This document shows, piece after piece, positions 1 through 32,977 of a stretch of DNA of 32,977 bases. Each line of letters opens with the position of its first letter. Within the stretch, counting starts at the first letter, position 1. The translations under genes were made by a program, and so were the position numbers. The stretch is from Phycisphaeraceae bacterium (lineage in GTDB: Bacteria; Planctomycetota; Phycisphaerae; Phycisphaerales; Phycisphaeraceae), in assembly GCA_002686995.1 (NCBI GenBank), contig NYZC01000229.1:1-32977 (forward strand), read 5' to 3'. The notes under the pieces were generated by a model that saw only the letters and a program-made list of their open reading frames with translations, was not told the origin of the DNA and made no database searches.

Positions 1-54
1 AACTGTCGATGCCCCACCGCGCTGGCCGTAGTCAGGTTCTTTCGACTTTCGACC
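1..54. repeat. Dispersed intergenic repeat, module A (left copy)
   Basis: This stretch is nearly identical to 32871-32930 in the same orientation. Both contain the core tgtcgatgccccaccgcg or cgtcgatgccccaccgcg and then run into heptad cgacttt/cgacctt repeats. No coding frame is apparent. The left copy begins at the window edge, so it may be incomplete. Confidence 0.75.
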
Positions 55-86
55 TTCCGACTTTCCGACTTGCGGGCGAAGCCCGC
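37..86. repeat. Heptad cgacttt/cgacctt tract with adjoining GC hairpin
   Basis: Degenerate 7-bp units (cgacttt, cgacctt and variants) run to about position 70. A perfect 6-bp hairpin follows at 72-86 (gcgggc, loop gaa, gcccgc). A very similar hairpin with a ttc loop abuts the same heptad family at 28381-28395, so hairpin plus heptads looks like one recurring unit. It could act as a transcription terminator, but no oligo-T tract follows. Confidence 0.6.
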
Positions 87-87
87 G

Positions 88-131
88 TTAGATTCTTCCG
101 CCGTCACTTCTTGTCGCGGTGACGAGAAGTT
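88..131. repeat. Dispersed intergenic repeat, module B with hairpin (left copy)
   Basis: This is homologous to 32798-32841 in the same orientation. The core is a 10-bp stem at 106-115 and 121-130 with a 5-nt loop. The single mismatch relative to the right copy would still pair as G-U in RNA, which hints that the structure matters. Confidence 0.7.
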
Positions 132-135
132 GAAG

Positions 136-211
136 AACCACGGATGAACACGGATGAACACGGATCCTTTTTCTTTCTGATTCATCCGTGTCCATCCGTG
201 TCCATCCGTGG
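136..211. repeat. Inverted pair of 10-bp-period cacggatg repeats
   Basis: The left arm (136-165) holds three copies of a cacggatgaa-like decamer. The right arm (181-211) holds the reverse complement. The arms are about 30 bp long with a few mismatches, around a T-rich spacer of about 15 nt. Related single-arm copies lie at 5099-5131 and, more diverged, at 13020-13079. The element sits downstream of the minus-strand hydrolase gene and may help end its transcript. Confidence 0.8.
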
Positions 212-249
212 TCCCTGAACGGTGCGGCTCAGCCGCGCTAGTCATTAAT

Positions 250-1194
250 TCAATCAAGTTGGTCGGCGAGCCAGCGGCCGGTCTCTTCCAGCAATCGCGG
301 GTCGCACGCTGCGGTGACGTGATCGCCGGGCAGCATCGTCGCCCTGAACAGATCGCTGCATCCCTGCGCAGAGTACGCCTGGCGTGCGGCGTCCATGATC
401 GGCTCGACGCCGTCGCGCGGGAAATCGTCTTCGCCCTGGATCGCCATCAGCGGACGCGGGGCGATCGACGCCACCAGCGCCTCGCGGCTCGCATGCCGTC
501 GCAAGCTCGGGACCCACGCGTGCCAGGAGGCGTCCCTTCGGACGCGCAGCGCCGACTCGTAGGTGAGCATGCAGCCCCCGGCGACCGCGACCCTGATCCT
601 TGGCTCGACGACCGTGGTCGACCAGCAGGTCGTGCCGCCCATCGAGTAGCCGTACATACCGAGCCGCGCAGCATCGACGTCGTCACGCGTCTCGAGGTAA
701 TCGATGGCACACTGAACGTCGTGGATCAGCAGGCCCTGGAGCGCGAGTCCGTCGATGATGCACTGCCGGTGCAGCCACGCCCATTCGGTCTGAAAGAAAT
801 CGAACCAGGCCGGCTCGTCTTCGCGACGGTCCGGAGCGCCCGCCAGCCGGTCGCCGTGCGCACGGGCGTCGATGCCGAGCACGGCCAGGCCGTGCGACAC
901 GAGGTGCGCCGCGCCGGGATGCTTCACCGACGGGATGCCGCTGTGCGGGCCGAACATGAAGATGTCCTTGCCCTCGCTCCAGCCGTGATGCGCGACGACG
1001 ACCGGCGGACGCCCGACGCCTTCGGGCCGAAGCATGACCGCAGGGATCGGCGCCTCGTCGTCATTTCGGATTTCGAGCCGCTCGACGGTCCACGGCCCGA
1101 CGTCGCCTGCTCCAAGCGCAACGCCCGTCACGCGCCCGCGCTGCGGAAGCGGGCCGAGGCATTGGCGGTACCAGTCGACAGGAGTCGGGGGCAT
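250..1194 (-). CDS. Alpha/beta hydrolase, dienelactone hydrolase-like esterase
   Basis: A 314-residue predicted serine hydrolase. The nucleophile elbow is G-Y-S-M-G-G with Ser about residue 184. The candidate acid lies in GEDDFPRD (about 256-257) and the candidate histidine in GDHV (about 292), the expected triad order for an alpha/beta hydrolase. An upstream VVVAHHGW segment fits the oxyanion-hole strand. No signal peptide is apparent, so it is probably cytoplasmic. The substrate cannot be read from the sequence; relatives include dienelactone hydrolases and acyl or acetyl esterases. I prefer the ATG at 1194; an in-frame GTG at 1215 would add seven residues. It is transcribed divergently from the PhyH gene, with about 90 bp between the starts, so the two may share a control region. 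Confidence 0.85.
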   Translation of the reverse strand: MPPTPVDWYRQCLGPLPQRGRVTGVALGAGDVGPWTVERLEIRNDDEAPIPAVMLRPEGVGRPPVVVAHHGWSEGKDIFMFGPHSGIPSVKHPGAAHLVSHGLAVLGIDARAHGDRLAGAPDRREDEPAWFDFFQTEWAWLHRQCIIDGLALQGLLIHDVQCAIDYLETRDDVDAARLGMYGYSMGGTTCWSTTVVEPRIRVAVAGGCMLTYESALRVRRDASWHAWVPSLRRHASREALVASIAPRPLMAIQGEDDFPRDGVEPIMDAARQAYSAQGCSDLFRATMLPGDHVTAACDPRLLEETGRWLADQLD

Positions 1195-1284
1195 GGGACG
1201 ATCGTAGCATGTCACCTACAGAGAGATTAATTAAGCTATGCGTCAATAGGCCAATCGTTATTCGTCATATTGGACTCCGCAGCC

Positions 1285-2163
1285 ATGGACAGCTCCTTCA
1301 CCAACAGCCTCGAGAGCATCGAATCGGCGCGCCGGCCGGACGTCGACTGGCACCGCCTTTCCACCGCCGAGCGCATCCGCTGGATCGAGCTCGAGGGCTA
1401 CGTCGTACTGCCCGACCTGCTGCCTCCCGACCGGGTCGAGACCCTCCGAACCGAGCTTGACGAGATGCCGACGACCGCGGTCGACTACAGCGAGCATCAG
1501 CGCGGCGTCAGGGACCTGCAGTACTCGGACTGCCGAAATGCCCTTGGCGTCGTCGCACTGCCCGCCGTCACGGACTTCCTGGGCAAGCTTTTCGGTGATG
1601 AGCTGATCTGCACGTCGATCGCCTTTGCTCGATCCGAACCGGGCCATCCCGGCATCGCGATTCACGCCGACGCGCAGCCCTACGGATCGAAGATCTTCGG
1701 CGTGACGGCGAGCTCACCGTGCCTGGTCCGCGTGCTCTACTACCTTGACGATCTGACCCCGAAGCGCAGCCCGTTCAAGGTGATCCCCCGGTCGCACCTG
1801 TCGCTGCACGCCGACGGCATCCCCTACGAGCGATACCTCGCGCACGAGGACGAGGAGATGGTGACATGCCCGGCCGGATCCGCGGTCGTCATCAACCAGA
1901 AGGTGTTTCACGGCAACTACCCCAACTACGACGATCAGCCGCGCCGCCTGCTCGCGATCGCATACCGTCCCGCCTGGGCGGGACCGATCGCCGAAGTCGA
2001 GGAGTACGATGAATCCCGACTCTCCGGAGTGCCGGAGGACGCGCGACGCTACTTCAAAAGCCTCAACACGCGCCACATCAACTTCGACGTCCCCAACCGA
2101 CCCGACGATATGGGGCGCGGCGCGGCGGGCATCGCCCCGAGCCGGTGGGGGAACGGCGCGTAA
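1285..2163 (+). CDS. Phytanoyl-CoA dioxygenase (PhyH) family protein
   Basis: A predicted Fe(II)/2-oxoglutarate-dependent oxygenase of about 292 residues. The N-terminal EGYVVLPDLLPPDRVETLR segment is typical of the family. The facial triad can be read as H-A-D (His about 127, Asp about 129) and a distal His in VFHGN (about 209). An Arg in RRLLAI (about 220) is placed to bind 2-oxoglutarate. The double-stranded beta-helix core spans about 110-235. PhyH proteins hydroxylate diverse substrates, from phytanoyl-CoA to antibiotics and compatible solutes, so the substrate is unknown. An in-frame TTG at 1270 could add five residues, but neither start has a convincing ribosome-binding site. The gene is single-copy and followed by a broken kelch gene on the other strand. 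Confidence 0.88.
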   Translation: MDSSFTNSLESIESARRPDVDWHRLSTAERIRWIELEGYVVLPDLLPPDRVETLRTELDEMPTTAVDYSEHQRGVRDLQYSDCRNALGVVALPAVTDFLGKLFGDELICTSIAFARSEPGHPGIAIHADAQPYGSKIFGVTASSPCLVRVLYYLDDLTPKRSPFKVIPRSHLSLHADGIPYERYLAHEDEEMVTCPAGSAVVINQKVFHGNYPNYDDQPRRLLAIAYRPAWAGPIAEVEEYDESRLSGVPEDARRYFKSLNTRHINFDVPNRPDDMGRGAAGIAPSRWGNGA

Positions 2164-2195
2164 GCAAGCCTTCTCGTCCTCGATCGCGCCCTTGA

Positions 2196-2632
2196 CTACC
2201 GGTCAAGATCAATTCGATATCCCACCGTCCTGCGCGTGCCGTCGCCCGACACGTCCACCACGTACACCGAGTCGCCGATCAACGCCACCTGGGGTGGTAG
2301 TTGATGTGACGGGGCAGCGGGAGGTCGAGGCGCTCCCACTTGTTCCCGTGGACCTGATATCGCCATGCCGCCGGCTCGGCGCGCATCCTGCCTTTTCGTG
2401 CATTCCAGACCTGGTTCGTCAGGACCAGGCTCCAGCCCGGCCGGGCCACCGCCTGCGCGATGGCGATGGGCTGCGCCATGTCGACCCTGCGCCACTTGTC
2501 AGCCTCCGGGTCGTAGATCTGAACGAAGTCCAGGTCGTCACTATCGTTCTCGCCTCGATTGTGCGTCCCGCCGATCACGTGGATCTCGCGGTCGTAGGCG
2601 ACGATCGCGGCCTTCTGCACCGAGATCGGCAT
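2196..2632 (-). pseudogene. Kelch-repeat protein remnant, frameshifted and truncated
   Basis: The first frame, from an ATG at 2632, reads AAIVAYDREIHVIGG, then a YDPEADKWRRV segment, then WRYQVHGNKWERLDLPLPRHINYHP. These are classic kelch blade features: a hydrophobic strand plus GG, then the Y-P-x-x-x-W pattern. The frame breaks at a G4 run (2291-2294 on the plus strand). It resumes one base off with QVALIGDSVYVVDVSGD, the start of another blade, and stops at 2196. Restoring one base joins both halves smoothly. Only about two to three blades remain where a kelch propeller has six or seven, so the gene looks both truncated and frameshifted. A sequencing error at the homopolymer could explain the shift but not the short length. 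Confidence 0.65.
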
Positions 2633-2832
2633 GTCCGGATGAACAACTGTTGAACGACTGATGAACAACGACAACACGCGACAGCCGCCGCGGTGACCCA
2701 GGCTCTGTTTCACGGTCACGACCGCAACAGGTGCCTTTCTTCGAAGGGCTGAGAGATCCTGCAGCGAATGAGCGCTGACTGGTCGCATCGCCCTGCCCCG
2801 TCGTCGCGGCTGACTACAATGACGACGTTCGC

Positions 2833-3666
2833 ATGAAGCTGAAGCGCAAAAGGTGGATCGCCCTTCTCATCGTGCTCGCACTGATGCTGCTGTCGTTCAC
2901 GTGGATGCGGTGGCGACCCGCGCAGCGGTTCGAGTCGTCGCTGCCGCGCCACCAGGAGTTCCGCGTGGCGACGTGGAACGTCGGGTACTTCTCGATGACG
3001 CGGGACAAGAATGTCCGGAAAACCGACCTGAAACCCATCGTCGAGACGATCCGGGCGCTTCACGCCGACGTGGTCATCCTGCAGGAGCTGGGGTCGCTCG
3101 ACCATCCCGAGACGATCGCCGGCGAGCTCGGCGAGGACTGGAATGCGTACGCGGTCGAGACCGGCCACGGCAGGCAGGTCCTCGCGATCCTCAGCCGTTC
3201 GGAGAGCCGGGAGACCGGGGACTGCGAGTGCGGCGGCAGGAAAGTCAAGACCGTGTCACTCAAGAGCCGTACCGGCCGAAGCGTGTTCGTGGCGGGCGTG
3301 CACTCACCGCACCCCGCGCGCGGGCCGAGCGACACGGTCGACAACATCCGCTGCGTCATCTCACGCGCGCGGGACCGGACCGAGGAGATCCGAATCATCG
3401 CCGGAGACATGAACTACAACTTCGACCCCGATCGCGAAGAAGACGAGTTGTACCGGGAGATCCGTTCGGACTTCGGCGACGGCACGAGCAGCCTGGGCGA
3501 GACCTATTACGCGCACACGCGCATCGACCACGTCTTTCACTACCCCGAATCGCTCGAGGTCGTGGAGGAAGGCTCCGGCCTGCTCGATCTCTCCTGGCGC
3601 TTCGCGAACGTGCCGGGCTTCCGCGATCACCGGCCGATCGTCGTGACGTACGATCTTGGGCAATGA
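2833..3666 (+). CDS. Membrane-anchored endonuclease/exonuclease/phosphatase family protein
   Basis: A 277-residue protein with a basic N-terminus and one hydrophobic helix (about 7-24), so the catalytic domain is probably outside the cytoplasmic membrane. EEP-superfamily motifs occur in order: ATWNV (Asn 49), ILQE (Glu 85), VHSPH (His 157), GDMN (Asp 192, Asn 194), IDHVF (Asp 232) and DHRP (Asp 265, His 266). This is a complete metal-dependent phosphodiesterase active site. Family members act on DNA, phosphoinositides, sphingomyelin or other phosphoesters, and the substrate is not evident here. A CECGG cysteine pair (131, 133) may form a disulfide. A tacaat hexamer lies at 2814-2819 but no matching -35 was found. 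The gene stands alone, downstream of the kelch remnant on the opposite strand. Confidence 0.88.
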   Translation: MKLKRKRWIALLIVLALMLLSFTWMRWRPAQRFESSLPRHQEFRVATWNVGYFSMTRDKNVRKTDLKPIVETIRALHADVVILQELGSLDHPETIAGELGEDWNAYAVETGHGRQVLAILSRSESRETGDCECGGRKVKTVSLKSRTGRSVFVAGVHSPHPARGPSDTVDNIRCVISRARDRTEEIRIIAGDMNYNFDPDREEDELYREIRSDFGDGTSSLGETYYAHTRIDHVFHYPESLEVVEEGSGLLDLSWRFANVPGFRDHRPIVVTYDLGQ

Positions 3667-3673
3667 GATTTCA

Positions 3674-3881
3674 GGGGTATGGGGGGTACGGGTATCGGGG
3701 CGCGAAGTCGCGCTGCATCCGGAATCAGGGCGCGGCGCATCAGACCCGCGGGCTTGCGCCGCGCGGTTCGCAGGACCGGTGGCGTACCGTGGGCGTCAGC
3801 CTGGCGTCAGCCCACGGGTCGAACGTGCGGCAACCTGGGACCGAATGCGTCGCAATCCCCCGCACTCCGCACCCGAAACCC
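3674..3881. repeat. Palindromic repeat R1 (copy 1) flanked by G-rich and C-rich heptads
   Basis: This spacer lies between convergent genes. The centre is a perfect 10-bp stem at 3730-3739 and 3755-3764 around a smaller ccc/ggg stem. It shares gcgcgaag, gcatccgg and cgcatcagaccc words, in order, with 23629-23726. To its left (3674-3701) are G-rich units of 7 bp. To its right (about 3833-3895) are C-rich units of 7 bp that run up to and slightly into the end of the DUF983 gene. No gene was seen here. Confidence 0.7.
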
Positions 3882-4259
3882 TCACACCCCGTCCTCTCCC
3901 CCGCGCATCCGCAGGTAAAAGTCAAGCGCCGTGCACACGCCCTGACGCTGCGGCATGGTGAGCACGATCGCCGTGATGGTCAGGGCCAGGAACACGCCGC
4001 GTCCCATCCAGCTTTCCGGCTGGACGCCGAAGTAGAGCAGCGCGATCGCCACGGCAATGAAGATTCGGTCGCCGACGATCCAGAAGGCCCAGGTGTCGCC
4101 GGGCTTCGGCTCGAACTCGAGACGGCAATGAGGACACCGGTCGTGCAGCACGAACCAGCGCCGGAACTGGTTACCGACCCCGCAGCGCGGGCAACGTCGG
4201 CGCAGTCCGCGCCAGAGCACTCGGTGCAACGATGCCGTGCGATGCGCCGACGGGCTCAC
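3882..4259 (-). CDS. DUF983 family small membrane protein
   Basis: A 125-residue protein with two CxxC pairs (CPRC about 23-26, CPHC about 42-45) that look like a zinc ribbon. Two hydrophobic helices follow (about 57-78 and 88-102), and the C-terminus is MPQRQGVCTALDFYLRMRG. This layout of CPRC, CPHC, a PGDxWAFW-like segment and two TM helices matches DUF983, whose biochemical role is not known. The GTG start at 4259 overlaps the stop of the upstream methyltransferase by four bases (GTGA), indicating translational coupling. A longer open frame continues upstream but runs antisense inside the methyltransferase and is not credible. Confidence 0.85.
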   Translation of the reverse strand: MSPSAHRTASLHRVLWRGLRRRCPRCGVGNQFRRWFVLHDRCPHCRLEFEPKPGDTWAFWIVGDRIFIAVAIALLYFGVQPESWMGRGVFLALTITAIVLTMPQRQGVCTALDFYLRMRGGEDGV

Positions 4260-5074
4260 GCGGCGCTCGCCACGGCATCCTCCCGACGTTGACCGCCGCG
4301 CAGCGCCGCTTGCCACTTCTCGTCGAAAGGCACCGCCGCGTCGGACGCCCAGAAGTAGAGATTGTGCCGGTGCTCGTAGATCGTCTCGAACACGGTCACG
4401 TGGGCGAAGTGCGGCTCGAGGAACCGCATGAGGTCCTGCTTGCTCTTGAACTCGTACTCGTGGTGCGAGAGCGATTTCTCCCCGTCGCCGCGCTCCACGA
4501 TCGTGTAGCCGCTCAGGATGCCGCCGGGCGCCAGCCGGCTGCGGATCCCGGCGAGGATCGTATCGATCTCCTCCGGCGTGAAGTGCTCGATCGCCCCGTC
4601 CCACACGATGTTCTCGAAGCGGCCCTCGGGCAGATCGGTCCGGATGTCGGCCAGAACGTACGAGATGTTGTCCGCTCGATTGCGGCGTCGCGCGATGCGA
4701 ATCGCTTCGGCGTCGAAGTCACACGCGACGACCTCGCGGGAACGGCAACCGTAGAAGTTGAGCGCGTTGAATCCGTCCCCACAGGCCAGCTCGAGCACCC
4801 GGCCGCCCTTGAGGGCGAGGGCGCCGAAGACGCCGCGCTCGAGCCAGACCGGCGCCCTGGAGTGCCGCCACTGGTAGTAGAGATCGATGTGATGATCGAA
4901 GAACTCGGGCTGCGGATCGAGCCCCCACTGCACGAGCATCTGCCGACGATGAGCGGATGCGACCCAGCGTGCCGCGATCCGCGCCTCGAGCCGGAACAGC
5001 GGCTCGAGCAGCCGCTTGGGCGCCAGGCGCTTCACGAATGCGGGCACGCGTCCGACCTGTCGTTCCGCCGACAT
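4256..5074 (-). CDS. Class I SAM-dependent methyltransferase
   Basis: A 272-residue cytoplasmic protein with a Rossmann-fold methyltransferase core. Motif I is VLELACGDGF (about 93-102), the ribose-binding acidic residue lies in ACDFD (about 119), and ADIRTDLP (about 142-149) with WDGAIEHF (about 158-165) form motifs II and III. The first ~80 residues are basic and helical. The start is supported by a good GGAGG site just upstream of the ATG at 5074. It lies downstream of two glycosyltransferase genes on the same strand and overlaps the next gene by four bases. It may methylate a sugar, lipid or glycan end produced by the neighbours, which is inference from context. The 80-bp gap upstream holds a cacggatg repeat. 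Confidence 0.88.
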   Translation of the reverse strand: MSAERQVGRVPAFVKRLAPKRLLEPLFRLEARIAARWVASAHRRQMLVQWGLDPQPEFFDHHIDLYYQWRHSRAPVWLERGVFGALALKGGRVLELACGDGFNALNFYGCRSREVVACDFDAEAIRIARRRNRADNISYVLADIRTDLPEGRFENIVWDGAIEHFTPEEIDTILAGIRSRLAPGGILSGYTIVERGDGEKSLSHHEYEFKSKQDLMRFLEPHFAHVTVFETIYEHRHNLYFWASDAAVPFDEKWQAALRGGQRREDAVASAA

Positions 5075-5098
5075 GCTTCAACCTCCGTCCGGGTGGAA

Positions 5099-5131
5099 GA
5101 ACCACGGATGGACACGGATGGACACGGATGA
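5099..5131. repeat. cacggatg decamer repeat, single arm
   Basis: Three decamer units of cacggatgga type lie between a glycosyltransferase stop and a methyltransferase start. They are near-identical to one arm of the inverted pair at 136-211. Their place inside an apparent operon argues against a strong terminator role on their own. Confidence 0.75.
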
Positions 5132-5154
5132 AGGACGGGCAAGGGAAGTCAGCC

Positions 5155-6384
5155 CTAGAACTCCATATCCAGCTCCGCCGCCTTGCCGGTCTGGTTCGCC
5201 TCGAACGCGTAGTCGTACGCCTGCTCGTACTGGCGGGCCACCACCTCCCACGAGACGACCTCGTCTAGGTACACCTCGAGTCGATGCCCGAGCTCGAGCC
5301 GCAGCTGCTCGTCGCACGCAAGCTGAATCACCGCGTCGCGAAGGTTGTTCCTGTTGGTAAAGAGCAGGCCGCCGCCGCTCTCGATGGTCTGCGCCGTCAG
5401 GCCTTCCATCGGGGCGGTCGTCACGTACGGCTTGTTGAGGGCGATGATGCGCGCCAGCGTGCCGGACTGGGTTTCGTCGGTCGACGGGAGCACGATGAAG
5501 TCGCAGACCGCCATCATCTTGTAATATTCTTCGCCGCGCGGCACGAACTCGTAGTAGTGCGCGAGCCCCTTCTGCTCGAGCAGCTCGACCTGCCCCTTGT
5601 AGCGCTCGTAGTCCGACTGGTGGTTGGGGTCGCGCATCGCGCCGGCCGCGAGCAGGTCCCACTCGACGCCCGTGCGCTCGCGCACCGTCGCTTCGATCTC
5701 CTCCCACATGGAGGTCAGGATGTCCCAGCGCTTGTTCGACTGGATCCACCCGATCAGCCCCACAAGGTGCCGCCCCAGGTCCGGGTTGCGATTGAGGCCC
5801 AGCTCTTCCCTGAGCCGGGGCACCTCCTTGATGCTCCAGCGGTGATCAGGGCGGGCGCCGTGCGGCACCACCATCACGTTGCGCGGCGTCGTCCAGCCGC
5901 GCGCCGTGAAGTTCCAGTCGAGGCGCCACTTCTGGTAGTGGCACTTGAGCAGGAAGATGTCGCAGCGCTTGCAGCAGCGGTAGACGAAGTTCGCCTCGCG
6001 CTCCGTCAGCCGCCCGTGCACGGTGTGCGGCTCGATGACCAGCGGCCACCGCGACAGCGCGTTGAGCATCTCGAGGAAGCCCGCGTTCTCGTCGCCGTGT
6101 CCGCGTTCGTCCACGTACTCGTAGAGCCCGTACTCGTGCTCGATGTGCACGGCGCACGGCTGCAGCTTCTCGATCTGCTCTGCGACCGGCACCCACCAGT
6201 CGCGCCGGGACATGTCGATCAGGGGAAAGACGCCTTCGCCCTCGCCGTCGAGGTGGCTGATCACGAAGACGTCCCGCTCCGGCCGGCCCGCGGCGATGAA
6301 CTCGCGGGCCTCCTCGCAGAACGTCGCAATCCCGCAGAGGCGCGGGGGATACGAGCTGATCATCACGACGGGAGGCACCGGCAT
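5155..6384 (-). CDS. GT4-like glycosyltransferase
   Basis: A 409-residue protein that begins with SSYPPRLCGIATF, the N-terminal Rossmann signature of a mannosyltransferase-like GT4 subgroup. A HIEHEYGLYE segment (about 80-88) aligns with LQHEFGIFGG of the upstream gene product. The C-terminal donor half contains LIGWIQSNKRWD, DFIVLPSTDETQSGTLAR and a conserved-looking YVTTAPMEGL. The usual E-x7-E donor motif is modified: the first Glu is present and the second position is Arg. This gene and the upstream one appear to be paralogues. The enzyme is probably cytoplasmic and would transfer an unknown nucleotide-sugar residue during glycan assembly. The gene follows the upstream glycosyltransferase by 23 bp, so the two are likely co-transcribed. 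Confidence 0.87.
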   Translation of the reverse strand: MPVPPVVMISSYPPRLCGIATFCEEAREFIAAGRPERDVFVISHLDGEGEGVFPLIDMSRRDWWVPVAEQIEKLQPCAVHIEHEYGLYEYVDERGHGDENAGFLEMLNALSRWPLVIEPHTVHGRLTEREANFVYRCCKRCDIFLLKCHYQKWRLDWNFTARGWTTPRNVMVVPHGARPDHRWSIKEVPRLREELGLNRNPDLGRHLVGLIGWIQSNKRWDILTSMWEEIEATVRERTGVEWDLLAAGAMRDPNHQSDYERYKGQVELLEQKGLAHYYEFVPRGEEYYKMMAVCDFIVLPSTDETQSGTLARIIALNKPYVTTAPMEGLTAQTIESGGGLLFTNRNNLRDAVIQLACDEQLRLELGHRLEVYLDEVVSWEVVARQYEQAYDYAFEANQTGKAAELDMEF

Positions 6385-6407
6385 CGATCAATCGTCCACA
6401 CGAGGGC

Positions 6408-8768
6408 TCATCCCTCGGAGGATTCCAGGGACGGCACAACCGATTGATCGGCTCCGGACTGCGATGGGGTTGACGTTTTTGGCTCGGACTGCTCCCCTGC
6501 CGGCGCGGCGAGGCGCATCTCGTGCATCGACAGCGACGAGAGCAGCCAGGCGAGCGTCGATTCCGCACCCTGGTTCTCGCTCGTGCCCTCGGGATGCAGC
6601 CCGTCGCAGCAACCGCCGGTTATCGGATCATAGACCGGCACGTTGACGTCGTTGTCGCCGAGGAACCAGTTCAGGCACCAGTCGGCGCGCTCGTTCCACT
6701 TCGGGTCACCGGTCGCGCCCCCCGCCTCGTGAAACGCGTCGATCATCGCCGCGGCCTCGAGCGGCTGCTGCGCGAACCGCGCCAGCTCGCCGCCGCGCGG
6801 ATACCAGCCCTGGTTGCCGATCGGCGCGAAATGGCCCTGCGGCGCGCGCTGGATCATGTAGAGCCACTCGAGGGCGCGCAGCCCCATGTCGATCATCTCG
6901 TGGTCGAACATCCACTGACCGGCGAGCAGCAGCGCCTGCGGCAGGCGCGCGTTGTCGTAGGTGACGATGTCCTCGAGCCACGGCCAGTCGTCCGCGACCC
7001 GCTCGCGGAACTGGGCCATCAGGCGGTGGCTGAGCTGCTCGCGCACCCGGCGCACGGCCGTGTCGCCCCCGAAACGGCGCAGGTAGGCATGGATGCCGAT
7101 GAGCCCGTAAGCCCAGGCCCGCGGCGAAGTGAAATCGCCCAGCGCGGGCAGGGAGCGGTGCAGCAGGTCGCTGGCCACGCTCAGATGGCCGCGCAATTCG
7201 CTTCGGGCGACGGTCTCGCCCACCGCCCACACCGCCCGACCGTGGCTGTCCTCGGAGCCGATCTGCTCCAGCCAGCGACGGTCGTACCCCATGAAATTGC
7301 GGAAGCGCCCCGACTCCGCGACGAACGCGTAGTCGAGAAAGCTCAGGTAACGGCTGGCCAGTGCGGCGCAGCCCGTGCCGCTCGGCAGGTGATCCTGCGC
7401 CATGAGCACCGCGATCAGTGCCCGCGCGTTGTCGTCGGTGCAGTACCCGTGATCGCGATTCGGGATGATGCCGCGCGCGTGCTGGAGGATGCCGGTGTCG
7501 TCGGTCAGCCCGTGCAGATGGTCGAGCTTGACCTCGGTCAGCTCCCCTTCCTGCTCGTCGAGGCGCTTGCCGACGCCCATCGGACGCGGCGAATGGCGCC
7601 TGGCCTCGTCGACGTCGAGAAACACGTCGAGGTACTGGCGGCCGACCTGCGGCCAGACCATGTCGCGCGTGAAGTTGTAGGCGCGCTTGCGCATGGCGTG
7701 CCGCTCGACGTCGTGGTCGAACAGGTCGATGATCGCCTGCGCCAGCGCCGTCCCGTCCTTGAACGGCACGATACGTCCGCGTCCGTCGGCCAGCATCTCC
7801 TGCGCGTACCAGTAGGGCGTCGACACCACGGCGTTGCCGGTCCCCAGCGCGTACGCAAGCGTGCCTGAAACGATCTGCGCCTCGCTGAGGTACGGCGTGA
7901 CGTAGAGGTCCGCGGCGCCGAGAAACTGGCACAGCTCCGGCAGCTCGACGAATCGGTTGTGGAAGATGACGTGGTCGCCGACCTCGTTCAGATGCGCCTG
8001 CCGCTGCAGCCGCGCCCGGTAGTCCTCGCCGAACTCCGCCTGGACGTTGGGATGCGTCGCGCCGAGCACGATGTAGACGACGTCCTCGTGCGCCTCGACG
8101 ATGCGCGGCAGGGCATCGATCATCGTCTCGATGCCCTTGCCGGGGCTGAGCAGGCCGAAAGTGAGGATCACCTTCTTGCCCTCGACTCCGTACTGGTCCT
8201 TGTAGTAGTTGGGGTCGACGAACGGCACGTCGGGAATGCCGTGCGGCACGTGCACGATCTTGTCGGTCGGCACGTCGTAGATGCGATCGAGGAACTCGAC
8301 GGCACGGTCGGCCATCACGATGAGACGGTCGGAAAGCTCGGCGACGCGCCGCAGCGTCTTGCGCTGGCCTGGCGTGGGATCCTTCAGCACCGTGTGCAGG
8401 GTCGTGACGACCGGCGTCCGGAGTCGGCGCAGCAGTTCGGTCACGTGATGGCCGTCGGCGCCCCCGAAGATCCCGAACTCGTGCTGGAGGCTGACGACGT
8501 CGACCCGGCTCATGTTCAGGAAGTCGGCGGCGAGCCGGTAATCGGTCAGCCGGCGCTCGTTGATCTCGAACTTCACCCGGTGCGGATAGCGATGTCCCGC
8601 CGGCTGGTCGTTGAGCGCGAGCGCCCAGCACTCGGTCTCCGGGGCGACGGCCGTGATGGCGTCGGACAGGTCGGCACTGAACGTGGCGATCCCGCACCTG
8701 CGAGGCAGGTAGGTCCCGATCAGGGCGACCGTTTTCAGTGAGTCCCGGTTGCGTGGTCGACTGGGCAT
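6408..8768 (-). CDS. Glycosyltransferase (GT4) fused to a C-terminal (alpha/alpha)-barrel glycosidase-like domain
   Basis: A 786-residue two-domain protein. The N-terminal half (about 1-390) is a GT4 enzyme: IGTYLPRRCGIATF, LQHEFGIFGG, HGIPDVPF, LTFGLLSPGKGIETMIDALP and SEAQIVSGTLAYALGTGNAVVSTPYW. The C-terminal half (about 425-760) is rich in amphipathic helices and aromatic/acidic motifs: HGYCTDDNARALI, SHGRAVWAVGE, WPWLEDIVTYDNARLPQA and NQGAESTLAWLL. These fit a six-hairpin glycoside-processing fold, although I cannot name a GH family. Such fusions occur in mannosyltransferase-like GT4 proteins, so a mannoside product is possible but unproven. I use the ATG at 8768; the frame stays open to 8915. 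It is the first gene of the four-gene minus-strand cluster. Confidence 0.87.
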   Translation of the reverse strand: MPSRPRNRDSLKTVALIGTYLPRRCGIATFSADLSDAITAVAPETECWALALNDQPAGHRYPHRVKFEINERRLTDYRLAADFLNMSRVDVVSLQHEFGIFGGADGHHVTELLRRLRTPVVTTLHTVLKDPTPGQRKTLRRVAELSDRLIVMADRAVEFLDRIYDVPTDKIVHVPHGIPDVPFVDPNYYKDQYGVEGKKVILTFGLLSPGKGIETMIDALPRIVEAHEDVVYIVLGATHPNVQAEFGEDYRARLQRQAHLNEVGDHVIFHNRFVELPELCQFLGAADLYVTPYLSEAQIVSGTLAYALGTGNAVVSTPYWYAQEMLADGRGRIVPFKDGTALAQAIIDLFDHDVERHAMRKRAYNFTRDMVWPQVGRQYLDVFLDVDEARRHSPRPMGVGKRLDEQEGELTEVKLDHLHGLTDDTGILQHARGIIPNRDHGYCTDDNARALIAVLMAQDHLPSGTGCAALASRYLSFLDYAFVAESGRFRNFMGYDRRWLEQIGSEDSHGRAVWAVGETVARSELRGHLSVASDLLHRSLPALGDFTSPRAWAYGLIGIHAYLRRFGGDTAVRRVREQLSHRLMAQFRERVADDWPWLEDIVTYDNARLPQALLLAGQWMFDHEMIDMGLRALEWLYMIQRAPQGHFAPIGNQGWYPRGGELARFAQQPLEAAAMIDAFHEAGGATGDPKWNERADWCLNWFLGDNDVNVPVYDPITGGCCDGLHPEGTSENQGAESTLAWLLSSLSMHEMRLAAPAGEQSEPKTSTPSQSGADQSVVPSLESSEG

Positions 8769-9175
8769 TCGTCCGGCGTCCGATGATCGTGACCCGCACG
8801 CGGTCGATCGACCGCAACCCGAAAAGCGCGAATTGGAACCGCCACCGGTTGCGACGTTTGAGGCCAACGACAGTCTAGCCGATGCGGGCCTGATTAGAAA
8901 ATCGACGTAAATCACTGAAAAAGTTGAATTTACGATTTCAATTCATCCGCCCTCCCGGCATCCTGAGTCGCGTCATTACCGGAATCGGGGACAACTGAGG
9001 AATTTGCCCCAATCCGACGGTCCGGGATTGGGCATTGCCCGCACCTCGCCCGCGCCTTGTTTACGGCACACACCGGTCGTACGGCCTGTGAGGTCATCCG
9101 TGTTCCTGGCACGTGGTTTGCGTCCCTGAACGGCGGAAGTTCGGAAACCCAATGCCAGGATGCCCCACACCACCC
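8769..9175. other. Divergent intergenic region with AT-rich patch
   Basis: About 400 bp separate the minus-strand glycosyltransferase start and the plus-strand GAF protein start. The only compositional landmark is an AT-rich island at about 8893-8945. It contains ttgaa and ttcaa as inverted half-sites with 8 nt between them, which could be an operator or promoter region. No complete -35/-10 pair was convincing. Some of the region may be coding if upstream starts are used (8915 for the glycosyltransferase, GTG 9113 for the GAF protein). No RNA gene was recognised. Confidence 0.4.
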
Positions 9176-10276
9176 ATGTTCACCACCGCCAGCCCACTGT
9201 CGTGCCCCGCCGTCGAAGCCCTTCTGGGAGCCTCGGATGCCATCAATGATGCCGGCCACCCCGAGCAGGCCCTGTCGACGATCGCCGAGCGAACCGCCAC
9301 CGCCCTCGCGGCCCAGGCCACGAGCGTCATCATGCTCGACGACACCGGTGATCGCCTCGTGTTCCAAGCCGCCGTTGGCGAGTGCGGCGATGATCTCGTC
9401 GGCAGAACGTTCTCCGCCAACCTCGGAATCGCCGGCCACGTCGTGCGCAGCGGTGAGATCACGCTGATCAACGACGCGACGCGCGACAACCGCTTCTACC
9501 GGGGGATCGACCGCAAGACGCTGTTCCAGACGCGCGACGTGGTCGCCGCCCCGCTTCGCCGCGACGGCCGGATCATCGGCGTCGTCGAGGCGATCAACAA
9601 GAAGGACGGCCAGTTCGACGCGGACGACGCGGCACTGCTGGGCGTCTTCGCGAACCTCGCGGCCGCGGGGGCTCAGCAGGCCGGCATCACCGACAACGAC
9701 TACCGCTTCGCCCTCAACGGCGACGTCTGGGAGCTCGCCTACCGCGACGGCGACATCGAGACCGGCCACTACCCCCGTTCGGCCGGCCGCGGGTTCACCT
9801 ACTTCCGCGAGCTGATCTCGCGCCCCGGCCGCCCCGTCAGCTCCGTCGATCTGGTCCGCGCGTCCTCGCCCGCCCCCGCCGAGACGCCGGCGCCGATCGA
9901 TGCGTCCACGCGGCAGGAAGCGTTCGACCGCACGGCGCTTCGCGCGATCTACGAGCGCGTCGAGGAGCTCAAGCTGCAGATCCAGGAGGCGGAGCGCGAC
10001 GGGAACCAGACCGAGCAGGCCGTGTTCGAGCACGAGCTGGAGCAGCTACGCGAGCAGCTTCAGCAGGACATCCGCTTCCAGGGCCGCGTGCGCTCGCTGA
10101 CCAGCGAGTCAACCGACCGCAAGGCTCGCGAGGCCGTGCGGATCGCACTGCGCCGGGCGCGCGGACAGATCGCCCGCAACATGCCGGCCCTGGCCGCGCA
10201 CCTCGAGGCCTCCGTGATCGTGGATGGGTACGACTTCGTCTACCGTCCGACCGAGGACGTCGACTGGCAGCTATGA
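9176..10276 (+). CDS. GAF-domain protein with C-terminal winged-helix/coiled module
   Basis: About 366 residues from the ATG at 9176; an in-frame GTG at 9113 would add 21. A GAF domain occupies about 10-165 (ASVIMLDD-type strand, LGIAGHVVRSGE, RDVVAAPLRRDGRIIGVVEAINK). Next comes YRFALNGDVWELAY...RGFTYFRELISRPGRPVSSVDL (about 177-227), like the small C-terminal domain seen in many bacterial ATPase and adenylate cyclase regulators. A coiled stretch follows (about 260-300). The tail KAREAVRIALRRARGQIARN...HLEASV again matches the end of that module. It is probably a cytoplasmic sensor-effector in which GAF binds a small ligand, but the ligand and target are unknown. There is no kinase, cyclase or ATPase domain. 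It is convergent with the STAS gene. Confidence 0.8.
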   Translation: MFTTASPLSCPAVEALLGASDAINDAGHPEQALSTIAERTATALAAQATSVIMLDDTGDRLVFQAAVGECGDDLVGRTFSANLGIAGHVVRSGEITLINDATRDNRFYRGIDRKTLFQTRDVVAAPLRRDGRIIGVVEAINKKDGQFDADDAALLGVFANLAAAGAQQAGITDNDYRFALNGDVWELAYRDGDIETGHYPRSAGRGFTYFRELISRPGRPVSSVDLVRASSPAPAETPAPIDASTRQEAFDRTALRAIYERVEELKLQIQEAERDGNQTEQAVFEHELEQLREQLQQDIRFQGRVRSLTSESTDRKAREAVRIALRRARGQIARNMPALAAHLEASVIVDGYDFVYRPTEDVDWQL

Positions 10277-10284
10277 GCGTTCGA

Positions 10285-10328
10285 GGAGCGCTCGCGGAGA
10301 GTTCGTGGAGCGCTCGCGGAGAGTTCGT
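10285..10328. repeat. Perfect 22-bp tandem duplication between convergent genes
   Basis: Units 10285-10306 and 10307-10328 are identical. Each contains the palindrome gagcgctc followed by gcggagagttcgt. The pair fills most of the 78-bp gap between the convergent GAF and STAS genes, and can fold back on itself, so a bidirectional terminator role is plausible. Confidence 0.8.
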
Positions 10329-10354
10329 GATTTGCGATCGAACCACGAAACCAG

Positions 10355-10714
10355 CTAGAACCGATAGGTCGCGTCTTCGACGGTGTCGAAGATTTTCAGG
10401 AGCTTGTCAAGGCGGGTGAGCTTGAAGACCTGCATGATCGAGGCCGGAATGCCGGCGAGCCGCATCTCGCCCTTCATCTGGCCGACTTTCTTCTCGACCG
10501 AGATCAGCACCCCCAGCATGGCGGACGAAACATGCTTCAGATTCGCGAAGTTCACGACGATCTTGGGATGACCGGCGCTCTCGACCAGTTCCTCCATCGT
10601 CCGGCCGATCTTGTCGATCTCCGCCTGGTCGACCAGGTTGGACACGACGAATTCGACGATCTGGACGCCACCCTGACGGGTGACCACCACTGCATTGGAG
10701 CCGCCTTCAGACAT
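10355..10714 (-). CDS. STAS-domain protein (anti-anti-sigma factor-like)
   Basis: A 119-residue single STAS domain. Beta strands VQIVEFVV and KIVVNFANL lead to the loop HVSSAMLGVL, whose serines (about 63-64) occupy the usual phospho-acceptor position of SpoIIAA/RsbV-type anti-sigma factor antagonists. The C-terminus IMQVFKLTRLDKLLKIFDTVEDA is also typical. It is predicted to bind and release a partner anti-sigma kinase according to phosphorylation state. No kinase, phosphatase or sigma factor gene lies nearby, so its partner must be elsewhere. The ATG at 10714 has a GGAG about 10 bases upstream. Confidence 0.88.
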   Translation of the reverse strand: MSEGGSNAVVVTRQGGVQIVEFVVSNLVDQAEIDKIGRTMEELVESAGHPKIVVNFANLKHVSSAMLGVLISVEKKVGQMKGEMRLAGIPASIMQVFKLTRLDKLLKIFDTVEDATYRF

Positions 10715-10791
10715 CAACGAGTACTCCGGGCCGAATCGCGTTTCATCTGAAGCGGTAGCTTAGTTCATTCAGGATCGCTGTCCAGTGACGC

Positions 10792-10819
10792 GGGTTCCGG
10801 GTCTCGGGTTCCGGGTTCA
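10792..10819. repeat. Heptad gggttcc tandem repeat
   Basis: Four consecutive 7-bp units read gggttcc, gggtctc, gggttcc, gggttca. They lie in the spacer between the STAS gene start and the M48 gene end. They share period but not sequence with the other heptad tracts. Confidence 0.75.
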
Positions 10820-10873
10820 GTCGCACATGCCGCTGCGCGGCACCCAGAGATCATGAAAGTCTCGTCCTCGCTC

Positions 10874-10980
10874 GGTGGCTGGGGTCGAGCGAAGCGAGTC
10901 CCCTGTACCCCACCTCGCGTGGCGATTCGCGTTTTCCATGGCATTCGTCCGGGGGCTCGCCGCGCTCGACCCCAGCCACC
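10874..10980. repeat. Long inverted repeat downstream of M48 gene
   Basis: Arms 10874-10891 and 10963-10980 are perfect 18-bp complements (ggtggctggggtcgagcg and its reverse complement). The match extends inward with near-complementary gcgagtcccc and gggggctcgc, for about 30 bp in total around a 47-nt loop. It may terminate transcription from the minus-strand M48 gene. The rest of 10715-11031 shows no gene. Confidence 0.8.
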
Positions 10981-11031
10981 CATTCATCGTGGTTCCAACG
11001 CGTCAGGCCATTTTCAGAGCAGGGCTCCCAA

Positions 11032-12966
11032 TCACACCAGCGACTGCCCCGGCAGCAGCGGCGGCATCGGACAGCCCAGCGCGTCCGACACGGCGCGCAA
11101 AAGCTCTCCCTCCTCGACCGTCACCTTCTGATCGGCACCGACGCACGTCGCGCACGCCGTCAGGAGCTTCCGCTTCTCGCGCGGCCCCACGGTCTCCAGC
11201 GTCCCCAGCGCCTCGTCCAGCGCCCCCAGCGTGCACGCCTCCCGCGCCGGCATCTCGAGCGGATCGACGCCCAGCCCGCCGGTCGCAGCCTCGAACGCGG
11301 CGCGGGCCTCGTCCTCCTGCTCGTGTCCGCAGCAAGCCAGCGTCGCGATCAGCAGCGACGTCTCCTGCACCAGGGGGCGCAGCGAGTAGTACTTCGTGCG
11401 CGCGGGCCGAACCTTCCGGTAGTGCGGCTCGAGGTGTCGCAGGATCATTCGATGCAGCGCCCACTCGAACAGGTCGATCTTCTCGTCGGCCCGGATCAGG
11501 GCCGCGACGTTCTTGCGGAACTGCTGGTACTGGTCCGGGGACATCTCGCGGAGCGCGGCCATGACCATGTCGGCGAGCGTCAGCCGCGCCGCGCGGTCGA
11601 TGCGGCGCACCTGAGGGTGCAGCCGCGCCGTTTCCTTGAGGACGTTGGGATCCGCATGAGCGCGCAGCTGCTCGACCTGGCGCTTCCTGCACTCGTCCGT
11701 CTCGTCGAGCAGCAGGGCGTAGACCAGGGCGCGGGCACCATACGCCTCGTGAGCGGCGTCGCGAATCGCATCCGGCAGCCCCTCGATCAGGGCGGCCGCA
11801 TAACGGAGGTGCGCGTCCGTCGGCTGCCCCACGGACGCGATCGCCGCCGACGGTCGCGCCGGCGCCGCCTCCGTGCCGCCGCCCGCCAGCGACGAGACGG
11901 CCGCCGTGCCGGCCGAGTCACGGCGCCGCGGCGCCGACTCCGGCCGATGCGTGAACTGACCCTCAAAGGAAGGATCGATGCGGCGGATGCGCTCGACCAG
12001 CGGCGGATGCGTCGCGAACAGGCTGTTCAGCGCGGAGGTGAACGCCTGCCCGAAGAACAGGTGGCTGATTTCGGCGCTGCGCGGATTCTCCACGCGCGAT
12101 CCCGTCGCGAAGCCGCCAATGCGCTGGAGCGCCCCGGAGATCCCGCTCGGGTCGCGCGTGAACTGCACGGCGCTGGCGTCCGCCAGGTACTCCCGCTGAC
12201 GCGACACCGCGGCCTTGATCACGTTGCCGAAGAAGACCCCGACGTACCCGATCGCCATCAGCGCGGCGCCGAGCAGGATCAGCGGCAGCGGGTTCGAATC
12301 CTTGTCGCGGCGCGAACGGAACGCCGAACCGTACATCGCCGAGCGCAGCACCACGGAGCCGAGCAGGCCGATGACGAGAATGCCATGCAGCACGCCGATG
12401 ATCCGGATGTTGAGCCGCATGTCGCCGTTGAGGATGTGGCTGAACTCGTGCGCCATCACACCCTGCAGCTCGGCGCGCCGCAGCTGCTGCACGCAGCCCC
12501 GGGTGACGCCGATCACGGCGTCGTCGGGCGCGTAGCCCGCCGCGAACGCGTTGATCCCCTGCTCCTGGTCCATCATGTAGACCGGAGGCACCGGGACACC
12601 CGACGCGATCGCCATCTCCTCGACGACGTTCAGGACCCGGCGCTCGTCGTGGTCGCGCGTGGATTGATCGACAAGGCGCCCGCCCAGCGCGTCGGCCACG
12701 ACGCGTCCGCCGCCGCGCAGGCTCGAAATCTTGAATGCCGATCCGCCGGCCACGAGGAGCAACGTGCCGCCGCCGACCAGGACCAGCAGCTCGGGACGCC
12801 AGAAACGTGCCGCCGGAGCCTCCGGGTCGCCGCCCGACGCCCAGGCCATGAAGATCGCCACCACCACGTAGACCAGCGCGATGATCGCGATGACCGCCAG
12901 GATGAACAGAAGGACCAGCCGTCCCGATCTCTTCCGCGCGACGTCCTGGTGCTCGAAGAAGTCCAT
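11032..12966 (-). CDS. M48 family metallopeptidase (HtpX-like) with TerB-like C-terminus
   Basis: A 644-residue membrane protease. The MDFFEHQDVARKRSG start is characteristic, so I take the ATG at 12966 over a GTG at 12984. TM helices lie at about 15-41 and 58-75, with two more at about 189-209 and 227-251. The zinc site is HEFSH (173-177) with the third ligand Glu in REYLADA (about 259). GINAFAAGY and GDMRLNIR are typical of the family, which degrades damaged membrane proteins. The ~300-residue extension is low-complexity and helical. It ends with TACATCVGADQKVTVEEGEL and LGCPMPP, resembling a TerB-like acidic helical domain. It lies directly downstream of lemA, a common pairing. Confidence 0.87.
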   Translation of the reverse strand: MDFFEHQDVARKRSGRLVLLFILAVIAIIALVYVVVAIFMAWASGGDPEAPAARFWRPELLVLVGGGTLLLVAGGSAFKISSLRGGGRVVADALGGRLVDQSTRDHDERRVLNVVEEMAIASGVPVPPVYMMDQEQGINAFAAGYAPDDAVIGVTRGCVQQLRRAELQGVMAHEFSHILNGDMRLNIRIIGVLHGILVIGLLGSVVLRSAMYGSAFRSRRDKDSNPLPLILLGAALMAIGYVGVFFGNVIKAAVSRQREYLADASAVQFTRDPSGISGALQRIGGFATGSRVENPRSAEISHLFFGQAFTSALNSLFATHPPLVERIRRIDPSFEGQFTHRPESAPRRRDSAGTAAVSSLAGGGTEAAPARPSAAIASVGQPTDAHLRYAAALIEGLPDAIRDAAHEAYGARALVYALLLDETDECRKRQVEQLRAHADPNVLKETARLHPQVRRIDRAARLTLADMVMAALREMSPDQYQQFRKNVAALIRADEKIDLFEWALHRMILRHLEPHYRKVRPARTKYYSLRPLVQETSLLIATLACCGHEQEDEARAAFEAATGGLGVDPLEMPAREACTLGALDEALGTLETVGPREKRKLLTACATCVGADQKVTVEEGELLRAVSDALGCPMPPLLPGQSLV

Positions 12967-13019
12967 GGAACCGCTCGTCGCCACGGAGCGTCAGCGGGGA
13001 GGCCCCGATCGAAGCGCTC

Positions 13020-13079
13020 AATACGGATCAAGACGAATCAAGACGGATAAATACGGATAAATACGGATAAATACGGATC
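13020..13079. repeat. Degenerate decamer repeat acggataaat
   Basis: Three exact acggataaat units flanked by diverged copies with a 10-bp period lie in the 126-bp gap between lemA and the M48 gene. The shared cggat core and period link it to the cacggatg family at 136-211 and 5099-5131, although the sequence is AT-shifted. Confidence 0.7.
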
Positions 13080-13092
13080 AGTGCGGATTCGG

Positions 13093-13692
13093 CTACTCGA
13101 ACGACACCTTCGGGGCCTCGCGCTGCTCGGGCTCCTCGATCTCGAACGACTGCGCCTCGTCGAAGTTGAACATGCCGGCGATGATGTTGCGGGGAAACGT
13201 CTCGCGGCCGTTGTTGTAGGTCATGACCGAGTCGTTGTACGCCTGGCGAGCGAACGCGATCTTGTTCTCGGTCGTCGTCAGCTCCTCCGTGAGCTGCATC
13301 ATGTTCTGGTTCGCCTTCAGGTCGGGATAGGCCTCAGCCAGCGCGAACAGGCGCCCCACGGTCCCCGACAGCACGCCTTCGGCCGCCATCAGCTGACGCA
13401 TCGCCTCGCCGTCGTCCGGGCGGCCCGCCACCTTTTCCTCGGCCTTCGCCGCCTGGTTGCGGGCGGCGATGACGGCCTCGAGCGTCTCGCGCTCGTGCTT
13501 CATGTACGTCTTGGCGGTCTCGACCAGGTTCGGTATCAGGTCGTACCGGCGCTTGAGCTGCACGTCGATCTGCGAGAACGCGTTCTTGAATCGATTGCGC
13601 AGCCGGACCAGGCCGTTGTACATGCTGACCACGACGCCGATCAGCACCAGAACGATCACCCCGATGACGATGACGGAAATCAGGCCACCCAT
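13093..13692 (-). CDS. LemA family protein
   Basis: A 199-residue protein with one N-terminal TM helix (about 3-25). The LemA helical core follows: MYNGLVRLRNRFKNAFSQIDVQLKRRYDLIPNLVETAK, then a long coiled segment, then LTTTENKIAFARQAYNDSVMTYNNGRETFPRNIIAGMF. These are the family's most conserved blocks. The protein is expected to sit in the membrane with the helical bundle on one side. Its function is unclear, but it often accompanies M48/HtpX proteases, as here. An AGGAG sits about eight bases before the ATG at 13692. It is the first gene of the lemA-M48 pair. Confidence 0.93.
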   Translation of the reverse strand: MGGLISVIVIGVIVLVLIGVVVSMYNGLVRLRNRFKNAFSQIDVQLKRRYDLIPNLVETAKTYMKHERETLEAVIAARNQAAKAEEKVAGRPDDGEAMRQLMAAEGVLSGTVGRLFALAEAYPDLKANQNMMQLTEELTTTENKIAFARQAYNDSVMTYNNGRETFPRNIIAGMFNFDEAQSFEIEEPEQREAPKVSFE

Positions 13693-13729
13693 GAGCGGAC
13701 TCCTAGCGAAAACTTGATTTGCGATTCCG

Positions 13730-13811
13730 GATTCCTGATCGACGAACGATCGCGCTGCCTCGACGAGGCCGGCCCCTCCGTAGCGGCGAGCGCAATCGAA
13801 TATCAGGAATC
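13730..13811. repeat. Inverted repeat between lemA and rho
   Basis: Perfect 10-bp arms gattcctgat (13730-13739) and atcaggaatc (13802-13811) are separated by 62 nt. Weaker complementarity continues outward. The element fills the 149-bp gap downstream of rho and upstream of lemA, and could terminate the rho transcript. Confidence 0.65.
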
Positions 13812-13841
13812 AAGATTCGAAAACGGCGGGCTCGGCCCGCG

Positions 13842-15257
13842 TCAGTCCAGGTTCATCGTGAGCAGGAACTCGGCGTTCGACTTGACCTTCTGGAGGCGGC
13901 TCTTGAGAAGCTCCATGGCCTCGACGACGTTCATGTCCGCGAGCACCTTGCGGAGACGGTAGACCAGTTCGAGCTCCTTCGGGTCCATGAGCAACTCTTC
14001 GCGCCGCGTGCCGCTCGCCGCGATGTCGATCGCGGGGTAGGTCCGCTTCTCGACGAGTCGCCGGTCGAGGTGAAGCTCGCTGTTACCGGTGCCCTTGAAC
14101 TCCTCGAAGATGATGTCGTCCATCTTCGAGCCCGTGTCGACCAGCGCGGTGGCCAGGATCGTCAGCGAGCCGCCGCCCTCGATCGCGCGGGCGGAGCCGA
14201 AGAACTTCTTCGGCTTCTGCAGGGCGTTCGAGTCCAGACCGCCGGTCAGGATCTTGCCCGAGTGGGGCATCTCGGCGTTGTAAGCGCGGGCCATGCGCGT
14301 GATCGAGTCGAGCAGGATGACCACGTGCTCGCCGAACTCGACGGCGCGGCGGGCCTTATCGATGACCATGTCGCAGACCTGCACGTGCCGGCTCGACTGC
14401 TCGTCGAACGTACTCGCGATCACCTCGACATCCTCGGGGGTGTTGTTGCGGAAGTCGGTGACCTCCTCCGGCCGCTCGTCGATGAGCAGCACGATCACTT
14501 TCACCTCGGGGCTGTTGATGATCAGCGAGTTCGCCAGCTTCTGCAGCAGGATCGTCTTGCCCGTGCGGGGCGGCGCGACGATCAGGCCGCGCTGGCCGCG
14601 CCCGAACGGCGTCACCAGGTCGACGATGCGCATCTCGATGCTTTCAGGCGTCGTCTCGAGGATGAATCGCTCCTGCGGATGCAGCGGCGTCAGGTCCTCG
14701 TAGTTCTTGATGTCGTTGAGGGCGTCAGGCGGATGACCATTGACCGCGTCGACGCGCAGCAGCGCGAAGTAGCGCTCGGACTCCTTCGGCGGCCGGATCG
14801 AACCCTGCACGATGTGACCGGGCTTGAGTCCGAAGCGACGGATCTGGCTCGGGCTGACGTAGATGTCGTCGGGACAGGCGAGATACGAGTATTCCGGGCT
14901 CCGCAGGAAACCGAAGCCGTCGGGAAGCACCTCGAGCACGCCCTCGCCGTACATCAGGCCCTGCTTGCTGATGTGCGACTTCAGTATCTGGAAGATCAGG
15001 TCCTGCTTCTTCAGCCCGGCGTACTCCTGGACCCCTTCCTTCTTGGCCAGGGCATGCAGGTCCTCGACATCCATCTTCTGCAGGTCGCGCACCGACATGT
15101 CAGACTTCTTGGCCTGCTCGTAGCGCTGCTGCGTCTCGGCGTCGAGCGCCTCGTCGGTCGCCGGCGACTCAGCGACGGCGACGGACTCGTTACCGCCGGA
15201 GCCGGAGTTTGCCGACGTATCGCGCTTCTTCTTCTTGCTCGTGTGCGACTTGGCCAT
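13842..15257 (-). CDS. rho: Transcription termination factor Rho
   Basis: A 471-residue hexameric RNA-dependent ATPase. A lysine/serine-rich N-terminus (about 1-50) precedes a Rho N-terminal helical domain (about 54-100). The RNA-binding cold-shock-like fold follows ([23 protein letters not shown], about 104-126). The ATPase core has Walker A APPRTGKT (about 228-235), Walker [17 protein letters not shown], and the Q-loop and R-loop regions near [20 protein letters not shown] and EEFKGTGN. The Walker A reads PPRTGKT where most Rho proteins have PPKAGKT. An AGGAGAG site lies upstream of the ATG. The upstream gene on the same strand is coaE, 222 bp away. Confidence 0.97.
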
Positions 15258-15479
15258 CGAGGGCTCTCCTGACAGTACCGATGCGAACTAGTGGGTCTGG
15301 GACCTGGGGGGCCGGGGTTCGGGCGGTCTGGACTGCGGTGGAATTTGACCCGGCGCCGCGATCCTCTGCGACGACAAGGTTGACGGGACGGGTGGACTAC
15401 GCCACCTGCGCCACCTGCGTCACCCACGGGACGACTGTATCCGACGGACGGACGACCGAGCCTTACCGGCGAAGAGTGA
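15258..15479. other. Spacer between coaE and rho with degenerate G-rich heptads
   Basis: No gene is evident in this 222-bp spacer. It includes G-rich 7-bp units at 15293-15327 (gggtctg, ggacctg, gggggcc, ggggttc, gggcggt) and a short ccacctgcg duplication near 15400. The 5' end of the rho transcript probably starts here, but I could not pick a promoter. Confidence 0.45.
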
Positions 15480-16097
15480 TCAGTCCATACACGCTAGGAT
15501 CTGGAAAAAGACGCCACGAACGTGTGCGAGACACTCGGCCTCACTGGCGTCGTTGTCTACCTTATAATCGGCACGTCCGGCCTTCTTGTCAAGGGGGAGC
15601 TGGTTTTTTTCGCGACGAGCCAGGTCCTCTTCGGACCAGCCCCTTTTGGCCTTCAGCCGCGCGAGCCGGATCGGGCGACTCGCGTGTACGAAGATAATCA
15701 CATCGCACTCGCTGTCAAGTCCGACCTCCATCAGAAGCGGGCAGTCCTCGACGATGGCCCGCACGTCCGGGTCGCGGCCGAACGACTCGTGCAGCACCTG
15801 TCGCGCCGCGCGGACGCAGGGATGAACGAGGTCCTCGAGGCGTCGAAGCTCCGCCTTGTCCCCGAACACGACGCGCGCGAGCGCGGCACGGTCGATCCCA
15901 CCCCCGTCGGCCCTTACCTGCGGCCACCATGCCTCGATCTGCGCCCGAACGTCGGGCGCCGCGATCGCGTCGCGACCCAGCTGGTCGGCGTCGACGATGC
16001 CGCATCCCAGCCGTCGCAACTGATCGGCCACGAGGCTCTTGCCGGATCCGATCCCGCCGACCAGCCCGATCACCGGCTTGCGCTGCGCTGTCGTCAT
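15480..16097 (-). CDS. coaE: Dephospho-CoA kinase
   Basis: A 205-residue P-loop kinase catalysing the last step of coenzyme A synthesis, ATP-dependent 3'-phosphorylation of dephospho-CoA. The P-loop is GLVGGIGSGKS (about 11-21), followed by GIVDADQLGRDAI (about 33-45) with the conserved DAD. LEDLVHPCVR (about 87-96) and EDCPLLMEVGLDSECDVIIFV (about 116-136) match the family, where the equivalent of D-x-P-L-L-x-E is invariant. Length is normal. The coaE-rho order on one strand recurs in related bacteria. Repeats, not another gene, separate it from msrB upstream. Confidence 0.95.
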   Translation of the reverse strand: MTTAQRKPVIGLVGGIGSGKSLVADQLRRLGCGIVDADQLGRDAIAAPDVRAQIEAWWPQVRADGGGIDRAALARVVFGDKAELRRLEDLVHPCVRAARQVLHESFGRDPDVRAIVEDCPLLMEVGLDSECDVIIFVHASRPIRLARLKAKRGWSEEDLARREKNQLPLDKKAGRADYKVDNDASEAECLAHVRGVFFQILACMD

Positions 16098-16154
16098 GCG
16101 GACTCGCTAACGATTGCGGGGGCAAGGACGGCCGGATTCATCGGGATGGTCACA

Positions 16155-16221
16155 CCGAGCCGGGCCGTCTCGGCCCGGAGGGCGTTGCCGACTCCGGGCC
16201 GGGAACATCCCGGCTCGGCAA
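16155..16221. repeat. Palindromic repeat R2, head-to-head pair
   Basis: Two copies lie back to back in opposite orientation: 16155-16190 (reverse) and 16185-16221 (forward). The forward copy folds as an outer stem ttgccga/tcggcaa (16185-16191, 16215-16221) and an inner stem gccggga/tcccggc with loop aca. A third copy is at 17695-17729. It is located between coaE and msrB. Confidence 0.75.
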
Positions 16222-16257
16222 CGCAGCAAGCGACGCCCGTTAGCGACACGGCGGAGT

Positions 16258-16656
16258 CTACTCGTCCTTCGCCACGAGCTTCAACGAGGCGGAGTTGATG
16301 CAGTGGCGCATGCCGGTGGGCTGCGGTCCATCCGGAAACACGTGGCCGAGGTGCGCGCCGCAGCGGCCGCAAAGAGCTTCGGTGCGCACCATGCCGTGGC
16401 TCTCGTCGCTCTCGGTGGCGATGGCGTCGTCGTCGACCGGCGCCGAGTAGCTGGGCCAGCCGGTGCCGGAGTCGAACTTGGCGTCGGAGCTGTAGAGCGG
16501 CTGGCCGCAGCAGACGCACTGGTAGACGCCGGACTTCTTGCAGTCCCAGTATTCCCCTGTGAAGGCGGGCTCGGTGCCGTTCTGCCGCGCGACGCGGTAC
16601 TGCTCGTCGGTGAGCTCGGCGCGCCACTGCTCGTCGGACTTGTCGATCTCGGACAT
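16258..16656 (-). CDS. msrB: Peptide-methionine (R)-S-oxide reductase
   Basis: A 132-residue cytoplasmic MsrB that repairs oxidised methionine, reducing the R sulfoxide. Hallmarks include the zinc-binding CVCC (47-50) and CGRC (97-100) pairs, GTGWPSY (about 64-70), [12 protein letters not shown] (about 100-111) and the catalytic Cys 119 in RHCINSASL. The ATG at 16656 has a strong GGAGG about eight bases upstream, which settles the start over a longer in-frame extension that overlaps nadK. It is a single-domain enzyme without an MsrA fusion. It lies downstream of nadK on the same strand with a 68-bp gap containing heptad repeats. Confidence 0.95.
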
Positions 16657-16699
16657 GAAGCGCCTCCGGGTTGGAGTTCCGGTAATTGTAGTCAGGCAG

Positions 16700-16724
16700 G
16701 CTCCCCGCTCCCCGCTCCCCGCTC
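16700..16724. repeat. Heptad gctcccc tandem repeat
   Basis: Three perfect gctcccc units and a partial fourth abut the stop codon of nadK. The same word recurs at 23760-23779 and 25475-25565. Confidence 0.8.
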
Positions 16725-17630
16725 CTACCCTCTGCGCGGTCGGGCCGCCCAGTGCATCTTCTTCGCCAGCGTCTTCCAGTAGTTCAGCCGGGGGTTGTGG
16801 ATGAGGCGGATGCTCCGCTCGTACCGGCAGACGTAGACCTGGTCGTCGGATTCGAGCCGGAATGAAACCTGTCCGTCGACGACGAGCATGGTGCCCTCGT
16901 TGGCCCGGCTGACGCGGACGGCGACGCCGCTGCTCGCGTTGATGATGACCGGACGGAACGACAGGCTTTGCGGGCAGATCGGCGTGATGCACAGGGCATC
17001 GACGCCCGGACTGACGATCGCGCCGCCGGCGTTCAGGTTGTAGGCGGTCGATCCCGACGCGGTGGCGATGATCACGCCGTCGCCGGCGAACCGCGTCGCG
17101 CGGGTCTGGCTGCCGACCGGATCGATCGAGAGGTCAAGCTCGATCATGCGGAACGGGGTGCCGGCCGTGACGACGGCGTCGTTCATGGCGAGGCTGCGCC
17201 CCTTCAGGTGGGCCTCGTCGAGCCGATCGGCCCGGCAGTCGGCGGCGTCAGCGTCGAAGATCATGACCTCCAGCAGGAGCCGGTCGCTGCATCGGCACCG
17301 CCCGCCCGCGATCTGGTCCCAATGACGCTGCAGGTCGTCCATCTGGAACTCGGCGAGAAAGCCGACCTTGCCGAAGTTGACGCCGAGCACCGGCAGGTCG
17401 AGGTCCGCGAGGTTCCGGGCCTGGGCCAGCAGCGTCCCGTCGCCACCGAGCACCAGGGCCAGATCGGCCTCCGGAAACTCCGACGCGCCTTCGGGATCCA
17501 GCGACGTGATATCGGGCTCCGCGACGATCCGGGCACGCTGCTCGAGCCAGGGACGAAGGTCCGTGAGCGCGTCGGTGACCTCCTTCTTCAGCTTGTTCGC
17601 CAGGACGACGACGCGAAAGGGAGCGGCCAT
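16725..17630 (-). CDS. nadK: NAD kinase
   Basis: A 301-residue cytoplasmic enzyme that makes NADP from NAD and ATP. The diacylglycerol-kinase-like fold is shown by [12 protein letters not shown] (GGDGT about 62-66), [12 protein letters not shown] (about 80-92) and the glycine-rich block [23 protein letters not shown]. The conserved [23 protein letters not shown] follows. The usual NE pair of the catalytic loop reads N-D here (AMNDAVV). I take the ATG at 17630; an upstream GTG would add nine residues with no homology. No strong ribosome-binding site is visible. It may be co-transcribed with msrB, which would link NADPH supply with methionine sulfoxide repair. Confidence 0.95.
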
Positions 17631-17694
17631 GCAGGCAGTGTAGCTCAACCCCACCAAGCCGGGCCGTCACCGCCCTGGTTCGCGGTCATGTGCC

Positions 17695-17980
17695 TGCCGA
17701 CTCCGGGCCGAGACGTCCCGGCTCGGCGACGCGCGTCGGACCTCCGAGGATCACGGACGCCTCGCAATCGGATTCCCGGCGATATCCGCGCCGAACAGGA
17801 TTGAGCTCACCTCCCCGCGCCCGGGCCTGACTTGAGCGGGCGCTCGAAATGGCCGATAAGACTTGTGATCGGCGCACGCCGCCCGCATCCCGACGCCGAT
17901 CGGATTCCCGACCCGATTCGCGACCCATTGAGCACCCCATTGAGCGCTCCATAGAGCCACCCATAGAGCCACCTCATAGA
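17695..17980. repeat. Intergenic region with R2 palindrome and short cccattgag/cccatagag tandem repeats
   Basis: 17695-17729 is a copy of the R2 palindrome (tgccgactccgggccgag ... ctcggcga). At about 17929-17976, imperfect units cccattgag, ccattgagc, ccatagagc and cccatagagc repeat in tandem just before the dehydrogenase start. No gene is evident in this divergent gap, which should hold the promoters of nadK and the dehydrogenase. Confidence 0.65.
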
Positions 17981-17994
17981 CCCGAGGATCGTCC

Positions 17995-18978
17995 TTGCAG
18001 GCAATCGTATTCGACGGCAAAGCGATCCAGGCGACCGACGGCCATCCGACGCCGCGGCCCGGGGAAGGCGAGGCGCTCCTCCGCCCGACGCTCATGGGCA
18101 TCTGCGCGACAGACCTCGAGCTGAGCAAGGGCTACATGAGGTTCACCGGCGTGCTCGGTCACGAGTTCGTCGGCGTCGTCGAGGAGGTCGCCTCCGCCGA
18201 AGAGAATCACTGGGTCGGCCGGCGCGTCGTTTCGACGATCAACTGCGTCTGCGGTCGCTGCGACATGTGCCGCTCGGGGCTCCGCGAGCACTGCCGCGAC
18301 CGGACGGTCCTGGGCATCCAGGGTCGCGACGGCTGCTTCGCAGAGCGCGTCGCCGTGCCGGTGCGCAACCTGCTCGAAGTGCCCGACGCGCTCGACGACG
18401 ACCACGCGGTGTTCACCGAGCCGCTCGCCGCGGCATACCAGATTCTCCGCCAGCTCACGATCGAGGGCCGGCCCTACATCACCGTGCTCGGCGACGGCCG
18501 GCTGGGCCTGCTGTGCGCCCAGGTCATGAGCCAGCTCAACGCGACCGTGCGCCTCGTCGGCCGCCACCCGGAAAAGCTCGTCCTCTGCGAGAAGTGGAAC
18601 GTCAAGCACCGCCTGCTCGAGGACGTCGGCCGCCGCGCCGACCAGGACATCGTCGTCGACTGCACGGGGTCGCACGACGGTCTCGCGGTCGCGATGCAGA
18701 TGGTGCGGCCGCGCGGCAAGATCGTCATGAAGACGACCCTCGCCCCGCCCGCCAACGGCGACCCGAAGCCGCCGCCCGATCTCGCGCCGCTCGTCGTCAA
18801 CGAAATCGAGCTGATCGGCAGTCGCTGCGGCCCGTTCACCGAAGCGCTCACCGCGATGGGCGCCGCCCGCGTCGACGTCGTCAGTCTCATCAGCCGACGC
18901 ATGAATCTCTCGGACGGCGTCGAGGCAATGCGCACCGCGGCGCGCAAGGACGTGATCAAGGTGCTGCTCACGCCGTGA
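17995..18978 (+). CDS. Zinc-dependent alcohol dehydrogenase (MDR superfamily)
   Basis: A 327-residue medium-chain dehydrogenase/reductase. Catalytic zinc ligands are seen as Cys 37 (GICATD), His 56-Glu 57 (GHEF) and Glu 142 (TEPLAAAY). The structural zinc lobe is Cys 86, 89, 92 and 100 in the standard C-x2-C-x2-C-x7-C spacing. The nucleotide-binding segment is VLGDGRLGLL (about 164-173). It should oxidise an alcohol or sugar alcohol with NAD(P), but the substrate is not evident; threonine or sorbitol dehydrogenase-like enzymes are the nearest style. The start is TTG, supported by GAGG about seven bases upstream. It is convergent with uppP. Confidence 0.9.
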   Translation: MQAIVFDGKAIQATDGHPTPRPGEGEALLRPTLMGICATDLELSKGYMRFTGVLGHEFVGVVEEVASAEENHWVGRRVVSTINCVCGRCDMCRSGLREHCRDRTVLGIQGRDGCFAERVAVPVRNLLEVPDALDDDHAVFTEPLAAAYQILRQLTIEGRPYITVLGDGRLGLLCAQVMSQLNATVRLVGRHPEKLVLCEKWNVKHRLLEDVGRRADQDIVVDCTGSHDGLAVAMQMVRPRGKIVMKTTLAPPANGDPKPPPDLAPLVVNEIELIGSRCGPFTEALTAMGAARVDVVSLISRRMNLSDGVEAMRTAARKDVIKVLLTP

Positions 18979-19054
18979 TGGCGAACCGCGGGGCGTAAGC
19001 CGGCAACGGTGCGCATCGCGCCGCGCGCCCTGCAGCGCCTTGGGCGCGGTCCCC

Positions 19055-19074
19055 CCGCCGGCTCACGCCGGCGG
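19055..19074. terminator. Bidirectional hairpin terminator candidate
   Basis: A perfect 8-bp GC stem (ccgccggc, loop tcac, gccggcgg) lies in the 102-bp gap between the convergent dehydrogenase and uppP genes. There is no oligo-T run, so it may stop transcripts together with Rho or protect 3' ends. Confidence 0.55.
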
Positions 19075-19080
19075 TTCGCC

Positions 19081-19908
19081 CTACATCAGTCCGAACCACA
19101 GGCACAAGCCCAGCACCGCCGCCAGCGCGAGACGGTACCAGCCGAACGGCGCGAGCCCGTGGCGGACCAGCATCGCGACGAACCAGTGCACGGCGATCGC
19201 CGCGGACAGCGTGGCGGCAACCAGGCCGATGATCACGCTGGACAGCGCCATCTGTTCGAGCATCTGGCTCGCGCCGAACACCGCCTTGTAGCCGGTCGCC
19301 GCGGTCAGCGTGATCAGGCCCAGCAGAAAGCTGAACTCCGCCGCCGCCCGCGGACGCAGGCCGAGCGCCAGCGCCGTCACGATGGTCATCATCGACCGGC
19401 TGGTGCCCGGCCACATCGCGAGGCACTGGCCGATGCCGATCATCAGCGCGATCTTCAGCGTCAGCCCTTCCAGCTCGAGTCCGGCGTCCGCGTCGTCCTT
19501 TCGCTGCCAGCCCACGGCGATCATGAGCCACGCGCCGAGGAACAGGGCGCCGACGACCGGCCACGGGTGGAACAGGTGGCTCTCGATGGCGTCGGCGAGC
19601 AGGGGGCCGAGCAGGGCCGCCGGCAGGAACGCCACGGCCAGGTTGATCGCCAGGCGTCGGCCCTCGTCGTCCCGGCCCATCAGCCCGCGCAGCATCTGGA
19701 CGACGCGGGATCGGTAGAGGCCGAGGACGGCGGCGATGGCGCCGGCCTGGACGACGATGCTGAAGGTGTCGACGGCCTGCTTGAGCTCGTCGGTGCGGTC
19801 GAGGCCCATGAGCCAGCTGGCCAGGATTAGGTGGCCGGTGGAGCTGACGGGCAGGTACTCCGTCACGCCCTCCACGATGCCGAGAATCAGGGCCTGCCAC
19901 CACGTCAT
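19081..19908 (-). CDS. uppP: Undecaprenyl-diphosphatase
   Basis: A 275-residue integral membrane enzyme (BacA/UppP family) that dephosphorylates undecaprenyl diphosphate to recycle the lipid carrier for peptidoglycan and other glycans. The N-terminal block ILGIVEGVTEYLPVSSTGHLIL carries the catalytic glutamates and histidine region. MWPGTSRSMMTI is the second conserved block. Around eight hydrophobic helices are present and length is normal. A central stretch (WQRKDDADAGLELEGL) is a hydrophilic loop. The start MTWWQALILGIVEG fits the family, so the open frame upstream of 19908 is rejected. It may serve the surface-glycan genes at 3882-8768 indirectly. Confidence 0.95.
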   Translation of the reverse strand: MTWWQALILGIVEGVTEYLPVSSTGHLILASWLMGLDRTDELKQAVDTFSIVVQAGAIAAVLGLYRSRVVQMLRGLMGRDDEGRRLAINLAVAFLPAALLGPLLADAIESHLFHPWPVVGALFLGAWLMIAVGWQRKDDADAGLELEGLTLKIALMIGIGQCLAMWPGTSRSMMTIVTALALGLRPRAAAEFSFLLGLITLTAATGYKAVFGASQMLEQMALSSVIIGLVAATLSAAIAVHWFVAMLVRHGLAPFGWYRLALAAVLGLCLWFGLM

Positions 19909-20103
19909 GGGTCTGGGATCTGCTCTGGGGTTGGGGTCTGGGCCGAGGTTCGGGGCCGCAGGCCGCTCACCAACCCGCGCCCTCATCGAACCGATAGTAC
20001 ATATCGGCCATCAGGAGGGTTGGAAGAGCCCGGGCGATACACTAGTATACACATCAGCACTTAATCCGGATTTTTGGATGAATAGCGGGCGGAGCCTGAA
20101 TCG
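19909..20103. promoter_or_regulatory. Divergent uppP/metH control region
   Basis: It holds a G-rich heptad-like tract (19909-19955) and a small perfect hairpin ccgata/tatcgg (19991-20007). A possible metH -10 (tataca at 20046-20051) has a weak ttggaa upstream at a rather long spacing. A GGAG lies about nine bases before the metH ATG. I see no cobalamin (B12 box) or SAM riboswitch consensus. The promoter call is tentative. Confidence 0.3.
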
Positions 20104-23100
20104 ATGAAGGGTTTTCTGGATCATCTCAACGAGGGTGTGCTCATCGGTGACGGGGCGATGGGTACGACGATCCACTGTCACGACCTGAGCTGCGAGCACG
20201 ACTACCTCGGCCGCGAGAACTGCTCGGAGATCCTGGTCCGGACGCGCCCCGAGCTGGTCGCGGAGATCCACGAGACCTTCCTCCTCGCCGGCTCCGATGC
20301 CGTCGAGACCAACACTTTCGGCGCCAACCGCCTCGTCCTGTCCGAATTCGATCTCGCCGGCGAGGCCCGCGCGATCAACCAGGACGCCGCGGCGATCGCG
20401 CGCGCTGCGTGCGACCGGCATGGCTCCGACGAGAAGCCGCGCTTCGTGCTCGGATCGATGGGGCCGGGCACGCGGCTGATCACGCTCGGGCACACGGACT
20501 GGGATGAGCTGTTCGAGAGCTATCGCGAGCAGGCGCTCGGCCTGATCGACGGCGGCGCCGACGCGCTGCTGATCGAAACGGCGCAGGATCTCCTGCAGGT
20601 CAAATGCGCCGTGGCCGCCGCGCTGGCTGCCGTCGACGCGTCACCGCGATCGCGCGCCGACGTGCCGATCATGGTCCAGGTCACCATCGAAACCACCGGG
20701 ACCATGCTGCTCGGCACGGAGATCAGTGCGGCCGCCCAGGCGCTGGCGGGTCTGCCTGTCGCCTCGCTCGGTCTGAATTGCGCGACCGGTCCGGCGGAGA
20801 TGGCCGAGCACATCCGGTGGCTGACCGCGCACTGGGATCGTCCGGTGACCGTCATGCCCAACGCCGGACTTCCGTCGCTGGTCGAAGGCGAGACGGTCTA
20901 TCCGCTCGAACCGGATCCCTTCTGCGCGGCGCTGCTCCGTTTCGTCGAGCAGGGCGCGCAGCTTGTCGGCGGATGCTGCGGCACGACGCCGACGCACATC
21001 GCCGCGCTGGCCGAAGCCGTCGGACGGCGCGGCCGGGCGTCGACGACACGCACCGCGCCGCGTCCCGGCGCCACCTCGCTCTACGCGGTCACCGAGTACC
21101 GCCAGGACGCGTCGATCCTCAACGTCGGCGAGCGCACGAACGCCTCGGGATCCCGAGCGTTCCGGAAGCTGCTCGAAGACGAGGACTGGGACGGATGCGT
21201 GAGCCTCGCCCGGAAGCAGCTGCGCGAGGGCTCGCACGTCATCGATCTCAACGTCGACTACGCCGGCCGAGACAACCCGCGCGACATGGCGGAGCTGGCG
21301 TCTCGCTTCGCGCGCCAGGTCAGCGCGCCGATCATGCTGGACAGCACGCAGCCCGCGACGATCGAAGCCGGCCTGAAGTGCCTGGGCGGCAAGTGCATCA
21401 TCAACTCCGCCAACCTCGAGGACGGCCCGGAGAAGTTCGCGATGCTGTGCGGCCTGGCCCGCCGGTACGCGGCCGCAATCGTGCTGGGCACCATCGACGA
21501 GGACAAGCAGCAGGCGATGGCGCGCACGGCCGATCGCAAGCTCGAGATCGCGCGGCGGATGTACGACCTCGCCGTCAACGAGCACGGGATCGCGCCGACC
21601 GACATCCTCTTCGACCCCCTGGTGCTGCCCATCTCGACCGGCATGGACGACGACCGTCGCAGCGGGCTCGAGACCATCGAAGGCGTGCGGCGCATCGCCG
21701 ACGCGATGCCCGACTGCCAGATCATCGTCGGGCTGTCCAACGTCAGCTTCGGACTCAAGCCGGCCGCGCGGGTGGTGCTCAACAGCGTCTTCTTCAGCGA
21801 GCTGGTCGACGCCGGACTGACCAGCGCCATCCTGCACGCATCGAAGATCCTTCCGCGCACCCGCATCGATCCGGAGCACTGGAACGCGGCCCTGGATCTC
21901 ATCTACGACCGCCGAGAAGAGACCGGGGGCGACCCCCTGCAGCGCTTCATCGAACGGTTCGCCGACGCATCGGGCGCGCAGGCGTCGGGCCCGGAGCTTT
22001 CGGACCTGCCGCTCGAGCAGCGCCTGCAGCAGCACATCATCGACGGCGAGAAGCTGGACCTCGAGCAGACGCTCGACGCGGCGCTCGCGAAGTACACGGC
22101 CCTCGAGATCATCAACCACCACCTGCTCGCGGGAATGAAGGTGGTCGGAGACCTCTTCGGCGCGGGACAGATGCAGCTTCCGTTCGTCCTGCAGTCGGCC
22201 GAGGTGATGAAGATGGCCGTCTCGCATCTCGAACCGCACATGGATCGCGTGGACGGTGCCGACAAGGGCTCGATCGTGCTCGCGACGGTCAAGGGCGACG
22301 TGCACGACATCGGCAAGAACCTCGTCGACATCATCCTCACCAACAACGGTTACACCGTGCACAACCTCGGCATCAAGCAGCCGATCGCGGCGATCGTCGA
22401 AGCGTGGCGGGCCCATCGGACCCACGCGATCGGCCTGTCGGGCCTGCTCGTCAAGAGCGTCAACGTCATGCGCGAGAACCTCGACGAGCTCAACGACCAG
22501 GGCATCGACGTGCCCGTGCTGCTGGGCGGCGCCGCGTTGTCGCGCAGCTACTGCGAGACCGAGATGCGCAGCGCGTACCGCGGCCGGACCTACTTCGGAA
22601 AGGACGCGTTCGAAGGGCTGCGCATCATGGACCTGATCTGCTCCGGCGCGAGCGCCCGGCTCGACGAGGAGATCGACGAGCGGCTCGAACGCCGCTCCGC
22701 CGCCGCGTCGGCGCGTGCCACGGACGAACCGGCCGCCTCGTCTCCGGACGCCGCCCCCGGCGTCGCCGTCGTCGTCCAGGCGCGCAGCGACGTCGCGACC
22801 GAGGTCAATGTGCCATCCGCGCCCTTCCTGGGCACGCGCGTCGTCACGGAGATCGACCTCGACGAGGTCTACCCGATGCTCAACCTCGTGGCGCTGTTCC
22901 GCGGCCAGTGGCAATTCCGAAAGCGAGGGATGACCGCCGACGCGTACCAGGCCCAGATCGATGAGCACGCCGTACCGATCCTCGACGACCTCAAGCGCCA
23001 GTGCCGCGACGAGGCGATCCTGGGGCCGCGCGTCGTCTACGGCTACTTCCCGGCCGCAAGTGACGGCAACGACCTCGTGGTCTACGACGTCGAGGAGCAG

Positions 23101-23607
23101 GATCGCGAGGTCGAGCGGTTCACGTTCCCGCGGCAGGAGCACCGGCGCCGGCTGTGCATCAGCGACTTCTTCCGGCCCGTCGGTGACCCGCAGCGCGACG
23201 TGATCGCGATGACGTGCGTCACCGTCGGTTCGGAGGTCTCACGCCGGGCGCGGCAGCTGTTCTCCGACGACCGGTACAGCGACTACCTTTACCTGCACGG
23301 CTTCGGCGTCGAGTGTGCCGAGGCGCTGGCCGAATTGTGGCACCAGCGCGTCCGCCGCGAGCTCGGCATCGCCGGCGACGACAGGCCGACGGTGCGCGAG
23401 CTGTTCACGCAGGGCTACCGCGGCAGCCGCTACAGCTTCGGTTATCCCGCCTGCCCCGACATGTCCGATCAGGAGAAGCTCTTCCGCCTCCTCGAGCCGC
23501 AGCGCATCGGCTGCGCCCTCACGGAGAACTGGCAGATCGATCCCGAGCAGTCGACCAGCGCGATCATCGTGCATCATCCGGAAGCGAAGTACTTCGCGAT
23601 GAAGTGA
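20104..23607 (+). CDS. metH: Cobalamin-dependent methionine synthase
   Basis: A 1167-residue, four-module enzyme transferring a methyl group from 5-methyltetrahydrofolate to homocysteine through cob(I)alamin. The homocysteine module (about 1-310) has zinc ligands Cys 226 (GLNCATGP) and Cys 291/292 (GGCCGTTP). The pterin module (about 330-590) begins ILNVGERTNASGS. The cobalamin cap and Rossmann module (about 620-870) have DVHDIGKN with the axial His 734 and the GLSGLLVKS and VLLGGAAL blocks. The reactivation module (about 920-1167) has RYSFGYPACPD (Arg 1109) for S-adenosylmethionine. An Ala/Pro-rich linker separates the last two. All modules are complete. It is monocistronic, with no metF beside it, and implies that the cell needs cobalamin. 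Confidence 0.97.
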   Translation: MKGFLDHLNEGVLIGDGAMGTTIHCHDLSCEHDYLGRENCSEILVRTRPELVAEIHETFLLAGSDAVETNTFGANRLVLSEFDLAGEARAINQDAAAIARAACDRHGSDEKPRFVLGSMGPGTRLITLGHTDWDELFESYREQALGLIDGGADALLIETAQDLLQVKCAVAAALAAVDASPRSRADVPIMVQVTIETTGTMLLGTEISAAAQALAGLPVASLGLNCATGPAEMAEHIRWLTAHWDRPVTVMPNAGLPSLVEGETVYPLEPDPFCAALLRFVEQGAQLVGGCCGTTPTHIAALAEAVGRRGRASTTRTAPRPGATSLYAVTEYRQDASILNVGERTNASGSRAFRKLLEDEDWDGCVSLARKQLREGSHVIDLNVDYAGRDNPRDMAELASRFARQVSAPIMLDSTQPATIEAGLKCLGGKCIINSANLEDGPEKFAMLCGLARRYAAAIVLGTIDEDKQQAMARTADRKLEIARRMYDLAVNEHGIAPTDILFDPLVLPISTGMDDDRRSGLETIEGVRRIADAMPDCQIIVGLSNVSFGLKPAARVVLNSVFFSELVDAGLTSAILHASKILPRTRIDPEHWNAALDLIYDRREETGGDPLQRFIERFADASGAQASGPELSDLPLEQRLQQHIIDGEKLDLEQTLDAALAKYTALEIINHHLLAGMKVVGDLFGAGQMQLPFVLQSAEVMKMAVSHLEPHMDRVDGADKGSIVLATVKGDVHDIGKNLVDIILTNNGYTVHNLGIKQPIAAIVEAWRAHRTHAIGLSGLLVKSVNVMRENLDELNDQGIDVPVLLGGAALSRSYCETEMRSAYRGRTYFGKDAFEGLRIMDLICSGASARLDEEIDERLERRSAAASARATDEPAASSPDAAPGVAVVVQARSDVATEVNVPSAPFLGTRVVTEIDLDEVYPMLNLVALFRGQWQFRKRGMTADAYQAQIDEHAVPILDDLKRQCRDEAILGPRVVYGYFPAASDGNDLVVYDVEEQDREVERFTFPRQEHRRRLCISDFFRPVGDPQRDVIAMTCVTVGSEVSRRARQLFSDDRYSDYLYLHGFGVECAEALAELWHQRVRRELGIAGDDRPTVRELFTQGYRGSRYSFGYPACPDMSDQEKLFRLLEPQRIGCALTENWQIDPEQSTSAIIVHHPEAKYFAMK

Positions 23608-23628
23608 GGCGGGGAACGAGTTTGGGGG

Positions 23629-23726
23629 CGCGAAGATCAACGCATCCGGCAAGGAGTCGCCGCGCATCAGACCCACGGGTCTGATGCGCGGCACGCTGAT
23701 GCCGGATGCGTTGACTTTCGCGTCCC
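23629..23726. repeat. Palindromic repeat R1 (copy 2), long two-tier hairpin
   Basis: The inner stem is a perfect 15-bp pair (23660-23674 and 23677-23691) with a 2-nt loop. An outer, slightly imperfect stem pairs gcgaagatcaacgcatccgg with its complement ending near 23724. C-rich heptads follow at 23722-23749. A related copy is at 3697-3772. It lies between convergent metH and hisB and can serve both as a terminator. Confidence 0.85.
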
Positions 23727-23759
23727 GGAACCCGATACCCGAATCCCCAGCGATGGCTC

Positions 23760-23779
23760 GCTCCCCGCTCCCCGCTCCG
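23760..23779. repeat. Heptad gctcccc tandem repeat
   Basis: Two exact units and a partial third of the gctcccc family lie just downstream of the hisB stop codon, next to the R1 palindrome. Confidence 0.7.
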
Positions 23780-23784
23780 TCCGC

Positions 23785-24384
23785 CTACAGCACGCCCTTC
23801 GTGCTCGGCACGTCGTCGCCCGACACCGCGACCGCCTGCCGCAACGCGCGGCCCAGTGCCTTGAAGATGGCCTCGGCGACGTGGTGATCGTTGACGCCGC
23901 GCGGGACTTCGACGTGGCAGTTGAAGCGGCCGTTCTGCACCAGCGCCGTGAGGAACTCGCGGACGAGCTGGAGATCGAACGATCCGACCTTCGACCCCGA
24001 GCCGGGGAACTCGACGTCGAACGCCAGCGCCGCGCGGCCCGACAGGTCGATGCTCACGCGCGCGAGCGCCTCGTCCATGGGCACCGAGGCGAAGCCGAAG
24101 CGCTCGATGCCCTTCTTGTCGTCCAGCGCCTGCTCGAGCGCCTGGCCGAGCACGATGCCGACGTCCTCGACCGTGTGGTGATCGTCGATGTGCGTGTCGC
24201 CCTTCGCGCTGACGCTCAGCGCCAGCCGGCCGTGGCGGGCCACGTGATCGAGCATGTGATCGAAGAAGCCGACGCCCGTATCGACCTGGTACGCGCCGCC
24301 GTCCAGGCCCAGCTCGACCGTCACGTCGGTCTCGTTCGTCTTGCGATGAATCTTCGCCGCGCGTGGGGCCGTACGTTTGCTCAC
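23785..24384 (-). CDS. hisB: Imidazoleglycerol-phosphate dehydratase
   Basis: A 199-residue enzyme of histidine biosynthesis that dehydrates imidazole glycerol phosphate to imidazole acetol phosphate using Mn. The two pseudo-symmetric metal motifs are both present: HIDDHHTVEDVG (about 65-76) and VNDHHVAEAIFKALGRAL. RKTNETDV, GFFDHMLDHVARH and the SGRAAL and GSFDLQLVREF segments match the family. It is the monofunctional form, without the histidinol-phosphatase domain of the E. coli protein. The GTG start overlaps the hisC stop by four bases (GTGA), so translation is probably coupled. Confidence 0.96.
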   Translation of the reverse strand: MSKRTAPRAAKIHRKTNETDVTVELGLDGGAYQVDTGVGFFDHMLDHVARHGRLALSVSAKGDTHIDDHHTVEDVGIVLGQALEQALDDKKGIERFGFASVPMDEALARVSIDLSGRAALAFDVEFPGSGSKVGSFDLQLVREFLTALVQNGRFNCHVEVPRGVNDHHVAEAIFKALGRALRQAVAVSGDDVPSTKGVL

Positions 24385-25454
24385 AGGATTTCGTCCAGGG
24401 CCGCGATCAGCGCCTGGTTCTGCTCCGGCAGACCCACGGTGATGCGTAGGCGGTCGCTCAGTCGCGGCTGATCAAAGTATCGCACGAATATGCGTCGCTG
24501 CTTGAGCGATTCGTAGAGAGCGGCCGCCCCGGGCGTCTCCGGGGCCCGGGCCAGCACGAAGTTGGACGCGCTCGGCAGGATCGTGAACCCCCGCGCGTCG
24601 AGCCGCTCGACCATGGATGACCGCTCCGCCCGGACGCGCCGCCACGATTCGGACGCCTCGTCGCGGTGCTCCAGCGCCGCGGTCGCGGCGACCTGGCTGA
24701 CGATGTCGGTGTTGTAGCTGTCGCGCGCCTTGTCGAGCGCGGCGACGAGCGACGGCGTCCCGATGCCGTAGCCGAACCGAAGACCCGCGAGCGCGTAGCC
24801 CTTGCTCAGGGTTCTCAGCACCAGGACGTTGTCGAGCGCCCCGCCGCGCACGAGATCCAGCGCGTCGGCGTCGGCGAAATCCACGTAGGCCTCGTCGACC
24901 AGCAGGACGGCCTCGCCCGCAAGGCGCCGCGCGATCGCGTCGAGCGTCGCAAGGGGGCGCGGCAGGCCCGTCGGTGCGTGTGGACTCACGAGGATCGCAA
25001 GACGGCAGCCGGCGGCCACCACGCGGCCGGCGAAGTCGTCGGGAATGCCGAATTCGTCGTCGAGATCCACCTCGACGACGGCGGTACCGGCGATGCGGCC
25101 CAGCGTCGGGTACAGCGAATAGGTCGGCCGCGTCACGGCAAGTCCACCGCGCTGCGCCGATTCGCAGAAGACCGTCACGGCGAGGCGCAGCAACTCGTCG
25201 CCGCCGTTAGTCGCGATCACCGATTCGGCGGCGACATCGTGCACCGCGGCCGCGACCCCGCGAAATCGATCCGCCGCCGCCGGCGGATAGCGGCGCAGCT
25301 GCTCGCCCGACACCGCCCGGATCGCATCAAGGACCGGTGCCGGCGGCGGATAGGGATTCTCGTTCGTGTTGAGCTTGACGACGCTGACGTCATCCGGCTG
25401 CTCACCTGGCACGTAAGGCTCGAGCGCCTCGATGTTTTCACGAACGTATGACAT
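24381..25454 (-). CDS. hisC: Histidinol-phosphate aminotransferase
   Basis: A 357-residue fold-type I PLP enzyme that converts imidazole acetol phosphate, the product of HisB, to histidinol phosphate. LNTNENPYPPP (about 28-38) and the PLP lysine in TLSKGYALAGLRFGYG (Lys about 218) are diagnostic. LLVDEAYVDFAD (about 184-195) holds the aspartate that contacts PLP nitrogen. The usual NPNNPTG block reads SPHAPTG, so the Asn before PTG is Ala, a variation also found in some HisC proteins. The ATG at 25454 follows an in-frame GTG. hisC and hisB form a two-gene operon; other his genes are elsewhere. Confidence 0.95.
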   Translation of the reverse strand: MSYVRENIEALEPYVPGEQPDDVSVVKLNTNENPYPPPAPVLDAIRAVSGEQLRRYPPAAADRFRGVAAAVHDVAAESVIATNGGDELLRLAVTVFCESAQRGGLAVTRPTYSLYPTLGRIAGTAVVEVDLDDEFGIPDDFAGRVVAAGCRLAILVSPHAPTGLPRPLATLDAIARRLAGEAVLLVDEAYVDFADADALDLVRGGALDNVLVLRTLSKGYALAGLRFGYGIGTPSLVAALDKARDSYNTDIVSQVAATAALEHRDEASESWRRVRAERSSMVERLDARGFTILPSASNFVLARAPETPGAAALYESLKQRRIFVRYFDQPRLSDRLRITVGLPEQNQALIAALDEIL

Positions 25455-25474
25455 CACGGAAAATCATAGCTCAT

Positions 25475-25565
25475 GCTCCCCACTGCCCGCTCCAAGCGCC
25501 CCGCTCCACGCTCCTCGCTCCACGCGCCTTGCTCCCCGCTCCTTGCTCCCCGCCCTTCGCTTCGC
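25475..25565. repeat. Thirteen-unit heptad array (gctcccc family)
   Basis: Thirteen consecutive 7-bp units keep perfect register: gctcccc, actgccc, gctccaa, gcgcccc, gctccac, gctcctc, gctccac, gcgcctt, gctcccc, gctcctt, gctcccc, gcccttc, gcttcgc. The array occupies nearly all of the divergent gap between hisC and the secreted helical-repeat gene, so it overlies or displaces their promoters. Confidence 0.9.
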
Positions 25566-25578
25566 CTAGACTGATCAC

Positions 25579-27090
25579 ATGAGGCTTTCGTTCGCGCCGT
25601 GGCTGATCGTGACGTCGTTGCTGCTCGCCCTCGGCGTCCCCGCCCCGGCCGACGATACGGACCAGACCACCCAGTCCGCGATCTTTCTCCTGCGCCGCTG
25701 CCGCAAGCGGCAGCGCGACTATCGCGGCATGGCCACCGGTTCGACGATGCTCAGGGCGTTGCGCCAGCTCGGCGACCCCGAGCTCGCTCCCTTCTTCCGT
25801 GCGCTGATCGACACCGAGCGCCCCTGGCTCACGGTCCACGGCATCCTGGGCCTCGCCGAGTGCTCCGAGGACCAGCGCATCGACCTGTCGCTCATCAGCG
25901 AGATGGAGAACGAGCTGCTCCAGCGCATGGTGCTCAGCGCCGCGATGGACCTCGACCTGATCGACGTCGCCCAGGTTCGGCAGGTCATGGCCTGGAGCGA
26001 CCTGCACGAGTCGGTGAGCGTGCTCGCCGCCGTCCACCTGATCGGGCACGGCGAGGCGCCCGACCTCGACGCGCTGCGCTCCGCCACCGAGTCGGAGAAG
26101 CTCGGCCGCGCGAGCCTGGCCGCCCTGCTGATGGTGCAGTCCGGCGAGACCGGGTACGGACAGCAGCTCACCGAGCTCAGCGAGTCCGACCATCCCGATC
26201 GCGACAAGGTCCGCGAGCACCTGCTGCGGACCAGCTTCAAGTCGGAGTTCGACCTCGTCGGACCGTGGGCGCTGAGCATCAGCGAGCAGGAGGACGCCGA
26301 CCCCCGCATGCGCCGACTCGCGCTCCAGGTCGCGCTGCGATTCAACACGAGCGGCGCCGTCCAGACCTGGCGCAAGCAGTTTCTCGCGACGGCCGACCAT
26401 GTCGAGCGCATCCGGCTCGCGCTGGTGGCCCTCAACGTCTCGCACTGGGCTCAGCCCCGCCTCTTCGAGACGCTGATCGAATCATCCGACGCCCTGCTCG
26501 AGCAGATCGGGCGCACCGGACAGGCCGTCGCGAGCCGCAAGGAGATCGTCACCGAGGTGGGCAAGGCGATCGAGCAGAATCACCAGAAGGTCAGCGACTG
26601 GGCGCTGGACTACGCGCACGAGCTGGCCGAGAAGCAGGACGCCCGTCATATCCTCCTCGCGATCATCCTGGCGTTCGAAGGGCCGCCGCGCAACCTCGCC
26701 CGCCGGCTGAAGAATTCGATCGCCGCGACGTCGACGCTGATGGATCACGACCCGGATGCGGCGAAAGAGATGTTGCGGCCGATCCTTCTCAGCCCGGAGA
26801 CCGACACGCGATTGAAGCGCGGCATCCTTGCCGGTCTCGTGCAGAGTCGCAAGCAGAACCCGATGCCAATCATCGAGGGCGTGCCGCTGGCCCATCCCCA
26901 GGACTACCAGCTGACCCTTCTCATTCGCGCGCGTCAAGGCCTGGACCTGTCGGAGGAGGACCTGGAGAATCTTGCCCTGATGGTCCGGGGCGGCGGCAAG
27001 TTCTCGCCGCATCTCCGCCTGCAGGCCGCCTGGACGTATCTCAAGTACGTCGACCGCACGGAAATGGCCCTCGAAGCCGCACTCCAGTAG
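25579..27090 (+). CDS. Secreted or periplasmic helical-repeat protein of unknown function
   Basis: A 503-residue protein with a clear signal peptide (MRLSFAPWLIVTSLLLALGVPAPA, likely cleavage near residue 24, before DD). The mature part is almost entirely helical with leucine/alanine-rich helix pairs (for example LRALRQLGDPELAPFFRALI and MRRLALQVALRFNTSGAVQTWRKQF). This suggests a HEAT-like solenoid. I see no catalytic motif and no TM helix after the signal. I do not recognise a named family. It could be a scaffold or binding protein in the periplasm or at the surface. The adjacent genes, hisC on the other strand and a DegT aminotransferase downstream after 111 bp, do not indicate its role. 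Confidence 0.8.
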   Translation: MRLSFAPWLIVTSLLLALGVPAPADDTDQTTQSAIFLLRRCRKRQRDYRGMATGSTMLRALRQLGDPELAPFFRALIDTERPWLTVHGILGLAECSEDQRIDLSLISEMENELLQRMVLSAAMDLDLIDVAQVRQVMAWSDLHESVSVLAAVHLIGHGEAPDLDALRSATESEKLGRASLAALLMVQSGETGYGQQLTELSESDHPDRDKVREHLLRTSFKSEFDLVGPWALSISEQEDADPRMRRLALQVALRFNTSGAVQTWRKQFLATADHVERIRLALVALNVSHWAQPRLFETLIESSDALLEQIGRTGQAVASRKEIVTEVGKAIEQNHQKVSDWALDYAHELAEKQDARHILLAIILAFEGPPRNLARRLKNSIAATSTLMDHDPDAAKEMLRPILLSPETDTRLKRGILAGLVQSRKQNPMPIIEGVPLAHPQDYQLTLLIRARQGLDLSEEDLENLALMVRGGGKFSPHLRLQAAWTYLKYVDRTEMALEAALQ

Positions 27091-27201
27091 CGCCCTATCC
27101 CAATTCCCGTGCGCGCCGCGAAATCACAAGCATCCAATAATCGGTAACCAGTCATCAAATAATCCCATCCCCTCCGCCCTTTACCGTCCCCATCGCCCAA
27201 A

Positions 27202-28380
27202 GTGAGCGTCATTCCCCTCAGCCAGCCCGACATCTCCCACCTGGAGATCCAGTCCGTCATCGACGCGCTGCGCTCGGGGCGGCTCACCTCGGGTCCGCGG
27301 CAGGCGCGCTTCGAGGAGATGATCGCCGAGCGCACCGGCCGCAGCCATGCGGTGGCGGTCAGCAGCGGCACGGCGGGTCTGCACCTGGTCCTGAGGGGGC
27401 TCGACGTCGGGCCGGGCGACGAGGTCATCACGACGCCGTTCTCCTTCATCGCTTCCGCCAACAGCGTTCTCTACGTCGGCGCGACGCCGATCTTCGTGGA
27501 CATCGATCCGCGGAGCCTGAACCTCGACCCCGCCCGCGTCGAGGCCGCGATCACGCCGAAGACCAAGGCGATCCTCGCGGTCGAGGTGTTCGGCAACGCA
27601 CAGTACATGGACCGGTTGGCGCAGATCGCACGCAACTACGAGATCCCGCTGATCGAGGACGCGTGCGAGGGCCTCGGCGGCTCGCACCACGGCGCGCCCG
27701 TCGGGTCGTTCGGGCGGGCCAGCGTCTTCGGGTTCTACCACAACAAGCAGATCACGACGGGCGAGGGCGGGATGATCGTCACCGACGACGATCGGCTCGC
27801 CGATCTCTTCCGGACGCTGCGCAACCACGGGCGCATCGACCAGAAAACGCCTGACTCGATCGGCGCCGGAGGCTTCAGCAGCGCCCGGCTTCAGCACGAA
27901 TGCCTCGGCTACAGCTACCGGCTCTCGGAGATGGCCTGCGCCCTGGGCATCGCGCAGATGGAGCGGCTCGACACGATGCTCGAAGCGCGCCGGCGCCTGG
28001 CCGGCAGGTACATGCAGCGACTGATGGGTTTCGGCGACCTGATTCTTCCCAACGCCGAGTCGCCTGACGACATGAGCTGGTTCGTCTTCGTGGTCCGGCT
28101 CAGCGACCAGTTCACCCAGGTCGAGCGCGACCGCGTCATCGACGGCATGCGCCGCCACGACATCTGCGTCGCGAACTACTTTCCCTGCATTCACCTCCAA
28201 CCGTTCTACCGCGAGCAGTTCGGATTCGACCGCGGCGCCCTGCCCATCGCCGAGTCGGTCAGCCAGCGCTCGATCGCCCTGCCCTTCTTCAACCAGATGG
28301 ACGAGACCCAGGTCGAGCTCGTCGTCCACACCCTCAAGGTCATGCTCCAGCGCGAGCAGCTGCTTCGTCCGGAAGAGTAG
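27202..28380 (+). CDS. DegT/DnrJ/EryC1/StrS family aminotransferase
   Basis: A 392-residue PLP-dependent sugar aminotransferase. It starts SVIPLSQPDISHLEI and contains SGRLTSGPRQARFEE, SSGTAGLHLVLRGL (about 54-67), GDEVITTPFSFIASANSVLYVGATPIFVDID (about 72-102), IEDACEGLG (Asp 153) and the Schiff-base lysine in FYHNKQITTGEGG (Lys 182). Members aminate keto-sugar nucleotides for surface polysaccharides or antibiotics. No sugar dehydratase lies beside it, so the exact nucleotide sugar is unknown. The start is GTG with no obvious ribosome-binding site. It is convergent with ychF and followed immediately by a GC hairpin and heptad inverted repeat. Confidence 0.93.
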   Translation: MSVIPLSQPDISHLEIQSVIDALRSGRLTSGPRQARFEEMIAERTGRSHAVAVSSGTAGLHLVLRGLDVGPGDEVITTPFSFIASANSVLYVGATPIFVDIDPRSLNLDPARVEAAITPKTKAILAVEVFGNAQYMDRLAQIARNYEIPLIEDACEGLGGSHHGAPVGSFGRASVFGFYHNKQITTGEGGMIVTDDDRLADLFRTLRNHGRIDQKTPDSIGAGGFSSARLQHECLGYSYRLSEMACALGIAQMERLDTMLEARRRLAGRYMQRLMGFGDLILPNAESPDDMSWFVFVVRLSDQFTQVERDRVIDGMRRHDICVANYFPCIHLQPFYREQFGFDRGALPIAESVSQRSIALPFFNQMDETQVELVVHTLKVMLQREQLLRPEE

Positions 28381-28503
28381 CGCGGCTTCGCCGCGGGTCG
28401 AAGGTCCAAGGTCGAAAGTCGAAGGTCTCGAAGCTGCCGCACGACCTTCGACCTTCGACCTTCGACTTTCGACCTTGGACTTTCGACCTTGGACCTTCGA
28501 CCG
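28381..28503. repeat. GC hairpin plus inverted heptad arrays, likely bidirectional terminator
   Basis: Directly after the aminotransferase stop is a perfect hairpin (cgcggc, loop ttc, gccgcg, 28381-28395). A left array (28396-28430, ggtcgaa-type units) and a right array (28443-28498, eight gaccttc-type units) are mutually complementary and end three bases before the convergent ychF stop. A large stem can form in either transcript. Confidence 0.85.
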
Positions 28504-28505
28504 AC

Positions 28506-29591
28506 TCAGACGTTGAAGAGAAAGTGGCAGACGTCACCATCCTGGACGACGTAGTCCTTGCCCTCGGTGCGCATCTTTCCCGCCGCCTTGATGGCCTGCT
28601 CGGTGCGATGCTCCTGCAGGTCGGCAACGGTGTAGACCTCGACGCGGATGAAGCCGCGCTCGAAGTCGCTGTGGATGACGCCGGCCGCCTGCGGGCCGGT
28701 CGCGCCGATGGGCGTCGTCCAGGCCCGGATCTCCTTCGGGCCGGCGGTGAAGAAGCTCTGGAGACCGAGCAGCTTGTAGGCGGCACGGGCGACGACGTTC
28801 AGCGCCGGCTCCGTGAGTCCCAGGCCCGCGAGCATCTCGTCGCGCTCCCCGGGCTCGAGCTCGGCCAGCTCGGCCTCGAGCCTGGCGCAGACGGCCACCG
28901 CCTCGCCGCCGTTCTCCCCGGCGTACTTCCGCACGGCCTCGACGGCCGGGGCGTCCTGCGCCTCGTCCTCGCCGATGTTGGCGACGTACAGCACCGGCTT
29001 GGCGCTGAGCATCGCGAAACTGCGGAGGATCTTCTCCTTCTGCTCGTCGAGCGCCGGCAGCAGGCTCCGCAGCGGACGGCTCGCCTCGAGCTCCTGCTGG
29101 CACTGCTCCATGAGCTCCAGGCGCATCTTCGCCTCCTTCTCGCCGGTCCGGGCCTTGCGCTGGGCGTTGCGGATCGAGTTCTCGACGACCTCGAGATCGG
29201 CCAACAGCAGCTCGGTCTCGACCTCCTCGATGTCGCTGACGGGGTCGATCCGCTCGTGGACGTGCGGCACGGACGCGTCCTCGAAGCACCGCGCCACGTG
29301 GATGATCGCGTCGACGTTGCGGATGTGGGCCAGGAACTTGTTGCCCATCCCCTCGCCCTTGCTGGCGCCCGCCGCGAGCCCCGCCACGTCCACGAGCTGA
29401 ATCGTCGCGGGCACGATCTTCTTCGTCTCGACGTACTCGTGGATGATCTCGAGGCGCGGATCGGGCACGTTGACCATGCCGACGTTGGGCTTCGCGGCCG
29501 AGCCGCCCGCGGCGTCGAGCCCCAGCGCCGTCATCGCGTTGAACAGCGCGGTCTTGCCGATGTAGGAGAGACCGACGATTCCAGCTTCCAT
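28506..29591 (-). CDS. ychF: Redox-regulated ATPase YchF (Obg-like)
   Basis: A 361-residue P-loop NTPase of the Obg-like/YchF group, which prefers ATP over GTP and associates with ribosomes. The P-loop is GLSYIGKTALFNAMT (about 7-21), where most YchF proteins have GLPNVGKSTLFNALT. The G3 block is VDVAGLAAGASKGEGMGNKFL, typical of the family. A long coiled insertion (about 125-180) is followed by VANIGEDEA in the specificity region. The TGS domain closes with RTEGKDYVVQDGDVCHFLFNV. The start MEAGIVGLS is fixed by family alignment; the open frame continues upstream antisense through gyrA but is not coding there. It is divergent from gyrA. Confidence 0.95.
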   Translation of the reverse strand: MEAGIVGLSYIGKTALFNAMTALGLDAAGGSAAKPNVGMVNVPDPRLEIIHEYVETKKIVPATIQLVDVAGLAAGASKGEGMGNKFLAHIRNVDAIIHVARCFEDASVPHVHERIDPVSDIEEVETELLLADLEVVENSIRNAQRKARTGEKEAKMRLELMEQCQQELEASRPLRSLLPALDEQKEKILRSFAMLSAKPVLYVANIGEDEAQDAPAVEAVRKYAGENGGEAVAVCARLEAELAELEPGERDEMLAGLGLTEPALNVVARAAYKLLGLQSFFTAGPKEIRAWTTPIGATGPQAAGVIHSDFERGFIRVEVYTVADLQEHRTEQAIKAAGKMRTEGKDYVVQDGDVCHFLFNV

Positions 29592-29768
29592 GTTGCAGAT
29601 CGTAGCTTGCGTCGGGCGCGTTGCAATCCTTCCCGCTCCGCGCACCCCGAGCGCCTCGAGCGCTTCGAGCCCCCGCAGAACGTCGCGCCCCGTGGTACCA
29701 TGTCGCTTCGCTGTCGCGGTCCGAATGACACCTGACCGCGCAGCGCGCCCCCGCGAGATCACGCCACG

Positions 29769-32435
29769 ATGAGCGAATCCCCTCCCGACGATTCGAGCCC
29801 CCATACGGCCACGCCCGAGACGCCCGACGAGGGCGGCTCCGGAACGCTGGTCGACCTCGCGATCGAGCAGGAGCTCGCCGACAGCTACCTGACGTACGCG
29901 ATGAGCACGATCGTGGACCGCGCGCTGCCCGACGTGCGCGACGGGCTCAAGCCCAGCCAGCGGCGCATCCTCGTCGCGATGAACGACCTGAACCTGGGGC
30001 CGGCGAGCAAGCACCGCAAGTGCGCCAAGATCGCCGGCGACACGAGCGGCAACTACCACCCGCACGGCGAAGCGGTCGTCTACCCCACGCTGGTGGGCAT
30101 GGCCCAGGGCTGGAAGATGCGCCACCCGCTCGTCGATCCCCAGGGCAACTTCGGTTCGATCGATCCCGACCCCCCGGCGGCCATGCGCTACACCGAGGCC
30201 CGCCTCGCCTCGCCCGCCGCCGAGATGCTCGACGACCTGAAGCTCGACACGGTCGACTGGCAGGAGAACTACGACGGCACGCGGCTGGAGCCGAAGGTGC
30301 TGCCAGGGCGGTTTCCGAACCTGCTCGTCAACGGCGGCATGGGCATCGCCGTGGGCATGGCCTGCTCGATTCCCCCGCACAACCTCAACGAGGTGTGCGA
30401 CGCGATTACCACGGTCGTGGACGATCCGGAGACCCCGCTCCGCGACCTGATGGAGATCATTCCCGGGCCCGACTTCCCCACCGGCGGCATCATCTGCGGG
30501 CGACGCGGCATCGCCGAGGCGTACGCGACCGGGCGGGGCCGGCTGACCGTCCGGGGCCGCGTCGAGCACGAGACGCAGTCCGACGGCCGCGCCCGGCTGA
30601 TCATCACCGAGATCCCCTACCAGGTCTCGAAGAACGACGGCATCATCGCCAAGATCGTCGACGCGAAGAAGAACGACCGGCTGCCCGACGTCTCGAACGT
30701 CGTCGACCAGTCGTCCGGCCGCGGAGGGATGCGCGTCGTCGTGGAGCTGAAGCGCGGGGCCGACCCGAACGTGGTCGAAAACCAGCTCTACATGATGACG
30801 CCGCTGCAGACGACCTACAGCATCATCAACATCGCCCTGGTCAACGGCCAGCCGCGGACGCTCAACCTGAAGCAGGTCATCCAGTGCTTCGTCGACCACC
30901 GCGTCGAGGTGATCCGGCGGCGCACGATGTTCCGCCTCCGCCAGGCTCAGCACGAGGCGCACCGGATCGAGGGCCTGATCTACGCGGTCTGCGACATCGA
31001 CGAGGTCATCCGGCTCATCCGCAGCTGCCGCACCCGCGACGAGGCGATCGAGAAGCTGATGGCCCGCGGCTTCCGCATCCCGCAGGAGCACCCGTTCGCG
31101 GCGCAGATTCCCGAGCGTCTGCGGCAGGCCTCGGCCGGCGGCGACGTGTCGCTGACCCGCGTCCAGGCCGAGGCGATCGGCCGCCTGCAGCTCATCCAGC
31201 TCGTCGGGCTCGCGATCGAGCAGCTGGTCACCGACTACGCGAAGCTGATCGAGCAGATCGAGGAGTACGAGTCGATCCTCGCCGACGAGGCGAAGGTGCG
31301 CCAGATCATCAAGGACGAGACCGCGAGCCTGAGATCGAAGCACGCGAACGCGCGCCGCACGCAGTTCACCGAGATGGAAGTGGGCGAGCTGAACATCGCG
31401 GAGCTGACGCCGGTCGAGCAGGTCGCCGTCACCGTGACCCATCGCGGCTACGTCAAGCGCATCCCGGTCGAGCACTACCGCACGCAGGGCCGCGGCGGCC
31501 GCGGCGTGAAGGGCGCGGCCGTCCACGAGGAGGACTTCACCGAGCAGGTGTTCGTCTCCTCGACGCACGACGACCTGCTCTGCTTCACCGACACCGGCCG
31601 CGTGTACAAGATCAAGGTCTACGAGATCCCCGAGGGCACGCGCACGAGTCGCGGCCGCGCGATGGTGAACCTGCTGCAGCTTCGCGAGACCGAGCGCATC
31701 TGCGCGATGATGCCCATCGAGGACTTTGAGCGCGAGGAGGCGTTCCTGCTGTTCGCCACGAAGGGCGGCCTGGTCAAGCGCACGCCCCTGAAGGACTACC
31801 GCAACGTCAACAAGGCGGGCATCATCGCGATCAACCTGCGGCCGACCGACTCGCTGATCGGCGTCACCTGGACCGACGGGGACGGCGACGTGCTGCTCGG
31901 CACCCGCAAGGGGATGGCGATCAGGTTCCGGGAGGCCGACGTCCGGGCGATGGGTCGCAACGCGGCCGGCGTGAAGGGCATCGACCTGGGTCCGGACAAC
32001 CAGGTCGTCGGCCTGGTCTGGATCACGCCGGAAGACGAGCACGAACTGCTCACCGTGACCGCCAACGGCTACGGCAAGCGCACGCCGCTCTCTGAGTACC
32101 TCGTGCGCAGCGAGGACCGGTCGACGCGGCCGCAGGGACGCGGCGGCAAGGGCCGGCGCGACATCGAGGTCGACGTCCGCAACGGCGACGCGGTCGTGGT
32201 GCTCGCGACCGAGCCGACCGACGACCTCGTCCTGATCAGCACGCGCGGCATGATCGTGCGGATCGAAGCGGGGAGCATCCGCCAGACCGGGCGCGCGGCG
32301 AAGGGGGTCCGGGTGATCAACCTGATCGAAGGCGATACGCTGGCCAGCATCGCCCGAGTCGTCCAGGACGCCAGCGAGAACGGCGAGAACGGCGAAAACG
32401 GCGAAAACGGCGACACGCAGGACGCCGAGTCCTGA
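29769..32435 (+). CDS. gyrA: DNA gyrase subunit A
   Basis: An 888-residue type IIA topoisomerase subunit. An acidic N-terminal extension (about 1-27) precedes the breakage-reunion domain. SYLTYAMSTIVDRALPDVRDGLKPSQRRIL and AAMRYTEARL carry the catalytic Tyr 141 with Arg 140. The C-terminal beta-pinwheel repeats follow (about 540-860). A GyrA-box, QGRGGKG (about 789-795), supports gyrase rather than topoisomerase IV. The quinolone pocket reads HPHGEAVVYP: Ala 102 and Pro 106 stand where E. coli has Ser 83 and Asp 87. The C-terminus is a short ENG-repeat tail. No gyrB is nearby. It is followed after 12 bp by a STAS gene and divergent from ychF with a 177-bp gap. Confidence 0.95.
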   Translation: MSESPPDDSSPHTATPETPDEGGSGTLVDLAIEQELADSYLTYAMSTIVDRALPDVRDGLKPSQRRILVAMNDLNLGPASKHRKCAKIAGDTSGNYHPHGEAVVYPTLVGMAQGWKMRHPLVDPQGNFGSIDPDPPAAMRYTEARLASPAAEMLDDLKLDTVDWQENYDGTRLEPKVLPGRFPNLLVNGGMGIAVGMACSIPPHNLNEVCDAITTVVDDPETPLRDLMEIIPGPDFPTGGIICGRRGIAEAYATGRGRLTVRGRVEHETQSDGRARLIITEIPYQVSKNDGIIAKIVDAKKNDRLPDVSNVVDQSSGRGGMRVVVELKRGADPNVVENQLYMMTPLQTTYSIINIALVNGQPRTLNLKQVIQCFVDHRVEVIRRRTMFRLRQAQHEAHRIEGLIYAVCDIDEVIRLIRSCRTRDEAIEKLMARGFRIPQEHPFAAQIPERLRQASAGGDVSLTRVQAEAIGRLQLIQLVGLAIEQLVTDYAKLIEQIEEYESILADEAKVRQIIKDETASLRSKHANARRTQFTEMEVGELNIAELTPVEQVAVTVTHRGYVKRIPVEHYRTQGRGGRGVKGAAVHEEDFTEQVFVSSTHDDLLCFTDTGRVYKIKVYEIPEGTRTSRGRAMVNLLQLRETERICAMMPIEDFEREEAFLLFATKGGLVKRTPLKDYRNVNKAGIIAINLRPTDSLIGVTWTDGDGDVLLGTRKGMAIRFREADVRAMGRNAAGVKGIDLGPDNQVVGLVWITPEDEHELLTVTANGYGKRTPLSEYLVRSEDRSTRPQGRGGKGRRDIEVDVRNGDAVVVLATEPTDDLVLISTRGMIVRIEAGSIRQTGRAAKGVRVINLIEGDTLASIARVVQDASENGENGENGENGDTQDAES
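32374..32409 (+). repeat. 9-bp coding microsatellite in gyrA tail
   Basis: Four tandem units of gcgagaacg or gcgaaaacg near the 3' end of gyrA encode E-N-G triplets. The unit length is a multiple of three, so copy-number changes keep the frame. Confidence 0.85.
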
Positions 32436-32447
32436 TCAAGGACATTC

Positions 32448-32786
32448 ATGCCTATACAGAAATGGTCGGAACAGATCTGGATCGCTCAGCTCAACGACGA
32501 ACCCGCTCTTTCGGAAGACCTCGTCTCGCTGAGCCACGAGGTGGTGCACACCTCCGGCCATCCGCACATCGTCGTGGACTTCTCGAGCGTCACGCGTCTG
32601 AGCAGCTCCAATCTCTCCCAGCTTCTTCGTCTGCGCAAGCAGGCGATCGACCATGACGCGAAGATGAAGCTGACGTCGCTGGCCGACCCGATCTGGGTCG
32701 TCTTCCTCACGACCGGCCTGGACAAGGTGTTCGACTTCGTCCCGGACGTCCCGACGGCCCTCGCGAGCCTTCAGCTCGAAAGCTAG
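32448..32786 (+). CDS. STAS-domain protein (anti-anti-sigma factor-like)
   Basis: A 112-residue single STAS domain: IWIAQLNDEP, HIVVDFSSVTRLSSSNLSQLLRLRKQA, then MKLTSLADPIWVVFLTTGLDKVFDFVPDVPTALASL. The serine cluster SSS (about 52-54) sits in the loop before helix 2, where RsbV/SpoIIAA proteins are phosphorylated. It begins 12 bp after gyrA with an AAGGA site six bases before the ATG, so it is probably co-transcribed with gyrase. It differs clearly from the STAS protein at 10355-10714. No kinase partner is visible. Confidence 0.88.
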   Translation: MPIQKWSEQIWIAQLNDEPALSEDLVSLSHEVVHTSGHPHIVVDFSSVTRLSSSNLSQLLRLRKQAIDHDAKMKLTSLADPIWVVFLTTGLDKVFDFVPDVPTALASLQLES

Positions 32787-32797
32787 TCATTAAGCTA

Positions 32798-32841
32798 TTA
32801 GATTCTTCCGGCGTAACTTCTCGTCACGGCGACGAGAAGTC
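32798..32841. repeat. Dispersed intergenic repeat, module B with hairpin (right copy)
   Basis: This copy forms a perfect 10-bp stem (acttctcgtc at 32816-32825 and gacgagaagt at 32831-32840, loop acggc). It matches 88-131 and lies just downstream of the gyrA-STAS genes, a plausible terminator position. The 12-mer gctagtcattaa precedes it here (32782-32793) and also occurs at 237-248. Confidence 0.75.
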
Positions 32842-32977
32842 CAAGGTCCAAGGTCCAAGGTCGAAAGCGGAACCGTCGATGCCCCACCGCGCCGGCCGAA
32901 GTCCGGTTCTGTCGACTTTCGACTTTCGACCTTCGACTTTCGACTTTCGACCCTCGACTTTCGACTTTCGACCTTCG
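32842..32977. repeat. Heptad arrays and module A (right copy)
   Basis: Units ggtccaa and ggtcgaa (about 32842-32867) are followed by module A (32871-32910), then about nine cgacttt/cgacctt heptads running to the window edge. The flanking arrays are in opposite sense, as at 28396-28498. No gene is evident. Confidence 0.8.

Follow-up and report, generated by a model that had tools for sequence, protein, structure and literature searches.

A conserved GT4–(alpha/alpha)6 toroid fusion and its GT4 partner: candidate enzymes of mannoside metabolism linked to GH130 phosphorylases

The locus and its question

Which genes of a compact glycan-related cluster work together, and which are merely local neighbors? 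The question is posed by four genes of a Phycisphaeraceae bacterium, which a first-pass annotation had described as a single unit comprising a GT4–glycosidase fusion, a paralogous GT4, a methyltransferase and a DUF983 protein. An ORF and Pfam check of the window (the whole 32,977-nt stretch of DNA analyzed) verified all four at 8768-3882 on the minus strand:

6408..8768, minus strand: fusion gene, ATG start, 786 aa; N-terminal GT4 (GT-B) domain and C-terminal domain predicted as an (alpha/alpha)6 toroid
7593..8735, minus strand: GT4 domain of the fusion, residues about 12-392; predicted PimA-like GT-B fold, with EX7E replaced
6525..7535, minus strand: predicted (alpha/alpha)6 C-domain of the fusion, residues about 412-748, with invariant acids
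5155..6384, minus strand: GT4b, the partner GT4 glycosyltransferase, 409 aa; an orthologue family of its own with an invariant DETQSGTLAR block
4256..5074, minus strand: SAM-dependent methyltransferase, 272 aa; local neighbor, unconserved beside the fusion/GT4b pair
3882..4259, minus strand: DUF983 small protein, GTG start, 125 aa; local neighbor, unconserved beside the pair

The fusion and GT4b are separated by 23 nt and GT4b and the methyltransferase by 80 nt, while the methyltransferase and DUF983 genes share the 4-nt GTGA overlap from which their coupling had been proposed; a divergent GAF gene lies 344 nt upstream of the cluster, and a convergent gene 215 nt downstream of it. All four products score above Pfam's own cut-offs: the N-terminal half of the fusion with PF00534, PF13692 and PF13439 (PF00534 at 60.3 bits; cut-off 26.4), GT4b with PF13692 and PF00534 (PF13692 at 36.9 bits; cut-off 27), the third gene with Methyltransf_25 and others, and the fourth with DUF983 (PF06170; 32.8 bits; cut-off 22.6). 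The motifs by which the two GT4s had been linked (CGIATF, HEYGLY/HEFGIFGG and SGTLA) are indeed present in them.

A conserved pair and its local neighbors

The fusion is spread across many bacterial phyla, and GT4b adjoins it in 13 of the 14 other loci of the phylum (seven of these 14 GT4b loci are contigs under 8 kb), with 4-nt overlaps between the two genes in loci L124, L127 and L129. Comparisons were made with profiles custom-built from collected sequences (FUSN, CDOM, GH130, GH130b, GT4b, MT and DUF983) and with two alignments, A2, in which the window was joined by 73 of the 79 usable named loci, and A3, in which it was joined by 58 of 71. In a tree of the 103 proteins with both halves long enough, the window's fusion nests within the clade of its own genome's family (99 SH-aLRT); this position disfavors a misbinned contig from another organism. 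GT4b clusters with its counterparts from three loci of the same phylum, L124, L127 and L129, with an unstarred support of 82/91, and the remaining 13 members of the fusion's clade have no GT4b beside it.

The remaining two genes behave differently. Neither the methyltransferase nor DUF983 was found near the pair in any of the 14 phylum GT4b loci, 20 family loci or 80 wider loci, the last being the best 80 of at least 584 and hence biased towards the window's fusion protein. The first-pass annotation had itself named such an absence from relatives as a refutation, and on these conservation grounds we discard the four-gene functional unit. Two good orthologues of the methyltransferase (53-57%) reside in other polysaccharide clusters, and the methylated mannose glycan suggested by the first-pass annotation finds no support outside this single genome. 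DUF983 occurs in three genomes among 61 relatives and in 57 among the 392 of the phylum, with the window's genome included in both counts. The pairing of DUF983 with this methyltransferase likewise failed to recur: a profile scan of 32 short DUF983 loci (<=3.3 kb) detected DUF983 itself in 31 of them, and the fusion, GT4b, GH130 or this methyltransferase in none. The accessible text of the sole DUF983 paper that we found, a study of COX operons, handles it as a COX4-like protein (PMC4013037). A defense role was also set aside: PADLOC returned nothing for the fusion, GT4b or DUF983, and its only match, of the methyltransferase to mad2 (60 bits), spans the generic methyltransferase domain.

The fusion and GT4b look like an old conserved pair, and the methyltransferase and DUF983 genes like local additions to it; these two may be co-transcribed, and do not appear to belong to the conserved pathway of the pair. 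This corrects a tempting link of DUF983 and methylation to that pathway.

Two divergent GT4 domains

The GT4 domain of the fusion and GT4b are homologous, with 23% identity over 398 columns (E 5e-14). This low identity, together with their separate orthologue families, marks them as old paralogues and rules out a recent tandem duplication, so that of the earlier view of tandem paralogues the homology stands and any recency does not. The predicted structure of the N-domain, the only one of the two GT4s covered by the fold comparison, is of the GT-B type found in retaining GT4 enzymes and resembles PimA (2gej, with GDP-Man; Z 35.3 over 347 residues); the GDP-mannose-dependent PimA is among its relatives by both profile and structure. 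The GT4b profile gave no match against the PDB at 0.01.

The EX7E motif is a hallmark of the GT4 family. While the fusion shares its predicted GT-B fold with PimA and other GT4 enzymes, among which are characterized relatives that use GDP-mannose, the alignments show that the canonical motif is absent from both proteins. In the fusion, Q298, S301 and G302 are invariant (Q in 59/59), and the position of the second Glu, located by our alignment and that with PimA, is occupied by Y306 (56/59); in GT4b, where the column was matched by hand, it is R312 (20/20).

The (alpha/alpha)6 C-terminal domain

The C-domain of the fusion matches no Pfam model. Structure prediction, which the first-pass annotation had proposed as a check, confidently places it in the (alpha/alpha)6 toroid fold common to many glycosidases (pLDDT 93.8, pTM 0.92). 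Its closest solved relative is YPO2471 (PDB 7tem; Z 38.2 over 327 residues, 19% identity), an uncharacterized "putative exported protein" that stands alone, unlike the fused domain here, and for whose function we found no paper in the open-access literature. Further matches include 6gdt (Z 30.2), cellobiose 2-epimerases (Z 29-30), GH76 (Z about 27) and, far below the best match, MmpH (7qsj; Z 25.5, 9% identity). Seven residues, namely D423, H430, D445, D446, D507, D722 and E736, are invariant across all 74 aligned sequences. Since the fold is common to glycosidases and sugar epimerases, the helical part of the earlier "glycosidase-like helical domain" is upheld by the prediction, whereas the glycosidase label itself stays hypothetical.

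Linkage to GH130 phosphorylases

The most frequent theme in the neighborhoods of the fusion points to mannose, in keeping with the mannose theme of the first-pass annotation. Among the best 80 of at least 584 loci, a GH130 gene lies near the fusion in 69, within 300 nt in 51 and with an exact 4-nt overlap in 10; among the loci that extend at least 3 kb to either side of the fusion, 39 of 42 have it. As a control, C-domain genes lacking the GT4 half have GH130 in one of 12 loci. A direct search of 61 genomes found long-type GH130 in 21 of the 23 with the C-domain as against one of the 38 without (Fisher p 4e-13, counting genomes as independent despite their shared ancestry), and genome G028 has two copies of each. 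At the column that is K in beta-1,2 and R in beta-1,4 enzymes, all 36 long-type GH130s have K, whereas the short type is divided (K 48/73, R 25/73).

Certain observations sit less easily with a mannoside pathway. No long-type GH130 was found by direct search of the window's genome (a draft 87.6% complete), whose only two other GH130 matches lie away from the fusion on contigs C69 and C197; GH130 is not adjacent to the fusion in 15 of the 20 family loci; and the R-bearing short-type enzymes likewise count against it. A relative of the UDP-glucose-dependent glucosylsucrose synthase, found in 27 of the best 80 of at least 584 loci, would suit a glucose-containing product. Moreover, GT4 is a retaining family and the formation of a beta-mannoside is thus unexplained by this reading.

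A proposed pathway and its alternatives

On balance, we lean modestly towards the view that the fusion, with GT4b where present, functions in the cytosolic synthesis and turnover of a mannoside oligosaccharide. The GT4 domains would build a small glycan, with GDP-mannose as the likeliest donor; the toroid might act in cis on the same glycan, trimming or rearranging it via its conserved acids; and GH130 phosphorylases, whose genes adjoin the fusion in most lineages and lie at other genomic sites in most of the window's family, could recover mannose 1-phosphate from it.

A rival view, which we regard as rather unlikely, is that the pair helps to build a surface polysaccharide for export (O-antigen or capsule), with the toroid gauging chain length. 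It draws on rmlA/rmlB-type nucleotidyltransferase and dehydratase genes near the fusion in some family loci (clusters c4 and c1), and on stand-alone C-domains near ABC-2/Wzt export genes (L099, L103); yet GH130, rather than export or polymerase genes, dominates the fusion neighborhoods across phyla, and the Pfam scan recognized no export genes adjoining the window's cluster. Less probable still is that the C-domain is a disaccharide 2-epimerase of the AGE superfamily, with the fusion and GH130 mirroring the catabolic pairing of mannobiose 2-epimerase and mannosylglucose phosphorylase. An AGE-fold epimerase with GH130 is a known mannan-breakdown pair, and the cellobiose 2-epimerase matches noted above accord with it. 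However, AGE epimerases have two catalytic histidines at later positions in the domain, whereas in the sequence alignment only H430 is invariant and H417 is kept in 69/74, both early in the C-domain; fusion to a glycosyltransferase also ill suits a purely catabolic role.

The poorest candidate, in our estimate very improbable, has all four genes cooperating in a methylated-mannan pathway like that of mycobacterial MMP: the GT4 elongates, the toroid cuts and the methyltransferase caps. The gene types do equal those of the MMP cluster as given in the available part of its description (PMC9883506), its mannosyltransferase (7qsg) matches the N-domain at Z 33.1 and MmpH matches the C-domain, and the four genes stand in tandem with the last two overlapping. 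Against this, the methyltransferase is missing beside the pair in all the relatives surveyed above, MmpH is distant from the top fold match, and the solved methyltransferases nearest to this one are mostly unassigned.

Returning to the mannoside pathway, we recognized no open-access paper, by its title and abstract, that describes a GT4 fused to an (alpha/alpha)6 domain in company with GH130. A bifunctional transferase/toroid protein linked to GH130 across phyla points at an unassigned step in cytosolic glycan metabolism, for which the fusion and its neighboring GH130 offer a concrete assay target.

Comparison with known systems

The mycobacterial MMP cluster, with ManT, MmpH, MeT1 and pMeT3, resembles this locus in combining a glycosyltransferase (there a mannosyltransferase), an (alpha/alpha)6 protein (there a hydrolase) and methyltransferases, and its glycan involves self-trimming, as far as the available text relates (PMC9883506); here, in contrast, the GT4 and the toroid form a single protein, and GH130 rather than the methyltransferase is the conserved partner. 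In Thermoanaerobacter, the GH130 beta-1,2-mannoside phosphorylases Teth514_1788/1789 are clustered with a GT4 mannosyltransferase in a GDP-mannose salvage cluster, whose gene list, in the portion of the source at hand, differs in having ABC uptake genes and no GT4–(alpha/alpha)6 fusion (PMC4264767). Finally, the mannogen enzymes of Leishmania (GT108) have a GH130-type fold and serve a beta-1,2-mannan energy reserve; being eukaryotic and, in the accessible account, devoid of a GT4 fusion, they furnish an analogy only (PMC8950772). By that analogy we would raise, as a speculation that is more probably wrong than right by a good measure, an undescribed cytosolic reserve of the beta-1,2-mannan type in many phyla, a bacterial counterpart of mannogen that the self-trimming fusion and GT4b, with their non-canonical GT4 active sites, might prime or cap, and that GH130 might mobilize.

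Conservation of the gene neighborhood

The four genes are likely to constitute one transcription unit, with 23 nt separating the fusion from GT4b, 80 nt separating GT4b from the methyltransferase, and a 4-nt overlap joining the latter to DUF983; upstream of them lies a divergent GAF-domain gene starting at 9113, and downstream a convergent gene that ends at 3666.

8768-6408, minus strand: fusion of an N-terminal GT4 and a C-terminal domain (C-domain)
6384-5155, minus strand: GT4b, the partner GT4 glycosyltransferase
5074-4256, minus strand: methyltransferase
4259-3882, minus strand: DUF983 protein

Pfam recovers the GT4 domains of the fusion and GT4b, the methyltransferase domain and DUF983; no Pfam or NCBIfam model covers any of the C-terminal half of the fusion, and the same holds for two stand-alone C-domain copies (L098, L104).

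The first-pass annotation had read the four genes as one glycan cluster, a functional grouping that the neighborhood comparisons do not support; from these we recognize the fusion and GT4b as the conserved unit and the methyltransferase and DUF983 as local. Across the window's genome and 60 relatives, the C-domain is present in 23/61 genomes and DUF983 in 3/61, and outside the window the methyltransferase and GT4b have distant homologues only; none of the 20 fusion neighborhoods of relatives (L074-L093) contains an orthologue of GT4b, the methyltransferase or DUF983. A survey of 392 phylum genomes yields 14 further GT4b orthologues (58-72% identity) besides two distant matches (26-28%). The fusion immediately adjoins 13 of these 14, in varying gene order, counting L108, whose contig holds only its C-domain part; the single exception, L130, lies on a 5.2 kb contig. 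In L124, L127 and L129 the two genes share a 4-nt overlap. Neither the methyltransferase nor DUF983 is matched in any of the 14 loci, seven of which are contigs below 8 kb. The two good methyltransferase orthologues in the 392 genomes respectively adjoin sugar-nucleotide and flippase-like genes (L173) and lie within an ABC-exporter polysaccharide cluster (L174), these neighbors being named from reading their translations.

In a tree of 103 fusion proteins, the window's fusion groups with its counterpart from G031 within a clade of 14 from its own family (99 SH-aLRT), in which the remaining 13 fusions have no GT4b neighbor. The window's GT4b, in a separate tree, groups with L124, L127 and L129, though support is modest (82/91). 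The pairing is clustered on the tree, yet needs five changes, which fits its repeated loss or transfer.

Linkage of the fusion to GH130

The C-domain alignment, scanned against the species genomes of GTDB, recovered at least 584 relatives, the best 80 of which span many phyla, including Thermodesulfobacteriota, Chloroflexota, Acidobacteriota, Verrucomicrobiota, Planctomycetota, Spirochaetota and Fibrobacterota, along with one Lokiarchaeota bin. A fusion with GH130 in a bin so labelled (L188, 2816-5113, plus strand) could be a real transfer or a binning error. In 78 of these best 80, some cut by contig ends, a GT4 part lies in frame upstream of the C-domain.

The fusion and GH130, a mannoside phosphorylase family, show conserved linkage and co-occurrence. 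GH130 genes (PF04041 confirmed on representatives) occur in 69 of the best 80 loci, at most 300 nt from the fusion in 51 and with an exact 4-nt overlap in ten; where at least 3 kb is available on both sides, they are present in 39/42. As a control, C-domain genes without the GT4 half have GH130 in 1/12 loci. GT4b occurs in 8 of the same 80 loci; not one of the 80 holds the methyltransferase or DUF983. In 27/80, and also in L125, L131 and L132, there is a third GT4, a relative of glucosylsucrose synthase (E 6e-84 to 7fg9); in L125 (1680-3239, minus strand) it continues into a C-terminal domain of the mannose-6-phosphate isomerase type and adjoins GH130 and the fusion pair.

Within the window's own family, GH130 adjoins the fusion in just 5/20 loci. 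In the 61 genomes, long-type GH130 (~500 aa) is encoded by 21/23 C-domain-positive as against 1/38 C-domain-negative genomes (Fisher p = 4e-13, ignoring shared ancestry), G008 being scored positive although its C-domain is stand-alone. The lone negative genome with the long type, G001, is 66% complete, and its genus-mate G033 has both; the positive genomes without it are G012 and the window's own (87.6% complete). The latter has two other GH130 matches. One lies in a frame of 774 aa (663 counted from the first start codon), the N-terminal half of which has no Pfam match; on contig C69 of this genome (L263, 3885-5876, plus strand), GH130 bears an N-terminal extension of ~390 residues, likewise unmatched in Pfam.

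Structure and active sites

The C-domain is a predicted (alpha/alpha)6 toroid (354 residues, pLDDT 93.8, pTM 0.92), its best listed fold match being 7tem (Z 38.2), with exo-glucosaminidase 6gdt (Z 30.2), cellobiose 2-epimerases (Z 29-30) and GH76 (Z ~27) also matching; the fold is common to hydrolases and epimerases. It looks catalytic, since D423, H430, D445, D446, D507, D722 and E736 do not vary across 74 sequences. Other architectures were also observed. In L094 (7029-9269, minus strand) Pfam places a GFO/IDH/MocA oxidoreductase domain C-terminal to the C-domain, directly adjoining a second GFO/IDH/MocA gene; L095, L096, L097 and L101 share this architecture by BLAST cluster or length. Stand-alone copies of ~400 aa occur in L098, L099, L100, L103, L104 and L107, close to ABC-2/Wzt-type export genes in L099 and L103. 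The C-domain also ends frames of 1187 aa (L077, 9238-12801, minus strand) and 1365 aa (L102, 8522-12619, minus strand), the latter having no Pfam match over its full length.

In the full fusion model, the N-terminal domain is a GT-B GT4 near PimA (Z 35.3); the model's pTM of 0.56 does not fix the mutual placement of the two domains. The EX7E motif is a GT4 hallmark; by profile alignment with PimA its second Glu falls at Y306 of the fusion (Tyr in 56/59), with Q298, S301 and G302 each conserved in 59/59. In GT4b the DETQSGTLAR block is identical in 20/20 sequences.

A proposed pathway of mannoside synthesis and turnover

Short-type GH130 relates to TM1225 and beta-1,4-mannooligosaccharide phosphorylase. 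PMC4599007 gives Lys199 of BT3780 as the beta-1,2 determinant. We infer that this residue probably corresponds to an alignment column occupied by K in 9fj8, 7fip, 9erg and 5b0p and by R in 1vkd, 5ayd and 4udg. The column holds K in 36/36 long-type GH130s and in 48/73 short-type ones, the remaining 25 having R.

Our best reading is a cytosolic pathway in which the fusion, GT4b and GH130 would make and turn over a mannoside oligosaccharide; its donor, product, direction and location are all inferred. The fusion would be a self-trimming transferase, GT4b its optional partner and GH130 the recovery enzyme. Counter to this are the lack of long-type GH130 in the window's draft genome, the mixed K/R signature of the short type and the glucosyltransferase-like third GT4. 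Taken at face value, the four genes suggest instead a pathway like that of mycobacterial methylmannose polysaccharide (MMP), an alternative weakened by the absence of the methyltransferase from the other loci. By fold, the N-terminal domain of the fusion matches the MMP mannosyltransferase (Z 33.1), and the C-domain matches the MMP hydrolase MmpH (7qsj, Z 25.5).

Follow-up and report, generated by a model that had tools for sequence, protein, structure and literature searches.

Heptanucleotide tandem arrays of many different words share a period and a polarity in the intergenic spacers of a Phycisphaeraceae bacterium

The GGGAATC heptamers of Xanthomonas, reported together with the GGGGA(C/T)T heptamers of Nostoc (Rehm et al., 2015; PMC4692102), are dispersed and about 90% intergenic, vary in unit number and form 70–75 convergent inverted pairs. 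They are located nearer to the ORF on their 5′ side irrespective of the orientation of that ORF, and are rare between divergent ORFs. Most loci are common to the two Xanthomonas genomes compared, while their lengths vary, and the formation of G-quadruplexes was invoked for their GGG runs (PMC4692102). The same paper refers to earlier work in which heptamers were found in excess in many bacteria, to a hypothesis linking the 7 bp to the active site of DNA polymerase, and to three STRR heptanucleotides in Calothrix PCC 7601 (PMC4692102). A different type, direct repeats of TAACTGA in Beggiatoaceae, Cyanobacteria, and Bacteroidetes, was described by MacGregor (2015; PMC4679880). These consist of one fixed word whose near-neighbour words are seldom repeated, are located mostly just upstream of start codons, and are essentially unpaired, with 169 direct sets vs. 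one indirect set.

The window analysed here is a stretch of 32,977 nucleotides, contig C229 of a Phycisphaeraceae genome (G000; 7.8 Mb, 446 contigs, 87.6% complete), whose metH protein has its closest relatives in Phycisphaeraceae-type planctomycetes at 65–67% identity. A first-pass annotation had proposed that a strict 7-bp-period repeat class with several different words fills many of its intergenic spacers. Tandem Repeats Finder was run as a period census on the window and 73 loci (1.13 Mb; consecutive contigs C1–C72), in which spacers made up 10.6% of the sequence and the genes, called by a purpose-written codon-usage caller, are approximate. The caller made at least one strand error, a plus-strand ORF at 28524 where ychF is on the minus strand, so the polarity count described below was redone with high-confidence genes only. 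The wider working sample comprised stretches of G000 of about 1.27 Mb. Related genomes are denoted G014, G024, G072, and G377, and loci by L-numbers; G024 belongs to the same family and shares the main heptad word with G000.

The census revealed 48 intergenic vs. 3 coding arrays of period 7, and five first-order shuffles of the spacers gave on average 0.0 period-7 and 0.4 period-10 arrays. In contrast, periods 9, 12, 15, and 21 predominated inside genes, as predicted by the reading frame (period 12, 7 intergenic vs. 60 coding; period 15, 7 vs. 42). The period-7 excess is real and confined largely to spacers, and the survey showed neither a lack of excess nor an equal presence within genes. The proposal that the tracts are almost wholly intergenic was thus borne out, and so was a sharp excess in spacers relative to shuffles, although it is not unique to this period, since period 10 was as common (45 intergenic vs. 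5 coding arrays). The word “strict” was too strong, because 8-bp units are also present. The period-10 arrays constitute a second spacer class, not listed as such in the first-pass annotation. This class, represented by CACGGATGAA / CACGGATGGA and relatives, was seen in the window at 139–210, 5103–5130, and 13018–13088 and at L194:104–254, sometimes as facing pairs with strong hairpins (139–210, z = −7.5). With two mismatches allowed, its word was matched in 19 of 61 related genomes, and the matches numbered 428 in G000, 64 in G006, and 38 in G014. Nothing relevant turned up when the literature was searched for the heptad and decamer words in their exact form, and no paper on the period-10 word was found.

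The array put forward as the clearest case, 13 heptads between hisC and the next gene, was confirmed. It occupies positions 25475–25565 (13 × 7 bp, degenerate), with a period-7 identity of 54/84 against a shuffle mean of 0.40 (p = 0.0005), and lies entirely inside a spacer of 124 bp, flanked by the gene of a class I/II aminotransferase (24381–25457, minus strand; Pfam Aminotran_1_2), the hisC of the first-pass annotation, and by an ORF starting at 25579. The minus strand is the G-rich one (GGGGAGC-like) and adjoins that ORF. In folding, the array does not surpass shuffles (z 0.61), and it is thus a single unpaired arm. The tracts listed with it were split into 14 stretches and each compared with shuffles, and 10 of the 14 exceeded them at p < 0.05. 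Besides the headline array, period 7 was clear (p ≤ 0.012) at 10792–10819, 16700–16724, 23722–23749, 23760–23779, 28396–28427, 28442–28502, 32839–32865, and 32911–32977, and marginal at 37–70 (p = 0.034), where 8-bp units are intermixed; four stretches (3674–3701, 3833–3895, 15293–15327, and 19909–19955) were individually not above chance (p = 0.07–0.27). Tandem Repeats Finder and the shuffle test both supported an array of the word CGGGTTC at about 10791–10819 (plus strand) and a perfect GCTCCCC array at about 16700–16725 (minus strand). The two C-rich tracts at about 23722–23779 (minus strand) are located in a spacer that is strongly palindromic (23608–23784, z = −8.85), at its right end, and the degenerate GGGTCTG array at 19909–19955 (plus strand, p = 0.07) is located in the divergent uppP/bacA–metH spacer. 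Two intervals that had been read as single tracts, 28396–28498 and 32842–32977, each proved to be two heptad arrays facing each other, with gaps of 23 and 45 bp, respectively. In the former, the left arm of RGTCSAA heptads (28396–28427, plus strand, p < 0.0005) has as its partner a right arm (28442–28502, minus strand) that lies between the stop codon of a DegT-family gene (28380) and that of ychF (28506, minus strand).

RGTCSAA is the commonest word family, with 165 GGTCGAA, 60 AGTCGAA, and 29 GGTCCAA units in the first sample. Adjacent RGTCSAA arrays always face each other, with RGTCSAA on the left and its complement on the right (14 pairs, 0 reversed), and an exact search of the whole genome for such pairs with a gap of 16–46 bases gave 14 matches at about nine places vs. 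0 in reverse order. The same layout occurs in GATTATT-like, CGGGTT-like, and GGGGAGC-like words. Altogether, opposite-strand arrays in one spacer formed 26 G-strand-first pairs and 0 reversed ones, drawn from G000 together with 80 related loci and four genomes of relatives, of which pairs slightly fewer are independent owing to an overlap between G024 and L088; without L088, there were 13 such pairs in G000 and 11 in relatives, again with 0 reversed. Regarding genes, the G-rich strand is nearer its 5′-side ORF in 74 of 83 arrays (74:9), or 77:9 with high-confidence genes only. Period 8 follows the same polarity (23:2), which is absent for periods 9, 10, 11, and 13, period 12 having too few arrays. 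The polarity is weaker yet present in relatives (51:25, p = 0.004), and spacers free of heptads are skewed in this direction too, though only slightly. When each word was counted once among at least 32 words, 26 obeyed the polarity and 5 did not. The G-strand-first layout is independent of any particular word. The arrays are located mainly at spacer borders, at a median of 17 bp from the 5′-side ORF vs. 132–150 bp on the other side (RGTCSAA and mixed-word groups), and often begin a few bases past stop codons.

Part of the RGTCSAA family is carried by a dispersed palindromic cassette, named element A, in which two heptad arms face each other across a 45-bp core. The first arm is preceded by a REP-like module (TTAGATTCTTCC..CTTCTCGTCACGGCGACGAGAAG), and the second is sometimes followed by GCGGGCGAAGCCCGC. 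At least 20 copies are present in G000 at 84–100% identity, as in a mobile element with many near-identical dispersed copies, and no full-length copy was found among 40 relatives, in which matches were limited to the heptads or to 24 bases. One copy in the window (32798–32977, plus strand), cut by the contig end, contains the module (32798–32840), a GGTCCAA-rich left arm (32839–32865, plus strand; Tandem Repeats Finder and arm measurement), the conserved core (32866–32910), and an AGTCGAA-rich right arm (32911–32977, minus strand; Tandem Repeats Finder). A second, partial copy (1–128, plus strand) consists of a core (1–40), a heptad/octad arm (41–71), the hairpin GCGGGCGAAGCCCGC (72–86), and the REP-like module (about 90–128). 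In seven copies having both module and core, the length of the arm between them, taken from BLAST hits, was 26, 26, 26, 33, 40, 40, and 82 bp, each of which leaves a remainder of 5 when divided by 7; in an eighth copy (L172) the automatic landmark chose a second module copy, and the nearer module gives 40. These lengths are direct evidence for the gain or loss of whole 7-bp units between homologous flanks. The module itself (TTAGATTCTTCCGG..ACTTCTCGTCACGG.GACGAGAAGT at 90–128 and 32798–32840) gave 37 BLAST hits in 1.27 Mb and borders heptad and decamer arrays alike, so that the modules are combined freely.

Facing pairs fold far better than shuffles at several loci (z −6 to −11), with values of about −7 to −11 for pairs without the element A core and of −2.5 and −6.2 for two element A copies. 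At 28396–28502, the variant order of the right arm mirrors that of the left arm, forming a long hairpin (z = −9.7). Across nine non-element-A loci, variant likeness was 0.543 within a locus vs. 0.425 between loci (p = 0.0036), as expected under copying or correction between arms. Such correction is not general, since the two arms of element A are unlike each other, the left being rich in GGTCCAA and the right in AGTCGAA. Nested palindromic spacers with outer RGTCSAA arms and GC-rich hairpins inside were also observed (L009:9179–9770, L016:7218–7610, L017:13011–13590, L041:5881–6135, and L011:11700–12811). The L009 spacer has an inner pair of GTGTCAA/GGGTCAA heptads, and L011 has two matching arms at a distance of about 1 kb; the gene between them was considered as a transposase, a candidate rejected because its translation is rRNA methyltransferase-like.

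The density of heptads varies widely among relatives. Intergenic heptad arrays numbered 46 per 100 kb of spacer in G000, 40 in G014, 38 in G377, 27 in G024, and 25 in G072, some G024 and G072 stretches having been picked for holding the GGTCGAA word, and 5 in 80 related loci. The words vary from genome to genome. GGTCGAA arrays were found in 3 of 392 sampled planctomycete genomes at one mismatch, a draw that G024 lies outside, and in 2 of 41 near relatives. A reversed control pattern, AAGCTGG × 3, gave 38 matches in G149 and 12 in G309 of the same phylum, which are probably coding repeats. The divergent uppP–metH spacer holds GGGTCTG in G000, AAGTCGA and AATGACA in G024, and CGGGGAT in L127. 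The first-pass annotation had argued from a shared period with differing words for a common mechanism rather than one spreading element. The first half gained support from the at least 32 words sharing period and polarity, from the 26 vs. 0 opposite-strand pairs, and from this orthologous spacer with different words in three species; the second half is only partly right, since element A carries part of RGTCSAA, the commonest word family. The assembly is fragmented, and repeat arrays are enriched at its contig ends (RGTCSAA arrays at 14 of 117 ends vs. 22 of 5410 inner bins), as repeats break assemblies. The ends of contigs C7 and C15 (L008 right, L032 left) look overlapping, with the same variant string and one heptad different, which could reflect population copy-number variation or an assembly artefact.

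We consider it fairly probable that the arrays are heptamer minisatellites specific to this lineage, which grow by slippage where spacers are prone to form hairpins, and that a palindromic element spread some of their copies. Whole 7-bp units would be gained or lost through slipped-strand synthesis or unequal recombination. Many arrays are paired as facing arms of an inverted repeat, G-rich strand first, and can fold into long hairpins; such palindromes may promote slippage or recombination and help one arm to copy or correct the other. The RGTCSAA family has been spread in part inside element A, a palindromic mosaic, and 7-bp steps, which break the reading frame, would be tolerated only outside genes. 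A dedicated function of the arrays, unsupported by gene context, is possible but presumably absent.

The dispersal of element A raises the question of whether the arrays are terminal arms of small palindromic elements of the MITE/REP/BIME kind, non-autonomous and mobilized by a transposase, with isolated arrays as remnants. Besides its at least 20 copies, absent at full length from all 40 relatives, convergent-pair loci share, as judged by eye, inner motifs (GCGCGCCGGCTGCGCCGGCG-like, GAGGCCCGTGCGG, and AAGTGTCAAG) and outer ends like GAGTCGGAA, and three Y1 transposase matches exist in G000. However, a common core is lacking for many heptad words, no such repeats occur at the strongest Y1 locus on a stretch of 1.8 kb, and Y1 matches in 8 of 8 genomes tested do not track the repeats, which makes this reading rather unlikely. 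The strong folding of paired arms could alternatively indicate that the arrays are kept for hairpin action in RNA or DNA, such as termination, protection of mRNA 3′ ends, translational insulation, or topology between genes. Their position close behind stop codons and nearer the 5′-side ORF would agree with this, and a C-rich coding strand ahead of starts would avoid Shine-Dalgarno-like sequence. We regard such a role as improbable, given that many arrays are single unpaired arms, that the headline array does not fold, that words and copy numbers turn over, and that no known RNA family was matched by Rfam in the window. Heptads occurred in 12% of spacers between convergent genes, 15% of those between co-directional genes, and 9% of those between divergent genes, and a bidirectional terminator as the main role was rejected for this lack of convergent-gene enrichment.

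Two further explanations start from the unit itself. The polarity and position rule is the same as in Xanthomonas (PMC4692102), and some words here are rich in G tracts (GGGTCTG, GGGGAGC), as though a G-quadruplex of the G-rich strand, proposed for GGGAATC, underlay the class; yet 61 of 80 period-7 arrays lack four GGG runs, and RGTCSAA and GATTATT-like words, which have no GGG runs, obey the polarity nonetheless, rendering this highly improbable. A fixed unit length with varying words would suit the template-sized step of a reverse transcriptase or telomerase-like enzyme that writes the heptads by templated addition. This seems barely credible, as no RVT_1 match was found in G000 (87.6% complete) or G072 and variants within arrays resemble mutated neighbour copies, not rewrites; RVT_1 matches are present in relatives such as G009 and G019.

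Simple slippage, the core of the reading we favor, does not predict the word-independent polarity at gene borders or the choice of 7 over 5, 6, 9, or 11. We tentatively suggest, while considering it rather unlikely, that a word-independent process builds arrays in 7-bp steps at gene borders with fixed polarity in bacteria as unrelated as Planctomycetota, Xanthomonas, and Nostoc. The word would then be arbitrary and drifting, and machinery would set the step and the G-first geometry; a polymerase that slips by 7 nt on entering a hairpin is one example. Heptamer arrays have so far been described word by word and explained by properties of the word, such as a quadruplex or a protein site. Dozens of words with one geometry, most of them not quadruplex-capable, mean that the explanation must be sought in the step of 7 bp and the location in spacers, not in the word, and “why seven” becomes testable through comparison of words within one genome.

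Compared with known systems, the planctomycete arrays belong to the heptameric intergenic SSR class of the Xanthomonas/Nostoc type and lie outside its G-quadruplex subtype: they show the period-7 spacer excess, the convergent G-first pairs, and the G strand nearer the 5′-side ORF, and most of them have no G runs for a three-tetrad quadruplex, unlike GGGAATC. Similar to the cyanobacterial STRR sequences, several distinct tandem heptanucleotide words occur in one genome; the STRR consensus words differ from those found here, where the host is a planctomycete and RGTCSAA and others dominate. The comparison with STRR made in the first-pass annotation was apt, although the Xanthomonas GGGAATC arrays, likewise intergenic, paired convergently, and with the same 5′-side preference, are the nearer precedent (PMC4692102). 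The arrays resemble the TAACTGA repeats in being heptamers in spacers near genes with a patchy distribution (PMC4679880), and differ in having many words, often in facing pairs, rather than one word in direct orientation; TAACTGA does not occur in the array lists of this analysis. Like REP/BIME mosaics, element A is composed of short palindromes and dispersed among spacers, but it includes heptad arms of variable length. As regards movement by a RAYT-type transposase, none of these repeats was seen at the strongest Y1 locus on 1.8 kb of sequence. In contrast to the Xanthomonas and Nostoc study, with one word type per genome (PMC4692102), this genome contains many words, and part of its arrays are located within a dispersed palindromic cassette and beside a period-10 class. 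A word-independent geometry and 7-bp stepping inside a dispersed element are thereby added to the known class.
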